Source of the DNA: Schauerella fraxinea
GTDB taxonomy: Bacteria; Pseudomonadota; Gammaproteobacteria; Burkholderiales; Burkholderiaceae_B
DNA length: 64,000 bases
Direction: 5' to 3'
Assembly: GCA_030849965.1 (NCBI GenBank)
Contig: JAVDKL010000001.1
Coordinates: forward strand, 2,896,554 to 2,960,553
This document shows positions 1 to 64,000 of the stretch, one piece after another. A model generated the notes under the pieces. The model saw nothing but the letters and a program-made list of their open reading frames with translations. It did not search any database and had not been told where the DNA came from. Position numbers and translations under genes: made by a program. The number at the start of each line of letters is the position of its first letter. The stretch's first letter is position 1.

Positions 1-405
1 GATTATCTGAATATCGCCGACGATGAAATTTGCCTGCTGGTGCAAGCGGAAACGGTGACGGCATTGAACAACCTCGACGCCATCTGCGCAGTCGACGGAG
101 TGAATGGCGTATTCATCGGGCCTGCCGATCTGGCGGCCTCGATGGGCCACCGCGGCAACCCCGGGCACCCCGACGTGCAGGCCGCCATCGAACAGGCGAT
201 GAGGACGATCGTCGCATCCGGCAAGGCCGCCGGTACACTAACGTCCGACGCCAAGCTTGCCCGCCGCTATCTCGAATTGGGATGCACGTTCGTAGCCACC
301 GGCGTCGATGTTCTGTTGTTTGCCAATGCGGCACGCCGGTTGGCAGCCGACTTCATTTCGACCGTGCCCGCCCCTGCACCGGCACGCCCCGGCGCCGCAT
401 ACTGA
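1..405 (+). CDS. HpcH/HpaI family aldolase, C-terminal part (cut by window edge)
   Basis: The frame is open from base 1, so only the last 134 residues of a family that is usually about 250-265 residues are present. The visible part carries the family signature: QAET, whose Gln/Glu help hold the divalent metal, followed by the loop [14 protein letters not shown]. These class II enzymes cleave 4-hydroxy-2-oxo acids to pyruvate (or a 2-oxo acid) and an aldehyde in the cytosol. The closest resemblance I recall is to 4-hydroxy-2-oxoheptanedioate aldolase HpaI, but the substrate cannot be fixed from this fragment. The next gene starts 48 bp downstream on the same strand and encodes a 2-hydroxyacid dehydrogenase, so the two may share a transcript and a 2-oxo/2-hydroxy acid pathway. 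Confidence 0.85.
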
Positions 406-424
406 ACGCGCGGTGTCTCATTGA

Positions 425-451
425 TTTTTCAGGTCACTTTTTTCAGGTCAC
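425..451 (+). repeat. 14-bp tandem duplication carrying the ribosome binding site
   Basis: The unit TTTTTCAGGTCAC occurs twice in tandem (425-437 and 438-451, the second with one extra T). It lies directly in front of the dehydrogenase start codon, so the SD-like AGG is duplicated. The second copy is correctly spaced for the ATG at 454; the first precedes a possible TTG start in the same frame only if read upstream at 421, which has no SD. Confidence 0.7.
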
Positions 452-453
452 TC

Positions 454-1938
454 ATGCTCGACCCGTCCGCTGTGTCTTCCCCCGAATCCGCTGTGTCCGG
501 CACAGCGCCGGCGCCTGAGACCATTGCCGAGGCCATGCGTGCGATCGTCGGCGCAACGGCCTGCCTGACCGGCGACACGGATACCGAGAAGTACGTGACC
601 GACTACCGAGGCCTTTATCGCGGCACGGCAAGCGCCGTCGTGTTGCCCACGTCCACCGAACAGGTCAGCGCCGTGCTGGCGTGGTGCCATGCGCACAACG
701 TCGCAGTGGTGCCGCAAGGCGGCAACACCTCGTTGATGGGCGGTGCCGTGCCGGAACTGAATGCACAGGCAGTCGTAGTCAATCTGGCCCGCATGAACCA
801 GGTGCTGGCCGTGGATCCCATCAACGACACCATGACGCTGCAAGCCGGCGTGACCCTGAGTTCAGCGCGCGTCGCGGCCGAAGATCACGCACGGCTCTTT
901 CCGTTGCGCATCGGTTCGGAAGGCAGTTGCCAGATCGGTGGCAACGTGTCCACCAATGCCGGGGGTACGGCGGTGCTGCGCTACGGCAATATGCGCGATC
1001 TGGTGCTCGGCGTGGAAGTGGTGCTGCCGGATGGCCGCATCTGCTCATCGCTACGAGGATTGCGTAAAGACAATACCGGCTACGACCTCAAGCATTTGTT
1101 CGTGGGGGCCGAAGGCACTTTGGGCATCATCACCGCCGTGGTGCTGAAGCTGATGCCGCAGCCCGCATGCACCGCCGTGGCCTTCGTGGCGGTGACCGAT
1201 CCCAGCGCGGCGGTGGCGCTATTGGGTGTGGCCAAGGCCCGCGCCGGCCAGGCAGTGACGGCATTCGAGCTGATCTCGGGTCCTGCGATGACGCTGGTGC
1301 TCGACTACCTCGGCAACCCCGTGCCGCCGTTGGCCGGTAATCCCGAATGGATGGTGCTGATCGAATTGAGCGGCAACGCGGATGAAGAGGCGCTTACCGC
1401 TGAGCTCATCGAGATCCTGGAAACCGGCATCAACCAGTCGCTCGTGCACGATGCGGCGATTGCCGCGAGCGGCGCGCAGGCGCAAACGTTCTGGAAGATT
1501 CGCGAAGAGATTTCGGATGCGCAGACGCGCACGGGCGGCAGCATCAAATGCGATGTGTCGGTGCCGCTGTCGCGCATCGCAGCGTTCGTGGACGATGCCT
1601 CCGCGCAAGTGCGTGCGCTCGTGCCCGATATTCGCATGGTGATCTACGGCCACATGGGCGACGGCAATGTGCACTTCAACCCGTTGCGCCCCGCCGAGGC
1701 TGTCGCCAAGCCCTTCCTGGCCGAGTGGTACACGCGCATCTCGGGGTTGGTGGATACGCTGGCGCATGCCGAACAAGGATCGATCTCGGCAGAGCACGGC
1801 ATCGGTGTCGCCAAGCGCGATGACCTGACGACGTTCAAGTCGAAGGTCGAGCTGCAAGTGATGTGGCAGATCAAGCAGGCGCTCGATCCCAAAGGCATCA
1901 TGAATCCGGGCAAGGTACTGCCGCCGCTTGTGCAATAG
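454..1938 (+). CDS. FAD-linked 2-hydroxyacid dehydrogenase (GlcD/D-lactate/D-2-hydroxyglutarate dehydrogenase family)
   Basis: 494 residues. The N-terminal FAD_binding_4 half contains the usual PQGGNTSLMGG and GSEGSCQIGGNVSTNAGG stretches, and the C-terminal FAD-oxidase half has GHMGDGNVHFN and EHGIGVAKR, which carry the metal-binding histidines and active-site residues of this family. Members oxidise D-2-hydroxy acids (D-lactate, glycolate, D-2-hydroxyglutarate) to 2-oxo acids and pass electrons to the quinone pool or a flavoprotein acceptor. The ATG at 454 was preferred because AGG lies six bases upstream; a TTG at 421 would add 11 residues. It follows an HpcH-type aldolase by 48 bp, which suggests shared metabolism of a hydroxy/oxo acid. 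The exact substrate is not readable. Confidence 0.85.
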   Translation: MLDPSAVSSPESAVSGTAPAPETIAEAMRAIVGATACLTGDTDTEKYVTDYRGLYRGTASAVVLPTSTEQVSAVLAWCHAHNVAVVPQGGNTSLMGGAVPELNAQAVVVNLARMNQVLAVDPINDTMTLQAGVTLSSARVAAEDHARLFPLRIGSEGSCQIGGNVSTNAGGTAVLRYGNMRDLVLGVEVVLPDGRICSSLRGLRKDNTGYDLKHLFVGAEGTLGIITAVVLKLMPQPACTAVAFVAVTDPSAAVALLGVAKARAGQAVTAFELISGPAMTLVLDYLGNPVPPLAGNPEWMVLIELSGNADEEALTAELIEILETGINQSLVHDAAIAASGAQAQTFWKIREEISDAQTRTGGSIKCDVSVPLSRIAAFVDDASAQVRALVPDIRMVIYGHMGDGNVHFNPLRPAEAVAKPFLAEWYTRISGLVDTLAHAEQGSISAEHGIGVAKRDDLTTFKSKVELQVMWQIKQALDPKGIMNPGKVLPPLVQ

Positions 1939-2027
1939 CGGCAGGATAGGTCACCGACCGCTGCCAGGGCTTGCGATCAAGGCGTCGCTACATCCCGACC
2001 TGCAGGCGAGCTGCAGCAGGCTCGCAA

Positions 2028-2891
2028 TCAGGGCGACGCGGCATCCTTGACCTGAAGCCGATCGGCCGCAGCCTGCTGCCGCAAGGAATTCAGAAACACG
2101 ATCACAAAGATGGCCGACAGCACCAGCACGATGGTGGGACCCGGGGCGCTATCGATAAACACGCTGATCCAGATGCCGATGATCGCCGACGCGACCGCCA
2201 CACCCACTGCCGTCCACAACATGACGCCGAAACTGCGGGTGAGCAACAACGCAATCGCGCCGGGTGCGATCAGCATGGCAATCGCCAGAATGATGCCCAC
2301 CGCTTTGAGCGCCCCCACAATGGCCAACGAGATCAACGCCAGCAGGCCGTAATGCAGCAGCCGCACCGGCAAGCCGACCGTCTTGGCCTGCACCGAATCG
2401 AACGCATGCAACAAGAGATCGCGCCATTTCAATGCGATTGCGCCGGCCACGATCAATGTGATCACACCGCTTTCGATGATGTCCGGCCAGCCCACACCCA
2501 GCATGTCGCCAAACAGGATGTGGTCCAGATGCACCTCGCTGCTGATCTTCGTGTACATCACCAGCCCCAAGCCAAACATGCCTGAGAAGACCACGCCCAT
2601 CACCGTGTCTTGCTTGATGCGGCTGTTTTCTTTCAGGTACCCCACGGCCAGTGCGCAGCCCATGCCGGCGGCGAACGCGCCCACGGCAAACGGGATGCCG
2701 ATAATGTAGGCCAACACCACACCAGGGAACACGGCGTGCGACACCGCATCGCCCATCAACGCCCACCCCTTGACCACCAAAAAACACGACAGCAATGCCG
2801 TGGGGATGGCCACAAGGATGGAAATGATCAGCGCCTGACGAATGAAGTCGAAGGTGAGCGGCAGGTAGAGGATATCGACGATCAGGCTCAT
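2028..2891 (-). CDS. Mn/Fe ABC transporter permease 2 (SitD/MntD-like, ABC-3 family)
   Basis: 287 residues of mostly hydrophobic sequence with about eight or nine predicted membrane spans. It has the ABC-3 family loop GDAVSHAVFPGVVLAYIIG near residues 45-65, which contacts the ATPase. It is the last gene of a four-gene operon (substrate-binding protein, ATPase, permease, permease) in which every junction is a 4-bp overlap, so translation is probably coupled. Two different permeases plus MntR next door match SitABCD/YfeABCD/MntABCD manganese-iron importers rather than the zinc importer ZnuABC, which has a single permease. Expression is probably repressed by Mn-loaded MntR from the divergent promoter region. 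Confidence 0.88.
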   Translation of the reverse strand: MSLIVDILYLPLTFDFIRQALIISILVAIPTALLSCFLVVKGWALMGDAVSHAVFPGVVLAYIIGIPFAVGAFAAGMGCALAVGYLKENSRIKQDTVMGVVFSGMFGLGLVMYTKISSEVHLDHILFGDMLGVGWPDIIESGVITLIVAGAIALKWRDLLLHAFDSVQAKTVGLPVRLLHYGLLALISLAIVGALKAVGIILAIAMLIAPGAIALLLTRSFGVMLWTAVGVAVASAIIGIWISVFIDSAPGPTIVLVLSAIFVIVFLNSLRQQAAADRLQVKDAASP

Positions 2892-3757
2892 GCCGCAGGC
2901 GCTCCGGTTTCAAGCACTTGCGCGGCGCGCCGGCGTGCCGCCAGCATGCCGTGCTTGGGCGCGAAGAAAAACGCCGTCAGGAAGATAAGCGTTTGCAGCA
3001 CGACGATGATGCCGCCGGTTGCCCCATCAAGATAGAAGCTGGCATAGGCACCGATGAAACTCGTGCCCGCGCCGATGGCCACACTCAACGCCAACAACTT
3101 CGGGAACCGATCCGTGAGCAGATACGCGGTGGCACCTGGCGTCACCACCATGGCGACCACCAGAAATGCGCCTACGGTTTGCATGGCAGCCACGGTCGAC
3201 ACCGACAGCAGTGTGAAGAACAGGAGCTTCAGCCGCGCAGGGCTCAGGCCAATCGAGCGCGCATGGCTTTCATCGAAGAACACGACCATCAGGTCTTTCC
3301 ACTTGAGCAACAGAATCGCCAGCGACACGAAACCGATGATCGCCAGCTGCAGCGTGTCGGCCGGGGTGATGGCCAGGACGTTGCCCAACACGATGGTTTG
3401 AATATTGACCGACGTGGGCGACAGCGACACCATGAAAAGTCCCAAGCCGAAGAAGCCCGAGAACACCAAGCCGATGATCGCGTCCTCCTTCAAGCGCGTG
3501 CGGTGATTGAGCAGCAACATCGCGCCGGCCGCCAAGCCGCCGGAGAAAAACGCACCGATCGAGAACGGCAAGCCCAGCATATAGGCACCCGCCACGCCGG
3601 GCACGATCGCATGCGACAACGCATCGCCGATCAGCGACCAGCCCTTGAGCATCAGATAACACGACAGGAACGCACACACGCCGCCGACCAATGCCGACAC
3701 CCACATGGCGTTGACCATATAGCCATACCCGAACGGTTGGAGCAGCACGTCCATCAA
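2888..3757 (-). CDS. Mn/Fe ABC transporter permease 1 (SitC/MntC-like, ABC-3 family)
   Basis: 289 residues and about eight membrane segments. The conserved loop GDALSHAIVPGVAGAYMLG (around residues 45-63) parallels the one in the following permease, as expected for a heterodimeric ABC-3 channel. It overlaps the ATPase gene upstream and the second permease gene downstream by 4 bp each. With its partner it should form the inner-membrane path for manganese (possibly ferrous iron) delivered by the periplasmic binding protein. Metal identity is inferred from the adjacent mntR and the MntR box, not from the permease itself. Confidence 0.88.
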   Translation of the reverse strand: MMDVLLQPFGYGYMVNAMWVSALVGGVCAFLSCYLMLKGWSLIGDALSHAIVPGVAGAYMLGLPFSIGAFFSGGLAAGAMLLLNHRTRLKEDAIIGLVFSGFFGLGLFMVSLSPTSVNIQTIVLGNVLAITPADTLQLAIIGFVSLAILLLKWKDLMVVFFDESHARSIGLSPARLKLLFFTLLSVSTVAAMQTVGAFLVVAMVVTPGATAYLLTDRFPKLLALSVAIGAGTSFIGAYASFYLDGATGGIIVVLQTLIFLTAFFFAPKHGMLAARRRAAQVLETGAPAA

Positions 3758-4653
3758 TCGGCTCCCTTCCAGTCGTCATCGCCCGGGCCCGGACGCTCGC
3801 GCACGGCGGACTTGCCGCCCCAGATCACCAAAGGCCGCTCATCATCGGTAATGATGCCCACCGCGCCTGTGCCGGCATTGGCATCGTTCTGATGAAAATC
3901 GAAGTGCCGCAGCACGCCGCCAAAGGTGCGCGCCAGATTCTCGTGCGTAAACACCTCTTGCGTGGTGCCGTATGCCAACACCGTGCGATTGATCAGCACG
4001 GTGCGATCGCAGAACTCCGGCACGCTACCCAGGTTGTGCGTCGAGACGAGCATGACGCGGCCTTCGGCGCGCAACCCATCCAGCAATTGAATGATGGCGT
4101 CTTCGGTTTTCACATCGACGCCGGTAAACGGCTCGTCGAGCAAAATCACGCGGCCATCTTGCGCCAACGCGCGCGCGAGAAAGATTCGCTTCTTTTGGCC
4201 GCCCGACAATTCGCCGATCTGCCGCTTGCGAAAGTCAGCCATGCCCACGCGGGCCAACGCCTGATCGACGGCCTCATGATCCGCGGGCCGCGCACGGCGC
4301 AGCATATTCATATGGCCGTAGCGACCCATCATCACCACGTCTTCGACGAGTACCGGGAAGTTCCAATCGACCTCTTCGCTCTGCGGCACATAAGCGATCA
4401 GGTTGCGCTTGATGGCAGCCGGTACCGGCATGCCCAATACCGATATCGACCCCGTCGCCAAGCGCACGAAGCCCATGATCGCCTTGAAGAGCGTGGACTT
4501 GCCGCTGCCATTCACGCCCACCAGCGCGGTGATTGTGCCGGTGGGAATCTCGAAGGTCGCGTCGTGCAATGCCGTGTGGCCATTGCGGTAGGTCACGGTG
4601 GCGCCCTGAACGGACAGCCCTGATCCGGAAGTGTCCATCGCGCCGGGGTTCAC
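3754..4653 (-). CDS. Mn/Fe ABC transporter ATP-binding protein (SitB/MntB-like)
   Basis: 299 residues. Walker A is GVNGSGKST near residue 46, the signature is LSGGQKKR, and Walker B is VILLDEPF followed by the H-loop STHNLGS. The start is read as a GTG overlapping the upstream stop codon (GTGA); an ATG 15 bases further in (4638) would also serve. The C-terminal tail beyond about residue 245 (RHFDFHQNDANAG onward) is longer than in a minimal ABC ATPase and has no motif I recognise. It should power metal uptake through the two permeases encoded downstream. Confidence 0.9.
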   Translation of the reverse strand: MNPGAMDTSGSGLSVQGATVTYRNGHTALHDATFEIPTGTITALVGVNGSGKSTLFKAIMGFVRLATGSISVLGMPVPAAIKRNLIAYVPQSEEVDWNFPVLVEDVVMMGRYGHMNMLRRARPADHEAVDQALARVGMADFRKRQIGELSGGQKKRIFLARALAQDGRVILLDEPFTGVDVKTEDAIIQLLDGLRAEGRVMLVSTHNLGSVPEFCDRTVLINRTVLAYGTTQEVFTHENLARTFGGVLRHFDFHQNDANAGTGAVGIITDDERPLVIWGGKSAVRERPGPGDDDWKGAD

Positions 4654-5567
4654 TGTGCGATCCCCTTGGCAATCGTTTCGCTCGTCACGCGAAGCAGATC
4701 AATGTAGGTGGGCACGGGGCCACCCTCCGCACTCAACGAATCCACGTACAGCACGCCCCCATAATTCGCGCCCGTTTCGCGCGCCACTTGCTGGGCCGGT
4801 GCCGCGGAAATGGTGCTTTCGCTGAACACGGCGGGGATCTTGTTGGCCTTCACCGCGTCGATCACGCGGCGCACCTGCTGTGGCGTGCCTTGCTGATCGG
4901 CGTTGATGGGCCACAAATAGAGTTCTTTCATCCCGAAGTCGCGCGCCAGATAACTGAACGCGCCTTCGCTGGACACCAACCAACGGCGCTCAGCCGGAAT
5001 CGACTCAAGCTGCGTGCGGATGGGCGCGATGGCGGCGTTGATTTTCTTTTTGTACGCCTCGGCATTGGCGCGGTAGGTGTCGGCATTGGGCGCATCGTAT
5101 TTGACGAGCGCGTCGCGAATATTGTCGACGTAGATCAATGCCGCGGACGGCGACATCCACGCGTGCGGATTGGGTTTGCCCGTATACGGACCATCGGCGA
5201 TGCCCATGGGCGCCACGCCATCGGAGATGACGACGCTGGGCACATTATCCAAACGCTTGAGAAAGCGCTCGAACCACAGTTCGAGACCCAGTCCGTTCCA
5301 GAGCACCAACTGCGCATCGCGCGCCTTCAGAATGTCGCCCGGCGTGGGCTGGTATTCGTGGATCTCGGCGCCCGGTTTGGTAATCGAGACAACGGTAGCG
5401 GCATCGCCCGCCACATTGCTGGCAATATCGGCGATCACGGTAAACGTGGTGACGACCTTGAACTTCTCTGCCGCCTGGGCACGAGTGCCGGTCAGTCCCA
5501 GCAATGCCGCCATCGCGACCGCCGCGGCCACCGCGCCAAGCATCCTGCGTCCACCGTTCAGTACCAT
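4650..5567 (-). CDS. Periplasmic Mn/Fe-binding protein of ABC transporter (SitA/MntA-like, cluster 9)
   Basis: 305 residues beginning with a signal peptide (hydrophobic stretch to about residue 33, AQA-A cleavage region). The likely metal ligands are the His in GAEIHEYQPTP, the His in NPHAWMSP, the Glu in SSEGAFSYLARDFG and the Asp in VLYVDSLS. This His-His-Glu-Asp set is typical of Mn/Fe receptors. There is no His-rich loop of the kind found in ZnuA, which argues against zinc. It is the first gene of the operon, its start is 36 bp from the TATATT -10, and it is divergent from mntR. Together with the ATPase and two permeases it forms a complete importer. Confidence 0.9.
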   Translation of the reverse strand: MVLNGGRRMLGAVAAAVAMAALLGLTGTRAQAAEKFKVVTTFTVIADIASNVAGDAATVVSITKPGAEIHEYQPTPGDILKARDAQLVLWNGLGLELWFERFLKRLDNVPSVVISDGVAPMGIADGPYTGKPNPHAWMSPSAALIYVDNIRDALVKYDAPNADTYRANAEAYKKKINAAIAPIRTQLESIPAERRWLVSSEGAFSYLARDFGMKELYLWPINADQQGTPQQVRRVIDAVKANKIPAVFSESTISAAPAQQVARETGANYGGVLYVDSLSAEGGPVPTYIDLLRVTSETIAKGIAQ

Positions 5568-5618
5568 TTTCTCTCCGAGCCGCGCTGTCAGATAGGGAAA
5601 TACACAAACTGTCGATCG

Positions 5619-5648
5619 AATATAGCATTGGCTATAATCTACAGTCTA
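5619..5648 (-). promoter_or_regulatory. Promoter of the metal transporter operon
   Basis: Read on the minus strand there is TAGACT (5648-5643) as a -35 and TATATT (5624-5619) as a -10, with an 18-bp spacer. The -10 lies inside the edge of the MntR palindrome, so repressor binding would block it. The -35 overlaps a second small palindrome, AGTCTAGACT (5643-5652). Confidence 0.5.
5621..5636. promoter_or_regulatory. MntR box between the transporter operon and mntR
   Basis: TATAGCATTGGCTATA is an inverted repeat with the ATAGC-N4-GCTAT core known from the E. coli MntR operators of mntH and mntP. It sits between mntR and the transporter operon. It overlaps the transporter -10 on one side and a perfect TATAAT (5633-5638) facing mntR on the other, so one site could control both directions. 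Assignment rests on match to the known consensus and on the adjacent mntR gene. Confidence 0.75.
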
Positions 5649-5735
5649 GACTATGTGGACGGATAGCAAGTGCCATTCCAGTCAATTAAGATGTGGCCTT
5701 CGCATCGCTGAAGAGGTCGCCGCACCGGCACTCGC

Positions 5736-6200
5736 ATGACCAAGAACACACCCTGTACCCCTGCGAAGTCCGATTTGATGGCTGCTGCCATCCAGGTCGA
5801 GAACTTCCGTCAAGTCCGCCAAGCCCGCAGCCAGGAGCGAGTCGAAGACTATGTGGAACTGATTTCGGACCTGATCCGAGATGGTGGTGAGGCGCGCCAG
5901 GTCGACCTGGCCGCCCGCATCGGGGTCACGCAGCCCACGGTGGCCAAGATGCTCAGCCGGCTCGTGGAAGCCGGTTATGTGGTGCAGAAGCCGTATCGCG
6001 GCGTGTTCCTCACCGAAGCCGGCGAACAACTCGCCGAAGCCAGCCGCAGACGTCATCAGATCGTGGAGCGGTTTTTAGTGGCCGTGGGCGTGGACGAGGA
6101 TTCGGCGCGGCGCGACGCCGAAGGCATCGAGCATTACGTGAGCGAAGCCACGCTGGCCGCGTTTGTGGCATTTCTGGCGCGGCAAGAACAGCAGGCTTGA
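5736..6200 (+). CDS. mntR: Manganese-responsive transcriptional regulator MntR (DtxR family)
   Basis: 154 residues, the normal size for the short proteobacterial MntR type that lacks the SH3-like domain. The segment [20 protein letters not shown] followed by [18 protein letters not shown] is the N-terminal helix and winged helix-turn-helix. [13 protein letters not shown] and the [13 protein letters not shown] helix carry the Glu/His/Cys-type metal ligands and the dimer surface (GIEH, with Glu and His). The sequence resembles E. coli MntR closely along its whole length. It is divergent from a SitABCD-like operon and should repress it when manganese is bound. An ATG at 5778 (MAAAIQ) is a weaker alternative start. 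Confidence 0.93.
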
Positions 6201-6244
6201 CCCAGTCATGCCCCCGGGCCAACGAAGTGTGTTGGCCGGCTAAC

Positions 6245-6312
6245 TTTGCCAAACCGATATTTACCAAACCTATCTTCGCCGAACCGATATGCGCCAAACC
6301 GATATTCGCCGT
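6245..6312. repeat. 15-bp tandem repeat, about 4.5 copies
   Basis: Units TTTGCCAAACCGATA, TTTACCAAACCTATC, TTCGCCGAACCGATA and TGCGCCAAACCGATA run head to tail from 6245 to 6304, with a partial fifth to 6312. They start 44 bp after the mntR stop codon. Read in one frame they would encode an AKPIF-like pentapeptide repeat, but no credible gene contains them. Confidence 0.8.
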
Positions 6313-6358
6313 AGGGGCAGCGCAGGCGCGGTTATTGAAAGCTGCGTGCGCTACTGCC

Positions 6359-6391
6359 GTGATTAGCGTGAGCCGCGCTCGTGCTAATCAC
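6359..6391. other. Long inverted repeat upstream of the MetE-like gene
   Basis: GTGATTAGC at 6359-6367 is perfectly repeated in reverse as GCTAATCAC at 6383-6391. The inner bases GTGAGC/GCTCGT can extend the stem to about 15 bp (two G-U pairs) around a 3-base loop. No T-run follows on the plus strand. It could end mntR transcription, act in the leader of the gene at 6475, or be a dyad operator. Confidence 0.55.
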
Positions 6392-6474
6392 AAGCCATTT
6401 TCTCGCTATTTATTTTATAAATCCTGGTTGTTCTCATGCGTCGTATTGGGCGCATCTTCACCCAGGATTTTGTC

Positions 6475-7533
6475 ATGTCTCTGCTCTTGCCGACCACCCT
6501 TGTGGGGTCTTACGCTCAACCCGATTGGCTGATCGACCGCGCCAAACTCGGTGGCCGGTTTCCGCCCCGTGTGCGCGCACAAGAACTGTGGCGCGTGGCC
6601 GATGAGTGGCTCGAGCAAGCACAAGACGACGCCACCATCCACGCGATTCGCGAGCAAGAACGTGCCGGTCTGGACATCGTGACCGACGGCGAAATGCGCC
6701 GCGAGAGTTACTCCAACCGCTTTGCCACCGCGCTCGACGGCGTGGATATCGACAATCCCGGCACCGCCCTGGATCGCAGCGGGCATCCCAATCCGGTGCC
6801 GCGTGTGGTGGGCAAGATTCGCCGTCGTCACGCCGTGCAAGTGCGCGACGTGCAGTTTCTGCGCGCCCACACCGATCGCCAGATCAAGATCACGGTGCCT
6901 GGCCCCTTCACCATGGCGCAGCAAGCGCAAAACGATTTCTACGACAACGAAATCGACATGGCCATGGACTATGCCGCGGCCGTGAACGAAGAAATCCGCG
7001 ACATGTTTGCGGCTGGTGCAGACGTGGTTCAGATCGACGAGCCGTATATGCAAGCCCGCCCGGAAAAGGCGCGCGAATTCGGCGTCGAGGTATTGAACCG
7101 CGCGCTCGACGGCATCACTGGCACCACCGCCGTGCATATCTGCTTCGGCTACGCCGCCGTGATTCACGCACGCCCGTCGGGCTACTCGTTCTTGCCCGAG
7201 TTGTGCGGCTGCAAAGCGCACCAGATCTCTATCGAAACGGCGCAGTCCAACCTCGATTGCGCGGTGCTCGACGATCTGTCGAACAAGTCGATCATGCTTG
7301 GCGTACTCGATCTTTCGACTAATGAGATCGAAACACCCGACGTCGTGGCGGCCCGCATTCGCCGCGCCCTGCCCCATGTGGCGCCCGAACGCTTGGTGAT
7401 CGCGCCTGATTGCGGTTTGAAGTATCTGCCGCGCGATGTGGCCTTCAACAAAATGCGCGCCATGGTCGACGGCACCCGCATCGTTCGCGAAGAATTGGCC
7501 AAGACGGTCAACGGCATTGGCAACGGCAAATAA
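6475..7533 (+). CDS. MetE-like cobalamin-independent methionine synthase family protein (C-terminal domain only)
   Basis: 352 residues, matching only the catalytic C-terminal barrel of MetE (full MetE is about 750). The zinc ligands of MetE are all present: His221 and Cys223 in VHICFGY, Glu254 in ISIETAQ and Cys313 in APDCGLKYLPR. The DGEMRRESY and QIDEPY (about 186-191) stretches are also kept. Short MetE-like proteins transfer methyl groups to thiols; some are methionine synthases using other methyl donors, others act on corrinoid or coenzyme substrates. The start at 6475 was chosen over the upstream ATG at 6436 because AGGA precedes it and the family similarity starts there. It is followed after 10 bp by a Bug receptor gene, so the true substrate may be an imported organic compound. 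Confidence 0.8.
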   Translation: MSLLLPTTLVGSYAQPDWLIDRAKLGGRFPPRVRAQELWRVADEWLEQAQDDATIHAIREQERAGLDIVTDGEMRRESYSNRFATALDGVDIDNPGTALDRSGHPNPVPRVVGKIRRRHAVQVRDVQFLRAHTDRQIKITVPGPFTMAQQAQNDFYDNEIDMAMDYAAAVNEEIRDMFAAGADVVQIDEPYMQARPEKAREFGVEVLNRALDGITGTTAVHICFGYAAVIHARPSGYSFLPELCGCKAHQISIETAQSNLDCAVLDDLSNKSIMLGVLDLSTNEIETPDVVAARIRRALPHVAPERLVIAPDCGLKYLPRDVAFNKMRAMVDGTRIVREELAKTVNGIGNGK

Positions 7534-7543
7534 GGTCAGCATC

Positions 7544-8503
7544 ATGTTTAGCAAAGTGTTGACCTTGCTGGCCGCGACACTGCTTGTGCCCGCCGCGCAA
7601 GCCGCCGAGTTCCCCACGCATCCCATCACCATCGTGGTGCCGGTGCCACCGGGCGGCATCGTCGATCTCGCGGCGCGCTTGGCGAGCGAACCGCTCACCC
7701 GCGGGCTCGGCCAAGCCACCGTGGTCGACAACCGCACCGGCGCCAGCGGCAACATCGCCTACAACATGGTCGCCGCCGCGCCGCCGGACGGCTACACGCT
7801 GCTCGCGTCGTATTCGATGTATCACGCGGGCAACCCGTCGATGTTTACCGGGTTGCACTGGGCCAAGGAATCTTTCAAGCCCGTGGCGATGATTGCCGTG
7901 GCCCCGCAGGTCATGGTGGTGCATCCTTCGTTGCCGGTGCATAACCTCAAAGAGCTCGTGGCCTATGCGAAAGCGCACCCGGGTGAGATCAACTATGCGT
8001 CGCAAGGCAGTGGCTCGGTGCCTCATATCGGCACAGAGCTGTTCAAGCAGATGAGCGCAACCGACATGGTGCACGTGCCCTACAAAGGCTCAGGTCCCGC
8101 CATCCAGGATGTGCTGTCGGGCCGTGTGCAGTTGTTCCTGACCACACCGCCATCGGTAATGGGCCACATCCAGCAAGGCAAACTGCGCGCGATTGCGGTC
8201 GCCAGCAGCGCACGTCATCCCATGATCCCCGACGTGCCAACGGCCGCCGAGCAAGGATTTGCGGGGTTTGAACTCGATGCGTGGGTCGCGTTGTTTGCGC
8301 CAGCCGGTACGCCTGATGACGTGATCGCCAAAATGTCGGCGGCGCTTGAGAAGGGGCTGCAATCGCCGGACGTGATCGAGAAGGCGCGCGGCGCCGGTAT
8401 CGAAGTGCGGTATCAGGATCAGAAAACGTTGGGTGAAACGGTCGAGGCCGATACCAAGCATTGGTCTGGTGTGATTACGTCGGCGGGGATCACGGCGAAC
8501 TAA
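7544..8503 (+). CDS. Bug/TctC-family extracytoplasmic solute receptor
   Basis: 319 residues with a signal peptide ending near AAQAAEFP. The family start YP-x-x-P-I-x-I-VVP is present as FPTHPITIVVPVPPGG, followed by AARLASEPLTRGLG and the VVDNRTGASGNIA loop that closes over the ligand carboxylate. Bug proteins bind small acids (tri-, di- and monocarboxylates, amino acids) in the periplasm and usually work with TctAB membrane proteins. No tctA or tctB is adjacent, which is common for these orphan receptors in Bordetella relatives. The ATG at 7544 follows the MetE-like stop by 10 bp, so the two are probably co-transcribed. Confidence 0.88.
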   Translation: MFSKVLTLLAATLLVPAAQAAEFPTHPITIVVPVPPGGIVDLAARLASEPLTRGLGQATVVDNRTGASGNIAYNMVAAAPPDGYTLLASYSMYHAGNPSMFTGLHWAKESFKPVAMIAVAPQVMVVHPSLPVHNLKELVAYAKAHPGEINYASQGSGSVPHIGTELFKQMSATDMVHVPYKGSGPAIQDVLSGRVQLFLTTPPSVMGHIQQGKLRAIAVASSARHPMIPDVPTAAEQGFAGFELDAWVALFAPAGTPDDVIAKMSAALEKGLQSPDVIEKARGAGIEVRYQDQKTLGETVEADTKHWSGVITSAGITAN

Positions 8504-8523
8504 GCGTCGTCCGTCTCATAAAC

Positions 8524-8564
8524 AATCGGGCCGCCCTCTCATCGATGGCGGCCCGATTTATTTT
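8524..8564 (+). terminator. Rho-independent terminator after the Bug receptor gene
   Basis: AATCGGGCCGCC (8524-8535) pairs perfectly with GGCGGCCCGATT (8547-8558) across an 11-base loop, followed by TATTTT. It lies 20 bp past the stop codon and so ends the MetE-like/Bug transcript. Confidence 0.9.
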
Positions 8565-8658
8565 GGCAAATCAACGATTTGCAGTCCAGACGTGAATGCT
8601 CTTGCGGGTGCATCCGCTATGCGGTGCACCTGCCAACAATTACGACTGCATCAACGCA

Positions 8659-8898
8659 TCAGCGCCACTGCTTCGGATCCGTCGCAGCTTGGCAACCATA
8701 AGGCGGCAGCACGTTCTGGAACGTGGCATGCAGCTTGTCGCAGCCCCACTTATTGATCGGGCCCGGCATGCGGCTGTTCAGCTCGATGCCGACTTCCTGA
8801 TACGGGCTTTCCGTGTTGCTCACGTAGCTGTACCAGCGCCATCCAAAGATCACGACGGCGGCGATCACGATAATGAGCAAGAACTTCAACACTTTCAT
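8659..8898 (-). CDS. Small membrane-anchored protein of unknown function
   Basis: 79 residues: one hydrophobic segment at about 3-22 (VLKFLLIIVIAAVVIFGW) followed by a polar domain with two cysteines (KWGCDKL and PYGCQAA). The topology suggests an inner-membrane anchor with the C-terminal part in the periplasm, where the cysteines could form a disulfide. I do not recognise a named family. The ATG at 8898 was chosen because the upstream extension to 8970 is not hydrophobic and overlaps a likely promoter zone. It is co-directional with ssb but stands alone. Confidence 0.65.
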   Translation of the reverse strand: MKVLKFLLIIVIAAVVIFGWRWYSYVSNTESPYQEVGIELNSRMPGPINKWGCDKLHATFQNVLPPYGCQAATDPKQWR

Positions 8899-9013
8899 TT
8901 GGGGTACGTCGTTTAACTGAGGGGCACGCACTCTAGCAAGGCACGTCTGTTTGCGGAAGGCGGATTGCATCCGGTTGCGAATTATTTTTCGCAGCGCGAT
9001 GGCACCAAATACA

Positions 9014-9041
9014 AAACCCGCGATCTTGCGAGCGCGGGTTT
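9014..9041 (-). terminator. Rho-independent terminator of ssb
   Basis: AAACCCGCG (9014-9022) and CGCGGGTTT (9033-9041) form a 9-bp stem. On the minus strand the stem ends in TTTTGTATTTGG. It begins 29 bp beyond the ssb stop codon. Confidence 0.8.
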
Positions 9042-9069
9042 GTATAGTCGTCAGCCGAAACCGTTGGCT

Positions 9070-9618
9070 TTAGAACGGGATATCGTCGTCCATATCGGCC
9101 AGATTAGCGGCACCGCCACCTTGGTTGCCGCCATTACCACCGTTGCCACCGGCCGGTGCGCTGGGCGCCGGACGTTGCGGGGCGGCGCGCGGGGCGCTGC
9201 GTTGCTGTTGCGGAGCACGGCCTTCGTAGCCGCCGCCGGTGTCGCCACCGCCGAACCCACCGCCACCGCCTTCGCCGCCTTCACGGCCACCCAGCATTTG
9301 CATCTGGTCGGCCACAATTTCGGTGCTGTAACGATCGGCGCCGGTGTCTTTGTCTTGCCACTTGCGGGTCTTCAGACGACCCTCGATATACACCGGGCGG
9401 CCCTTGCGCAGGTACTCGCCGGCGATTTCAGCCAGGCGGTTGTACATGACCACACGGTGCCATTCGGTTTCTTCCTTGCGCTCGCCCGACGCCTTATCTT
9501 TCCACTGGGACGTCGTCGCCAGAGACAGATTGCAGATGGCGCTACCCTCGGGGCTGTAGCGCACTTCCGGGTCGCGGCCCAGATTGCCGACGAGAATGAC
9601 TTTGTTGACGGATGCCAT
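9070..9618 (-). CDS. ssb: Single-stranded DNA-binding protein
   Basis: 182 residues. The N-terminal OB fold starts [20 protein letters not shown] and continues to about residue 108 with [22 protein letters not shown] Gly-rich, Gln/Pro-containing disordered linker follows, and the protein ends in the acidic tip DMDDDIPF that recruits repair and replication partners. It binds single-stranded DNA as a tetramer during replication, recombination and repair. The neighbourhood ssb - MFS - uvrA is a familiar arrangement. I found no convincing LexA box in front of it. Confidence 0.97.
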
Positions 9619-9810
9619 TGCGATCTCCCTTAAACCGCCATTAGACGATAAAACAGGTTTGAAAAAAATTGTTCTGTGATGAATTGAACCTACTCAGGCG
9701 GACAATTGTGTCCACCCGGGTCGCTGCAGCGTGTTGCCGCCGCCGCACCGCTTGTGCAAGAGGCCTGCCCCAGCAGTAACCGCATAGGACGAACCCGGCC
9801 ATCAGGCATT

Positions 9811-11013
9811 TCAATGCAACGGCTTAGCCGCCTCCGGCAGGGGTTTCAGCGCCCAGGTCACGATCAGCCACAACGCCGCCAGGATCGCCGTCCCGGCAAA
9901 TACCGAATTTGACCCATAGTGCGAGGCCATCCAGCCGCCCAACGCACCCCCGGTAAACAGCCCGGCCGCCTGGGCGGTGTTGTAGAACCCGAGCGCCAAC
10001 CCGCGAAATTGCGCCGGTGCCACGCGTGACACCAGCGACGGCTGGAGCGCCTCGAGCACGTTAAACATCACGAAAAACAGCGTCAGCGCGCCGGCCAGCG
10101 CATAAAACGTGTGGCTGACCGCCCCCATGAGCGCACAGACCAACGCCAGCCCTGCCACCGTCGCACGCAGCGCGCCACGATGGGCGCGGCGTTTCTCGGC
10201 GATGAAGACGATGGGCACCATCAGCACGAACGAAATCAGGATTACCGGCAGATACACGCGCCAAAGGTCGCTGGCGGCCAACCCACCGGCCTGGGCCAAC
10301 AGGGCCGGGGTGACGACGAATAGCGCAACCTGGATCAAATGCAGGCTGAAGACGCCAAAATTGAGCCGCAAGAGGTCGCCATGGGTGAGCACGGCGCGCG
10401 GGCTGACCGACAGGCTGCGGGCAGTGGTGCGGGGCACTACAGGCACCACGAAGCGCGCTACGGCGAGGCTGGCCACGCCCAGGCAGGCAATCGTCCAGAA
10501 GAGGCCCGACAAGCCCCACCAGCCCACCAGCACGGGGGCCGCCACAAGCGACACAGCAAACGAAATCCCGATCGAGCCGCCCACCATGGCCATGGCGCGG
10601 GTGCGCACCTCATCGCGGGTGGCGTCGGCCAGCCAGGCGGTAACAGCAGCGGAAATGGCGCCAGAACCCTGGATCGCGCGGCCGATGGTGATCCAGAACA
10701 CATCATCGGCCATGGCACAGACCACGCTGCCGATAATGAAGAGCAGCAGGCCCAGGAGCACGATAGGCCGTCGCCCCCAGCGATCGGACGCCAGACCGAA
10801 CGGAATCTGCATCACGGCCTGTGTGAGGCCGTACATGCCCAGCGCAAGACCCACGCGCGCCGGGTCGTTGCCGCCCGGCAAACCGGCGGCCGACACGGCA
10901 AACACCGGCAGCAGCAGGAACAGGCCCAGCATCCGACAGGCAAAAAGGCCGGAGAGAGCGATGCTGGCGCGGCGTTCGGACGCTGTCAGTTTGAGTTTGG
11001 GTGTGGCGGGCAT
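9811..11013 (-). CDS. Major facilitator superfamily transporter
   Basis: 400 residues with about 12 hydrophobic segments. The MFS motif A between segments 2 and 3 is seen as [13 protein letters not shown], and the C-terminal half ends in [16 protein letters not shown]. The start MPATPKLK (11013) was chosen; an in-frame start at 11049 would add 12 residues ahead of the first charged stretch. The gene lies between ssb and uvrA, the usual place for this MFS gene in related genomes, but there is no functional link to DNA repair that I can state. The substrate is unknown; a drug or metabolite efflux role would be typical. Confidence 0.82.
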
Positions 11014-11148
11014 GCAGAAAATGAAATGGGAAGTCCGGATGATGGGCATCTCCGGTACTTAATACGGCCAAAGCGACCTGCCCCATGCGGCCAAGGCGGT
11101 TCGGCGCGCTATAGTACCAAGTTGGCCTTTGAATCTGCTGAAACCCGC

Positions 11149-14022
11149 ATGGATGTGATCCGTATCAGGGGTGCGCGCACCCACAACCTGAAAAATGTGT
11201 CGTTGGACCTCCCACGTCACAAGCTGGTGGTGGTGACCGGTCTTTCGGGATCCGGCAAGTCTTCGCTCGCCTTCGACACGCTTTATGCCGAAGGGCAGCG
11301 GCGCTATGTCGAGAGTCTTTCCGCCTATGCCCGCCAGTTCTTGCAACTGATGGACAAGCCGGAGGTCGACCTGATCGAGGGGCTGTCGCCCGCGATTTCG
11401 ATCGAGCAAAAGGCGGCCGGCCATAACCCACGGTCTACCGTGGGCACCATTACCGAAATCCACGACTACCTGCGCCTGCTCTATGCCCGCGTGGGCACGC
11501 CCTTCTGCCCGATCCATTCGCTGCCGCTGCAATCGCAGAGCGTGAGCCAGATGGTGGACGCGGTGATGTCCTGGCGACCCGAGACGCGCCTCGCGATCCT
11601 GGCACCGCTGGCGCGCGCGAAGAAAGGCGCGTTCGAAGACGAATGCGCCAGTCTGCAGGCGCAAGGCTATGTGCGGTTGCGTGTCGACGGCGAGATGGTA
11701 GAAATCGACAGCATGCCCGAGCTTAAAAAGGCCGAGAAACACGATATCGACGTGGTGCTCGACCGAGTGCGCGTGCGCCCCGAGGCTACGCAACGCCTGG
11801 CTGAAAGTTTCGAGACGGCGATGCAGCTAGCCGAGGGCCGCGTGATCGCGCTCGATATGGATAGCGGCCACGAGCAAACGTTCTCCAGCAAATATGCCTG
11901 TCCTGTTTGCGGCCATAGTCTGCCGGAACTCGAACCGCGTCTGTTCAGCTTCAATAATCCGATCGGTGCCTGCCCGAGTTGCGACGGTATTGGGCACGTG
12001 GGCTTTTTCGATCCGAAGCGCGTCGTCGCGTTTCCGGAACTGAGCCTGGCGGCCGGCGCCATTCGCGGCTGGGATCGGCGCAATGCGTTTACCCACTCGC
12101 TCTTGACCAGTTTGGCGGCCCATTACGATTTCGATATCGAAACGCCGTGGGAAGAACTCACTGAGGACATGCGCCGTATCGTGCTCGACGGTTCGGGCGA
12201 AGAAGAAATTCCCTTCCTGTATTTGAACGAGAAGGGTCGCAGCACAGTTCGCAACCACCCGTTCGAAGGCGTGATCCCCAATCTCGAACGCCGTTGGAAG
12301 GAAACCGATTCGTCCACCGTGCGCGAAGAACTGGGTAAATATCGTGCAGTGAAAACCTGCCCGGATTGCGGCGGTTCGCGCTTGCGCGAAGATGCGCGCA
12401 ATGTGCTGATCGGCAATGAAGATCGCGGTGTGGGCGAACGTCACGGCCAGGCGATTTTCGAAGTCGAAGCGATGCCATTGTCGGCCTGCCTGGCATGGTT
12501 TCAAGCGCTCAAACTCACGGGTTCGAAGCAGGAAATTGCCGAACGCATCGTGCGCGAAATCGAAGCCCGTTTGGCGTTTCTCAATAACGTCGGTTTGAAT
12601 TATCTGTCGCTGGACCGCAGCGCCGATACGATTTCCGGCGGCGAGGCGCAGCGCATTCGGTTGGCCAGTCAGATCGGTTCCGGGTTGACCGGCGTGATGT
12701 ATGTGCTGGACGAGCCGTCCATCGGCTTGCATCAGCGCGATAACGATCGGCTGATCGGTACGCTGCAGCATTTGCGCGATCTGGGCAATAGCGTGATCGT
12801 GGTCGAGCATGACGAAGACATGATCCGCACGGCGGATTGGGTGATCGACATGGGCCCAGGCGCGGGCGAGCATGGCGGCCAGATCGTGTCGCAAGGCACG
12901 CCCGATTTCATTCAAAGCGATCCCAATTCGGTTACCGGGCAGTATTTGAGCGGCGCGCGCGAGATCGCAATTCCCGTACGCCGTCCAGTCACCGACGACC
13001 AGCCTGCGCTGGAACTGTTGGGCGCAAGCGGCAATAATCTGAAGTCGGTCGATCTGCGTATTCCGGCGGGTCGCTTCGTGTGCGTCACCGGCGTATCGGG
13101 ATCGGGCAAATCCACGTTGATCAACGATACGTTGGCTGTGGCCCTGTCGCGCGATTTGCATCATGCGCAGTCGGAGCCGGCGCCCTACACGGCAATCAAC
13201 GGACTGGATAATTTCGACAAGATCATCACCGTCGATCAAAGTGCGATCGGCCGCACGCCGCGCAGTAATCCCGCCACCTATACCGGTCTCTTCACGCCGA
13301 TCCGCGAGTTGTTTGCCGGCGTGCCGGAATCCCGCACGCGCGGCTACGATCCCGGCCGCTTCAGCTTCAACGTCAAGGGCGGCCGATGCGAAGCGTGCCA
13401 GGGCGACGGCGTGGTCAAGGTCGAGATGCACTTTTTGCCGGACATGTATGTGCCCTGCGACACGTGCCACGGCAAACGCTATAACCGCGAAACGCTGGAA
13501 ATCCGTTATCGCGGCCGCAATGTCAGCGAAGTGCTGGATCTGACGGTTGAGCAGGCGCTCGAGTATTTCGACTCGGTGCCGAACATCTCGCGCAAACTGC
13601 ATACATTGATGGACGTGGGCCTGTCGTATCTGCGATTGGGTCAAAGCGCCACCACGTTGTCCGGCGGCGAAGCGCAACGCGTGAAACTGTCGCTCGAGCT
13701 CTCGCGCCGCAGTACCGGACGCACGTTGTATATCCTGGACGAGCCCACCACGGGCCTGCATTTCCGCGATATCGAATTGCTGCTGCAGGTACTCAATCAG
13801 TTGGTCGAAGCCGGCAATACCGTGCTCGTGATCGAACATAATCTGGACGTGATCAAGACGGCAGACTGGGTGGTGGACATGGGACCGGAAGGCGGCGATG
13901 GCGGCGGACGCGTGGTCGCGCAAGGCACGCCCGAAGATCTTGCTGCGTCTCCGGAAAGTCATACCGGTACGTATCTGGCCCGCACATTGAAGAAGCATCC
14001 CGAAAACAGGAAGACCGCATGA
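11149..14022 (+). CDS. uvrA: Excinuclease ABC subunit A
   Basis: 957 residues. UvrA is the damage-sensing ABC ATPase of nucleotide excision repair and loads UvrB. The first Walker A is GLSGSGKSS (residues 30-38) and the second is GVSGSGKST in the C-terminal half, each followed by an SGGEAQR signature. Zinc-finger cysteines are visible as CPVCGHSL...CPSCDG in the first half and CEACQGDG...CDTCHGK in the second. The start [17 protein letters not shown] matches the family N-terminus, so upstream in-frame sequence (open to 10339) is not part of the protein. It is divergent from the MFS gene and overlaps the next small gene by 4 bp. No SOS box was found by eye. Confidence 0.98.
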
Positions 14023-14246
14023 GCTTGCCCCCTTCGAATCTCCCGATCTATCGCGTGCTGACGGGGCCTGACGATGCCGCGTTTTGCCAACGCGTAAGCG
14101 ATGCGCTCACGATGGGATATGTGCTGCATGGCTCACCAGCCGTGACGTTCAACGGCGCGCAAGTGATTGTGGCGCAGGCCATCATCTGGCCGGACGGGCC
14201 GGCCTCATTGCGGGCCGATGCGCGCGCTGCGGTAACGCGCGACTAG
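14019..14246 (+). CDS. DUF1737 domain protein
   Basis: 75 residues. The core [20 protein letters not shown]...[14 protein letters not shown] matches the DUF1737 family, a small domain of unknown function. Its start codon overlaps the uvrA stop (ATGA), so it should be translated by coupling with uvrA. No membrane segment or signal peptide is present, so it is probably cytosolic. Confidence 0.75.
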
Positions 14247-14252
14247 GCAAGC

Positions 14253-14283
14253 TAAAACGCGTAGCGATCGCTCGCTATGCGCT
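14253..14283. terminator. Bidirectional hairpin between DUF1737 and catalase-family genes
   Basis: The arms around 14257-14265 (CGCGTAGCGA) and 14270-14280 (TCGCTATGCGC) pair with one G-U around the TCGC loop, flanked by AAAA on the left and TTA on the right. The location between convergent genes fits a shared terminator. Confidence 0.5.
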
Positions 14284-14340
14284 TATCTCACCCGGCGCGA
14301 GTGCTCAAGCTGTTTAACCCCGCGCGCCGACGCGCCCCGG

Positions 14341-15459
14341 TTACTCGGGCAGGTAGGTTTGCTCGCGCGGCTGGTGAATCGGGCAACCATTGCGCTCGCT
14401 GCGATACTCGGCCGACGACTGGTAAGTGGTTTTGCGCGCTCGCATCACGCCGCCTAACGGTTGATGCGCCACCACGCCGTGCCACGGACCGAAGGCCATC
14501 CGTTCATCGACCACAGCCGCGCGCGCTTCGCTCCACGCGGTTTGCGGCCCCGCCGTCAGCTTGGCCACAGTCACAAACGGGCTTTCGTCTTCGGGCCAAC
14601 GCACCGAGGCGTCTTCGATGGGCATGGTCTCTACGTTCGTACAGAGCTGCACGCGCACTTCCCACTCGCCCGATTGCTGCACGAAAAAAGAATTGACCGA
14701 CTCGCGTAATCCGTTGGGATGGCCGTTGATTTCTACCGGCGCGTCGGTCAGGTCCGTGAGCGACGCCGATACCGGTGCCAGACTGAGCTTCGCCACGTAG
14801 TCGCCGTAGCGCACCGGCGCGATCGAGTAATAGGTTTCACCCAGCAGGTTGGTTTCGGGGTGGCCGCCCAGTGACTTCAGCGTGCCGCTTTCACCACCTA
14901 CTGCTTCGAGCGCTTTTTCGGTGCCGCGCAGTACGGCTGACAACGCCTTCTTCAGCCCTGGCGCCTTATCGGTAGTGGCCGCAAGCAGTTTCAGCGTTTT
15001 CAAGAATGCTTTCGGCGTCGCCGCGGTAAATGCGGGCGCATTCTGCATGACGATGTCCTGGACGTTCTCGCCTTCGGATCCGGGAAGCCGCTCGCCTTCC
15101 ACGCCGATAATCTTCACCGCCAACCCGCGGGGGGTCGAGATGCTGTCGTCGAGGATGTCGCCGGGATTGGTGGAAAACCGCATCACCACGTCGTAGCGAC
15201 CCGGCTTGGCAAAGATGCCTTGTGCCAGATGCGGGGGCAAGCCTTCGGGTACGTCGAGGACCGCAGACAACAGGCCATGGCTTTTCGCATGCACGGAACG
15301 CACGGCATGGCCGCTGTCCTCGTAGACGCGCTCGGAAATACTGCGCAACGCCTCGGTCAGGCCCTGGATGGTTTCGGCTTCATCGTCAGGGATTTGTTCG
15401 AGCGTGGGGGTGTAACGCACAAACTGCTGGTTTGAGGGGGGCGTAACGGGTGTCGACAT
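14341..15459 (-). CDS. Catalase-family heme protein
   Basis: 372 residues, shorter than true clade catalases (about 480-500) and like the small catalase-related proteins. HAVRSVHAKSHG near residues 51-62 supplies the distal histidine region. RYDVVMRFSTNPGD is the FS-x-NP-type core, and the C-terminal RARKTTYQSSAEYR holds a candidate proximal tyrosine. There is no signal peptide. Members are heme peroxidases or catalases, some acting on organic peroxides, so activity cannot be fixed here. A stem-loop lies in the leader just upstream (15499-15527). Confidence 0.78.
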   Translation of the reverse strand: MSTPVTPPSNQQFVRYTPTLEQIPDDEAETIQGLTEALRSISERVYEDSGHAVRSVHAKSHGLLSAVLDVPEGLPPHLAQGIFAKPGRYDVVMRFSTNPGDILDDSISTPRGLAVKIIGVEGERLPGSEGENVQDIVMQNAPAFTAATPKAFLKTLKLLAATTDKAPGLKKALSAVLRGTEKALEAVGGESGTLKSLGGHPETNLLGETYYSIAPVRYGDYVAKLSLAPVSASLTDLTDAPVEINGHPNGLRESVNSFFVQQSGEWEVRVQLCTNVETMPIEDASVRWPEDESPFVTVAKLTAGPQTAWSEARAAVVDERMAFGPWHGVVAHQPLGGVMRARKTTYQSSAEYRSERNGCPIHQPREQTYLPE

Positions 15460-15498
15460 AACAGCAACCTTTTGGGTGTTGGATGACGACCATCATCA

Positions 15499-15527
15499 GC
15501 GAGCCGCGTGCCTGAAGGCAGGCTCGC
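15499..15527. other. Stem-loop between higA and the catalase-family gene
   Basis: GCGAGCC (15499-15505) pairs with GGCTCGC (15521-15527), and inside it TGCC pairs with GGCA around TGAA, leaving a 3-base bulge. It could terminate higA transcription or form part of the catalase-family leader. There is no clear T-run. Confidence 0.4.
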
Positions 15528-15564
15528 GGGGTTCTTACAGAACCGTAGACATCAAAAGCCGTAC

Positions 15565-15879
15565 CTAGGCAGCAACGTCATGACAAGTAGAACCATTTCC
15601 GGTCAGCAACACGATTGCTGGCCGCGGGCGCTGAGAAGCAGTCCAGAGGTCATACGCGGCCTGCAGCCCCAGCCACATTTCGCTGCTTGCGCCTAGTGCC
15701 GATTCCAGTCGCAATGCCAACTCAGGCGTAATGGCAGCATGCCCATGAAGAATTCGCGATAGCGTCGCCCGAGTCACATGAATGTGCTGCGCGAAGCGCG
15801 ATATGTTCATGTCATCCAGCCCATCAATCCATTCTGCGAGAACGGTGCCCGGATGAGGCGGATGGTGCATTCGAGCCAT
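15565..15879 (-). CDS. higA: HigA-family antitoxin (XRE-type), apparently without its toxin
   Basis: 104 residues. The opening HHPPHPGTVLAEWIDGL followed by the helix-turn-helix FAQHIHVTRATLSRILHGHAAITPELALRL and the tail SSEMWLGLQAAYDLW is the standard HigA pattern. HigA normally neutralises the mRNA-cleaving toxin HigB and represses the higBA promoter. No intact HigB frame exists in the 230 bp upstream, where it would normally sit, and the catalase-family gene lies downstream. The residues after about 84 (ASQRPRPAIVLLTGNGS) do not look like the usual end. It may be a solitary antitoxin or regulator. Confidence 0.85.
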   Translation of the reverse strand: MARMHHPPHPGTVLAEWIDGLDDMNISRFAQHIHVTRATLSRILHGHAAITPELALRLESALGASSEMWLGLQAAYDLWTASQRPRPAIVLLTGNGSTCHDVAA

Positions 15880-15887
15880 AGTCGTCC

Positions 15888-15935
15888 CTAGTGGTAGTCC
15901 TGTGTTCTATTTTGAACTCAAAGGCCTGATGTCAA
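15888..15935 (-). pseudogene. Possible HigB toxin tail (decayed)
   Basis: On the minus strand the last codons before a TAG, nine bases ahead of the higA start, read QDYH-stop. HigB toxins typically end in DYH at just this spacing from higA. Further upstream the frame is broken: the reading EFK, resembling the FRFE-type strand of HigB, lies in another frame and a stop interrupts. The evidence is a very short match, so this is tentative. Confidence 0.25.
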
Positions 15936-16113
15936 TCATCTCTAAAACACTTGGAATGGCTCTTTTACGCTTGGCCTGCGAACACCGCAAATCTACGCGA
16001 AGGACAGATCGGCTTCGGTCTCGTCGCAGAGGCGCTGGCAGCGCGCTATCGACGCTGTAGTCGTGGGCTAGAGTACTGGACCCGCCGGTCCGAGCCGTGC
16101 GCCTGAGCGCACG

Positions 16114-17226
16114 CTATCCCTCGTTATGCTCCCCCAACTTTGGCGGCAGCCGTCGCAAGCTTGCTGGCGTACGCGACAGCTTGATGGGCGACGCTACCGC
16201 GTGGTAATCCCCATCGTGCATCACCATATTGCGATGCGCCGTGTGCGGATGACTCAAGATATCCGGCACCGTCAATACCGGCGCCGCGGGCACGCCATGG
16301 CGCAACAACTTATCGGCCAAGACAGCCGCATCTTCGGATGCCAGTCGCGCGCCTAATGCCGCCCGCAATGCGTCGCGATGTTTCAGACGCTCGGCATTGG
16401 TCGCGAACCGCGGATCTTCGCCCAGGTGCTCCGCCGACAGCACGCGCAGCAACCCGGCAAACTGCGTGTTGTTTCCCACGGCGAGAAAAATCGGCCCTGT
16501 CTGTGTTTCAAACGTCTCGTAGGGCGCGATATTCGGATGCGCATTTCCGGATCGCTGCGGGGTTTTACCGCTGTAGAAGAAATTGGCGGCGTGCGGATGA
16601 AGGAGCGAAATCGCGCAATCGAAAAGCGTCATGTCGACAAACTGGCCCAGCCCGCTTTTTTCGCGTTCGTTGAGCGCCAGCAAAATACCCACGGCGGCAT
16701 TGAGCCCGGTCACCATGTCGACCACCGGCAAGCCCACACGCGTGGCCTCGCCATCGGCGTCGCCGTTTACGCTCATCAATCCGCACATGGCTTGCGCGCA
16801 GGCGTCGTAGCCCGGCAATCCGCCCAGCGGGCCGTCGGCGCCAAAGCCGCTGATACGGCAATGCACCAACCGCGGAAATGCAGCGCTGAGCGTTTCATAA
16901 TCCAGCCCCCACTTTTCCAGCGTGCCGGGTTTGAAATTCTCCACCAGCACATCGGCATCCGCGAGCAACGTGCGCACGAGTTCCTGACCGGCCGGCTGCG
17001 ACAGATCCACCGCCATGCCGCGTTTGTTGCGGTTGACGCCAATGAAGTAGGAGGCCGTGTCGCCCAGGAACGGTGGCCCCCAGCCCCGTGTTTCATCGCC
17101 CGAAGGCGGTTCGATCTTGGTCACATCGGCCCCGTGATCGGCCAGAATTTGCGTGCAATACGGGCCGCCCAATACCCGCGACAGATCGACGACTTTGCAC
17201 CCCGCAAGCGCACCGGCAGACTTCAT
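16114..17226 (-). CDS. CaiB/BaiF (class III) CoA-transferase
   Basis: 370 residues. Class III CoA-transferases move CoA between carboxylic acids through an aspartyl intermediate. The N-terminal Rossmann part (GCKVVDLSRVLGGPYCTQIL...GADVTKIEPP) and the NRNKRGMAVDLSQP and NFKPGTLEKWGLDY stretches are typical. The catalytic Asp is likely the one in GLPVVDMVTGL. The start MKSAGALAG at 17226 follows the preceding Bug receptor stop by 17 bp; a longer frame begins at 17286 inside that gene. With the Bug receptor and the acyl-CoA dehydrogenase upstream it forms a three-gene unit divergent from a LysR regulator. This suggests uptake, CoA activation and oxidation of one acid. Confidence 0.87.
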   Translation of the reverse strand: MKSAGALAGCKVVDLSRVLGGPYCTQILADHGADVTKIEPPSGDETRGWGPPFLGDTASYFIGVNRNKRGMAVDLSQPAGQELVRTLLADADVLVENFKPGTLEKWGLDYETLSAAFPRLVHCRISGFGADGPLGGLPGYDACAQAMCGLMSVNGDADGEATRVGLPVVDMVTGLNAAVGILLALNEREKSGLGQFVDMTLFDCAISLLHPHAANFFYSGKTPQRSGNAHPNIAPYETFETQTGPIFLAVGNNTQFAGLLRVLSAEHLGEDPRFATNAERLKHRDALRAALGARLASEDAAVLADKLLRHGVPAAPVLTVPDILSHPHTAHRNMVMHDGDYHAVASPIKLSRTPASLRRLPPKLGEHNEG

Positions 17227-17243
17227 CTTTTGATCCTTGTCGA

Positions 17244-18239
17244 TTAGTTGATGGACACGTTGCCCGCGCGCACCACGTCGCGCCATTTAGGCACTTGCTC
17301 ATCGATGAACGCCTGCAAACCTGCCGGCGTGCGGTCGGTGGCGGCGACGATGCCCTGATTGGTCAGCGTTTCTTTCACCGCGGGATCGTCGAGCGCCTTG
17401 GCAAACGCCTCGTTCAAGCGCGCCACCACGTCGGGCGGCGTGCCGGCCGGTGCCGTAATGCCGAAGAACACGCTCACGTCGTAATCCTTCAGACCTTGTT
17501 CTGCAATGGTGGGCAGATCGGGCAATGCCGCGGATCGGTCGGCGCTGGCCAACCCGATCGCGCGCAGCTTGCCGGCCTTGATATGCGGCAGCGCGGTCAT
17601 GATGTCGGTAAACGACATGTCCACTTGCCCGCCCAGCAAGTCGTTCAACGCCGGGCCCGTGCCTTTGTAGGGCACGTGTAGCAGCTTGGTGCCTGCCATC
17701 TGGTTGAACATCACGCCGGCCAGATGGGACGACGCACCGTTGCCGGATGACGCGTACGTCAATGAATCCGGACGCGATTTGGCCAATGCAATGAGTTCCT
17801 GCACATTGGTCGCCGGCACCTTGGGATTGACCACGAGAATATTGGGCAAGTGACCGACGCGGATCACCGGTGCAAAGCTTTTCTGCGGATCGTAGCGTTG
17901 ATCCTTGTACAGGCTGCCGTTGATGGCGAGCGGCCCCGACGTGCCAAACAGCAATGTGTAGCCGTCCGCTTTGGCATGGGCCACATATTCAGCCCCGATA
18001 TTGCCGCCGGCACCGGGCCGGTTCTCGACCACTACCGTCTGGCCGATGGCCTGCCCCACGCCGCTCGCCAGGCGGCGCGAGAGCGCATCGGTGGGCCCAC
18101 CCGGTGGGAACGGCACCACCAGCGTGATGGGGCGCGAGGGATAGGGGTCCGCCAGCGCAATCGCCGGCGCGCAGACCGCACCGAGCGCGCCCAGCGCAGC
18201 GGCCGCCGTCATACCGACGGCGAGCATTCGTTTGATCAT
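17244..18239 (-). CDS. Bug/TctC-family extracytoplasmic solute receptor
   Basis: 331 residues. The start MIKRMLAVGMTAAAALG gives a signal peptide ending near ALADPYPSRP. The fingerprint YPSRPITLVVPFPPGGPTDALSR, VVENRPGAGGNIGAEYVA and the FGTSGPLAINGSLY loop is typical of Bug proteins. The start at 18239 was taken because the longer frame has no hydrophobic leader before it. It lies 23 bp after the acyl-CoA dehydrogenase gene and 17 bp before the CoA-transferase gene. It probably captures the organic acid that those enzymes degrade, with membrane partners encoded elsewhere. Confidence 0.88.
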   Translation of the reverse strand: MIKRMLAVGMTAAAALGALGAVCAPAIALADPYPSRPITLVVPFPPGGPTDALSRRLASGVGQAIGQTVVVENRPGAGGNIGAEYVAHAKADGYTLLFGTSGPLAINGSLYKDQRYDPQKSFAPVIRVGHLPNILVVNPKVPATNVQELIALAKSRPDSLTYASSGNGASSHLAGVMFNQMAGTKLLHVPYKGTGPALNDLLGGQVDMSFTDIMTALPHIKAGKLRAIGLASADRSAALPDLPTIAEQGLKDYDVSVFFGITAPAGTPPDVVARLNEAFAKALDDPAVKETLTNQGIVAATDRTPAGLQAFIDEQVPKWRDVVRAGNVSIN

Positions 18240-18262
18240 GGTTGTCTCCTGTTTTGATGTGC

Positions 18263-20011
18263 TTACCGTTCGAACGACGGCTGCAAAATACGATCGATGG
18301 CGCTTGATTCGTCTTGGGGAATGGCGCACGGATCGCGCGCGCCCAGCCGGTGCTGCAAAACGGCATCGGCGATGTCGGCACGGCCCAGGATACCGGCTGC
18401 ACGCGCTTCCCAACGCAGCGCCGCCATCGAGAACGCGTTGTAGAGCCCTGTGGCCGCCTGACGCGCCAGATGGTCATGTCCACCTTGCGCCGCATGCTCG
18501 GCGAGCATGTAGGCCGCCTCCAAGGCTTGGGTCTGGCGTTCGACGAGGGCGGGCATGCACGGCGCGCCGTCAGAGAGCAGTTCGGCGATCCGCGCCTTGA
18601 GCGCGGGCAAACCGTTTTCTTTTTTGATGGCGCGCAGCACATCGAGCGCGACGATATTGCTGGTGCCCTCCCAGATCGAGCCCAGATGGGCGTCGCGCAG
18701 CAGCCGGGCATCACTCCATTCTTCGATATAGCCGCAACCGCCGCGCACTTCCATCGCGTCGCCTGTGACCTTGCGCGCATCGCGGCACGCCCGAAACTTG
18801 ATCAGCGGCGTGAGGATGCGGGCCAGCGCGCGATCGGCCCCCGGCACATCGGCCGCCTGCAAGGCCTGCGCCGTCTGGAACATCATGCTGCGGGCCTGCT
18901 CGGTCCACACGGTCATCTTGGCCAGTTGCCTGCGCATGAGCGGCATGTCGATCAACCGTTTGCCGAAGGCGCGGCGATGCGTGGCGATATAGGTCGCCTC
19001 GGTGACGGCGCGCCGCATCAATCCGGCGGCGCGCATGCCGTTGGACAAACGCGAGTTGTTGATCATGTCGGCCATGTGCTTGAAGCCCTGACCGCGCTCG
19101 CCGATCAACCAGGCCTGCGCGCCTTCAAGACGGATCTCGCCACTGGCCATCGAACGGGTACCCAGCTTGTCCTTGAGCCGCAAAATGCGATAGTCGTTGT
19201 GACGGCCATCGGGCAGATCGCGCGGCAGCAAGAAGAGCGATACGCCTTTCAATCCAGGATCGGTTTCGCTGCGCGCCAGCACCATCGCAAAGCCGGCGTC
19301 CGCATTGGAGCAAAACCATTTGTCGCCGCTAAGACGCCACATGCCGTCATCGCCGCAGGCGGCCACTGTGGCCGTCACACTCACATCGGAACCGGCGCCC
19401 TGCTCGGTCATGAACATCGCGCCTTGGCGCAAATCGTTGAAATCTTGCGTGATCAACTGCGGCAACACCTCAGCGACCAATTCGGGACGGCCGAACTTGC
19501 GCAGCGTGCGTGCGAGCGAATCCGTCATGCTGACGGGGCAGCACAAGCCGAACTCGGCCTGCACGAAAAGATACGTCAGCGCGTACTTGGCGACGGGCGG
19601 CAACGGCTCGGGCCAACCAAGCACGCCGCCACGATGCGACATCGCGGCCAGACCGAATTCGCTGTAAGCCAGCCGTTCGAGCTCGACGTAGGCCGGGTGC
19701 TTGTGCACGAAAGAGCCATCCTGCCCTTGCCGGTTGCGCACCGCCAGCGTGGGGGGATGCTTATCTGCTGTGGACGCCAGCTCGTCCAGCAACCCGCCGG
19801 CCATCGCACCCAGGCGATAAACATGCGGTTGAAGATGGTCGTACAGGCGCTCGCCCAGATAAAGGCGCAGCAACGGTGCGGCATGCGGGTCGGCATCAAA
19901 TAGATTGATGCCGCGCGCATCGGGAATGTGCGGCTCGAGAATGGGTACGCCGGAGGCGGTGCGAGAAATCGGATCCATGGCGATAGTGACCGGTATAGAC
20001 ATACGCCGCAT
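18263..20011 (-). CDS. AidB-like acyl-CoA dehydrogenase
   Basis: 582 residues, clearly longer than ordinary acyl-CoA dehydrogenases (about 380) and like E. coli AidB (541), with an extra N-terminal part beginning GINLFDADPHAAPLLRLYL. The flavin-binding stretch MFMTEQGAGSDVS and WFCSNADAGFA, and the C-terminal RGGCGYIEEWSDARLLRDAHLGSIWEGTSN are typical of this subfamily. Possible roles are oxidation of a bulky acyl-CoA or an alkylation-stress function as in AidB. The start is uncertain: ATG 20011 has GGTGGG at a good distance; 20002 and 19978 are alternatives. First gene of a unit with a Bug receptor and CoA-transferase, divergent from a LysR gene, which favours a catabolic role. Confidence 0.83.
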   Translation of the reverse strand: MRRMSIPVTIAMDPISRTASGVPILEPHIPDARGINLFDADPHAAPLLRLYLGERLYDHLQPHVYRLGAMAGGLLDELASTADKHPPTLAVRNRQGQDGSFVHKHPAYVELERLAYSEFGLAAMSHRGGVLGWPEPLPPVAKYALTYLFVQAEFGLCCPVSMTDSLARTLRKFGRPELVAEVLPQLITQDFNDLRQGAMFMTEQGAGSDVSVTATVAACGDDGMWRLSGDKWFCSNADAGFAMVLARSETDPGLKGVSLFLLPRDLPDGRHNDYRILRLKDKLGTRSMASGEIRLEGAQAWLIGERGQGFKHMADMINNSRLSNGMRAAGLMRRAVTEATYIATHRRAFGKRLIDMPLMRRQLAKMTVWTEQARSMMFQTAQALQAADVPGADRALARILTPLIKFRACRDARKVTGDAMEVRGGCGYIEEWSDARLLRDAHLGSIWEGTSNIVALDVLRAIKKENGLPALKARIAELLSDGAPCMPALVERQTQALEAAYMLAEHAAQGGHDHLARQAATGLYNAFSMAALRWEARAAGILGRADIADAVLQHRLGARDPCAIPQDESSAIDRILQPSFER

Positions 20012-20089
20012 GGTCGACCCACCGATCCAACTGTACAAATACCGCTTGGGTGTAGAACAATTCAAAAAAAGTATAGATAAGAGACAACC

Positions 20090-20986
20090 ATGGATTTATC
20101 TCCCCGGGTACTGCGCTATTTTGTTGCGGTTGCGGAAGAGCGACATTTCAGCAAGGCCGCCCAGCGCCTGCATATGTCGCAGCCGCCATTGAGCTATGCG
20201 ATTCGCCAGCTGGAAGAGTCGCTTGGCGCCACATTGCTGCATCGCACGAGCCGGCACGTGCGCCTTACGGCGGCTGGCGAAGCGCTTTATGTGGAGGCGC
20301 TAAGTTTGCTCAAACGCAGTGACGATGTGCGCACACTGATTGCCGGCATCGAAAGCGGCAAGGTTGGGCGCCTGCGTATCGGCTTCGTGGGATCGATGGT
20401 GTATCGCGGCCTGCCCGATGCATTGACCACTTTGCGGCAGGCACAACCGGGGGTGGAGCACGTGCTCACGGAACTCAACTCCCGGGATCAGCTCGAGGCC
20501 TTGCAGCGCGACGAACTTGATCTGGCATTCATCCACGCCAATCCCGCCCCCGAGGAGGTAACGGCGGTGGATATCGTGGCCGAGCAGTTTGTGGTGTGCG
20601 TGCCCGCCACGCACAGGCTGGCCGCTACCCGCGAGATCGCGCTGCAGGACTTGGCGGCCGACGAGTTCGTCTTGTTCGCGCGCGATGCGTCGCCGCGCTA
20701 TTACGAGACAGTGTTGTCGTTGTGCGCCCATGCGGGCTTCACACCGGCCATTCGCCATGAGGTACGACATTGGTTGACGGTGGCATCGCTGGTTTCCCAG
20801 GGCCTGGGGGTGGCCATCGTGCCCTCGTGCCTGGCGCGCAGCGGCCTGACCGGTTGCCGCTTCATCGCGTTTCCGCATACCGACAAATCGGTGTGCCAAC
20901 TCGCGTGGCGCCATGAGCGAACGGCGCCGCTGATCCGGGCGAGTGTGGATGAAATCTTGGGGTATTACCGAGCGCAGACTGCGTGA
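20090..20986 (+). CDS. LysR-family transcriptional regulator
   Basis: 298 residues, the normal LTTR length. The winged helix-turn-helix is FVAVAEERHFSKAAQRLHMSQPPLSYAIRQLEESLGATLLHRTSRHVRLTAAG (about residues 10-65, continuous). The periplasmic-binding-protein-like effector domain follows from about residue 90. It is divergent from the acyl-CoA dehydrogenase/Bug/CoA-transferase unit with only 78 bp between start codons. By the usual LTTR arrangement it should therefore activate that unit in response to its substrate or a CoA-free intermediate. The SHM/PPLSYAI type helix places it near the catechol/benzoate-type LTTR subgroup, but the effector is unknown. Confidence 0.93.
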   Translation: MDLSPRVLRYFVAVAEERHFSKAAQRLHMSQPPLSYAIRQLEESLGATLLHRTSRHVRLTAAGEALYVEALSLLKRSDDVRTLIAGIESGKVGRLRIGFVGSMVYRGLPDALTTLRQAQPGVEHVLTELNSRDQLEALQRDELDLAFIHANPAPEEVTAVDIVAEQFVVCVPATHRLAATREIALQDLAADEFVLFARDASPRYYETVLSLCAHAGFTPAIRHEVRHWLTVASLVSQGLGVAIVPSCLARSGLTGCRFIAFPHTDKSVCQLAWRHERTAPLIRASVDEILGYYRAQTA

Positions 20987-21014
20987 TGCCGTCGCGCGCT
21001 TTCGCGCGTTGTGA

Positions 21015-21161
21015 TCGATAGGGCCGATCCGTGCAGATCGCCTGCCGGCCCACGAAGGCAAGCCCGCTTCCGCGCCCAACAAGGTGCTGGTGAGCACTAT
21101 GCGGAACATGTTCAGCGTATCGCCCTGGTTCGACGGCTACGCGTGCACTGTGAAAGTTTGA
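21015..21161 (+). pseudogene. Unidentified coding-like fragment (5'-truncated)
   Basis: A 48-codon open frame ends at a TGA four bases before the ligD stop codon on the other strand. It reads as plausible protein, for example GKPASAPNKVLVSTMRN followed by MFSVSPWFDGYACTVKV, and has balanced amino-acid use unlike shadow frames of this GC-rich DNA. There is no suitable start codon before GTG at 21084, so it may be the tail of a lost gene. I do not recognise the family. Confidence 0.3.
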
Positions 21162-21164
21162 CCG

Positions 21165-24100
21165 CTACGGTTTGAAATCCAACGTCGACATCGCGCCGGT
21201 CACCGACTGCGGCGCGTAGTCATCCCAAGGATGATTGCCCACATCCAGGCGATCGTCGATCGTGGCGATCGTCCAGTGACCGCCGCCGCTGATCCCTTCG
21301 ACTTCGTCCCACTCGATTGGCACCGACACCCCCATGCCCGGCCGCGCGCGCGCGGACCATGCCGACGCCGTGGTGGCGCCAAAGCCATTGCGTAAATAAT
21401 CGACGAAGATTTTTCCAACGCGATTTTTAGGGCCACTCTTGGCCACGAATATCTTGGGCAACGTGCGCGCAAGATGCTGCACGATGGCTTGCGAAAACGA
21501 CTTGACGGCGTCCCAGCCATATTGTTTCTTGAGCGGCACCACCACGTGCAACCCTTTTCCGCCGCTGGTTTTGATCCACGACGTCAAACCGATTTCAGTG
21601 AGCATCACGCGAACGAGTTGCGCCGCCTGCACCATCGCGGGCCATTTGATCCCGTCGCCTGGATCGAGATCGAATGTCATCCGATCGGGTTTATCGATGG
21701 CGGTCTTGACGGCGTTCCAGGTGTGGAATTCGACGGTGTTCATTTGCACCGCCGACATCAATGCTTGCGCAGTAGGGACTTCGAGCAACGGTTGATGGTC
21801 GGGATCGAGCTTCGGGTCGAGAGGCATCACGCCGGGCATCGGCGCTTCGAGATGCTTCTGAAAAAAGAGCTCTTTTTCGATGCCTCCCGGGGCACGAACC
21901 AGTGACACAGGACGCGCATTTAGATGCGGCAACAACAAGGGCGACACACGCGCGTAAAACTCGGCGAGATCGAGCTTGGTGAGACCGGTCGAGGAATCGA
22001 TCACGCGTTCGGGATGCGTGAGTTTGGCGGCGGATGCTCGGGTTGCGGTTTTTGAAGGGCTCGCCGTCGCGGCTGCGTCAGTGGTGGCTGTCGTCGACTT
22101 CGCAGGTGCTTTCGCTGCCGCCCCTTTCTTCGCCGTCGTCTTCTTCGCAGGCGCTGTCTCCGCTGCTACTTTCTCCGCTGCTACCTTCTTCGCTGGCGCG
22201 GTTTTCGAGGATGTGGCCTCTGACACCGCTGACTTCGCGGTTGTTTTCTTCGCAGTTGCTTTCTTCTCAGTCGCTGTCTTCGCGGTCGCTTTCTTCGCCG
22301 CCGCGCGCTTCACTGGCGCTTTATCTGCCGTGGCTTTTGTGACGCTTTTCTTTGTCTTCGCCGCGGCGCTAGATTTCTTCATCGTGCTCTCCGAATCGCT
22401 GGACGTTGCCACATTGAGCTTGGCGACAATTTCCTTTGCCGGCACCGGCTTTTCTCGCCCGATCGCCTTCGCCGGCTTATCGCTGCGCAACCCTTTAAAC
22501 ACCGGATGCCGAATGCTGCCCGACGATGTCCACTCGGAAAACGCGACCTCCGCAAGCAACTGCGGCTTGACCCATTGCGCCGTTCTATCGACCGGCGTAC
22601 GCGCTGCGAAAGGGCTTTTGTCCACCGCGATCGCATCGAGTTTCTCCTTGATCTCCGCCAGCCCGCGGTCGTCGAAACCACTGCCCACGCTTCCCGCAAA
22701 GCGCAGCGCCCCATCGTCATCGTGCACGGCGATCAGCAGTGCACCCAAACCCACGCGCGTGCCTTTGGGTTGCGTATAGCCCACCACCACAAATTCCTGG
22801 CGCTGACCGCACTTGAGTTTGATCCAGGCGGGCGACCGGCGCGACACATAAGTCGAGTCGCGCAGTTTGCCGATCACCCCTTCCAAGCCCATCTTGCAGG
22901 CCGACGTGACCAGATCCTGCGGCCGCACGTCGAACGTGCCACTGAAACGCACGAGATCGGGCGTGTCGTCGTCAAACACCTGCTCAAGTAAAGCGCGGCG
23001 CGTCATCAGCGTTTCGCCGCGCAGATCGCGCCCTGCAAGAAAAGGCGCGTCGAACACGTAATACGCGATATCCCCGGTCTTGCTGCTGTCGAATGCGTTT
23101 TGCAGCGCTTGAAAACTGGGCGCGCCGTTGTCGCCCAGTACCACGATTTCGCCGTCCAGCCAGGCTGGGCCGGTGTTCATCGTTGCCAGGGCGTCGGCCA
23201 GATGCGGCATTTTGTGGGTCCAGTCGTGACCGTTGCGGGTAAACAGCTGCACCCGCTTGCCGTCGAGCCGCGCGCCGATCCGATAGCCGTCGAATTTCAC
23301 CTCGAACAACCAGTCTTTCGGATTGGACGGTGGCGCATCCACCAGGGTGGCCAGTTGCGGTTTGAGCAGATCGGGAAGCGCCGCGGCTTCCCCGGGCACA
23401 CGCCCCGCGCCGGTCTCTGCCTCTGGGGTAGAAGCATCTGGCTCGCCATCGAGCGCTTTCTTGACCGCGGCCTTCGCACGCTTCGATGTCGCCGCCGCCG
23501 TTTTTGCGCCACCAACCTTCGACGCATCCGACGCCACTGACAATTTCGTTTCGCCAGCCTTCGACGACTTCGCGCCACCAGCACGCGAAGCCTTCGACCC
23601 CGTAGACACCTTAGACGCCTTTGCAGCCTTTGCCTGCTGCGCCCTGGCTTTCTTGACCTCAGCGCGTAGCGGCACGACGCTATCGGGCATCTCGTCCACC
23701 ACACTGAACTCGGCCGCAGGCTTAACAAACGCGTCTTTTTCTTTGATCAGCAACCACGGCGGCTGTTTCTCGCCTTTGCCTTTCATGCGGATCAGCGCCC
23801 ATTTGCCGCGCATCTTCACGCCGTGCATTTCGAACTTGAGCATGCCGCGCCGATAGCCCTCGACCGGATCCTCGAGCGGCACCCACACGCCCTCGTCCCA
23901 GATAATCACGCGGCCGGCGCCGTACTGTCCTTTAGGAATTTCACCTTCGAACTGGTTGTAGGCGATCGGATGATCCTCAACCTGCACCGCCATGCGCTTA
24001 TCGGCCACGTCGTAGCTGGGCCCTTTCGGCACGGCCCAGCTTTTCATCGCACCGTCGAGCTCAAGACGCAGGTCGTAGTGCAGCCGCGAGGCCCAGTGCT

Positions 24101-24209
24101 TTTGAATGACGAAGGCGCGTGCATCGTCGTTGGCAGTCCCCCCTTCAGCAGGTTCCGACGTGATGCCGAAATTCCGCTTTTCGCGGTACTGCTGCAGGGT
24201 ATCGGCCAT
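21165..24209 (-). CDS. ligD: NHEJ DNA ligase D (phosphoesterase-ligase-polymerase)
   Basis: 1014 residues in the order phosphoesterase, ligase, polymerase. The 3'-phosphoesterase domain is at about 25-145 (HWASRLHYDLRLE with His38 and His44). The ATP-dependent ligase is at about 275-580, with nucleotidyl-accepting Lys305 in EVKFDGYR. The primase-like polymerase is at about 725-1000, with catalytic Asp847 and Asp849 in TFDLDPGDG and SGGKGLHVVVPL. Two Lys/Ala/Ser/Thr-rich linkers (about 185-275 and 605-730, AKK/TAKK repeats) resemble histone H1 tails. The enzyme trims, extends and seals double-strand breaks held by Ku, encoded 2 bp upstream. It is larger than the P. aeruginosa enzyme (about 840) mainly because of the linkers. 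Confidence 0.96.
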   Translation of the reverse strand: MADTLQQYREKRNFGITSEPAEGGTANDDARAFVIQKHWASRLHYDLRLELDGAMKSWAVPKGPSYDVADKRMAVQVEDHPIAYNQFEGEIPKGQYGAGRVIIWDEGVWVPLEDPVEGYRRGMLKFEMHGVKMRGKWALIRMKGKGEKQPPWLLIKEKDAFVKPAAEFSVVDEMPDSVVPLRAEVKKARAQQAKAAKASKVSTGSKASRAGGAKSSKAGETKLSVASDASKVGGAKTAAATSKRAKAAVKKALDGEPDASTPEAETGAGRVPGEAAALPDLLKPQLATLVDAPPSNPKDWLFEVKFDGYRIGARLDGKRVQLFTRNGHDWTHKMPHLADALATMNTGPAWLDGEIVVLGDNGAPSFQALQNAFDSSKTGDIAYYVFDAPFLAGRDLRGETLMTRRALLEQVFDDDTPDLVRFSGTFDVRPQDLVTSACKMGLEGVIGKLRDSTYVSRRSPAWIKLKCGQRQEFVVVGYTQPKGTRVGLGALLIAVHDDDGALRFAGSVGSGFDDRGLAEIKEKLDAIAVDKSPFAARTPVDRTAQWVKPQLLAEVAFSEWTSSGSIRHPVFKGLRSDKPAKAIGREKPVPAKEIVAKLNVATSSDSESTMKKSSAAAKTKKSVTKATADKAPVKRAAAKKATAKTATEKKATAKKTTAKSAVSEATSSKTAPAKKVAAEKVAAETAPAKKTTAKKGAAAKAPAKSTTATTDAAATASPSKTATRASAAKLTHPERVIDSSTGLTKLDLAEFYARVSPLLLPHLNARPVSLVRAPGGIEKELFFQKHLEAPMPGVMPLDPKLDPDHQPLLEVPTAQALMSAVQMNTVEFHTWNAVKTAIDKPDRMTFDLDPGDGIKWPAMVQAAQLVRVMLTEIGLTSWIKTSGGKGLHVVVPLKKQYGWDAVKSFSQAIVQHLARTLPKIFVAKSGPKNRVGKIFVDYLRNGFGATTASAWSARARPGMGVSVPIEWDEVEGISGGGHWTIATIDDRLDVGNHPWDDYAPQSVTGAMSTLDFKP

Positions 24210-24211
24210 GG

Positions 24212-25300
24212 CTATGCCGCCTTACGTGGCTTCGCGGTTTTCGCGGCGCTCTTGCCCGCGGACTTCGCGGGTGCTGCTTTCTTGGCGGCGGCTTTGCCGG
24301 TGCTGCTGCCGCTGGTTTTCGCGGCGGCCTTCGTACCGGTCTTGCTCGCCGCTTTGGAAGCCGTTTTCGACGACTTCTTCGCGGCCGCGCCAGTGTCGCC
24401 CGATTTGGCATTCTCTATCGGCACCGTCTTCGCCGTCTTCTTGGGCGCATCCTCGTCATCTGCCTTGGCCGCTGCGCCGCCGGCACCTTTGCCTTTACGG
24501 CCTGCCAAGCTGCGCGCCAACAATTCAGTCAGATCAAGGATGTTGTCGCCTTGCGCCGGGGTTTCTTCTTCCGGCTGCATGACCGTTTCGGTATTGCCGG
24601 CCTTTACCTTCTTCTCAACCAAGCCCATCACGGCTTGCTTGAACTCGTCCTTGAAGTCGTCCGGGTTCCATTTCTCGGTCATGTCGTCGACCAGTTGCTT
24701 GGCCATTTTCATCTCGGCGGCGCTGATATTCACACCTTTGCCGCCCGATGCCGGTAAATCCAGGCCTTCGGTAGAGCGTACTTCGTCGCCCCAACGCAGC
24801 AGATTGAGCACCAATGCGTCGCCCGACGGCATCAACGCCGCCAAATGCTGTTTGGTTTGAATGACGACCCTTGCAATACCGATCTTGCCGGTTTTCACCA
24901 AGGTCTCGCGCAAAAGCGCATAAACCTTATGTCCCTTGTTGATGGGCGCCACGTAATAAGGGCGCTCCAGATATACGAAGGGCACTTCAGAAGCATCCAC
25001 AAAACGCTGAATCTCGATGGTCTGCGTGGTTTTGGGATACGCATTCTCGATTTCGTCAGGCGAGATGATGACGTACTGGCCGTCTTCATACGCCACGCCC
25101 TTGACGATATTCTCGCGATCGATTTCTTTGCCGGTGCGCTTGTTGATGCGCTTGTATCCCACCGGGTCCATCGATCGTTTATCGAGCCAGTCGAAATCGA
25201 TGCCCTGCTCTGTGGTGGCGGTATGCAATCCGACGGGGATGTGCACCAGGCCGAAGGAAATCGCGCCTTTCCAAATCGTACGGCTGCTCGAGGTGGCCAT
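24212..25300 (-). CDS. ku: Non-homologous end-joining protein Ku
   Basis: 362 residues. The Ku core spans about 8-265: SRTIWKGAISFGLVHIPVGL at the start, YKRINKRTGKEIDRENIVKG, and the bridge segment RWGDEVRSTEGLDLP. It forms a homodimeric ring on DNA ends and recruits LigD. From about residue 270 there is an unusually long basic tail rich in Lys and Ala (KKSSKTASKAASKTGTK and similar) that should bind DNA non-specifically. Such tails are known in some proteobacterial Ku proteins. ligD follows after 2 bp, so the pair is one operon. The 350 bp upstream holds a low-complexity repeat tract. Confidence 0.96.
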   Translation of the reverse strand: MATSSSRTIWKGAISFGLVHIPVGLHTATTEQGIDFDWLDKRSMDPVGYKRINKRTGKEIDRENIVKGVAYEDGQYVIISPDEIENAYPKTTQTIEIQRFVDASEVPFVYLERPYYVAPINKGHKVYALLRETLVKTGKIGIARVVIQTKQHLAALMPSGDALVLNLLRWGDEVRSTEGLDLPASGGKGVNISAAEMKMAKQLVDDMTEKWNPDDFKDEFKQAVMGLVEKKVKAGNTETVMQPEEETPAQGDNILDLTELLARSLAGRKGKGAGGAAAKADDEDAPKKTAKTVPIENAKSGDTGAAAKKSSKTASKAASKTGTKAAAKTSGSSTGKAAAKKAAPAKSAGKSAAKTAKPRKAA

Positions 25301-25398
25301 GAAAGTCGTCCGAAAACGTTCGACGATCCGGCCAAGCGGCGCTTGCCCGTGTCGACAATCCCGCAGATGGCGCTATGCAAACCGCCATGTGGGGCGGA

Positions 25399-25644
25399 TC
25401 AGGAGAGCAAATGTCGTACCGAAGACGCAATTGGTTGGCATAACGCCGCCCGCCTGCGCCGCTGTGGCTGCTGTGGCTGCTGTGGCTGCTGGGGTTGCTG
25501 GGGTGCTGGAGCTGCTGGTGCGGTTGCTGCTGGCGTTACTGGCGTTGCTGCTGTTGCTGTAGTCGCTGCTGTTGCTCGTGCTGCTCGTGGGGCTATTGCC
25601 AGCGTGGACGTCCAGCGATCGGTAGCCCCGACGCGCCCGGACAT
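25399..25644 (-). CDS. Questionable small low-complexity ORF between dgt and ku
   Basis: 81 codons. The frame starts nine bases after the dgt stop codon with GGGGG next to the ATG and would encode an Ala/Thr/Pro-rich stretch, then repeated PQQ (four to five copies), then RRRR. It is created largely by the tandem repeat tract in the DNA. No family resemblance. It could be translated by coupling with dgt, but it is at least as likely to be a by-product of the repeats. Confidence 0.2.
   Translation of the reverse strand: MSGRVGATDRWTSTLAIAPRAARATAATTATAATPVTPAATAPAAPAPQQPQQPQQPQQPQRRRRAALCQPIASSVRHLLS
25461..25590. repeat. 9-bp and GCT-rich tandem repeat tract
   Basis: Three exact copies of GCTGTGGCT at 25461-25487 are followed by variants (GCTGGGGTT, GCTGGGGTG) and then by GCT/GTT triplets to about 25590. 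The period is 9 bp, fading to 3 bp. It lies between the dgt stop and the ku start, about 160-290 bp upstream of ku. Confidence 0.8.
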
Positions 25645-25652
25645 CCCCCCTT

Positions 25653-26786
25653 CTACACCTGACTCATCTCGAACATGCGTTTATGTTCGCCGATGGCATA
25701 ACGATCGGTCATGCCGGCGATGTAGTCGGCGATGGCACGGGCTTGCGCAATGGGATCATCGCGGCGGTAATCGGGCGGCAGCAGGCGCGCATCGCCATGG
25801 AAGGCCACAAACAACTCGCGCACGATGCGCTGCGCTTTGGTCGTCATCCGCAGCACACGATAATGCCGGTACAAGTTCTCAAACAAAAATCGCTTGAGCG
25901 CGTTGGCTTCGGCGCGTAACGCCTCCGAAAACCCGATCAACGCCGGCGCCTGCCGCACATCGTCCGCACTTTGCGGCGCATGTTCGGCAATGCGAGCAGC
26001 GCTGGTTTGCGTGAGATCCACCACCAGCGTGTTGATCATTCGGCGCGTGGTCTCGGCAATGGCACGGCGCGGTTGAATGCCGGGATAGCGCTGGGTGACC
26101 TCGGCAAAATGCCGTTCGAAAATCGGCACGGCTTGCAGCTGCTCGATGGTCAACAGCCCCGAACGCAGGCCATCGTCGATGTCGTGATTGTTGTACGCAA
26201 TCTCGTCAGCCAGGTTAGCCAACTGCGCTTCCAACGACGGCTGCGTGCGATTCAAAAACCGCTCACCCACATCGCCCAACTGCGCCGCATGCGTGATCGA
26301 GCAGTGCTTGAGGATGCCTTCGCGGGTTTCGAAGCACAGATTGAGGCCATCGAACGAGGCATACCGCTCCTCGAGCGCATCCACCACGCGCAAGCTTTGC
26401 AGGTTGTGCTCGAAGCCGCCGGCATCCGGCGCGTATTCGCGCATGCAGGCATTGAGCTCATCCTGTCCAGCATGACCGAACGGGGTATGGCCCAAGTCGT
26501 GCGCCAGCGAAATGGCCTCGGTAAGATCTTCGGACAGGCCCAGGTTGCGCGCCAACGTGCGGGCGATTTGCGCGACCTCCAGGCTATGCGTGAGCCGCGT
26601 GCGAAAGAGGTCGCCCTCGTGATTGACGAAAACCTGCGTTTTGTACTCGAGGCGCCGGAACGCGCCCGAATGGATGATGCGATCCCGGTCGCGTTGAAAC
26701 TCGCTGCGGCCCGGCGGCGTGGTTTCCGGGTAACGACGGCCGCGCGTGCGGTCGGGATTGGAGGCGTATGGCGCAAGGGCGCTCAT
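25653..26786 (-). CDS. dgt: Deoxyguanosinetriphosphate triphosphohydrolase-like protein
   Basis: 377 residues. HD-superfamily metal ligands are seen as His67 (RLTHSLE), His96-Asp97 ([13 protein letters not shown]) and a later Asp ([16 protein letters not shown]). The enzyme hydrolyses dGTP or other dNTPs to the nucleoside and triphosphate and helps control dNTP pools. The start MSALAPYA at 26786 overlaps the aroB stop by 4 bp (ATGA), and the RTRGRRYPE start region matches the family; a longer frame to 26966 runs inside aroB. It is the last gene of the aroK-aroB-dgt operon, an arrangement common in Burkholderiales. Confidence 0.94.
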
Positions 26787-27865
26787 GCGGTTTCCACCGT
26801 GCGGTCGAGCACGCGACGCAGCGCGGCATCGGGCACGCTGCGCATTAACGCTTCGCCGATACGCGGCATCAACACAAAGCGGATCTCGCCACCTTCGGTT
26901 TTCTTGTCGACCTGCATCAGGTCGATCCAACGATCCGCCCCCAGGTCGGGCGCGACCACCGGGCAACCGATGGCTTCAGTAAGCGCACGTACGCGCTCGA
27001 CGTCGGCTGGCGGAAAGCCCGCCACCTCGGCCGACAACTCCGCCGCCTGCACCATCCCGCAACCCACGGCTTCGCCATGCAGCCATGCGCCGTAGCCCAA
27101 GCCCGATTCGATGGCGTGACCGAAGGTGTGACCCAGATTGAGGATGGCGCGCAAACCCGACTCGCGCTCATCCTTGCCGACCACCTGCGCCTTGAGCTCG
27201 CAGGAACGTTGGATGGCATAGGCAATCGTGGGCGGATCGAGCGCACGCAATTTTTGCGCATGCTCCTCGCACCACGACCAGAAGGCGGGATCGAGAATCA
27301 GACCGTACTTGATGACTTCGGCCAGCCCGGCAGAGATCTCGCGCGCCGGCAGCGTGGCAAGCACGTCCAGATCGATCTCGACCGAAATCGGCTGATAGAA
27401 CGCGCCGATCATGTTCTTGCCCAGCGGATGATTGACTGCCGTTTTGCCCCCAACCGACGAATCGACCTGGGCGAGCAGCGTGGTGGGCACCTGCACGAAA
27501 CGCACGCCGCGCATATATACCGCCGCAGCGAACCCGGTCATGTCGCCGATCACCCCGCCACCCAGCGCCACGAGCACGGCGCGCCGGTCGAGCTTGTTCG
27601 ACAACATGGCGTCGAAGATAAGGTTGAGTGTTTGCCAATCCTTGTGCGCTTCGCCGTCGGGCAGTTCGATGTGCACGACACGCTTGCCGGTGGCGGCGAG
27701 CGCCTTTGCCACGCGTTCGCCGTAAAGGGCGCCAACGACTGGATTGGTGACCACGGCGATCGCCGTGGCATCGGTCGGAATGGATTCGGCCAGGAGATCG
27801 ATGCGGCCGGCGGCGATGCGAATGGGGTATTGGCCCCCGGGGGTGTCGACGTCGACGACGTTCAT
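26783..27865 (-). CDS. aroB: 3-dehydroquinate synthase
   Basis: 360 residues, normal length. AroB converts DAHP to 3-dehydroquinate, the second step of the shikimate pathway, using NAD and a divalent metal. The NAD/phosphate-binding region [16 protein letters not shown], the motif [20 protein letters not shown] with its catalytic lysine, and the metal-binding His residues in [12 protein letters not shown] are present. It overlaps aroK upstream by 4 bp and dgt downstream by 4 bp. Confidence 0.98.
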
Positions 27866-28503
27866 GTGGGCTTCTCGTAACTCAACAATTTGGGCACCAG
27901 GGACTTGACGAGACTCGAGACCGGGGTGCAGCCGGTTTCGACGATGAGGTGCGCCACCTCGCGGTAAAGCGGGTCGCGCAGGCCAAGCAAATCGCGCAGC
28001 GTCGCGCGAGGATCGGCCGTAGCCAGGAGCGGGCGATTTTTGTCGCGGCAGGTGCGGCGATAAAGTTCATCGACGCTGGCGCGCAAATAAAGCACAATGC
28101 CGCGCTCGTGGAGCAGGCGCCGATTATCGGGATTCAGCACGGCGCCCCCACCGGTAGCAAGAATAATATTGCGCCGTTGGGTACACTCCGATAACACAGT
28201 CGCTTCGCGACGGCGAAAACCTGCCTCGCCCTCGATTTCAAAAATAATGGGCACGCGGACTCCGCAGCGCGCTTCGAGCTCATGATCCAGATCGACAAAT
28301 TCGCGGCCTACCGCCCGCGCCAAGCCTCGGCCAATCGTCGTTTTGCCCGCCCCCATCATGCCGACGAGGATGATGGGCAGGTCGTGCGGCAACGGTTCGG
28401 CCGGCTTGGACAGGAGCGCGTCGCCGTCCAGCGGCACGCATGGCTCGGCCTGCGCCTCAGGAGGCGCTTCCGGGTCGGGGCAGGAGTTGGCGATCGCGTT
28501 CAT
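27862..28503 (-). CDS. aroK: Shikimate kinase
   Basis: 213 residues, about 40 longer than the E. coli enzyme because of an acidic/proline N-terminal extension (residues 1-42). The P-loop [11 protein letters not shown] (48-58) is followed by the shikimate-binding [11 protein letters not shown] and the ATGGGAVL motif. It phosphorylates shikimate at the 3-hydroxyl. The extension might be non-coding if translation starts later, but no internal ATG lies close before the kinase core, so the ATG at 28503 is kept. First gene of aroK-aroB-dgt and divergent from mrcA, with 113 bp between start codons. Confidence 0.97.
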
Positions 28504-28616
28504 ACGTGCATTATCCCATTGCGCGCAGTTGCCTGGGCACCACAGTCACCGATTCGTTCACACAATGCCGCCCGCCATGCCCAGTCCTTTACCGAGTTGC
28601 CCGTAAAATCGCCGCA

Positions 28617-31061
28617 ATGAGCCAGACCAAGAACACCCCCTCCAAGAAGTCCCCGCCTGCCAAACACGGTTCGGCCTTTCTACGATTTATCGTGAAATCC
28701 GCCGTGCTGCTTGGCGGGTTCGCCCTGTGCGGCGTATTGCTGGGAGGGATGGCATTGGCATTGGCTTGGCCGAATCTGCCCGATTTGCACGCGATGACCG
28801 ACTATCGTCCCCGTGTGCCGCTGCGTATTTTCACGGCAGATCGGGTACTGATCGGCGAATTTGGCGAAGAGCGCCGGAACGTGCTGCGCTTCAACGAAAT
28901 CCCCGACGTGATGAAATCGGCGGTGTTGGCGGCGGAAGACGACCGTTTCTACCAACATGGCGGCATCGATTGGCAAGGCGTGGTGCGTGCCGGCGTGACC
29001 AATCTCGTCAACATGTCGAAGACGCAAGGCGCCAGCACGATCACGATGCAGGTGGCGCGTAACTTCTATCTCTCGTCCGAGAAGACATATTCGCGTAAGT
29101 TCTACGAACTGCTCTTAACGTTCAAGATTGAAGCCAGCCTGGGCAAGGATCAGATTCTTGAGCTGTACATGAATCAGATCTATCTAGGCCATCGCGCATA
29201 CGGTTTCGCGGCAGCGGCGCGTACCTACTTCGGCAAGCCATTGGCGGAAGTGACGCCTGCGGAAGCGGCAATGCTCGCCGGCATTCCAAAGGCGCCGTCG
29301 CGCTTCAATCCGATTTCGAACCGTCCTCGCGCCGAGCTGCGCCAGCGCTATGTGCTGGGTCGCATGCAGTCGCTGGGCTACCTCACCGAGCCCGAGTACA
29401 AGACGGCGATGGCCCAGCCCATCGTGATCAAGTCCGCGGAAGGCACGCCCGCCGGCGGCTATGCCGTGCATGGCGAATACGTGGCCGAACTCGCCCGCCA
29501 GTTGCTCTACAACGTCTATCAAGACAATGTGTATTCGCGCGGCATCAATATCTACACCACCGTGCAGTCGAAAGACCAGGAATCGGCCTATCGCGCCCTG
29601 CGCGACGGCGTGATCGACTACACGCGCCGCGCGCCGTATCCCGGCCCGGAAGAACAGCTCGAAATGCCTGCAGGCGTCGAGAAGGACCCGCAGGCCCTGG
29701 ATGATTTTCTGGATGGCGTCTTCGAGAAATTCCCGGACAGCGGCGATTTGCTGACCGGCGTGGTGATTTCAGCGTCACCTAATGAGATCAAGGTGGCGCG
29801 CAGTTCGCGCGAGATCGTGTCGATTACCGACAAGAAGATCCTGGGCATCGTCGCCCGCGCACTCGGCGACAAGGTCAAACCGGAAATGCGCATCAAGCGC
29901 GGCTCAGTTGTGTACCTGCACCAGGTGGGCGAAGGCTGGGAAGTAATCAATATGCCGTCGGTGCAGGCGGCCTTCGTGTCGCTCACGCCGCAAGACGGCG
30001 CGATCCGATCGCTGGTGGGCGGCTTCGACTTCTATCGCGGCAATTTCAACCGCGTCACGCAAGCGTGGCGCCAGCCGGGTTCGAACATCAAGCCGTTCAT
30101 CTATGCGGCCTCGCTCGAACGTGGCCTGACGCCCGCCACGCAGATTTCCGACCAGCCGTTCTCGCTCACGGCCGCGCAAACGGGTTCCAAGGCCTGGAGC
30201 CCGAAGAACTACGGCAATCAGTACGAGCCGATGCTCACCATGCGTCAAGGCCTCTACAAGTCCAAGAACATGGTCACGATCCGCATCATGCAGGCCATCG
30301 GCCCGCAATATGCCCAGGATTACCTGACCCGTTTCGGTTTCGACAAGTCGCGTCAACCGCCTGTGCTGCCGATGGCATTGGGTGCAGGCGCCGTGACCCC
30401 GCTGCAATTGGCCGGCGCCTACGCCGTGTTCGCCAACGGCGGTTATCGCATCACGCCTTATCTGATCGATCGCGTCACCGACAGCTCGGGCAAGGTGCTG
30501 ATGCAGTCGAAACCCGTGGTCGCCGGCGACGCCGCGGCGCGAGCAATCGACGCCCGCACCGCGTACGTGATGGACGACATGCTCCGTGGCGTGGCCACTT
30601 CCGGCACGGCCGCCCGGGCACGTGCCATCCTTAAGCGCAACGATCTGGCTGGCAAAACGGGCACCACCAACGAATCGGTGGATGCCTGGTTCTCGGGCTA
30701 CACCCCGGCCCTGGTCGCGACCGCTTGGCTCGGCTATGACCAACCGAAATCGTTGGGCTCGCGCGAAACGGGTGGCGGCGTCGCGTTGCCGATCTGGCTC
30801 GAATACATGCAGGATGCCCTCAAGGGCGTGCCTGAAGAAACGCGCCGCCCGCGTCCGGAAGGATTGCTCGTGGAAGGCGGCGAGTTGTACTTTGCCGAGT
30901 TCCCGCCCGGTCAGGCCGTGGCGCGACTGGGCCTGCCCGTCAACGATTCGCTCGGCGATTTCCTGAGCACGTTGGGTGAGTCGCCAAGCCCGCGTGGCGG
31001 CGTGACGGTGGCCCCGACGATGCGCGGCGACTCGCAGATGAGCCAGAACCTGCAGTTTTAA
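28617..31061 (+). CDS. mrcA: Penicillin-binding protein 1A (bifunctional transglycosylase/transpeptidase)
   Basis: 814 residues. A short cytoplasmic tail and one membrane segment (about 22-50) precede the GT51 glycosyltransferase domain with catalytic Glu107 in AAEDDRFYQHGGID. An OB-like insert follows. The transpeptidase domain has Ser489/Lys492 in QPGSNIKPF, the SKN motif in YKSKNMV, and KTGT at 680-683. It polymerises and cross-links peptidoglycan in the periplasm. The start MSQTKNTPSKK was chosen; the upstream in-frame region lies within aroK on the other strand. Divergent from aroK, as in many beta- and gammaproteobacteria. Confidence 0.97.
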   Translation: MSQTKNTPSKKSPPAKHGSAFLRFIVKSAVLLGGFALCGVLLGGMALALAWPNLPDLHAMTDYRPRVPLRIFTADRVLIGEFGEERRNVLRFNEIPDVMKSAVLAAEDDRFYQHGGIDWQGVVRAGVTNLVNMSKTQGASTITMQVARNFYLSSEKTYSRKFYELLLTFKIEASLGKDQILELYMNQIYLGHRAYGFAAAARTYFGKPLAEVTPAEAAMLAGIPKAPSRFNPISNRPRAELRQRYVLGRMQSLGYLTEPEYKTAMAQPIVIKSAEGTPAGGYAVHGEYVAELARQLLYNVYQDNVYSRGINIYTTVQSKDQESAYRALRDGVIDYTRRAPYPGPEEQLEMPAGVEKDPQALDDFLDGVFEKFPDSGDLLTGVVISASPNEIKVARSSREIVSITDKKILGIVARALGDKVKPEMRIKRGSVVYLHQVGEGWEVINMPSVQAAFVSLTPQDGAIRSLVGGFDFYRGNFNRVTQAWRQPGSNIKPFIYAASLERGLTPATQISDQPFSLTAAQTGSKAWSPKNYGNQYEPMLTMRQGLYKSKNMVTIRIMQAIGPQYAQDYLTRFGFDKSRQPPVLPMALGAGAVTPLQLAGAYAVFANGGYRITPYLIDRVTDSSGKVLMQSKPVVAGDAAARAIDARTAYVMDDMLRGVATSGTAARARAILKRNDLAGKTGTTNESVDAWFSGYTPALVATAWLGYDQPKSLGSRETGGGVALPIWLEYMQDALKGVPEETRRPRPEGLLVEGGELYFAEFPPGQAVARLGLPVNDSLGDFLSTLGESPSPRGGVTVAPTMRGDSQMSQNLQF

Positions 31062-31152
31062 ACGCACGTCGGTTTGAATCACGTGGCGGCCGATTGCCGC
31101 TACACCGAACCGGGAGTGCGGCGCAAACCGTCAGGCTCGGTCCAGACAGCAA

Positions 31153-31176
31153 AACGCCGGCTTGCGAGCCGGCGTT
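31153..31176. terminator. Bidirectional terminator between mrcA and cyaY
   Basis: AACGCCGGCT (31153-31162) and AGCCGGCGTT (31167-31176) pair perfectly over 10 bp around TGCG. It lies between convergent genes. The minus-strand side ends in TTTT, the plus-strand side has a weak T content. Confidence 0.75.
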
Positions 31177-31220
31177 GCATTATCCAAGTCTGAAAGATCC
31201 AAACCTGATATTGAGCGCAT

Positions 31221-31248
31221 GAGAGGGCTGGCGTGAGAGGGCAGGCGT
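31221..31248. repeat. Two-copy 14-bp tandem repeat
   Basis: GAGAGGGCTGGCGT at 31221-31234 and GAGAGGGCAGGCGT at 31235-31248, in the 285-bp gene-free gap between mrcA and cyaY. The rest of that gap holds the bidirectional terminator and nothing else I can name. Confidence 0.7.
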
Positions 31249-31346
31249 GTGAGGCAACACGCACGGCTCGCCGAACCAAGCACCAAACCACGCGCCGAAG
31301 GGTTTTAAACCACCGTGCGTGACCAGGCCCTCAACAGCGGCGCGAG

Positions 31347-31682
31347 TTACACGCTGACCTTGACGACGATGGGCACACCGGCCGCATCGGAACAGATTTG
31401 CGACAGCGCATCGTCCAGATTGGGGCCGCCGCGGGTATCGTGCCAATGCTCGCCTTCAAAGCGGTAGTGAAAGCCACCGCTGCGCGCAGCGACCCAGATT
31501 TCCTGCATGGCCGCCTGACTGTTGACGACAATGTGGATCTCGTCATCGAACACCAGCGTCAACACGTTGCCGTTACGCGTGGCTTCGATGTCGATATCGT
31601 GGGTGGCCGCCCAATCGTCGGCCTGGCTCTCGATCGTATCGAGCACTTTTTCGGTCAACGCAAGAAATTCGGTATCGTTCAT
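31347..31682 (-). CDS. cyaY: Frataxin-like iron-binding protein CyaY
   Basis: 111 residues, the normal CyaY size. The acidic first helix TEFLALTEKVLDTIESQADDW carries the iron-binding ridge, followed by the beta-sheet core NVLTLVFDDEIHIVVNSQ and the QEIWVAARSGGFHYRF signature. CyaY modulates Fe-S cluster assembly by binding IscS and iron. The start MNDTEFLAL at 31682 was chosen over an upstream in-frame ATG (31751) because it matches the family N-terminus. It is divergent from the small lipoprotein and lysA, the classical cyaY/lptM/lysA arrangement. Confidence 0.95.
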   Translation of the reverse strand: MNDTEFLALTEKVLDTIESQADDWAATHDIDIEATRNGNVLTLVFDDEIHIVVNSQAAMQEIWVAARSGGFHYRFEGEHWHDTRGGPNLDDALSQICSDAAGVPIVVKVSV

Positions 31683-31713
31683 AATCCCAACCTGCACGCT
31701 TTTGGAGTTCTCT

Positions 31714-32025
31714 GTGTTCCATTTGGCTTTCGGCCGCCTGGTTTCCCGCATTGTAGCGACTGCCGTCCTGACGGCGGTCGTGGCAGCCTGCGGCTACAAG
31801 GGCCCGCTCTATTTCCCCCCCGCCCCCAATGGGCAAGCCACGCCCGTTCAAACGACGCCGACGCAAACCCAGCCTAAACCGCCTTCGCCGATCACCTCGC
31901 CGACCCAAACCGAAGCGCTGCCGACGTCGTCGTCATCTTCCGGCAACTCGTCGACCACCGGTATTTCCACGCAGGCGCCCGGCGGCACGTCGTCCGGCTC
32001 GAACGCCAGCAGCACGTCCCAATAA
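31714..32025 (+). CDS. Small lipoprotein, LptM (LppL/YifL)-like
   Basis: About 103 residues. A signal peptide leads to a lipobox (LTAVVAAC, Cys at about residue 26). The mature start CGYKGPLYFPP is the hallmark of the YifL/LptM family, which helps the LPS translocon LptDE mature in E. coli. A long Thr/Ser/Pro-rich tail follows (PTQTQPKPPSPITSPTQT and poly-Ser), longer than in E. coli. No ATG fits; a GTG at 31714 with GGAG six bases upstream is the best start, with TTG 31723 as an alternative. It lies between cyaY and lysA, as expected. Confidence 0.85.
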   Translation: MFHLAFGRLVSRIVATAVLTAVVAACGYKGPLYFPPAPNGQATPVQTTPTQTQPKPPSPITSPTQTEALPTSSSSSGNSSTTGISTQAPGGTSSGSNASSTSQ

Positions 32026-32056
32026 CGCTTTACGCGCTTCGCGCAGTACCTCTCTC

Positions 32057-33346
32057 ATGACGCAGACTTCCCACCCGGCCTTGGCCGGACAACCGCATTT
32101 TCATCTCCAGGACGGCACCCTGCACGCCGAGGGCGTTGCACTGGACCGTTTGGTGGCCGAACACGGCACGCCGTTGTACGTGTACTCCCGTGCGGCACTC
32201 GCCGAGGCCTATGCCCGCTACAGCGATGCCGTCAACGGCCGCGACGTGGTGGTCTGCTACGGCATGAAAGCCAACTCCAACCTGGCCGTGCTGAAAGAAT
32301 TTGCACGTTTGGGCGCCGGGTTCGACATCGTCTCGGGCGGTGAGCTGCAACGCGTGCTGGCGGTAGGCGCCGATCCCGGCAAGATCGTATTTTCGGGTGT
32401 GGGCAAGCAAGCGTGGGAAATGCAGGCTGCGCTCAAGGCAGGCGTAAAAAGCTTCAACGTCGAATCCGAAGCCGAACTGCGACTGCTGTCGCTGGTAGCC
32501 GAAGCCGAGGGCAAGCGCGCGCCGGTATCGTTGCGCGTGAATCCGGATGTGGATGCGCAAACGCACCCCTACATTTCGACGGGCTTGAAAGAAAACAAGT
32601 TCGGTATCGCAATCGAAGACGCGCCCGAGGTGTATCGCCTGGCGAAGTCCTTGGCCAACATCGACATCGTGGGGGTGGATTGCCACATCGGCTCGCAGTT
32701 GATCGACATCAGCCCCTATCTGGACGCCCTCGACAAGCTGCTCGACCTGGTGGACGGCCTGAAGCGCGACGGCATCGAGATCCATCACCTGGATATCGGC
32801 GGCGGTTTGGGCATTCGCTATACCGACGAAACGCCGCCGTCGCCCAAGACCCTGCTGGACCAGGTGTTCGACCGCTTGGACGCGCGTGGCTACGGGCATC
32901 TGCAGATCGTGATGGAACCGGGCCGCTCGTTGGTGGGCAACGCCGGCATTCTGCTCACGACGGTGCAATTTCTGAAGCACGCCGAGGCGCGCAATTTCGC
33001 CATCGTCGATGCCGCCATGAACGACCTGCTGCGACCGGCGCTCTATCAGGCGTGGCATGGCGTGGTGCCGGTCAAACCGCGCCTGGGCGCGGTGCAGATT
33101 TATGACATCGTGGGGCCGATCTGCGAATCCGGCGATTGGCTGGCCAAGCAGCGCCCGCTCGTGCTCGCGCAAGGCGATGTGCTGGCGGTCGAATCGGCCG
33201 GTGCCTACGGCATGGTGATGGCCGGCAATTACAACAGCCGCGTGCGACCCGCCGAGGTGATGGTCGACGGCGAGCAATCGCACGTGGTGCGCAAGCGCGA
33301 AACGCTGGACATGTTGACGGCGGGCGAGTCGGTATTGCCCGATTGA
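32057..33346 (+). CDS. lysA: Diaminopimelate decarboxylase
   Basis: 429 residues. LysA makes L-lysine from meso-diaminopimelate, the last step of the pathway. The PLP-binding Lys71 lies in VVCYGMKANSN, the HIGSQL and LDIGGGLGI motifs bind the cofactor phosphate, and PICESGDWLA contributes the active-site Cys from the partner subunit. The start MTQTSHPALAG at 32057 follows the lipoprotein stop by 31 bp, so the two are probably co-transcribed; the longer frame lies within the lipoprotein gene. A degenerate 9-bp repeat array starts at its stop codon. Confidence 0.97.
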   Translation: MTQTSHPALAGQPHFHLQDGTLHAEGVALDRLVAEHGTPLYVYSRAALAEAYARYSDAVNGRDVVVCYGMKANSNLAVLKEFARLGAGFDIVSGGELQRVLAVGADPGKIVFSGVGKQAWEMQAALKAGVKSFNVESEAELRLLSLVAEAEGKRAPVSLRVNPDVDAQTHPYISTGLKENKFGIAIEDAPEVYRLAKSLANIDIVGVDCHIGSQLIDISPYLDALDKLLDLVDGLKRDGIEIHHLDIGGGLGIRYTDETPPSPKTLLDQVFDRLDARGYGHLQIVMEPGRSLVGNAGILLTTVQFLKHAEARNFAIVDAAMNDLLRPALYQAWHGVVPVKPRLGAVQIYDIVGPICESGDWLAKQRPLVLAQGDVLAVESAGAYGMVMAGNYNSRVRPAEVMVDGEQSHVVRKRETLDMLTAGESVLPD

Positions 33347-33431
33347 ACGTACCTGACGTAAGGAACGTACGGAACGTACGGAACGTATTGAAAGTACCTG
33401 ACGTACCTAAAGCCCCTGACATACCGAACGT
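33345..33431. repeat. Degenerate 9-bp repeat array after lysA
   Basis: Units related to GAACGTACG run from the lysA stop codon onward: exact copies at 33363-33371 and 33372-33380, then GAACGTATT, GAAAGTACCT, GACGTACCT and weaker copies to about 33431. The core is ACGTAC. On the minus strand one frame reads YVP repeated three times, but no gene contains it. Confidence 0.75.
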
Positions 33432-33488
33432 GATTGAAGCATCCCACGTACATCAGGTATCGAACGCACTCGGCGTACTAACCCGCGT

Positions 33489-34310
33489 TCAGAACCCGGC
33501 GGGCGCGTTGGCCAGAATCGTCTGCGCCAGCACGTACACCGGGCGGTCGACCAACTTGCCGTCGACCGCAATGGCGCCCAGGCCTTGGGCGGCAACCGCT
33601 TCATGCACCCGTCGCGCCCAAGCCACTTCTTCGGCGCTGGGCGCAAACCCCGCGTTGATGCCGGCGACCTGCTTGGGATGCACGCACAGCTTGGCGCCAA
33701 AGCCGAAGCGGCGCGCGCGCCGCACGTCGGCCGTCAAGCCATCCAGATCGTCCAACGCCAGCGACACACCATCTACCGGCGGCAGCACGTCTGCCAAACG
33801 GGACGCCATCACCAGCTGACTGCGCACCAGATCGAGCGCATCGCCATCGCCGCTCGTGCCGGCGTCGGCATTGAAGTCCACAGACCCGAACGCCAACCGC
33901 TGCACCTTCGCCTGACTGGCGAGGGCGCGCGCAATATCCCATCCCTTGACGGTTTCGATCAGCGGCACGATCAATTGATCGGCGCGCAGATGCGACGCCA
34001 GCGCCTTGAGCACGTCCGTGTCCTGCGACTTGGGCATCATCACGGCATGCACCGCCGCGTTGCCGACGATGGCGCAGTCGCGCGCAAACCAGGCCGTGTC
34101 TTCGGTATTGATGCGAACGAGGATCTGAGGACCGGCCACCGCACCCCGTGCGTCCAACCATGCCGCCACAGATTCGCGCGCTGCGTCCTTGCGATCGGGC
34201 GCCACGGCGTCTTCCAGATCGAGGATGATGGCGTGCGCGCCGGCGGCAGCGGCCTTGTCGAAACGTTCCGGACGATCGCCGGGTACGAAGAGGTAGCTAC
34301 GGGGGGTCAT
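33489..34310 (-). CDS. CitE-like CoA-ester lyase (HpcH/HpaI aldolase superfamily)
   Basis: 273 residues. The family opening RSYLFVPGDRPERFDKA and LDLEDAVAPDRK (31-40) binds CoA. Arg66 (RINTED), Glu119 (LIETVKG) and Asp145 (FGSVDFNAD) are the substrate and Mg ligands. Family members include citrate lyase beta subunits, malyl-CoA, beta-methylmalyl-CoA and (3S)-citramalyl-CoA lyases. No citD or citF is nearby, so a true citrate lyase is unlikely. With a CoA-transferase, acyl-CoA dehydrogenase and MaoC hydratase in the same eight-gene run, a citramalyl-CoA or malyl-CoA lyase yielding acetyl-CoA plus an oxo acid is the best guess. The start is at 34310, not the upstream in-frame ATG at 34439. Confidence 0.85.
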   Translation of the reverse strand: MTPRSYLFVPGDRPERFDKAAAAGAHAIILDLEDAVAPDRKDAARESVAAWLDARGAVAGPQILVRINTEDTAWFARDCAIVGNAAVHAVMMPKSQDTDVLKALASHLRADQLIVPLIETVKGWDIARALASQAKVQRLAFGSVDFNADAGTSGDGDALDLVRSQLVMASRLADVLPPVDGVSLALDDLDGLTADVRRARRFGFGAKLCVHPKQVAGINAGFAPSAEEVAWARRVHEAVAAQGLGAIAVDGKLVDRPVYVLAQTILANAPAGF

Positions 34311-34395
34311 GCAGTCTCCTTTTATTGATTCAACGAATGCGGCTGCGGGGGAAGTTCGCCGGGGCTGACGTTTTATCTGTGCCAATGCCCCTGAT

Positions 34396-35628
34396 CTATT
34401 CGCCAGCGGAAGCGGTGGGTGCGGAAGCCGCCGGCACAAACGCCTTCCGAAAGCCCAGGGTCAACGCGAAACAGAGCGCGGCCGGCACGATCAACGAGGC
34501 ATAGGCCAGGCCATAACTGCCGGCGGCACTGGCGATCGCGCCGAATATCGGCGGCCCCACCACCACGCCCAAAAACGTAAATGCCAGCGCGCCGCCCGTG
34601 GCGACGCTGGTCTGTCCCGCCGGCGCCTGGCGTGCAACTTCGGCGAGGTACACACCATTCCAGCCGATGGCACTGGCGCCGAACACAGACAGCACGACCA
34701 GCAGCAACACCGTGGACGTGCCGGGCACCATGAACGCCGTGGCCAAGCCGCTCAAGGCCACGAGCGCAGCCAGTACCGCGAGCATGCGGGGCGCCCCCAG
34801 ATAGCGATCCGAAATGTATCCCCAGACCAGTCGACCGGTTACCCCAGCCAATTGCGACACGGCGAGAATGAAGCCGGCCGTGACGAGATTGATCAGTAAA
34901 TCTTCATGCAGGAACGTCGCCACATACGTGGTGAGCGAGAGTTGGATAATGGACAGCAAGAACGAACACGCCGCCAGCACCGCCAGACTGCGGCGGCTCA
35001 ACACCAGACGGATCGGGCCCCAAAAACCGCGTCCGAACGACACGGGGTGCGCGGGATCGCGATCGCTGTCGAGGCTGCCGCACAGGGGTTGCACGGCGGC
35101 CGCACACACCAGCGACGCCACGGCGACGGCAGCAAATGCCCATTGCCAGCCGATCAGCACCTGCAGCCCCGGCACGATCGCACCGGCCAGCATGCCGCCC
35201 AGGGGCACGCCCGTTTGCTTGATCGAAAACACCAATGACATGCGATGCGCCGGCGTATTGCGAATCAGCAGATGCGAACTGGCGGGCGTGATCGGCCCGT
35301 AACCGAAACCGATCAGCGCGGCACCCAGCACCATGGTCGGTACGTACGGCAACGTACACAGCAGCAACCCGATGGCGCACAACACCAGGCCGATCTGGCT
35401 CAGTCGAATCGCGCCGTAGCGCCGCACCGCCCCACCCGCGACCAGGCTCGCCACCATCGCACCGGCATAGACGATCGCCACATACAGGCCCACGTAGGCG
35501 GGCGAGACGCCCATGGCCAACGCCACCACCGGCGCAATCACGGGCAACGTCAATAACGCCATGGCCACGAGCGACTGCACCATCGTCGTGGCCACCAGAA
35601 CGATCCACCCCGAGGGTTCGCGTGTCAT
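34396..35628 (-). CDS. Major facilitator superfamily transporter of the catabolic cluster
   Basis: 410 residues with about 12 membrane segments. The loop GAVRRYGAIRLSQIG stands where motif A is expected, and PITPASSHLLIRNTPAHRMSLVFSIKQ (two pieces) resembles the sugar-acid/cyanate-type subfamily. The ATG at 35628 overlaps the GntR gene stop by 4 bp (ATGA), so a longer frame to 35685 is rejected. As it is coupled to a regulator inside a catabolic cluster that also has a Bug receptor, it probably imports the cluster's substrate or a related acid. The substrate is not known. Confidence 0.82.
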   Translation of the reverse strand: MTREPSGWIVLVATTMVQSLVAMALLTLPVIAPVVALAMGVSPAYVGLYVAIVYAGAMVASLVAGGAVRRYGAIRLSQIGLVLCAIGLLLCTLPYVPTMVLGAALIGFGYGPITPASSHLLIRNTPAHRMSLVFSIKQTGVPLGGMLAGAIVPGLQVLIGWQWAFAAVAVASLVCAAAVQPLCGSLDSDRDPAHPVSFGRGFWGPIRLVLSRRSLAVLAACSFLLSIIQLSLTTYVATFLHEDLLINLVTAGFILAVSQLAGVTGRLVWGYISDRYLGAPRMLAVLAALVALSGLATAFMVPGTSTVLLLVVLSVFGASAIGWNGVYLAEVARQAPAGQTSVATGGALAFTFLGVVVGPPIFGAIASAAGSYGLAYASLIVPAALCFALTLGFRKAFVPAASAPTASAGE

Positions 35629-36455
35629 TTTGCAGCCTTGCGTGCACCGGCTTCGGCCACGGCTTCGGCGCCGGCCATCTGCCAATCGCGCTGAAAGGTG
35701 GTGGTGTAGTGAAAACGATCGGCAGGATGCACACTGGTCGTGTGTTCGATCAACTGGCCGCGCCGATTGCGGTAGCGGCGCACCACCTTCAGACCGGCGC
35801 TATGCAGCGGTGCATCCAGACTGGTCGCAGCGTCGCGATCCAGCAGCACCGCGCGAATCTCTTGCTCGACCGAACCGATCGACTCGCCGAATTGTTCTTC
35901 GACGATGGCATGCACGGCGCGATCGAGCCGGCCATTCAGTCCCTTGATCGACCGAAATGCCGGATGCAGCCACAGCTCGGTCACACAGATCGGCAACGCC
36001 TGACCGCTCGTGAATCGGCGGCCGTGCATGTGCAGCCACGTCTCGCCGCGCGAGCCCTCGAGCATCTCCGCCTGCGCGGCCTCGATCTCCACCGTCTCGC
36101 GGCGGTCAATCGACAACGTGGTATCGGTGGCGTACTGATACAGATCGGCCACGCCAGTGATGTTCTGGTTGTAGCTTGCGTTGGCGGTGCGGGCGCACAC
36201 GCGCGTGCCCACGCCGGGTTGCCGCACCACCATCCCCAACTGCACGAGCCGCTTGACGGCCTCGCGGGCGGTAAAGCGGCTCACGCCGAACTGCTCGCAT
36301 AGATCGAACTCGGTGGGCACCAGCGCCCCGATGGGGTACTTGCCCGATTCGATCTCGTTGTACAGCGTCTGTGCCAGTTGCAGGTAGCGCGGTTGCGCGC
36401 CGGTGAGGCCCGGCGTGCGCCCGGTGGGAATAGGAGAAGTAAGGCGTGTGGCCAT
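35625..36455 (-). CDS. GntR-family (HutC/UTRA) transcriptional regulator
   Basis: 276 residues. The winged helix-turn-helix is at about 22-92 (GALVPTEFDLCEQFGVSRFT, AREAVKRLVQLGMVVRQPG and GVGTRV). It is followed by a UTRA ligand-binding domain from about 115 to 260 containing WLHMHGRRFTSGQALPI and IVEEQFGESI. HutC-type regulators usually repress a catabolic operon until its substrate or an intermediate binds. The gene lies inside the cluster, 59 bp after the CoA-transferase gene and overlapping the MFS gene. A TTTGT-N4-ACAAA palindrome just downstream of the cluster promoter -10 is a candidate operator. Confidence 0.9.
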   Translation of the reverse strand: MATRLTSPIPTGRTPGLTGAQPRYLQLAQTLYNEIESGKYPIGALVPTEFDLCEQFGVSRFTAREAVKRLVQLGMVVRQPGVGTRVCARTANASYNQNITGVADLYQYATDTTLSIDRRETVEIEAAQAEMLEGSRGETWLHMHGRRFTSGQALPICVTELWLHPAFRSIKGLNGRLDRAVHAIVEEQFGESIGSVEQEIRAVLLDRDAATSLDAPLHSAGLKVVRRYRNRRGQLIEHTTSVHPADRFHYTTTFQRDWQMAGAEAVAEAGARKAAK

Positions 36456-36514
36456 AGCGTCGCGTCGCCGCGGTCGTTGTCTTGACGGAAGTGCTGTCGC
36501 GGCGGCGCCGTCGC

Positions 36515-37726
36515 TCAGATGGCCGAGCTGGCGCGAAGTGCCGCGATGGCTTCTGCATCGTAACCTGCCTCAGCCAGAATCTCTTCGCTGTGCTCGCCCA
36601 ACGTGGGTGCGGGCCGATCGGGCCAGCCCCCGGCCCGCACGGGCGACGCCACCGTTTTGATCGGCCCGCTCGGATGCTGCAACGTCAACACGTTTTCACG
36701 TTCGGCCACGAAGGGATTGTCCAACGCTTCAGCCACGGTGTACACGGGCGATGCCGGCACGCGGCCCGCGAAGCGCTTCATCCAGGTCTCGGTGGTGTCC
36801 GACGACAACACCGCATCCAGATCTTCGGTGAGTTGATCGCGATGCGCCAGGCGTGCCTTGAAATCGACGTAATCGCCGCCCTGCGCCCACTCGGGCTTGC
36901 CGATCGCCTCGCACAGCACAGGCCAGAATTTTTCCTTATTGCACATCAGGAAAATCCAGCCGTCTTTCGTGCGGTACAGCTGGCTGGGCGTGAGCGACGG
37001 ATGGCTCGATCGCTTCTCGCGTCCGATTTCCACGCCCTTGTTCAGGTACCAGGTGGCCACATACGTCAGATTGTGCAAGGCCACGTCGAACAGGCTCACA
37101 TCCACATCGCGTCCGATACCGGTGGCACGCGCCCCGATCACGCCGGCAAGCAGCCCCATGGCGGCCGTCGTGCCGGTCATGAAATCGATCATCGACAGGC
37201 CCATGCGTGATGGCGGTCCGTCGGCCTCGCCCGTTACCGAGAGATACCCCGCTTCGGCCTGCATCAGATAGTCGTAACCTGGCCACGCCGCGCGCGAACC
37301 CTCGCGGCCATAGGCCGACAAGTGCCCGCACACCAGTTGCGGATTCACATCTTTCAGATCGGCGTAGGTGAGTCCGAGCTTGGCCGGCAGATCGCCGCGC
37401 AGGTTGTTGAACACCACATCGGCATCGGCCGCCAATCGCCGCAGCACCTCGCGCGCCTCGGGCGCCTTGAGATTGAGCGTCAGGCTTTTCTTGTTGCGGT
37501 TGAACGATTGGTAGAAGTGGCTATCGCCGGGGCCGAAGTAATGCGGTCCCACGACACGGCCCACGTCTCCCCCGTCGCCCGGGTTCTCGATCTTGATGAC
37601 CTCTGCGCCAAGATCCGCCAGGTGTTGCGTGCCGAACGGTCCGGCGCCGTATTGCTCGATGGCGATGATGCGCACGCCAGCCAGAGGCAACGGCAGCGTG
37701 ACGGCCTGCGATTGGGGGGCATTCAT
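36515..37726 (-). CDS. CaiB/BaiF (class III) CoA-transferase of the catabolic cluster
   Basis: 403 residues. The N-terminal Rossmann region is GVRIIAIEQYGAGPFGTQHL with GAEVIKIENP, followed by SFNRNKKSLTLNLKAPEARE. The catalytic Asp is likely in RMGLSMIDFMTGTTAAMG. Related enzymes activate dicarboxylic acids (mesaconate, itaconate, methylsuccinate, oxalate) with succinyl-CoA or another CoA donor. It overlaps the acyl-CoA dehydrogenase gene by 4 bp, so the two products are made together. That supports CoA activation followed directly by dehydrogenation. The substrate is inferred from context only. Confidence 0.87.
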   Translation of the reverse strand: MNAPQSQAVTLPLPLAGVRIIAIEQYGAGPFGTQHLADLGAEVIKIENPGDGGDVGRVVGPHYFGPGDSHFYQSFNRNKKSLTLNLKAPEAREVLRRLAADADVVFNNLRGDLPAKLGLTYADLKDVNPQLVCGHLSAYGREGSRAAWPGYDYLMQAEAGYLSVTGEADGPPSRMGLSMIDFMTGTTAAMGLLAGVIGARATGIGRDVDVSLFDVALHNLTYVATWYLNKGVEIGREKRSSHPSLTPSQLYRTKDGWIFLMCNKEKFWPVLCEAIGKPEWAQGGDYVDFKARLAHRDQLTEDLDAVLSSDTTETWMKRFAGRVPASPVYTVAEALDNPFVAERENVLTLQHPSGPIKTVASPVRAGGWPDRPAPTLGEHSEEILAEAGYDAEAIAALRASSAI

Positions 37727-38883
37727 ACCGGGTTCCTTTCGATCATTTGCTTGGCGATGATGATGCGTTGCAGTTCGTTCGTGCCTTCGCCGATGGTCAG
37801 CAGCGGCGCATCGCGATACAGGCGCTCGACGTTGTATTCCTTCGAGTAGCCATAGCCGCCGAAAATACGCATCGCTTCATGCGCGTTTTCCATCGCCGCC
37901 TCGGTGGCGAAGTACTTCGCCATGCCGGCTTCCATATCCACACGTTCGCCGCGATCGAACGCTTCGGCCGCCGCATACGTCAACAGCCTCGAGGCTTGCG
38001 TGCGCGTGGCCATCTCGCCCAGCTTGAGCTGAATGGCTTGATGCTCGCAAATCGGCTTGCCGAAGGTTTTGCGCGTTTGCGAATAGGCCAACGCCTCGTC
38101 CAGCGCGGCTTGCGCCACGCCCAGGCCACGCGCGGCGACGTTGATGCGGCCGAGTTCCAGCCCGCCCAACACCTGCTGCAGACCGCGCCCTTCCACGCCG
38201 CCGATCAAACGCTCGACCGGCACCTTGTAATCCTCGAACGCCAGCGCGCACGTATCGATGCCCTTGTAGCCAAGCTTCTCGAGCTTCTTGCTCACGATGA
38301 AGCCGGGGCCTTTTTCGGCCAGCAGCAAACTCATGCCTTTGTGACGCGGTTGCGCGGTGGTATCCGTTTTCACGAGCAAGGCGATGATGTTGCCTTCCTG
38401 GCTATTGGTGATCCACATCTTGTTGCCGTTGACCACGTAGTGATCGCCGTCGCGCTTGGCCACCGTGCGGATGGCTTGCAGATCGGTGCCGCAATCGGGT
38501 TCGGTCAGGCCGATGCCGCCGCGCAATTCGCCCGTGGCAAAGCGCGGCAGGTACGACTGCTTTTGCGCTTCGGTGCCGAAGCGCTGCACAGCCATCGCCA
38601 TGATCACGTGCGAGTTGATGATGCCCGAAATCGACATCCACACCCGCGACATGCGCTCGATGATCTTGGCGTAGGTGAGCGTGGAGAGGCCCAACCCGCC
38701 GTACTCGGGATCGATCATGCAGCCGAACAAGCCCATCTCTTTCATCTTCTCGACGATCTCATGCGGATAGATATCGTCGTGCTCGAGGTGATGGACGTGC
38801 GGCAATACCTCGACCTTCAAAAAGCGGTCGAGCATATCGAGTATCAGTGTTTCCTGTTCCTGATCGTGCATGGGTGCATTCAT
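37723..38883 (-). CDS. Acyl-CoA dehydrogenase of the catabolic cluster
   Basis: 386 residues, the normal size. It is an FAD enzyme that introduces an alpha-beta double bond and feeds electrons to ETF. The flavin-contacting GGIGLTEPDCGTDLQ and MWITNSQEGN, the RKTFGKPICEHQAIQ segment, and the C-terminal FGGYGYSKEYNVERLYRDA are present. The likely catalytic base is Glu in TIGEGTNELQR. It overlaps the CoA-transferase gene. With the MaoC hydratase and CitE-like lyase, a saturated acid such as methylsuccinate could be taken through mesaconyl-CoA or a relative. That assignment is inference. Confidence 0.9.
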   Translation of the reverse strand: MNAPMHDQEQETLILDMLDRFLKVEVLPHVHHLEHDDIYPHEIVEKMKEMGLFGCMIDPEYGGLGLSTLTYAKIIERMSRVWMSISGIINSHVIMAMAVQRFGTEAQKQSYLPRFATGELRGGIGLTEPDCGTDLQAIRTVAKRDGDHYVVNGNKMWITNSQEGNIIALLVKTDTTAQPRHKGMSLLLAEKGPGFIVSKKLEKLGYKGIDTCALAFEDYKVPVERLIGGVEGRGLQQVLGGLELGRINVAARGLGVAQAALDEALAYSQTRKTFGKPICEHQAIQLKLGEMATRTQASRLLTYAAAEAFDRGERVDMEAGMAKYFATEAAMENAHEAMRIFGGYGYSKEYNVERLYRDAPLLTIGEGTNELQRIIIAKQMIERNPV

Positions 38884-38986
38884 GATGGTTTCCGTCGATT
38901 CGATGATTCGTGATGAGGTGCGCTGGTCGAGGGTTTCGTTCGGCCGCGCTTCCTGGGTGTGTTCCTGACTGCCTCTGCTTGCTGCG

Positions 38987-40417
38987 CTATTGCGCGCGTT
39001 CGCCCAGAAGACGCATCAGATCGCGCGTGCCGCCGGTCGCGATGCCGAGCACGGCGCGCTCGATCGCTTGCGCACGGTCGCGCGACACGGCGCGTGCCGC
39101 GTTCTCATGAAACTTGATGCGCACGTCGTCATCCGTGATGGGCCGGCCTGGTGCGCCGCGATTGATGTGCTCGCGGTGATGCAGCGTGCGGCCATCCGCC
39201 AGTTCGACGGTGACATCGCCCGAATAGAAACGCGGAAACTCCGCCTGCGGGTCGGCTTCGCACGTAACGCGACGCGCCAGTGCCAACGTGGCTGCATCGG
39301 TATAGGCGCTCTCTTCCAATGCATCGAGCGAGAAGCGCCCTTTCAACAAGCCGGTCGCCACCGCATAGGGAATGCTGAACTGCGCCTCATAAGCGTTGGC
39401 GGGCCGCTTCTTTTTGTCATCCGGCTCGCACACGATTTTCATCGTGCCTTCCGGCACCTTCGCCACCACACGCACGATCTCGGCCTCGCCGATCTCCGCG
39501 TGCAAGGCGCCCGACGCATCCGCGCACGCATGCACGAAATGACACGCCGGAATCGGCTTGACCGCCACGTTGAGCGTTTCCCATACCTCACCCAAGCCCG
39601 CCGTCACCAACGACAGATCGGTCTTGGCATTCAGTTCGCCCAGGTGACTGGCGTACAAGCCGAATCGGCCTTCATACGCTGCGCGCGTGCCCACGAAGCC
39701 GTGTTTGGCCAACGTGGCTGCGGTGATACCCGCGTGCGCGGCCCAGCCCGGATGAAGCCGTTTGGTCCATGCGCCATCTTGCAGAAACTCAAGGCTGCCC
39801 GACGCCATGGAAAGTACGATGCCCTGCGCGTCGCGCAGTTGATCCGCGTTGAGCTTCATCAGATGACCAGCGGCGAACGTGCAACCGAACGCACCGATGA
39901 GACCGGTGGGATGAAAGCCCACTTGATGAAAGCCGCCGCGCGCTGCCGACGCAATGCGAATCGCGATTTCTGCGCCCAGAATATAAGCGGCCAGCACGTC
40001 GGCGCCGCTGGCGTCGTGGGCCGCGCCCACGCTCAATGCAGCCGGCAACACCGACGCGGTGGCGTGAATCACGCCGCTGGGATGCGTGTCGTCGTAGTCC
40101 AGGCCATGAATCATGACGGCGTTGACGATGGCGGCATCGCGCATGGGCAGGTTGACCGCCATGCCGATCACCGGCACGCCTTTGGGGTCCTGCGCCATTG
40201 CGCCGCCCGCCAGCTCCTGCATGGCAGCCAACGTGCGGTGCGCGTAGTCGTAGCCCGTGGAGGCCAACCCGATGCCCAACGCATCGAGCATCAGGTGTGC
40301 GGCGCGCGACTGCACGTCGGATGGCACATCCGCCAATTTGAAATCTGCGGCGTAGGCCGCCAGATCGGCGGACAAGCCAGGAAGGTGTTCAGTCAGTGCG
40401 GTATCTGCGTGTGTCAT
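38987..40417 (-). CDS. MmgE/PrpD family protein
   Basis: 476 residues. The family includes 2-methylcitrate dehydratase PrpD and cis-aconitate decarboxylase (itaconate-forming). The active-site loop MIHGLDYDDTHP with Asp/His, the GSLEFLQDGAWTKRLHPGWA stretch with its Lys and His, and GFHPTGLIGAFG are all present. In this cluster it could isomerise, hydrate/dehydrate or decarboxylate a tricarboxylic or branched dicarboxylic acid ahead of CoA activation. The reaction cannot be decided from sequence. It starts 1 bp after the Bug receptor stop, and a 103-bp gap separates it from the acyl-CoA dehydrogenase gene. Confidence 0.88.
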   Translation of the reverse strand: MTHADTALTEHLPGLSADLAAYAADFKLADVPSDVQSRAAHLMLDALGIGLASTGYDYAHRTLAAMQELAGGAMAQDPKGVPVIGMAVNLPMRDAAIVNAVMIHGLDYDDTHPSGVIHATASVLPAALSVGAAHDASGADVLAAYILGAEIAIRIASAARGGFHQVGFHPTGLIGAFGCTFAAGHLMKLNADQLRDAQGIVLSMASGSLEFLQDGAWTKRLHPGWAAHAGITAATLAKHGFVGTRAAYEGRFGLYASHLGELNAKTDLSLVTAGLGEVWETLNVAVKPIPACHFVHACADASGALHAEIGEAEIVRVVAKVPEGTMKIVCEPDDKKKRPANAYEAQFSIPYAVATGLLKGRFSLDALEESAYTDAATLALARRVTCEADPQAEFPRFYSGDVTVELADGRTLHHREHINRGAPGRPITDDDVRIKFHENAARAVSRDRAQAIERAVLGIATGGTRDLMRLLGERAQ

Positions 40418-40418
40418 A

Positions 40419-41396
40419 TCAATCCACTCTCGCTCCGGACAGCTTTACGGCCTCTGCCCATTTGGTAATTTCGGCCTGTACATACGCGCGCGTTTCGTCG
40501 GGCGTCTTCAGGATGGGTTCCGCCCCCAGCGCATTCAGGGTCTTGGTCACATCAGGCTCGGCCCACACCTTCTGCAGCGTGGCATAGAGCTTGTCGATCA
40601 CCGGCTTCGGCGTCTTGGCGGGCGCCATGATGCTGATCCACGCCGGCGCGATGAAATCGCCCATGCCGGCTTCCGCCATCGTCGGTACATCCGGCACGGC
40701 GGCGTTGCGCTTTTCGCTGGCCACTGCCAGCAGACGCAGCTTGCCGCTTTGCGCGTTGCCGATCAGGGCGGGGCCCGTGTCGATCATCGCTTCCACCTGT
40801 CCACCGATCAGATCGGTGACGGCGGCGGGACTGCCCTTGTAGGGCACATGCTGCATATCGAATTGCTGCGCGTGCTTGAACAACTCCATCGTGAGATGGC
40901 TGGTCACGCCGCTGCCACCGGAGGCATAGTTGAGCTTGCCCGGTTGCGCCTTCGCCATCTTCACCAGATCGGCGGCCGTTTTCGCTTTTGAATTGTTCGT
41001 CACCGCCAGGAACAGCGGCACCACGGCGATTTCAGAGATCGACGCCAGGTCGCGCAGCGGATCGTAGGAGATGTTCTTGTACAGACTGGGATTGATGGCG
41101 AGCGGGCCGCTGGAACTCACCAGCAGCGTATACCCATCGGGCTCGGCACGGATAACTTGCTCGGTACCGATGATGCCACCGGCACCCGGCTTGTTCTCGA
41201 CCACCACGGGCTGTTTCAGGCCTTCTTCGAGCTTTTTGGCCACCAGGCGCGCAATGATGTCCGTCGCCTGGCCAGGCGGAAAGCCCACCACGATGCGTAG
41301 CGGTTTGGACGGGTAGTCGGCGGCCATCGCAGGCGCGATCGCGCCCAAACCGAGGGTGAGCGCCGTCATTGCGACGCCAATCATTTTTTTATTCAT
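40419..41396 (-). CDS. Bug/TctC-family extracytoplasmic solute receptor of the catabolic cluster
   Basis: 325 residues with a signal peptide cleaved near APAMAADYPSK. The Bug fingerprint YPSKPLRIVVGFPPGQATD, VVENKPGAGGIIGTEQV and VSSSGPLAINPSLY is complete. The start MNKKMIGVAM at 41396 gives a standard signal sequence; the in-frame 41411 start would add five residues. It should bind the cluster's acid in the periplasm. The gap to the MmgE/PrpD gene is only 1 bp and to the MaoC gene 24 bp, so it belongs to the same transcript. Confidence 0.88.
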   Translation of the reverse strand: MNKKMIGVAMTALTLGLGAIAPAMAADYPSKPLRIVVGFPPGQATDIIARLVAKKLEEGLKQPVVVENKPGAGGIIGTEQVIRAEPDGYTLLVSSSGPLAINPSLYKNISYDPLRDLASISEIAVVPLFLAVTNNSKAKTAADLVKMAKAQPGKLNYASGGSGVTSHLTMELFKHAQQFDMQHVPYKGSPAAVTDLIGGQVEAMIDTGPALIGNAQSGKLRLLAVASEKRNAAVPDVPTMAEAGMGDFIAPAWISIMAPAKTPKPVIDKLYATLQKVWAEPDVTKTLNALGAEPILKTPDETRAYVQAEITKWAEAVKLSGARVD

Positions 41397-41420
41397 TATT
41401 TGTCTCCTCATTGGCGGGGG

Positions 41421-41924
41421 TCAGTCGCCCACGCCGTGACCGCGCTTGGATACCAGGAACGTCCTTTCGAAAGTCATGATCTTGGCGCCGTCTTGATTGG
41501 TGGCGCTACTGCGTACGGTCACGATCCCCTGCTTGGGGCGCGACTTGGATTCGCGCTTGTCGAGCACTTCCGACTCGGCATACAGCGTGTCGCCGGCAAA
41601 CACGGGATGGGTAAGCGTGATGTCCTTCCAGCCCAGATTGGCCACGGCTTGCGCGCTGACGTCATTGACCGTCAGGCCCAACACGACCGCCACTGTGAGC
41701 CCGCTGCTCACCAGCAACTTGCCAAATTCGCTCTTGGCGGCATACGCAGCATCGCAATGCATGGGGTGGTAATTCATGGTCAACAACGAAAACTGAATGT
41801 TGTCGGCATCGGTAATCGTGCGTCCCGGGCGATGTTCGTACACGTCGCCCACATTGAAGTCTTCAAAGAAACGACCGTACACGGCGCGATAGCGATTGGG
41901 GGCGATTTCAACAGCGGTAATCAT
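41421..41924 (-). CDS. MaoC-family hydratase of the catabolic cluster
   Basis: 167 residues, a single hot-dog domain. The hydratase motif is GRTITDADNIQFSLLTMNYH, followed by PMHCD, in which Asn51 and His56 stand where the catalytic Asp/Asn and His of MaoC hydratases lie. The tail KRESKSRPKQGIVTVRSSATNQDG is typical of the short type seen in itaconyl-CoA and mesaconyl-CoA hydratases. First gene of the cluster, 169 bp downstream of a good promoter -10. It would hydrate an enoyl-CoA to the hydroxyacyl-CoA that the CitE-like lyase splits. Confidence 0.85.
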   Translation of the reverse strand: MITAVEIAPNRYRAVYGRFFEDFNVGDVYEHRPGRTITDADNIQFSLLTMNYHPMHCDAAYAAKSEFGKLLVSSGLTVAVVLGLTVNDVSAQAVANLGWKDITLTHPVFAGDTLYAESEVLDKRESKSRPKQGIVTVRSSATNQDGAKIMTFERTFLVSKRGHGVGD

Positions 41925-42069
41925 GAGTTCTCCTTGAGCCTGGGGGTACTTCGAACTGGATCGCCGCCGCCTGCGATGGACGTCGGCGCGTAGTCATTCA
42001 GGCGGCAAAACGCCTGAAACGGCCACACCAGTCGCGATACATGTCTCGATAGTTTGATTGCTTTAATAC

Positions 42070-42083
42070 TTTGTCCGTACAAA
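42070..42083. promoter_or_regulatory. Candidate GntR operator
   Basis: TTTGTCCGTACAAA is a perfect dyad with arms TTTGT/ACAAA around a 4-base centre. It is 9 bp downstream of the -10 of the leftward promoter, where bound repressor would stop initiation. The cluster encodes a HutC-type GntR protein, whose known operators are short AT-flanked dyads of this size. Assignment is inference. Confidence 0.45.
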
Positions 42084-42092
42084 CCAATATCG

Positions 42093-42122
42093 ATAGTAGA
42101 CCTGCCTGATTGCGCCCGTCAA
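42093..42122 (-). promoter_or_regulatory. Sigma-70-type promoter of the catabolic cluster
   Basis: On the minus strand TTGACG (42122-42117) is the -35 and TACTAT (42098-42093) the -10, separated by 18 bp. Both hexamers match consensus at five of six and four of six positions. The first gene, for the MaoC hydratase, starts about 160 bp downstream. Confidence 0.6.
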
Positions 42123-42334
42123 GAAAAAACAGGGATGAGGCGAAAGGACGAATTGCGGCCCGATCATTGCTGAGCGACACTAGAAAACGGCCTGCGGGTG
42201 GCGACTTTTGCCAAACACCCGCCGTGCAGGCGGTAGACTCACGCTGACGTCTTTCCACGCACTGCGTTCCATCTTGCGCGCCCATGATTTCACTACCGGG
42301 ACGCGCGCTTTACCCCGAAAGGATTGCACTGCAC

Positions 42335-44059
42335 ATGGTTCACCAGCCCGCCGCCCTCCCGCCCGATGACGATCGTCGCGTGGCTGCACTCACCGAACTT
42401 GCTATTCTGGACACGCCCGACGAACGGGCTTTTGACGACGTCGTGTCACTCGCCGCGGCGTTGTGCAGCGCGCCCATTGCATTGGTGTCGCTGGTGGATC
42501 GCGAGCGCCAATGGTTCAAGGCCTGTATCGGCCTGGATGTGCGCGAAACGCATCGCGACTTCGCCTTTTGCGCGCACGCCATCCTCACGCCCGCCGATGT
42601 GCTGGTGGTTGAAGACACATCGGTGGATACCCGGTTCTCGCAGAGTCCACTGGTGCTGGGCCCGCCACATATCCGCTTTTACGCGGGTGCCCCCATCGTC
42701 ACGCTACAGGGCGAGGCACTGGGCACTGTTTGCGTGATCGACACTGTGGCACGTACCATCGACGACCGTCAGGTCGCCGCGTTGCAGGCACTGGCCCGGC
42801 AGACCGCGTCGCTCATCGAGCTGCGCGAATTCGTGCGCGAACGTGACGACGAGAACCGTCAGCTCAAGGCCCGCGTGGTATCGGCGCTTGGGGACGACGA
42901 CCAAACTTATCGCGGCTTTAGGCACGGACAACGCGTCGCCGCCGTGGGCCATGTGACGAGTGGCATCGCCCACGACTTCAACAATCTGCTGCAAGCCTTG
43001 CATGCCGGCTTCGAGCTGATTCGCCGCAAGGCGGATAACGCCGAACAGGTACGACGTCTGGCGCAAGGCGGGCTGAAAACCGTCACGCGCGGCAGCGACC
43101 TGATCGCCCAGCTGCTCACGCTCTCGCGCGACGAAGCGCCGGCCATGGCCCCAATCCGTGTCACGCCACATCTGGACAGCATGCGCGAGTTTCTCGCCAG
43201 CGCCATCGGTCCGGCCGTCGATCTGCATTTCGATCTCGCCGCGCCTGCCGCTACGGTGGTCTGCGACCGTACGCAATTCGAAGCCGCCGTGCTCAACATC
43301 ATCGTCAACGCCCGCGATGCGATGAACAACCAGGGCCGTATCGCCATTGCCACGCGTGTGGTCGAACTCGATGGCGACGACGAGTTGGCACCGGGCACCT
43401 ACGTCGAACTTTCGATTGCCGACAATGGCCCCGGCATGGCGCCTCAGGTGGCCAGCCGCGTGTTCGAGCCGTTCTACACCACCAAGGACAACGGCAAAGG
43501 GACGGGCCTTGGCCTGGCCCAGGTGCAGGGTTTCGCACGCAAAGCCGACGGCGCGGCCCGCATCGACAGCACACTGGGTGTCGGCACGACCGTACGGCTA
43601 TTTCTGAAAACGGTTCCCGAAGCACTGGACGGCGCCGCAGATCATCGTGCGGCCCCGCAGCCGAACGCCCAAGACGCCGACACAGCGCCGAGTGCGCCCG
43701 TGGCCATCAAGATCCTGCTGGTCGACGACGACGAGCACGTGCGCAATAATTTGTGCGAGTTGCTGGTGGACGGCGGCTATGCCGTGCACGGGGTGGAAAG
43801 CGGCTTTGAAGCCCTGCGGGCGATCGAACACAACATCCCGGATGTGGTCATCAGCGACGTGGCGCTGAAAGGCTTCAGCGGCGTTACGCTGGGCCGCGTC
43901 ATCGACGAGATCCGCCCGGGCCTGCCGTTGATCTTCATGACCGGCATTGCCGATCTCGACGCCACGCGGGCGTCATTGGGCGAACATGCCGTGATGCTGA
44001 AAAAACCGCTGTCGCTGGAAGACGTGCGCGCCACGATCGAACGGGTAGTCGCGCGGTAA
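42335..44059 (+). CDS. Hybrid sensor histidine kinase: GAF - HisKA/HATPase - receiver
   Basis: 574 residues from the chosen ATG. An N-terminal GAF domain (about 10-165, APIALVSLVDRERQWFKACIG) is followed by a short coiled link. The phospho-accepting His213 lies in VTSGIAHDFNNLLQ, and the HATPase domain has IIVNARDAM (N box), ADNGPGM (G1) and GKGTGLGLAQV. The C-terminal receiver domain starts IKILLVDDDEHVRN and has its Asp in VVISDVALKG. No membrane span or signal peptide is present, so it senses in the cytosol. The start at 42335 has AAGGA upstream; 42284 is an alternative without SD. No partner regulator is adjacent. Confidence 0.9.
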   Translation: MVHQPAALPPDDDRRVAALTELAILDTPDERAFDDVVSLAAALCSAPIALVSLVDRERQWFKACIGLDVRETHRDFAFCAHAILTPADVLVVEDTSVDTRFSQSPLVLGPPHIRFYAGAPIVTLQGEALGTVCVIDTVARTIDDRQVAALQALARQTASLIELREFVRERDDENRQLKARVVSALGDDDQTYRGFRHGQRVAAVGHVTSGIAHDFNNLLQALHAGFELIRRKADNAEQVRRLAQGGLKTVTRGSDLIAQLLTLSRDEAPAMAPIRVTPHLDSMREFLASAIGPAVDLHFDLAAPAATVVCDRTQFEAAVLNIIVNARDAMNNQGRIAIATRVVELDGDDELAPGTYVELSIADNGPGMAPQVASRVFEPFYTTKDNGKGTGLGLAQVQGFARKADGAARIDSTLGVGTTVRLFLKTVPEALDGAADHRAAPQPNAQDADTAPSAPVAIKILLVDDDEHVRNNLCELLVDGGYAVHGVESGFEALRAIEHNIPDVVISDVALKGFSGVTLGRVIDEIRPGLPLIFMTGIADLDATRASLGEHAVMLKKPLSLEDVRATIERVVAR

Positions 44060-44129
44060 AAAAGGCTTCAGCCTTGTGGGCAGCAACAACGTGCGGCGCC
44101 CAGCCTGCCGCACGTTACTCACGCCGCCG

Positions 44130-45470
44130 CTACAACTGCCCGTACGAGTGCAGGCCCGACAGGAACATGTTGACGCCCAGAAACGCGAAGCCGGTGATGA
44201 GCAGCCCCGCCAGCGACCAATAGGCCGCCATGGTGCCGCGCAGGCCCTTGATCAGGCGCATATGCAGCCATGCGGCGTAGTTCAGCCACACGATCAACGC
44301 CCAGGTTTCCTTCGGATCCCACTGCCAGTAGGCGCCCCACGCATCGGCCGCCCACAGGGCGCCCAGCACGGTCGCCACCGTAAAAAACGCAAAGCCGATC
44401 GCGATCGCGCGATACATGATGTCGTCCAGCACTTCCAGGCTGGGCAACGCGGCCGCGATGCGCGCGCGCGCCAGCAAAATGCTGCCGATGATCACCACAC
44501 CCACCCCGAAATACACCATCCAGGTGGCCGACAACCCTTCGGTACGAAACACCATCGGCTCGGCACAGAGCAGTACACCCAGTATGAACAGCGGCACGAG
44601 CTTGGCCCATGAACGCGTTTGCCCATGCTGCTTGATCAAATAGGCAAAGCCCACCATTGCCGCCAGCGAGAACGTGCCATAGCCGATGAAATTGGCCGGC
44701 ACGTGCAACTTCATCCACCAGCTCTTGAGCGCCGGCACCAGCGGCTGGATCTGCCCCGCATCGCGCGTGAACGAATACCAGAGCAAGAAAACGACTGCCG
44801 AATTCACGACCAGCAGCACGAAGCCGCCCAGCGCACGCGTCGCGTAGCGGCGCTCGTAATACAGATAGAAAAGCGCGGTGATGATCGCGAACAGCACGAA
44901 CACTTCATATAGATTGCTCACCGGGATGTGGCCCAGATCCGGCCCGAGCAAATGGCCCTCGCGCCAGCGCACGAGCAGGCCGGTCACGCCTGCGAATACC
45001 GCGCCCCAGGTGAGCGCCGTGCCCAGCCACGCCGCCGTCTGACTGATGAAGCCGATCCAATAACAGACCATCGCGATCATGAAGAGCGCGCACATCCACA
45101 AGATCGCCGATTGCGACGAGAACAGGTATTTGAGGAAGAACACCTGCTCGGCGCGCGCCAGATCGCCTTGATAAAGCCAGATCGCAAACAGGCTGGAAAT
45201 GGCCACAGCGATCATCAGCCGGCGCATCGGGCGCCATAGCCAGCCCAGCCAGGCCACGAAGGGCACCGCGCCACAGAGAATGATCTTTTCGTAGTAATCC
45301 ATCGCGTCGGTAAAGCGCGTAAGCGCAAACCCGGCGCCGGCCGCCAACACCACGAAGAACAGGGCATCGGTCCAATCCGGGCGCCCACGCTGGATGCGCG
45401 CGTCGCCGGTTTCGGACATGCCTTCCTGCCAGAGCGGATCGATTTCGGACGTACTTACGGATACAGACAT
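44130..45470 (-). CDS. ccsA: System II cytochrome c biogenesis protein CcsA (CcsB/ResC)
   Basis: 446 residues with about nine or ten membrane segments. The heme-handling WWD motif is AWGAYWQWDPKETWALIVWL near the C-terminal third, flanked by conserved histidines. With ResB it carries heme across the inner membrane and attaches it to apocytochromes c. The N-terminal 50 residues are hydrophilic (DPLWQEGMSETGDARIQRG), as in other betaproteobacteria. It follows resB after 7 bp in one transcript. Confidence 0.94.
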   Translation of the reverse strand: MSVSVSTSEIDPLWQEGMSETGDARIQRGRPDWTDALFFVVLAAGAGFALTRFTDAMDYYEKIILCGAVPFVAWLGWLWRPMRRLMIAVAISSLFAIWLYQGDLARAEQVFFLKYLFSSQSAILWMCALFMIAMVCYWIGFISQTAAWLGTALTWGAVFAGVTGLLVRWREGHLLGPDLGHIPVSNLYEVFVLFAIITALFYLYYERRYATRALGGFVLLVVNSAVVFLLWYSFTRDAGQIQPLVPALKSWWMKLHVPANFIGYGTFSLAAMVGFAYLIKQHGQTRSWAKLVPLFILGVLLCAEPMVFRTEGLSATWMVYFGVGVVIIGSILLARARIAAALPSLEVLDDIMYRAIAIGFAFFTVATVLGALWAADAWGAYWQWDPKETWALIVWLNYAAWLHMRLIKGLRGTMAAYWSLAGLLITGFAFLGVNMFLSGLHSYGQL

Positions 45471-45477
45471 GGCAACC

Positions 45478-47562
45478 TCATGACCTCGACAGGCGAAGCA
45501 CCGCCTGCTTGAAACGCTCGAACTCGCGATTGAAGTCCAAGGTGCGCTTCTGCGATGTCATGGCGGCCTGAACCTGCGCGCCATGACCCGATTCGCCAGG
45601 GGTGAGAAACACCCAGACGCGCCGGTCGCGAATATAAAACATCGAAAATACACCCAAAATCAGCAACAGGCACCCCAGATACACGGTGTTCTTGCCGGGT
45701 GTGCGGCTGACCTGGAAGACGCTCGCCTGTACATGATTGAAATCCGTCAGACCGAAAAACACGGGCGACGGATACATCGTCAGATCCGACAAGGCAGCGA
45801 CCGCCATGCGCGACCAGGCCGATGCACGCTCGGCATCCGGCCCATCATTGGGCACGGCGGGCAACCCGGCGCGTTCCCGTGCGAGTGCGCGCAACTCGCC
45901 GATGCTCGATCCCAACAGCCGGATCACAATATCGGCGGCGCGCGGCAGTTCGTCCGGCGGCGTATTGGTTTGGAGGAAAGCAGCAATACCTTGCAGGCCG
46001 CCATCGGCAAACGTATTAAGCGCCCGCTCCGCTGCCGTTACCAGCGGCGCGCGATCCGCACCGGCCGGCGCGTTGACGGCCGCGAAGCGTTCGGCTGCCG
46101 CACGGCGCATGGCAGGATCGGCCAAGGCGCTGCGCAGCCGCATGAACTCAGCGACCGAATTGTCGTCGTCGGCAGGAATGCGCAGATAGCGGAAATTTTC
46201 GTTCGGCGTATTGCGCACCCCGGCGAGAAACACCGCCGTGCCGTCGAGCATCACCGGCAGCATGTAGTTCTGGAACTCGTGCGCCTGGCCCGCATCGTCG
46301 ATCAGCCGGTACTGGATGCTCGGTCCCACATTGCGCAGATTTTCGTTTTTCTTGCCTGCTGCGCTGCCTGTGACGGCGGCCACATGCTCGCCGAAGGTTG
46401 GCGGCGCCGTAGCAGGCACGCCCCCCGACATGTCCTCGACATTGATCGGCCGCAACGCGGTCACATCCACGTTGAGCGAGCGCTTACCCGCGGTGGTTAC
46501 CGCATCCACCGCTGCTGACTTGCCCACGGCACTGTCTACCGTGAAGGGTGCATTGCCGGTGCCCACCAACGGGTAACCGGTAAGCTTCACCGTACTGCCA
46601 CCATCGTCGAAGCTCGACTGGTACACCGTCACGCCTTTGAAGCGCAGCGGCTCATTGACCTCGATGGTTTGATCGAACGTCTTGCCGGTGTCGGGATCGG
46701 TGACCTGCACTTCGCTGGCGAAGCGGCTGGGCATGCCGGTGGAGTAATAGTCGATGATGAATTTCTTCAGGCGCAACGTAAACGGCAACGGTTGCACCAA
46801 GGCGCCATCGTCCACCATCACGACGGCGCTGCTGGCCTGGCTACCCTCGGACACCAGCACGCTGGACCTGAAGCTCGGATTACCCATCGCCAGGCGGCCG
46901 CTCGCCGGCACATCCGAGATCAGCATGTTTTCGACGATCGGTTGCTTGCCGCCCAGCCACACCTGCAGCCGCACCGGCAGCTCGCTGTCGAGCAAACCGC
47001 CCACGCAGATGATGACCATCGCCGCGTGCGCGAAGATGTAGCCCAGCCGATTGCCACTGCCCTTTTTAGCCGACAGCAGCAGCGTGTCGCCGTCGCGCTT
47101 CTCGCGTACCGCATAGCCCTGGCGCTTGAGCAGCGTCTGCATCTGGGTCGCGGTGTCTTCCACCGATCCCTGTGCCTCGATGGCCACGCGGTGCGGGAAT
47201 GCCCGCAGGCTCGACGCTCGCACATGTTCGCGAAACGACCGCATGTCGCGGATCATCTTGGGGCCGTTGCGTGTGAGACAGATCGATGTCGACACGACCA
47301 GAAAGCTCATGATCAGCAAGAACCACCAACTGTTGTACACGTGCCAGATCGAGAATTTGTCGAACACCTCGAACCAGAACGGGCCGAATTGATCGATATA
47401 GGTGTTCGACGGCCGATTCTGCATCAGCACCGTGCCCAGAATGCTGGCCACGCAGATGAACATCAACAGACTGACCGCGAACCGCATCGAGCCGAGCAGC
47501 TCGAAAAAGTCGGAAGCGAAATGCCGCTTAGGGGCTGGCGAGGAGATGGGCTTTACCGTCAT
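45478..47562 (-). CDS. resB: System II cytochrome c biogenesis protein ResB (Ccs1)
   Basis: 694 residues. Three N-terminal membrane segments are visible (around 28-48 FAVSLLMFICVASILGTVLM, about 82-100, and about 170-190), then a large periplasmic domain and a last segment near 635 (VYLGCLLLILGVFSMFYIRD). It is the partner of CcsA in heme delivery to apocytochromes c. An unusual point is the start: the ATG at 47562 follows a strong terminator with one base between the T-run and the codon, and no SD precedes it. Met26 (47487) is a possible alternative but would shorten the cytoplasmic tail. Confidence 0.92.
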   Translation of the reverse strand: MTVKPISSPAPKRHFASDFFELLGSMRFAVSLLMFICVASILGTVLMQNRPSNTYIDQFGPFWFEVFDKFSIWHVYNSWWFLLIMSFLVVSTSICLTRNGPKMIRDMRSFREHVRASSLRAFPHRVAIEAQGSVEDTATQMQTLLKRQGYAVREKRDGDTLLLSAKKGSGNRLGYIFAHAAMVIICVGGLLDSELPVRLQVWLGGKQPIVENMLISDVPASGRLAMGNPSFRSSVLVSEGSQASSAVVMVDDGALVQPLPFTLRLKKFIIDYYSTGMPSRFASEVQVTDPDTGKTFDQTIEVNEPLRFKGVTVYQSSFDDGGSTVKLTGYPLVGTGNAPFTVDSAVGKSAAVDAVTTAGKRSLNVDVTALRPINVEDMSGGVPATAPPTFGEHVAAVTGSAAGKKNENLRNVGPSIQYRLIDDAGQAHEFQNYMLPVMLDGTAVFLAGVRNTPNENFRYLRIPADDDNSVAEFMRLRSALADPAMRRAAAERFAAVNAPAGADRAPLVTAAERALNTFADGGLQGIAAFLQTNTPPDELPRAADIVIRLLGSSIGELRALARERAGLPAVPNDGPDAERASAWSRMAVAALSDLTMYPSPVFFGLTDFNHVQASVFQVSRTPGKNTVYLGCLLLILGVFSMFYIRDRRVWVFLTPGESGHGAQVQAAMTSQKRTLDFNREFERFKQAVLRLSRS

Positions 47563-47563
47563 G

Positions 47564-47597
47564 AAAAAAGGGGGGAGGCGCGCAATGGGCTCCCCCC
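47564..47597 (-). terminator. Strong rho-independent terminator between cytochrome c4 and resB
   Basis: On the minus strand GGGGGGAG (47597-47590 side) pairs with CTCCCCCC (47577-47570 side) over 8 bp around a 12-base loop, followed at once by six T (47569-47564). It should end cytochrome c4 transcription, yet the annotated resB ATG begins two bases after the T-run. Confidence 0.85.
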
Positions 47598-47643
47598 TCG
47601 CATTGACCGCCGGCGCCTCGAAAGGTTTCGGCTGTCGTTTGAA

Positions 47644-48342
47644 TTAACGCAGACCAGCCGCGTAATCGGAAACCGCCTTGATATCGGTTGCGGACATGCG
47701 ATTGGCGATCTCGTGCATGGGAACGCTGTTGTTGCGGTAACCCGCGCTGAACAGATTGAGCTGCTCTTCGATATAGGTGGGGAACTGCCCCGACAGACGC
47801 GGATACTGACCCGGGATGCCTTCGCCGGAGGCGCCATGACAGGACGCACAGGCAGGCACGCCACGCTCGGGCAGACCGCCGCGCCAGATCTTGCGACCCT
47901 GGTCGACGAGATCCTTGTAGCCGGCCGTGGCTTTTTCCTTGATCGGCTGCTGCGCCAGATGCAGCGCGATATTGTTCATGTCTTCGGGCGTGAGCGCCGC
48001 GACATTGGCCGTCATGATGGTGGGATTGCCGTCCGGGCCACTACGCGGCGGCACCTTGGCGCCCTCGGGCAGCTTGAAATCGCGCAATTGCTTGGCGAGA
48101 TATTCGTGCGGCATGCCGGCAAGACTGGGATTGGCCGGGATCGTGCTATTGCCCCCGGCCCCATGACAGGACGCACAGGCAATGATGCCGCGTGCCGCGT
48201 CGCCTTGATCGTAGAGCTGACCACCCTTGGTCGCGTCGGGTTTGGCAGGCGGGGCCACGTCGGCCGCGAAACTTGTTGGGGAGAAGGACGCACAGAGCAT
48301 CAAACCGCTCACCACCACCATCCGGGACAGCACACGCATCAT
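47644..48342 (-). CDS. Diheme cytochrome c4
   Basis: 232 residues. A signal peptide (MMRVLSRMVVVSGLMLCASF to about residue 26) precedes two similar cytochrome c domains, each with a heme site: CASCHGAGG in the first half and CASCHGASG in the second. Axial methionines are likely in the IMTANVAAL and NRMSATDIK regions. Cytochrome c4 carries electrons from the bc1 complex to terminal oxidases in the periplasm. The ATG at 48342 has GAGG six bases upstream; a second ATG directly follows. Its own maturation needs the adjacent ResB/CcsA. Confidence 0.93.
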   Translation of the reverse strand: MMRVLSRMVVVSGLMLCASFSPTSFAADVAPPAKPDATKGGQLYDQGDAARGIIACASCHGAGGNSTIPANPSLAGMPHEYLAKQLRDFKLPEGAKVPPRSGPDGNPTIMTANVAALTPEDMNNIALHLAQQPIKEKATAGYKDLVDQGRKIWRGGLPERGVPACASCHGASGEGIPGQYPRLSGQFPTYIEEQLNLFSAGYRNNSVPMHEIANRMSATDIKAVSDYAAGLR

Positions 48343-48654
48343 GAAAAACCTCGACCTTCGGATCGATGACGTTGCGAAGCGTGAGGCTTCGCGCCGTTTG
48401 GCGCTTTGCGCGCCTGTTGTCTCCACCCGTTGGCAGCCCACCCAAACTGGCGCGCACTGGTTGCGCGTGCCGATCGGTGTGCCGCGCGCCGGGAACCCTT
48501 TCTAGCGGCGCCGAAAAATCGCCGTGCGCACAACAAATACCTGTAACCGGTACCTTGATTGAGCCCCGCGCATCGATTTCACAATACGGGAAGACCCATT
48601 AACAAACGCTCGATTATACAATAGGGTCTGCACTCCCTTTGTATTGGCCCCCTA
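48343..48654. other. Divergent gap between cytochrome c4 and ysxC
   Basis: 312 bp without a gene. GCGAAGC (48374-48380) and GCTTCGC (48386-48392) form a hairpin in the cytochrome c4 leader. TATACA/TACAAT at 48615-48622 could be a -10 for ysxC, but no matching -35 was found. Confidence 0.5.
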
Positions 48655-50291
<1,637 letters not shown>

Positions 50292-50320
50292 GGCGCAACG
50301 TCAGGCGGCAACAACGCTAA

Positions 50321-50371
50321 GGCGAAGCGTTATGGCGAGTCTAATGGCGAAGCGTTGAGGCGAAGCGCTGA
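50321..50371. repeat. 13-bp tandem repeat after hemB
   Basis: GGCGAAGCGTTAT, GGCGAGTCTAAT, GGCGAAGCGTTGA and GGCGAAGCGCTGA run head to tail (13, 12, 13, 13 bp), starting 30 bp past the hemB stop. Looser relatives (GGCGCAACG, GGCGGCAACA) fill the gap back to the stop codon. Confidence 0.75.
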
Positions 50372-50408
50372 GCCGTGTCATTGCCGAAACTGCGTTAGTG
50401 CTGCATCT

Positions 50409-50463
50409 CCGCTGCGTTGCCGCTGTATTACCGCTGTATCACTGCGGCATCACTGCATTGCTG
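50409..50463. repeat. 11-bp tandem repeat between hemB and the dioxygenase gene
   Basis: CCGCTGCGTTG, CCGCTGTATTA, CCGCTGTATCA, CTGCGGCATCA and CTGCATTGCTG form about five copies of an 11-bp unit. It is separate from the 13-bp repeat just upstream and lies just beyond the 3' end of the convergent dioxygenase gene. Confidence 0.65.
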
Positions 50464-50479
50464 ACGCATGACTGTTACA

Positions 50480-51064
50480 TCACCGCCGCGTCTGCACGCC
50501 GATCGGCATGATGCGGCAGGTGCCGGCGTCCAGATCGAAACCGATCCGGCGATCGAGCGTTTCCAACGCACGGCCATACATGTGCAGGTGACGGATCTCT
50601 TCGTCTTCGATCTTCACGGCGTGGATGTCGTCAGGCATCAGGGCAATGCCGGTGCCTGGTTCAACCACCACGATGTCCGACTGCCTCAACGCGCCCTGGC
50701 CCTCGACGGAACCGTCGTCGAGCCGCTCGTAAAGATAATTCTGCTCCACGCCCTCGACTGCTGCAATACAGGCCCACGTCGTGTGGTTATGCGGCACAAT
50801 CTTATTGCCGCGGCGCATGACGTTCAGGTAAAGCGCGTAGCCGTTATCGGCATCCTCGCTGATCATGTAGCGCGCTTGACGGTCGTCGCCTTCCGGACCT
50901 GGGTAACGATCGGCCGCCCACCACGCGGTGTGACCGGCCAGCCCGATGAGATCCTGCAAGACGCGATCCAGACTCTCACGGTTCAAGCCCGCTGTGTTCA
51001 GCGTCTTCTTCATACCTTCGATCACGGTCGAGATCTCGACCTGATGGGGATGCGTCGTACTCAT
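50480..51064 (-). CDS. Cysteine dioxygenase type I family protein (cupin)
   Basis: 194 residues. The cupin motif has iron-binding histidines in [18 protein letters not shown] (His-x-His) and a third His in [12 protein letters not shown]. Members are cysteine dioxygenases or 3-mercaptopropionate dioxygenases that oxidise a thiol to a sulfinic acid with O2. The start ATG at 51064 has GGAG seven bases upstream; the upstream GTG (51070) is less likely. A promoter lies at 51101-51129, and a heptanucleotide array lies beyond it. The mercaptocarboxylate substrate cannot be fixed without the Arg/Gln selectivity residues being aligned. Confidence 0.85.
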
Positions 51065-51100
51065 CGCCACGCTCCAAGAAAAGTGCCAAGAATTACAACC

Positions 51101-51129
51101 ACTGTAGACACATGAATTGGGCGTGACAA
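51101..51129 (-). promoter_or_regulatory. Promoter of the dioxygenase gene
   Basis: On the minus strand TTGTCA (51129-51124) and TACAGT (51106-51101) are spaced by 17 bp. The -10 is 37 bp from the start codon at 51064. The 7-bp tandem array starts about 52 bp upstream of this -35. Confidence 0.55.
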
Positions 51130-51180
51130 TCGAAATCGCGATTCACACAACTCACGATTTACCGATCATCGATCATGATC

Positions 51181-51263
51181 ACCGATCACCGATCACCGAT
51201 CACCGATTACCGATTACCGATTACCGATTACCGATTACCGATTACCGATTACCGATTACCGAT
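51181..51263. repeat. Heptanucleotide tandem array, about 12 copies
   Basis: Three copies of ACCGATC (51181-51201) are followed by eight perfect copies of ACCGATT (51202-51257) and a final ACCGAT. Looser GATCA copies precede it from about 51160. It starts 6 bp beyond the dsbD stop codon and lies upstream of the divergently placed dioxygenase promoter. A clean array of this kind can change copy number by slippage. Confidence 0.95.
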
Positions 51264-51269
51264 GTCTCT

Positions 51270-53465
51270 TCAACGATTGGTGACCCGGTCCAGCACGGCC
51301 GCAAAGCGCTTGGCATCCTGAAACCCGATCACGCGCGCATCCACCAGGTACTCGCCCTTGGGATCGAAGAACATGATGCCGGGCGGCCCGAAGAGCTTGA
51401 ACCGCTTGAGCAGGGCGCGATCCTCGGGGTCGTTGGCCGTCACATCGGCCTGCACCAATTGGAACCCACGCAACCGCGCGGCGACCGCGGGATCGCCAAA
51501 CGTGAACCGTTCCATCTCGTGGCAAGACACACACCAGTCGGCATAAAAATCCAGCATGACGGGCCGATCGGCCTGCGCCAAGATGGCATCGAGATCGGCC
51601 GATGTTTTGACGCGCGTAAATGCGGTCTTACCCGGTCGAACACCCGGGCGTTGATTGGGCACGCCTGACGCCGCGAGCGTTGCCCCTGGCGGTTGGGCAT
51701 CCGATGTCCTTCCCGTAAGACCAAGTGCCTGAAGGCCGCCCGTGCCCGTGACTGCATTGCCATTGGAATTGCCAGCGTTGCCGGTGCTTGTACTGCCATT
51801 GCCTGCGCCACCGGTGCCGAACCCTGCGGCGCCCACATTGCCGTTCGATCCTGATGATGCGCCATCGCCCGATGGCCCGTTCGCAGGCGCATAATCGCCG
51901 TCACTCATCCCAACCCATGCACCGCCTTGCGCAAAGTGCGCCAAGGGCCTCAGCACGTCGCGGCCGCCGCTCGCCACGCCCACGGCCAGCGCCATGCCGG
52001 CCAGCGCGAACAACAGGCCCAGCCCCTTGCCGAACATTCGTGCCGTACCCGCTTGCGGTGGCAGTGCATCGAATGCGCGCAACATGACCGCGCTCACCAG
52101 CGCCAAGAGCGCCCAGCCCGACATCATGAGCCAAGTCGGCACGATCGGCTGCACCATCCACCACGCTGTCGCCAGCAACAACACGCCGAAGAGGCGACTC
52201 ACACCGTTCATCCATTGGCCCACGCGCGGCAGCCAAGCCTGCGACGCAGCACCCACAACGAGCAGCGGCACGCCCATGCCCCAGGCCATGGCAAACAGTG
52301 CGGCGCCGCCCAATAACACGTCGCCGGTCTGCGAGATGTACAGCAACGCGCCGGCCAACGGTGCGGCCACGCAAGGGCCAACGATCAAGGCCGAAATTGC
52401 ACCCATGATGATCGCGCTGGTGACGCGTCCGCCCGGAATCTTCGCGGCCAATGCCGACAAACGCGCCTGGGCGCCGCCTGGCATTTGAAAGGTGAACGCG
52501 CCGAACATGGCCAACGCCAGTAGCGCCAGCAACACGGCAAATAGCGTCAGCACCCAAGGCGTTTGCAACCATGCCGCCAGGCCCACGCCGCTCAGTCCCG
52601 CCGCCACGCCCAACGCGGTGTACACCACGGACATGCCCACCACATACGCCGCCGCCAAACCGAATCCGCGCACGCGGCTAGGCGGGGCGACGCCAGAATC
52701 CGAGCGGCTACTCGCCCCGACCACAATCGCCGAGACGATCGGAATCATCGGCAACACGCAAGGCGTTAGCGCGAGCAAGAGGCCAAGCACAAAAAAGACG
52801 CCTGCGGTTTGCCATATCCCCAGCCCGCCGATCGCATCGGCCAAGCCGATATCGCCCGCGCTCAGCAAATTACCGAAGCGCGAACTGCCGGCGGCCTGCG
52901 ACGACGCGGCGCGCTGAGTCTTTTCGAACTGCGCGCGCGATTCGGTACTGATCTCATACCCGCCGGCTGCGGGCGTCAATGTGACGCGGCTATCCATCGG
53001 CGGATAGCAAAGACCTGCGTCCGCACAGCCCTGACTATTGACGTTTAGCGTGATCGGCCCGGCGCCGCGTACGATCGGCAGGCGCACGGGCAAACGGTCG
53101 TGATAGACCGTCATGTTCTGCTCGAAGGTCGGGTCGTACTTGACGATGCCTTCCGGAAATTGCGGCGCGCCGAGCTCGGCATCGGCGGGCGGCACCACCG
53201 TCACGTGCAAGCGGTCGCGGTACATGTAATAGCCGGGCGCAATCGCAAAGCGCACCTCGACCGTGTTGGGATCGACCATGTCGGCGCTGAAGGCAAACGC
53301 CTGCTCGGGGTCGAGATAGCCCTCTTCCGCACGCGCGGCCGACATCGCGGCAAAGAGGCCAATCAACGCCAGCAGCAAAACCGCTATCAGTGACGTGACC
53401 GACACGGGCGCCTTGCGTGCGCCAACACCCGACACCACCGGCAAACGTTGAACCCTACTCGACAT
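51270..53465 (-). CDS. dsbD: Thiol:disulfide interchange protein DsbD
   Basis: 731 residues. A signal segment (about 20-45) leads to the periplasmic alpha domain with its cysteine pair in CADAGLCYPP. The membrane domain follows, with about eight spans and redox cysteines in LTPCVLPMIP and GPCVAAPLAG. The C-terminal thioredoxin-like domain has FYADWCVSCHEM. Between membrane and thioredoxin domains is an unusually long Gly/Asn/Ser/Thr-rich linker (about 520-590). DsbD moves electrons from cytosolic thioredoxin to the periplasm, including to cytochrome c apoproteins. The ATG at 53465 has GAGAGG before it. cutA lies 8 bp upstream. Confidence 0.94.
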   Translation of the reverse strand: MSSRVQRLPVVSGVGARKAPVSVTSLIAVLLLALIGLFAAMSAARAEEGYLDPEQAFAFSADMVDPNTVEVRFAIAPGYYMYRDRLHVTVVPPADAELGAPQFPEGIVKYDPTFEQNMTVYHDRLPVRLPIVRGAGPITLNVNSQGCADAGLCYPPMDSRVTLTPAAGGYEISTESRAQFEKTQRAASSQAAGSSRFGNLLSAGDIGLADAIGGLGIWQTAGVFFVLGLLLALTPCVLPMIPIVSAIVVGASSRSDSGVAPPSRVRGFGLAAAYVVGMSVVYTALGVAAGLSGVGLAAWLQTPWVLTLFAVLLALLALAMFGAFTFQMPGGAQARLSALAAKIPGGRVTSAIIMGAISALIVGPCVAAPLAGALLYISQTGDVLLGGAALFAMAWGMGVPLLVVGAASQAWLPRVGQWMNGVSRLFGVLLLATAWWMVQPIVPTWLMMSGWALLALVSAVMLRAFDALPPQAGTARMFGKGLGLLFALAGMALAVGVASGGRDVLRPLAHFAQGGAWVGMSDGDYAPANGPSGDGASSGSNGNVGAAGFGTGGAGNGSTSTGNAGNSNGNAVTGTGGLQALGLTGRTSDAQPPGATLAASGVPNQRPGVRPGKTAFTRVKTSADLDAILAQADRPVMLDFYADWCVSCHEMERFTFGDPAVAARLRGFQLVQADVTANDPEDRALLKRFKLFGPPGIMFFDPKGEYLVDARVIGFQDAKRFAAVLDRVTNR

Positions 53466-53473
53466 GCATCCTC

Positions 53474-53848
53474 TCAATGTTGTCCAGGCGCTTGCGGCCC
53501 AGCTTGCATGGTTTGCTGGCGCACCCAGGCGATATACGCCGCGCTGCCGCCGATTGCAGGCACGACCAAGATCTCGGGCACCTCATAGGGATGCAGGCGT
53601 GTGAGCGCCTCGATGACCGCCTGCTGGCGGCCCGCCGTGGTCTTGATCGTCAATGGGATCTCGTCGGCGCCTTCAATCTCGCCCTGCCAGCTATAGATGG
53701 ACAGTGACGGGGCGCCGAGGTTCACGCACGCCGCCAAACCGTCTTCAGTCAAAATATGGGCAATGCGCTTGGCCAACATGATATCCGGCGCATTGGACAA
53801 GACGACCACCACATCGTCGTCATTCAACATCGCGGCAGCGCTCATCAT
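53474..53848 (-). CDS. cutA: Divalent-cation tolerance protein CutA
   Basis: 124 residues. The core VVVLSNAPDIMLAKRIAHIL, GLAACVNLGAPSLSIYSWQG and HPYEVPEILVVPAIGG is the CutA family pattern of a small trimeric ferredoxin-like protein, linked in E. coli to copper tolerance. Two ATG codons in a row (53848, 53845) follow AAGGA; either can be the start. In-frame sequence back to 53941 does not resemble the family. It is followed by dsbD after 8 bp, the same pairing as in E. coli, and lies downstream of rplQ beyond its terminator. Confidence 0.93.
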   Translation of the reverse strand: MMSAAAMLNDDDVVVVLSNAPDIMLAKRIAHILTEDGLAACVNLGAPSLSIYSWQGEIEGADEIPLTIKTTAGRQQAVIEALTRLHPYEVPEILVVPAIGGSAAYIAWVRQQTMQAGPQAPGQH

Positions 53849-53990
53849 CAATCCTTCAAGGGCGGAGGGGCGACGCCAACGCGCTGGCACACTCGCGGTA
53901 TGGATCTGTGCGCCATATGGACTCGAGCGCCACATCGACACGCCTCTTTTGCATCGCCAGGTTGGCCCAGAGGTTACTTACGGTACGCCC

Positions 53991-54023
53991 AAAAAGCAAA
54001 AGCGAGTCCGAAGACTCGCTTTT
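53991..54023 (-). terminator. Rho-independent terminator after rplQ
   Basis: AAAAGCGAGTC (53998-54008) and GACTCGCTTTT (54013-54023) form an 11-bp perfect stem. On the minus strand the loop is TTCG, a stabilising tetraloop, and the stem is followed by GCTTTTT. It starts 22 bp past the rplQ stop and ends the ribosomal operon. Confidence 0.93.
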
Positions 54024-54044
54024 GCCGCTTATCGCACTGCCGAT

Positions 54045-54440
54045 TTACTCGGCGGCGCCGTCAGCTTCTGCATCGTCGACTTCCGGACGGTCGACCAACT
54101 CCATGAATGCCATGGGAGCGTTATCGCCTTGACGGAAACCCATCTTCAGCACACGGGTGTAGCCGCCGTTGCGGGCAGCGTAACGCGGGCCGATCTCGGC
54201 AAACAGCTTGACCACGGCATCGCGATCGCGCAGACGGGCAAAAGCCAGACGCTTGTTCGCGAGCGTGGGCTCTTTGCCCAGCGTGATGAGGGGTTCTACG
54301 ACGCTGCGCAGCGACTTAGCCTTGGGCAGCGTGGTCTTGATTGCTTCGTGCATGATGAGCGAAACAGCCATGTTGCGGAACATGGCAAGACGGTGACTGC
54401 TGGTGCGGTTGAGCTTACGCAAACCATTACGGTGACGCAT
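54045..54440 (-). CDS. rplQ: 50S ribosomal protein L17
   Basis: 131 residues. The N-terminus [20 protein letters not shown] is the L17 signature, followed by [20 protein letters not shown] and the Gly/Tyr-containing [15 protein letters not shown] end. It is a structural protein of the large subunit. The last residues are acidic ([12 protein letters not shown]), an extension common in betaproteobacteria. It is the last gene of the spc/alpha operon, 168 bp after rpoA, a longer gap than in E. coli. Confidence 0.98.
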
Positions 54441-54540
54441 GATAGTGCCTTTGAATCTAAGAGAGCGTTGCCGCTCAGGGTTTCCGGTTCTTCTATCGAC
54501 TGAAGATAATCAGCCGCGGTCCGGTGGGTAAAACGAAAGC

Positions 54541-54605
54541 GCAGTTGGGGTTAACTGCACTTCCGGGATCGGGATGGTACTGCAAATACTGCTTGCCCGC
54601 GTGAG
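54541..54605. other. Structured spacer between rpoA and rplQ
   Basis: The spacer holds a hairpin: GTGCAGTT/AACTGCGC on the minus strand around AACCCC (54539-54560), followed by TTTCGTTTT, a possible attenuator. Beside it, 54558-54577 (CACTTCCGGGATCGGGATGG) and the following GTACTGC...GCGTGAGA resemble pieces of 5S rRNA. No complete 5S gene is present. Confidence 0.4.
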
Positions 54606-54608
54606 ACT

Positions 54609-55595
54609 TTACGGGCGCTCGAGACCGAGGGGGGGCCAGTTTTCCAACTTCATACCGAGGGTCAGGCCACGTGCAGCCAGGACTTCCTTGATTTCGTTGA
54701 GCGACTTGCGGCCCAGGTTCGGGGTCTTGAGCAGTTCGTTTTCGGTGCGCTGAATCAGATCGCCGATGTAGTAGATGTTTTCGGCCTTCAAGCAGTTGGC
54801 CGAACGCACCGTCAATTCCAGATCGTCGACCGGACGCAGCAGGACGGGATCGATCTGCGGCGTGCCGCGAACCGGTGCTTCGTACGAATCGCCGGCGCCT
54901 TCAAGGGCGGCGAACACCGAGATTTGATCCATCAGGATGCGAGCCGATTGACGCACCGCTTCCTCAGGCGAAATCACGCCGTTGGTTTCGATGTCCAACA
55001 CCAGCTTGTCCAGATCGGTACGCTGCTCGACGCGAGCGCTTTCGACCGAGTAGCTCACGCGGCGCACGGGGCTGAACGAGGCGTCCAGCACGATACGGCC
55101 GATCGTGTGCGTACGGTCTTCCGTCAGCGCGCGAACGTTACCCGGCACATAGCCGCGGCCCTTCTCGACCTTGATCTGGATCTCGACCTTGCCGGCTTCC
55201 GTGAGGTTGCACAGCACGTGATCCGGGTTGACGATTTCAACGTCGTGCGGCAATTCGATGTCGCTGGCGCGGACGGCGCCTTCGCCGTTCTTGCGCAGGA
55301 CCAGCGTCACGTCGTCGCGGTTATGCAGTTTGAAGACCACGCCCTTCAGGTTCAGCAAGACGTCGACGACATCTTCGCGAACGCCCGGGATGGTCGAGTA
55401 TTCGTGTACGACGCCCGTCATTTGCACTTCCGTCGGGGCATAGCCCGTCATCGACGACAGCAGAATGCGGCGCAAAGCGTTACCCAGCGTGTGGCCATAG
55501 CCACGTTCGAAGGGTTCCATGATGATCTTGGCGTGATGCGTGCCGACCGGCTCGACTTCGATGGAGCGCGGCTTCAGAAAACCTTGGGTGGACAT
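54609..55595 (-). CDS. rpoA: DNA-directed RNA polymerase subunit alpha
   Basis: 328 residues. The N-terminal dimerisation domain contains [20 protein letters not shown] and [13 protein letters not shown]. The C-terminal domain (from about 250) has the promoter-contacting helix [20 protein letters not shown] and [19 protein letters not shown]. It assembles RNA polymerase and contacts UP elements and activators. It is separated from rpsD by 191 bp, much more than the usual short spacer. That gap contains an AGCCCG/CGGGCT stem-loop, so internal regulation here is possible. Confidence 0.99.
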
Positions 55596-55786
55596 GTAGG
55601 AACTTCCTCTTTCAATACCCTCGGCTCGTTACACCGATAAGGCTGATGGGATAAACAAAAGACAGCGAAATGTACTGCCCCGATATATACCGCAAAGCCC
55701 GCTTGGCGCTGAAAGCGACAAACGGGCTGGTTGCGGCGGTACTGCAGAAGCGCCAACCGGGGCCGAAGCCCTGGTCGATGCATCTA

Positions 55787-56413
55787 TTAGTTGCGCGAAT
55801 ACAGTTCGACAACCATCGACTCGTTGATGTCGCGAGCGACATCAGCGCGGTCGGGGACTTGCTTGAACGTACCGGCCATCTTGCTGGTGTCGACATCCAC
55901 CCACTGGGGGATACCGATGCCCGAAGCCAGATCCAGCGCTTCACGAATACGCGCTTGCGCCTTCGACTTGTCGCGGATCGAGATTTGATCGCCAGCCTTG
56001 ATGAGCATCGACGGGATGTCAGCAGTGTGACCATTCAGTTCGATAGCACGGTGGCTAACGAGCTGACGCGCTTCAGCGCGGGTCGAGCCGAAGCCCATGC
56101 GATACACAACGTTATCGAGACGCGATTCGAGCAGTTGAATCAACGTTTCGCCCGTGTTGCCACGGCGACGCTCGGCTTCCGCGAAGTACTTGCGGAATTG
56201 CTTTTCCAACACGCCGTACATGCGCTTCAGCTTTTGCTTTTCGCGCAATTGCAGACCGTAGTCTGACGTACGTGCACCGGAAGTGCGGCCATGCTGACCG
56301 GGCTTGGAATCAAGTTTGCACTTGGAATCCAGCGAACGGCGGGCGCTCTTCAGGAAAAGATCGGTACCCTCGCGACGCGAGAGTTTGCATTTGGGTCCAG
56401 TATAACGAGCCAC
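55787..56413 (-). CDS. rpsD: 30S ribosomal protein S4
   Basis: 208 residues. It starts [20 protein letters not shown] and has the S4 RNA-binding domain with [28 protein letters not shown]4 starts 30S assembly on 16S rRNA and, in E. coli, represses translation of the alpha operon. There are no zinc-binding cysteines (only one Cys in the N-terminal region), so this is the zinc-free form. It follows rpsK after 11 bp. Confidence 0.99.
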
Positions 56414-56424
56414 GAGGCTTCCCC

Positions 56425-56826
56425 TTAGATACGACGACGCTTAGGCGGACGGCAGCCGTTGTGCGGAACCGGCGTGATGTCTGCAATGCTAGAAATCTTG
56501 ATGCCCAGCGCGTTAAGCGCGCGCACCGAAGATTCGCGACCAGGACCGGGGCCCTTGATGCGCACTTCCAGCGTCTTGATGCCGTACTCGAGAGCCACAC
56601 GGCCGGCCGTTTCGGCAGCGACCTGTGCCGCGAACGGCGTCGATTTACGCGAACCCTTAAAGCCCGCGCCACCCGAAGTCGCCCACGACAAAGCATTGCC
56701 TTGGCGATCCGTGATGGTGATGATGGTGTTGTTGAAGGACGCGTGGACGTGAGCAATACCGTCCGAAACGCTCTTCTTGACCTTTTTGCGTACGCGCGAT
56801 GCGCCGCTTTGCGAAGCTTTCGCCAT
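56425..56826 (-). CDS. rpsK: 30S ribosomal protein S11
   Basis: 133 residues. Visible family features are [23 protein letters not shown], here cited in part, the [20 protein letters not shown] core and the end [17 protein letters not shown]. It sits on the 30S platform near the mRNA exit. Gene spacing to rpsM is 15 bp and to rpsD 11 bp in one operon. Confidence 0.99.
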
Positions 56827-56841
56827 AATCTATTTCCTCGA

Positions 56842-57207
56842 TTATTTCTTCAGGGACGCAGCAGCGCGACGCGGACCCTTACGGGTGCGCGCGTTGGTGC
56901 GCGTGCGCTGGCCGCGAAGCGGCAGACCACGCTTGTGACGCATGCCGCGGTAGGTGCCCAGATCGATCAAACGCTTGATCGACAGTTGCACTTCGCGGCG
57001 GAGGTCGCCTTCGACGGTAAACACGCCAACGTGTTCACGGATGCGCTCGAGCTCGGCGTCGTTGAGGTCCTTGACTTTCTTGGTCAGAGGTACACCAGCG
57101 GCTTCGCAAATCTTGCGGGCGCGCGTTCGACCGATACCAAAAATAGCGGTCAAACCGATCTCGGCGTGTTGTTGCGGCGGAATGTTAATGCCGGCAATAC
57201 GGGCCAT
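56842..57207 (-). CDS. rpsM: 30S ribosomal protein S13
   Basis: 121 residues. [20 protein letters not shown] and the C-terminal basic tail [20 protein letters not shown] match S13, which contacts tRNA and bridges to the large subunit in the 30S head. It follows rpmJ, with 57 bp between the rpmJ stop and its start. Confidence 0.99.
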
Positions 57208-57264
57208 GACTGTGTTCCTTAAATGATTCTTCTATGCGTGGTCGGCAAACGGAGGAAATCCGAA

Positions 57265-57378
57265 TTAGCCCTGACGCTGCTTGTGACGCGGGTCGGTGCA
57301 GATAACACGCACAACGCCGTGACGCTTGATAACTTTGCAGTTGCGGCAGATCCGCTTGACTGAAGCCATTACTTTCAT
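57265..57378 (-). CDS. rpmJ: 50S ribosomal protein L36 (zinc-binding form)
   Basis: 37 residues, read directly from the [23 protein letters not shown] and so on, ending DPRHKQRQG. The zinc ligands are Cys-x2-Cys (CRNC), a later Cys (VICTD) and His (PRHK), so this is the zinc-containing C+ type. It lies between infA and rpsM, its normal place. The start ATG is at 57378 and the stop TAA at 57265-57267. Confidence 0.95.
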
Positions 57379-57410
57379 GGTTGAACTCCTAGTATTCCGT
57401 TATCGGTCCG

Positions 57411-57629
57411 CTATTTCGAGCGAAACACGATTCTGGCGCGAGACAGGTCATAGGGGGTGAGTTCCACTGTGACCTTGTCACCCGGCAGAATCCGGATGTA
57501 GTGCATGCGCATCTTGCCGGAAATATGGCCCAACACTATATGACCATTTTCCAGTTTGACGCGGAATGTCGCGTTGGGGAGGTTTTCTACAACCTCGCCC
57601 TGCATCTGAATGACGTCGTCCTTTGCCAT
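57411..57629 (-). CDS. infA: Translation initiation factor IF-1
   Basis: 72 residues. [20 protein letters not shown] and the S1/OB-fold core [20 protein letters not shown] match IF-1, which blocks the A site during initiation. Its position between secY and rpmJ is typical for betaproteobacteria and many other bacteria but not for E. coli. Spacing is 9 bp to secY upstream and 32 bp to rpmJ downstream. Confidence 0.98.
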
Positions 57630-57638
57630 CTTTTCGCT

Positions 57639-58964
57639 TTAACGCATCGGCATGTTCGAGCCCTTGAAGTTCGCCTTCTTGAGCAACGAATCGTACTGGT
57701 GGGACATCATGTAGGCTTGAACCTGAGCCATGAAATCCATCGTTACCACCACGATGATCAGCAGGGACGTTCCGCCAAAATAGAACGGCACGTTCCAGCG
57801 CATCACCAGAAACTCGGGCATCAAACACACCAGCGTGATGTACAACGCACCGGCCAGCGTCAGACGCATCAATATCTTGTCGATATAGCGCGACGTTTGC
57901 TCACCAGGACGAATGCCGGGGATGAAGGCACCGCTTTTCTTCAGGTTATCTGCAGTTTCCCGGCTGTTGAACACCAGCGCGGTATAGAAAAAGCAGAAGA
58001 AAATGATGGCTGCGGAATACAGCGTGATGTAGAGCGGCTGACGGGGCGCCAAGGCGGCCGCCAGATCACCCAACCAACGCATGTTTTCGCTGCTCGAGAA
58101 CCAGCTCGTGATCGTGGCGGGGAACAAAATGATCGACGATGCAAAGATCGGCGGAATCACCCCAGCCATGTTCAGTTTGAGCGGCAAATGCGAGCTTTGA
58201 CCACCGTAGATCTTGTTGCCGACCTGACGCTTGGCATAGTTCACCGTAATCTTGCGCTGGCCACGTTCGACGAAGACGACGAAAGCGGTTACGAGCACGA
58301 CGAGGGCGACGATGAACAAGGCCGATACCGGCGACATCGCATTGGTGCGCACCAGATCCAGAAGTCCCGCCAGCGCAGAGGGCAAGCCCGCTACGATACC
58401 GGCGAAAATCAGAATCGAAATACCGTTGCCGAGACCCCGCTCAGTGATCTGTTCACCCAGCCACATGACGAACATGGTGCCGGTGACCAAAGTCACGATC
58501 GTGGTGAATCGGAACAGCAGGCCCGGGTCAATGACCAGGCCAGGCTGCGATTCCAACGCTACCGAAATCCCGACGGCTTGCACCAAGGCCAGCAATACCG
58601 TGCCGTAGCGCGTGTATTGCGTGATCTTGCGTCTGCCGGCCTCACCCTCTTTCTTGAGTGCTTCCAGAGACGGCACCACCACCGACATCAACTGCATGAT
58701 GATGGAGGCCGAGATGTACGGCATGATCCCGAGGGCGAAAATCGAAAAGCGCGACAGTGCGCCACCCGAGAACATGTTGAACAGGCCCAGAATACCGCCC
58801 TCGTTCTGACGGAAAAGCTCCGCCAGCGCGTCCGGATTGATGCCCGGAACGGGGATATGCGTACCTAGACGGTACACGACCAAGGCGAGGATCAAGAACA
58901 CGAAACGGCGTTTCAAATCGCCGTAACGCGGACCTGTCTTACCCAGTGCCTGTGCGTTAGCCAC
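57639..58964 (-). CDS. secY: Protein translocase subunit SecY
   Basis: 441 residues with ten membrane segments. The start region [20 protein letters not shown] and PVPGI, the plug-side loop [20 protein letters not shown], and the cytoplasmic C5 loop RNP-type segment [20 protein letters not shown] are typical. It forms the protein-conducting channel with SecE and SecG. It follows rplO after 15 bp in the spc operon. Confidence 0.99.
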
Positions 58965-58979
58965 CTATCACCTCACTGA

Positions 58980-59420
58980 TCAGTCGAGCGAGCCGCCAGC
59001 GGCTTCGATCGCTGCCTTGGCGCCCGCGGTTGCGGTAATGCCTTTGAGCACGACCTTGCGCGACAGTTCACCCGACTTGATCACTTTTGCGTAGCGAACT
59101 TGCTGACCAACGATGTTGGCTTGCTTGAGCGCTTGCACGTCGATCTCGTCGATGGGCAGGGATTGCAGATCCGACAAGCGGACTTCGGCGTACAGGTGTT
59201 GACCCAGCGGGGTGAAACCACGCTTGGGCAAACGACGCTGCAGCGGCATTTGACCGCCTTCGAAGCCAACTTTGTGGAAGCCGCCCGAACGCGATTTCTG
59301 ACCCTTGTGACCACGGCCGGCGGTTTTACCCAGACCCGAACCGATGCCACGGCCGACACGGCGCTTAGCATGCTTCGCACCAACAGCCGGCGCGATCTTG
59401 TTAAGTTGAATTTCCGACAT
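58980..59420 (-). CDS. rplO: 50S ribosomal protein L15
   Basis: 146 residues. The Gly/Arg/Lys-rich N-terminal extension [20 protein letters not shown] and the [17 protein letters not shown] core match L15, a late-assembling large-subunit protein. The C-terminal [22 protein letters not shown] is also standard. Spacing to rpmD is 9 bp. Confidence 0.99.
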
Positions 59421-59429
59421 CGTCTTTCC

Positions 59430-59615
59430 TTAGGCGTCCGAAACTGCGACGAGATAATCAACCTTGTTGATCATTCCGCGCACTTCGGGCGTATCGATCA
59501 GCACTTTCGAGCTATTGACACGACGCAGACCCAGACCACGAACGGTGTCGCGGTGAGCTTGCTTGGTGCCGATGGTCGAACGCACGAGCGTAACCTTAAT
59601 CTGCTTCTGAGCCAT
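59430..59615 (-). CDS. rpmD: 50S ribosomal protein L30
   Basis: 61 residues, the usual size. [20 protein letters not shown] followed by [20 protein letters not shown] is the L30 pattern. It lies between rpsE (3 bp upstream) and rplO, as in E. coli. Confidence 0.98.
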
Positions 59616-59618
59616 GAT

Positions 59619-60137
59619 TTACCCCAGGATTTCTTCGACCGATTTGCCGCGCTTGGCAGCAACATCAGCCGGAGTCAGGGACGCGCGCAGGCCGTTAAGC
59701 GTCGCACGCACCATGTTGTAGGGATTGCTCGAGCCCAGGCTCTTGGCAACCACGTTACGTACGCCCATCACTTCGAAGATCGCGCGCATCGGGCCGCCGG
59801 CGATAACGCCAGTACCTTCAGCTGCGGGCGAGATCAGAACGGTGGATGCACCGTGCTTACCCACCACTGTGTGATGCAGCGTGCCATTTTTGAGGGCTAC
59901 TTTGAACAAACCGTTGCGGGCCTGTTCCATCGCCTTCTGTACTGCCACGGGTACTTCGCGGGCCTTGCCCTTACCCATGCCGATACGGCCATCGCCATCG
60001 CCTACCACGGTCAGCGCGGCAAAGCTCATGGTGCGACCACCCTTGACGACTTTGCTCACGCGGTTGACCGCGATCATTTTTTCGCGAAGGCCGTCATCGG
60101 GTTGCTCCGGGGCATTCCTGCCTTGCATCTTAGCCAT
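59619..60137 (-). CDS. rpsE: 30S ribosomal protein S5
   Basis: 172 residues. The double-stranded RNA-binding domain starts [20 protein letters not shown] with [20 protein letters not shown], and the second part has [21 protein letters not shown]5 is involved in translational fidelity and mRNA unwinding at the entry channel. It follows rplR after 15 bp. Confidence 0.99.
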
Positions 60138-60152
60138 TTGACAACTCCTCGC

Positions 60153-60518
60153 TTAGAACTTCAGGCCGGCTTCACGCGCGGCATCGGCCAGCGCTTTCAC
60201 GCGGCCATGGTAACGAAAGCCCGAGCGGTCGAAGGCAACCAGTTCGATACCGGCAGCCTTGGCCTTCTCGGCGACGCGCTTGCCCACCAAGCTGGCGGCA
60301 GCGGCATTGCCACCACCACCGGTCTTGTCGGCCAATTGCTGACGCACTTCCGCTTCCAACGTCGAAGCGCTGACGAGCACGCGGTCGCCTTCCGGCGCAA
60401 TGATGTTTGCGTAGATGTGCTGGTTCGAGCGGAAGATCGAGAGGCGATGTACGCGCAACTCGCTGATCTTCCGGCGAGTCGGTACCGCACGACGCAAACG
60501 GGAAATTTTCTTGTCCAT
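60153..60518 (-). CDS. rplR: 50S ribosomal protein L18
   Basis: 121 residues. The basic N-terminus and [20 protein letters not shown] core are typical, as is the end [14 protein letters not shown]18 binds 5S rRNA and brings it to the large subunit. Spacing to rplF is 21 bp. Confidence 0.99.
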
Positions 60519-60539
60519 GATTCGTCCTTGCCTGAGCGG

Positions 60540-61073
60540 TTATTTCTTCTTGGTCTCTTTGATGACCACGCGCTCATCCGAATACCGCACGCCTTTGCCC
60601 TTGTAGGGTTCAGGTTCGCGATATGCACGGATCTCGGCAGCCACTTGACCGACGACTTGCTTGTTCGAGCCCTTGATGATGATCTCGGTCTGGGTCGGGC
60701 ACTCGGCCTTGACACCAGCGGGCAACTTATGAAGCACGTCGTGGGAGAAACCCAGTTGCAATTTAACCGCGTCGCCTTGGATCTGAGCGCGGTAACCCAC
60801 GCCGACCAGGTTCAGCTTGCGCTCGAAACCCTTGCTTACGCCGGTGACCATGTTTGCGACAAGCGCGCGCACGGTACCCGACATGGCTTTGGCTTCGCGC
60901 GAATCGTCGGCAGCTTTGAACGACAGCGACGTGCCGTCCAGCTTGATGTCGACGAAACCGTTCAGCGACTGGTTCAAGGTGCCCAACGGGCCCTTGACTG
61001 TGATTTGGTCCTGCGCGAGTTGGGCTTCGACACCCTTCGGCAGTTCGACCGGATATTTAGCGATACGTGACAT
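60540..61073 (-). CDS. rplF: 50S ribosomal protein L6
   Basis: 177 residues. [20 protein letters not shown] and the C-terminal signature [20 protein letters not shown] match L6, located near the GTPase-associated centre. It follows rpsH after 12 bp. Confidence 0.99.
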
Positions 61074-61085
61074 TAGAATCTCTCC

Positions 61086-61481
61086 TTAGGCCACGTAGCA
61101 CAAAACTTCGCCGCCCACGCCATCGGCGCGTGCTTTGCGGTCGGTCATGACGCCGCGCGAGGTCGAGACGATAGCCACGCCCAAGCCGTTCATGACTTGA
61201 GGAATGTTGCTACGGCCCTTGTACACACGCAAGCCGGGGCGCGAGACGCGGTCGATGCGCTCGATAACCGGACGGCCGGCATAATACTTAAGGGTGATTT
61301 CGAGTTCAGGCTTCGCTTGCGAACCCTTCACTTCGAAACTGTCGATATAACCCTCGTCTTTCAGCACGGCAGCAATGGCTGCCTTCAGCTTCGAGGAGGG
61401 CATGCTAACCGTGACTTTGTCAACCTGCTGCGCATTGCGGATGCGCGTCAGCATATCGGCGATCGGATCGCTCATGCTCAT
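61086..61481 (-). CDS. rpsH: 30S ribosomal protein S8
   Basis: 131 residues from [20 protein letters not shown], which matches the E. coli start; in-frame sequence back to 61544 falls in the rpsN gene and is rejected. The C-terminal [20 protein letters not shown] is the S8 signature. S8 binds the central domain of 16S rRNA and, in E. coli, represses spc operon translation at rplE. Confidence 0.98.
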
Positions 61482-61491
61482 ATTCGTTCTC

Positions 61492-61797
61492 CTACCAGCT
61501 GGCCTTGGTGATACCCGGGATTTCTCCGCGCATCGCCATTTCACGCAGTTTGTGACGCGTCAGACCGAACTTGCTGTACACGCCGCGGGGACGACCGGTC
61601 ACCGCGCAACGGTTACGTTGGCGAGTCGGGTTCGCGTTGCGGGGCAATTGCTGAATCTTCAGCCGAGCCTGGTAACGCTCTTCGTCGGTCTTGGATTGGT
61701 CGTCGACGATCGCCTTCAGCGCTGCGCGCTTCGGTGCGTATTTCTCGACCAGCTTGGTACGCTTGATGTCGCGATTGATCAGTGAAAGTTTTGCCAC
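61492..61797 (-). CDS. rpsN: 30S ribosomal protein S14 (zinc-free long form)
   Basis: 101 residues. The CXXC pairs of the short zinc-binding form are absent ([20 protein letters not shown] has a single Cys), so this is the long C- type normal for proteobacteria. It ends [11 protein letters not shown]. It lies between rplE and rpsH with spacings of about 10 bp. Confidence 0.98.
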
Positions 61798-61808
61798 GTC
61801 ATCGCCCC

Positions 61809-62348
61809 TTAGTTGCGGAACGGGAAGCTGAAGGCCGTCAACAGCGCCTTGGCTTCTTCGTCAGTCTTCGCGGTAGTGGTGATGCTGATGTTCATCCCAC
61901 GAATCACGTCGATTTTGTCGTATTCGATCTCGGGGAAAATGATCTGCTCTTTCACCCCGATGTTGTAGTTACCACGGCCGTCGAACGCACGACCCGAGAT
62001 ACCGCGGAAGTCGCGAACGCGCGGCAGCGCGACAGCGACCAGACGGTCCAGGAATTCGTACATGCGGCGACCACGCAACGTGACCATGCAACCGATCGGA
62101 TAGTCTTCACGGATCTTGAAGCCGGCAATAGCTTTGCGCGTCTTCGTAACCACGGGACGTTGGCCGGCGATCTTCGTCAGATCCGACACAGCGTGTTCGA
62201 TGACTTTCTTGTCGGAGACCGCTTCCGAGACACCCATGTTCAGGGTGATCTTCAGGATGCGCGGCACTTCCATGGCGCTCTTATAACCAAACTGGGTCGT
62301 AAGTTCGCCGGAGATTTTGTCGCGGTAGATTTCTTGCAAACGAGCCAT
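61809..62348 (-). CDS. rplE: 50S ribosomal protein L5
   Basis: 179 residues. [20 protein letters not shown], the 5S-binding [16 protein letters not shown] region and [20 protein letters not shown] are typical. L5 binds 5S rRNA and contacts the P-site tRNA and S13. Spacing to rplX is 12 bp. Confidence 0.99.
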
Positions 62349-62360
62349 GTTGTTCGCCCC

Positions 62361-62681
62361 TTACGCCTTGGCGCCGACTTCGGCACCGTTGGAACGAAAC
62401 ACACGCACCTTGCGGCCATCCACTTCTTTCACGCCAACGCGGTCGGCTTTGCCGGTCGCGGGGTTGAAGAGCGCCACATTCGAGATGTGGATCGGCATGG
62501 TCTTCTCGATGATGCCACCAGGATTGTTGGCCATCGGGTTAGGCTTCGTGTGCTTCTTGACGGTATTGATGCCTTCGACCAGAACATGGTCGGCGTCCAG
62601 GCAAGCCAGGACGACGCCACGGCGCGTTTTATCGCGGCCGGTCAGGACGATGACTTCGTCGCCTTTACGGATATTGTTCAT
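62361..62681 (-). CDS. rplX: 50S ribosomal protein L24
   Basis: 106 residues. The KOW motif is [20 protein letters not shown] and the central [20 protein letters not shown] is the L24 signature. It starts large-subunit assembly on domain I of 23S rRNA. Spacing to rplN is 10 bp. Confidence 0.99.
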
Positions 62682-62691
62682 CGAAGGCTCC

Positions 62692-63060
62692 TTACAGCAC
62701 TTCCGGGGCCAACGACACGATCTTCATGAACTTTTCGGTACGCAATTCGCGCGTAACGGGTCCGAAGATGCGGGTGCCGATGGGCTCCAGCTTGGCATTG
62801 AGCAAAACAGCGGCGTTGCCACCGAACTTAATAAGCGAACCGTCTTTCCGGCGCACGCCCTTGGCGGTACGAACCACCACAGCGTTATAAATTTCGCCTT
62901 TCTTGACGCGTCCGCGGGGCGCGGCGTCTTTGACCGTCACCTTGATGATGTCGCCGATACCGGCATAACGGCGCTTGGAACCGCCGAGCACCTTGATGCA
63001 CATCACATGACGCGCACCAGTGTTGTCGGCCACGTCCAGCGTGGTCTGCATTTGGATCAT
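62692..63060 (-). CDS. rplN: 50S ribosomal protein L14
   Basis: 122 residues. [20 protein letters not shown] and the signature [20 protein letters not shown] match L14, which forms inter-subunit bridges. It is the first gene of this ribosomal transcript. In E. coli the genes rpsQ, rpmC and rplP lie upstream in the adjoining S10 operon. Here the next gene is a divergent aldehyde dehydrogenase 414 bp away, so the operon needs its own promoter. Confidence 0.99.
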
Positions 63061-63474
63061 GATTTTTCCTATTCCAACTTAACCGGAGAAACGCATCCCG
63101 AACCCGGAATCACGCCTCTCCCGCCAGTTTTGGTCCCGTAAGGCTAGCTAGTGAAGCCGACCCTGGGTTGAAATCCTGCGGGTGTTTCCTCCCACACTCT
63201 TTTTGCTGGCTTGGATCTCGACGTGAAGCTTGGTGCCTCTCGCTGGTGATCTACGACCGCGCAATTGGGAATGCGGGAAAGCCGTTGATAATAACTCGGG
63301 TGCGACCCTGACGCAAGCACTTATCTCGACGGGTTCACTAGGGCGTTGTTTTTTAGTTAGACTGTACGGCTACATCCGGCGCGGTCGGCCACCACACAAT
63401 GATGCACTGCCGCCGGCGCCACCCACCCGCATCACCCCGCTATTTCCCTTTCACCGCTTTCTAAAGGTTGTCGC
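63061..63474. other. Divergent gap between rplN and the aldehyde dehydrogenase gene
   Basis: 414 bp without a gene. It contains the candidate leftward promoter at 63288-63316, giving a leader of over 200 bases for rplN. Next to it are AT-rich bases GTTGTTTTTTAGTTAG near 63342-63360 that may belong to a rightward promoter. A stretch at about 63168-63187 resembles a tRNA T-arm but has no tRNA around it. Confidence 0.55.
63288..63316 (-). promoter_or_regulatory. Candidate promoter of the rplN-rplQ operon
   Basis: On the minus strand TTGCGT (63316-63311) and TATTAT (63293-63288) are spaced by 17 bp. The -10 matches consensus at five of six positions, the -35 at three. The start site would be about 220 bases before rplN, leaving room for leader regulation. 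Confidence 0.4.
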
Positions 63475-64000
63475 ATGTACGAAACATTGGCGCTTTATAT
63501 CGATGGAGAATTCGTTTCCGGCGAAGGCCGCAAGACGCAAGACGTTGTGAACCCGGCAACGGGTGATGTGCTTGGCCAACTCCCGCACGCGACGCAGAAG
63601 GATCTCGATCGCGCATTGGCGGCCGCCGAGCGCGCATTTCAGACGTGGAAAGTGTCGTCGCCGATCGACCGCGCTGCCATTTTGCGCAAGGTAGGCCAGT
63701 TGTCGCGCGATCAGGCCAAGGAAATCGGCCGCAACATGACGCTCGACCAAGGCAAGCCGCTGGCCGAAGCGGTTGGCGAGGTGGTGTCGTGCTCCGAACA
63801 CGCCGATTGGCATGCCGAAGAATGCCGCCGCATTTATGGCCGCGTGATCACGCCCCGCAATCCCGACGTGCGTCAGATCGTCGTGCGCGAGCCGATCGGC
63901 GTCTGCGCCGCCTTCACGCCTTGGAACTTCCCCTACAACCAGGCCATCCGCAAGGTCGCTGCTGCGATCGGCGCCGGTTGCACGGTGATCCTGAAAGGCC
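63475..64000 (+). CDS. NAD(P)-dependent aldehyde dehydrogenase, succinate-semialdehyde type, N-terminal part (cut by window edge)
   Basis: The first 175 residues of a family of about 480. MYETLALYIDGEFVSGEGRK, NPATGDVLGQLP, DQGKPLAEAVGEV and the cofactor-loop TPWNFPYNQAIRKVAAAIGA are typical of succinate-semialdehyde and related dehydrogenases, GabD class. The catalytic Cys and Glu lie beyond the window. The ATG at 63475 is preceded by AAAGG. It is divergent from rplN, an uncommon neighbour for a ribosomal operon. Confidence 0.85.
   Translation, partial: MYETLALYIDGEFVSGEGRKTQDVVNPATGDVLGQLPHATQKDLDRALAAAERAFQTWKVSSPIDRAAILRKVGQLSRDQAKEIGRNMTLDQGKPLAEAVGEVVSCSEHADWHAEECRRIYGRVITPRNPDVRQIVVREPIGVCAAFTPWNFPYNQAIRKVAAAIGAGCTVILKG

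Follow-up and report, generated by a model that had tools for sequence, protein, structure and literature searches.

Eight open reading frames (ORFs) on the minus strand occupy positions 33489–41924 of the window, the whole 64,000-nucleotide stretch that was analyzed. From MaoC to CitE, they are separated by 9, 1, 103, −4, 59, −4 and 82 bp, with the start codons of the MFS and CitE genes chosen among several possible starts. The Pfam search gave each of the eight proteins a best family well over its cut-off; the families, order and common strand named in the initial annotation are thus borne out by ORF positions and Pfam. In the NCBIfam model search none of the eight reached a cut-off, and NCBIfam equivalog names were therefore dropped as protein labels.

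41421..41924, minus strand: MaoC-type hydratase, 167 aa, RipB/Ich-like; proposed itaconyl-/mesaconyl-C4-CoA hydratase
40419..41411, minus strand: Bug/TctC-type periplasmic receptor, 330 aa; Pfam TctC 263 bits
38987..40417, minus strand: MmgE/PrpD protein, 476 aa, both Pfam domains; proposed 2-substituted succinate isomerase
37723..38883, minus strand: acyl-CoA dehydrogenase, 386 aa, Pfam; proposed methylsuccinyl-CoA dehydrogenase
36515..37726, minus strand: family III (CaiB/BaiF) CoA-transferase, 403 aa; Pfam CoA_transf_3 389 bits
35625..36455, minus strand: GntR-UTRA transcription regulator, 276 aa; Pfam GntR and UTRA
34396..35628, minus strand: MFS transporter, 410 aa; Pfam MFS_1 128 bits
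33489..34313, minus strand: CitE-like lyase, 274 aa; proposed citramalyl-CoA lyase; NCBIfam RipC_Ccl 167 bits
42070..42083, no strand: palindrome TTTGTCCGTACAAA, upstream of the MaoC gene; predicted GntR operator

A sister genome (G001, locus L047) has all eight genes in identical order at 88–99% identity, including the Bug/TctC receptor at the equivalent position (99%). Because much of the set also recurs in other genomes, the cluster is not a chance grouping. Searches for tRNAs and Rfam families in the 64-kb window returned no match, and a scan for consensus promoters and terminators gave no more matches than in shuffled sequence.

Enzymes of the cluster and their relatives

The reference for comparison was the itaconate/methylsuccinate cluster of P. 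aeruginosa (PA0878–PA0883) and C. necator (E6A55_22580–22600) (PMC12290011, PMC9875883), here called canonical. Four window enzymes are 30–38% identical to their P. aeruginosa PA7 counterparts; the hydratase is RipB-like instead. The window CitE scored 167 bits against the NCBIfam model RipC_Ccl (cut-off 375), compared to 157 bits for PA7 Ccl. In the tree it belongs to a clade of 27 of the 39 rows (support 97/94) that takes in every lyase row from canonical clusters; the three other CitE proteins of this genome included in the tree fall outside. The window CitE is the best Ccl-like gene of its genome, and the row closest to it, the sister genome aside, is a Variovorax lyase (51%) encoded beside a canonical Msi-Ict-Mcd-Ich set. 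The same clade includes lyases of other uncharacterized clusters (L042, L250–L252 and L254), and the lyases of loci carrying window-type genes are mixed, with L037, L040, L047 and L049 inside it and L038 and L112 outside. The window lyase also lies outside the branch of chain 3qll, which we take to be Yersinia RipC. From this placement, citramalyl-CoA lyase activity is proposed for the window CitE.

The window MaoC protein scored 238 bits against NF038241 (RipB_Ich), below the cut-off of 340, with the next model at 91 bits. That cut-off was reached in none of 274 class genomes, among which ten besides the window genome scored 200–250 bits and the next group 137 or less. With the PA0878-type Ich (275 aa in PA7), the window protein shares only a weak 39-residue match, and it is not of that type. 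We propose that it is an itaconyl-/mesaconyl-C4-CoA hydratase. In Serratia entomophila, a mutant in ripC, which shares an operon with a RipB-type hydratase gene, did not grow on itaconate plates (PMC9615192); together with RipB/Ich as the best family of the window MaoC, this was counted in favor of a C5 pathway.

The other three enzymes are not orthologs of the canonical ones. The dehydrogenase, 34% identical to PA7 Mcd, is excluded from the Mcd branch (22 rows, support 100/100), and the CaiB protein, 32% identical to PA7 Ict, forms a separate clade; among NCBIfam models it comes closest to succinate-glutarate and succinyl-CoA:mesaconate CoA-transferase, far under cut-off in both cases. The MmgE/PrpD protein is 30% identical to PA7 Msi and belongs to a clade separate from the methylsuccinate isomerases. 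It scored 114 bits against cis-aconitate decarboxylase (CAD), 116 against IDS epimerase and 117 against B. subtilis IRG1, and the CAD row (a single row on a long branch) falls outside its clade. Five of the seven Msi active-site positions are identical, namely His88, His102, His152, Lys202 and Lys266 in P. aeruginosa Msi numbering. Position 91 holds Asp rather than Glu, a feature shared with IDS epimerase and CAD, and Tyr148, the proposed second base of Msi, is His in 14 of 14 window-type MmgE rows. This count omits L108_7455, L113_1037, L113_8623 and L037_1100, which are other MmgE copies at the same loci, and includes three rows (L110, L111 and L113) whose loci show no window-type dehydrogenase in the fetched stretch. 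Of 399 order genomes searched with the MmgE protein, nine passed 450 bits, window genome included; five of the other eight show a window-type dehydrogenase in the fetched stretch (L048, L108, L109, L112 and L114), where the stretches of L109, L110 and L111 end at contig ends. Four plasmid records (L063–L066) also contain MmgE/PrpD genes, but in other settings.

Linkage to a GntR gene and a recurrent palindrome

The window genes are part of a second linkage group present in several proteobacterial lineages. Relatives were counted within 9 kb at bit thresholds of 150 (MaoC), 350 (CaiB), 380 (MmgE), 110 (GntR), 200 (MFS) and 105 (lyase), using rough gene calls from a simple script and identities from tblastn. 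In 14 of 20 window-type loci (a non-random sample that includes the sister genome), a GntR relative lies no more than 9 kb from the dehydrogenase; this holds for none of 54 canonical loci (many from closely related Pseudomonas and Stutzerimonas). MFS relatives occur in five of the 20 window-type loci, the MmgE gene is absent from nine and no lyase lies within 9 kb in eight. Some relatives of the cluster are accompanied by amidase and TRAP genes, another by TauD- and HpaB-like genes.

The palindrome TTTGTCCGTACAAA is likely the operator of the GntR regulator, judging by its recurrence. It was found from the upstream regions of 11 loci, L048 having none. Its core, TGTMCGKACA, occurs in 14 of the 20 window-type loci versus none of 55 canonical loci (900 kb), and ten of the 15 other window-type loci have it in the 400 bp preceding MaoC. 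Among MaoC upstream regions outside the discovery set, the core is present in one of five (L264) and absent from L229, L230, L265 and L268; it appears elsewhere in the stretches of L229, L265 and L268, as also of L108, L110 and L113, and L230 has none. Two loci outside the window-type group (L052 and L099) carry the core as well. In the window, the palindrome is located in the interval that separates MaoC from the next large ORF, and a script-called 95-aa ORF also spans it. The exact core is not enriched genome-wide (seven sites versus six for the reversed control), which gives no support to a genome-wide GntR regulon. Only one of the seven sites, that in the window, has the AT-flanked form; the other six lie inside predicted ORFs and have no AT flanks. 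We infer from these patterns that the GntR protein would bind the palindrome, and presume the direction of its control over the cluster.

Several loci mix genes of the two groups. In Mycolicibacterium L249, a dehydrogenase (52%) and a lyase (48%) of window type occur together with genes of Ict type (53%) and Ich type (39%). Pseudosulfitobacter L040 carries window-type genes, but Ict is where its CoA-transferase falls in the tree (support 100/99, on a long branch), and in L237 a RipB-type hydratase gene adjoins a canonical Mcd gene of 70% identity. Such swaps point to similar C5 chemistry in the window-type and canonical groups.

Candidate pathway and alternatives

The cluster is probably an operon under GntR control whose products import and degrade a branched C5 dicarboxylate: most likely methylsuccinate, along with itaconate or mesaconate. 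The MFS protein, the Bug receptor or both could help to import the acid, and the MmgE/PrpD protein would invert the configuration at the alpha carbon, making both stereoisomers usable. The CaiB protein would then transfer CoA onto the acid, with succinyl-CoA as the probable donor, and the dehydrogenase would oxidize the acyl-CoA to the unsaturated ester. Hydration by the RipB-type MaoC protein would give citramalyl-CoA, which the CitE-like lyase would split into acetyl-CoA and pyruvate. Itaconate or mesaconate would enter through the same lower steps. In the initial annotation, a branched C5 dicarboxylate was suggested to be converted via its CoA ester into acetyl-CoA and pyruvate, with the dehydrogenase allowing entry from methylsuccinyl-CoA. 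Both suggestions probably hold: this enzyme combination has been characterized in C. necator and P. aeruginosa (PMC12290011), and the window CitE groups with canonical lyases.

A plain identification of the window cluster with the C. necator/P. aeruginosa one was rejected, as msi-mcd and ict-ich orthologs lie at two other places in the genome: Msi (G000:C1:210329-211645, 62%), Mcd (locus L043, 80%), Ict (locus L239, 73%) and the PA0878-type hydratase Ich (C1:1829282-1830094, 59%). The window cluster is probably a second, non-orthologous version of that pathway, drawn from other enzyme subfamilies. Several points count against a methylsuccinate operon. With msi-mcd and ict-ich already present, another set of genes for methylsuccinate would mostly duplicate what the genome has, and at 30–34% identity of CaiB, the dehydrogenase and MmgE to the PA7 enzymes the substrate can differ. 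The His in place of Tyr148, the NCBIfam scores under cut-off, the lack of MmgE or of a nearby lyase at many window-type loci and the mixed placement of their lyases were weighed on the same side. On the favorable side, a linked ccl was not found beside ich-ict of the window genome, whereas ccl adjoins ich-ict in 14 of 19 examined family genomes (three of these 14, G011, G018 and G030, with one in-frame stop in the ccl match); G025, G026, G027 and G036, outside the 19, have Ich too. Loss of ccl at ich-ict is weakly associated with the window-type cluster (one-sided Fisher test, 0.037; 0.11 when each genus contributes a single genome), and G015 has no lyase beside its window-type cluster even though ccl is missing at ich-ict too. 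More tentatively, the cluster could be a third, separately assembled branched-dicarboxylate pathway beside the genes of the known one, with its own GntR regulator and operator and an MmgE/PrpD isomerase whose base pair would be His-His rather than His-Tyr, for a substrate or stereoisomer outside the range of the known enzymes.

Somewhat unlikely, in our judgment, is that the same chemistry acts on another 2-substituted succinate, such as a longer alkylsuccinate or a carboxylated one, to yield acetyl-CoA together with a 2-oxo acid that is not pyruvate, leaving methylsuccinate and itaconate to the canonical genes. The presence of those genes in the same genome, the separate clades of three of the five enzymes and the His in place of Tyr148 would all suit such a substrate, and the amidase/TRAP or TauD-/HpaB-like neighbors in relatives suggest that the upstream substrate may vary. 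However, the window lyase clusters with canonical lyases, parts have been swapped with canonical itaconate genes, and nothing in the analysis indicates one particular other acid.

Entry from a tricarboxylate through a CAD-like MmgE/PrpD protein, also raised in the initial annotation, did not hold up, and a CAD role supplying itaconate to the other enzymes is very improbable. The protein is of CAD's family and scores CAD about as highly as the other top solved members, but it does not favor CAD above IDS epimerase or B. subtilis IRG1, the CAD row is outside its clade, and the counterpart in the characterized cluster is a methylsuccinate isomerase with undetectable cis-aconitate activity (PMC12290011). 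A CAD role would also leave the dehydrogenase without a function. Equally hard to credit is a leucine/isovalerate-like branched acyl-CoA pathway, as reportedly proposed for the mycobacterial Rv2498c-type lyase: Rv2498c-type clusters also contain acyl-CoA dehydrogenase, MaoC and CitE-like genes, but the L256 CitE of this genome, which has MaoC, dehydrogenase and CaiB genes from different subfamilies nearby, would be a better candidate, the window lyase lies outside its branch and the MmgE/PrpD gene does not fit.

Significance and comparison with known systems

Methylsuccinate is the reduced product of itaconate, an antimicrobial of immune and fungal origin. If the cluster degrades a C5 branched dicarboxylate as proposed, a second set at 30% identity would probably escape the model of a published methylsuccinate isomerase survey, which was built from one type only and applied with a cut-off of 550 (PMC12290011), and would raise the count of possible degraders. 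The MmgE/PrpD protein may represent a new activity of its family, the GntR operator could serve in a C5 dicarboxylate sensor, and the mixed clusters suggest a pathway rebuilt from interchangeable enzyme families. The initial annotation knew of no description of the exact combination with GntR and MFS inside, which is half right: as a kind, the five-enzyme set is already known, having been characterized in 2025 (PMC12290011), but no description of the non-orthologous set with GntR was found in the literature searched.

As in the P. aeruginosa/C. necator cluster, all five enzyme kinds are encoded together in the window, and its lyase shares a clade with theirs; a gene for a Bug-type receptor has likewise been reported in the neighborhood of the C. 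necator genes (PMC12290011). P. putida KT2440 naturally lacks the itaconate cluster (PMC12290011). In contrast to the P. aeruginosa/C. necator cluster, the window cluster has a dehydrogenase, MmgE protein and CoA-transferase from other clades, a hydratase of another type, a different gene order, a GntR gene inside and no TRAP transporter genes. The window hydratase resembles the Yersinia rip operon (ripA-ripB-ripC) in being closest to the RipB/Ich model NF038241. The CoA-transferase is of family III, unlike RipA, which belongs to another family, and the lyase is not RipC-type if 3qll is indeed RipC. The Y. pestis-like cluster is without dehydrogenase and isomerase (PMC12290011). Like IDS epimerase and CAD, the window MmgE protein is an MmgE/PrpD member with the five Msi residues kept and Asp at position 91; it is about equally distant from both, and it has His where the two-base mechanism uses Tyr.

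The eight-gene cluster and the pathway it resembles

The eight open reading frames assigned to 33489-41924 by the initial annotation were borne out, all on the minus strand and with each family confirmed by Pfam. Their spacing is operon-like: no gap exceeds 103 bp, and two neighbouring pairs overlap by 4 bp. The sister genome (L047) has identical eight-gene content and order, with 88-99% identity. A family III CoA-transferase, a hydratase, a CitE-type lyase, an acyl-CoA dehydrogenase and an MmgE/PrpD protein also make up the itaconate/methylsuccinate cluster known from P. aeruginosa and C. necator (PMC12290011), which De Witt et al. 2023 (PMC9875883) examined in P. putida. Gonner et al. 2025 showed its dehydrogenase to be a methylsuccinyl-C4-CoA dehydrogenase (Mcd) and its MmgE/PrpD protein an (S)-(R)-methylsuccinate isomerase (Msi), with undetectable activity on cis-aconitate (PMC12290011). 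The pathway proposed initially is therefore of a known kind, but the tricarboxylate entry through MmgE/PrpD is not supported. As canonical references we used the genes of P. aeruginosa PA7 (L122), located by searching with the solved chain 8khl (95% identity).

A second linkage group is seen around relatives of the window dehydrogenase. Among 20 fetched loci carrying one ("window-type" loci; a non-random draw that includes the sister genome and excludes the window), genes within 9 kb of the dehydrogenase encoded window-type MaoC (15/20), CaiB (15/20) and GntR (14/20), a CitE-like lyase (12/20), window-type MmgE (11/20, absent from nine) and MFS (5/20). At 54 canonical Mcd loci, window-type MaoC was found once and window-type CaiB, MmgE and GntR never. 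In an evenly drawn phylum sample, the dehydrogenase was detected at E <= 1e-95 in 8 of 398 genomes, the source genome included, and the other seven carriers had MaoC (5), CaiB (5), lyase (4), GntR (3) and window-type MmgE (1) nearby. Of 399 genomes from the order, nine, again counting the source genome, have a window-type MmgE scoring above 450 bits. Carriers known by name are Caballeronia sp. SBC1, Azospirillum sp. TSH58 and Pseudosulfitobacter pseudonitzschiae. On the Pseudosulfitobacter plasmid (L040, 13947-19317), acyl-CoA mutase, cobalamin-binding, MeaB and carboxyl transferase genes adjoin the window-type cluster. At L112 (G636, contig C36), the neighbours of the window-type cluster are TauD-like, HpaB-like, HMGL-like and additional CaiB genes, which may point to an upstream pathway with more steps.

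Open-licence literature searched for the gene combination, itaconate and related topics yielded no description of a second, non-orthologous set, nor did itaconate linked with GntR; in PMC12051497 the GntR is unconnected with the itaconate genes. Methylsuccinate isomerase was found in that literature only in PMC12290011 and PMC9875883, neither describing a second set, and the words "GntR" and "regulator" are both absent from the main text of PMC12290011.

Evidence for and against C5 chemistry

C5 chemistry is the best reading for the cluster, as a proposed substrate class, because of its lyase clade, its RipB/Ich-type hydratase and part swaps between the two groups. The window lyase falls within a clade (support 97/94; 27 of 39 rows) containing all canonical-cluster lyases in the tree, outside which lie three other CitE proteins of the source genome (L255, L256 and L258). 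Besides the sister, its nearest row is a Variovorax paradoxus lyase adjoining a canonical Msi-Ict-Mcd-Ich set, which is 51% identical to the window lyase and 45% to PA7 Ccl (citramalyl-CoA lyase). The RipC/Ccl model scored the window and PA7 lyases at 167 and 157 bits, and the hydratase scored 238 bits as RipB/Ich type (next model, 91). A plasmid of Mycolicibacterium madagascariense (L249, 4916-8974) carries Ict-type CaiB, Ich-type hydratase, window-type CitE and window-type acyl-CoA dehydrogenase genes in that order, an itaconate/methylsuccinate-like hybrid in an actinobacterium. At the Pseudosulfitobacter locus, the CoA-transferase that accompanies the window-type genes falls in the Ict clade, though on a long branch, and at L237 a canonical Mcd is adjoined by a RipB-type hydratase. 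Separately, the source genome has a further MaoC-acyl-CoA dehydrogenase-CaiB-CitE group with two Bug receptors (L256, C1:1533000-1552900), whose dehydrogenase is 48% identical to PA7 Mcd.

The C5 reading is weakened by the mixed lyase clade, gaps in window-type loci and a weak ccl association. The clade includes lyases from other, uncharacterised clusters (L042, L250-L252 and L254); the lyases of window-type loci L038 and L112 lie outside it, and of the 20 window-type loci, 8 have no lyase and 9 no window-type MmgE within 9 kb. Among 19 family genomes with Ich examined, the source genome included, ccl adjoins ich in 14 and was not found beside it in the source genome, its sister, G015, G013 and G032. 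Within the source genome, the leading candidate to supply the absent ccl step is the window lyase. Absence of ccl at ich is weakly associated with presence of a window-type cluster (Fisher test, 0.037, rising to 0.11 when each genus is represented by a single genome); in G015, which has such a cluster, no lyase was found in the stretch fetched.

A palindrome upstream of the MaoC gene

The cluster probably has its own regulator site, predicted at:

42070-42083: palindrome TTTGTCCGTACAAA, core TGTMCGKACA, upstream of the window MaoC gene

When 15 further window-type loci, the sister among them, were tested, 10 had the core upstream of MaoC, against an expectation of 0.0006 per 400 bp from Markov resampling; ten of these 15 regions had been used for palindrome discovery, and of the five unused ones a single region has it. 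Overall, 14 of 20 window-type loci contain the core (12 of the 14 with GntR), against none of 55 canonical loci (900 kb in all). The source genome has seven copies versus six of a control, and the AT-flanked form is found at the window site only. We propose the palindrome as a predicted site for the GntR protein, which would then regulate this operon alone. Two TGTACGTACA palindromes lie 13 bp apart at C1:297433-297455 of the source genome, within predicted reading frames and not in the AT-flanked operator form.

Comparison with the canonical set

All 14 window-type MmgE rows retain five of the seven positions described for Msi: His88, His102, His152, Lys202 and Lys266. Glu91 is replaced by Asp, as in iminodisuccinate epimerase and cis-aconitate decarboxylase, and Tyr148 by His; the latter change is seen in many neighbouring MmgE rows and thus marks a wider clade, not the window cluster alone. 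The window MmgE could be a two-base isomerase with a His-His pair.

By blastp, the window proteins are 30% (MmgE), 34% (dehydrogenase), 32% (CoA-transferase) and 38% (lyase) identical to those of PA7, and the hydratase gave a weak match over only 39 residues. Maximum-likelihood trees exclude the window MmgE from the Msi clade of 15 rows and the window dehydrogenase from the Mcd branch of 22 rows (support 100/100 each); the window CoA-transferase is likewise not part of the Ict clade. Across 250 genomes of the order, the matches to PA7 Msi include a clearly set-off group (59-68% identity; next matches at most 38%), whose member in the source genome is at C1:210329-211645 (62%), adjoined by an Mcd orthologue (80%). 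Orthologues of Ict (73%) and Ich (59%) lie together elsewhere, so that the canonical genes are split between L043 (msi-mcd, C1:201000-220900) and L239 (ict-ich, C1:1820000-1839900). The window cluster is therefore an additional set. Because the source genome already encodes most of the canonical one, the target of the window cluster may be an acid related to, yet other than, the canonical substrate. The cluster is of an ordinary catabolic kind, and its enzymes form a new version of the itaconate/methylsuccinate pathway that is not orthologous to the canonical one.
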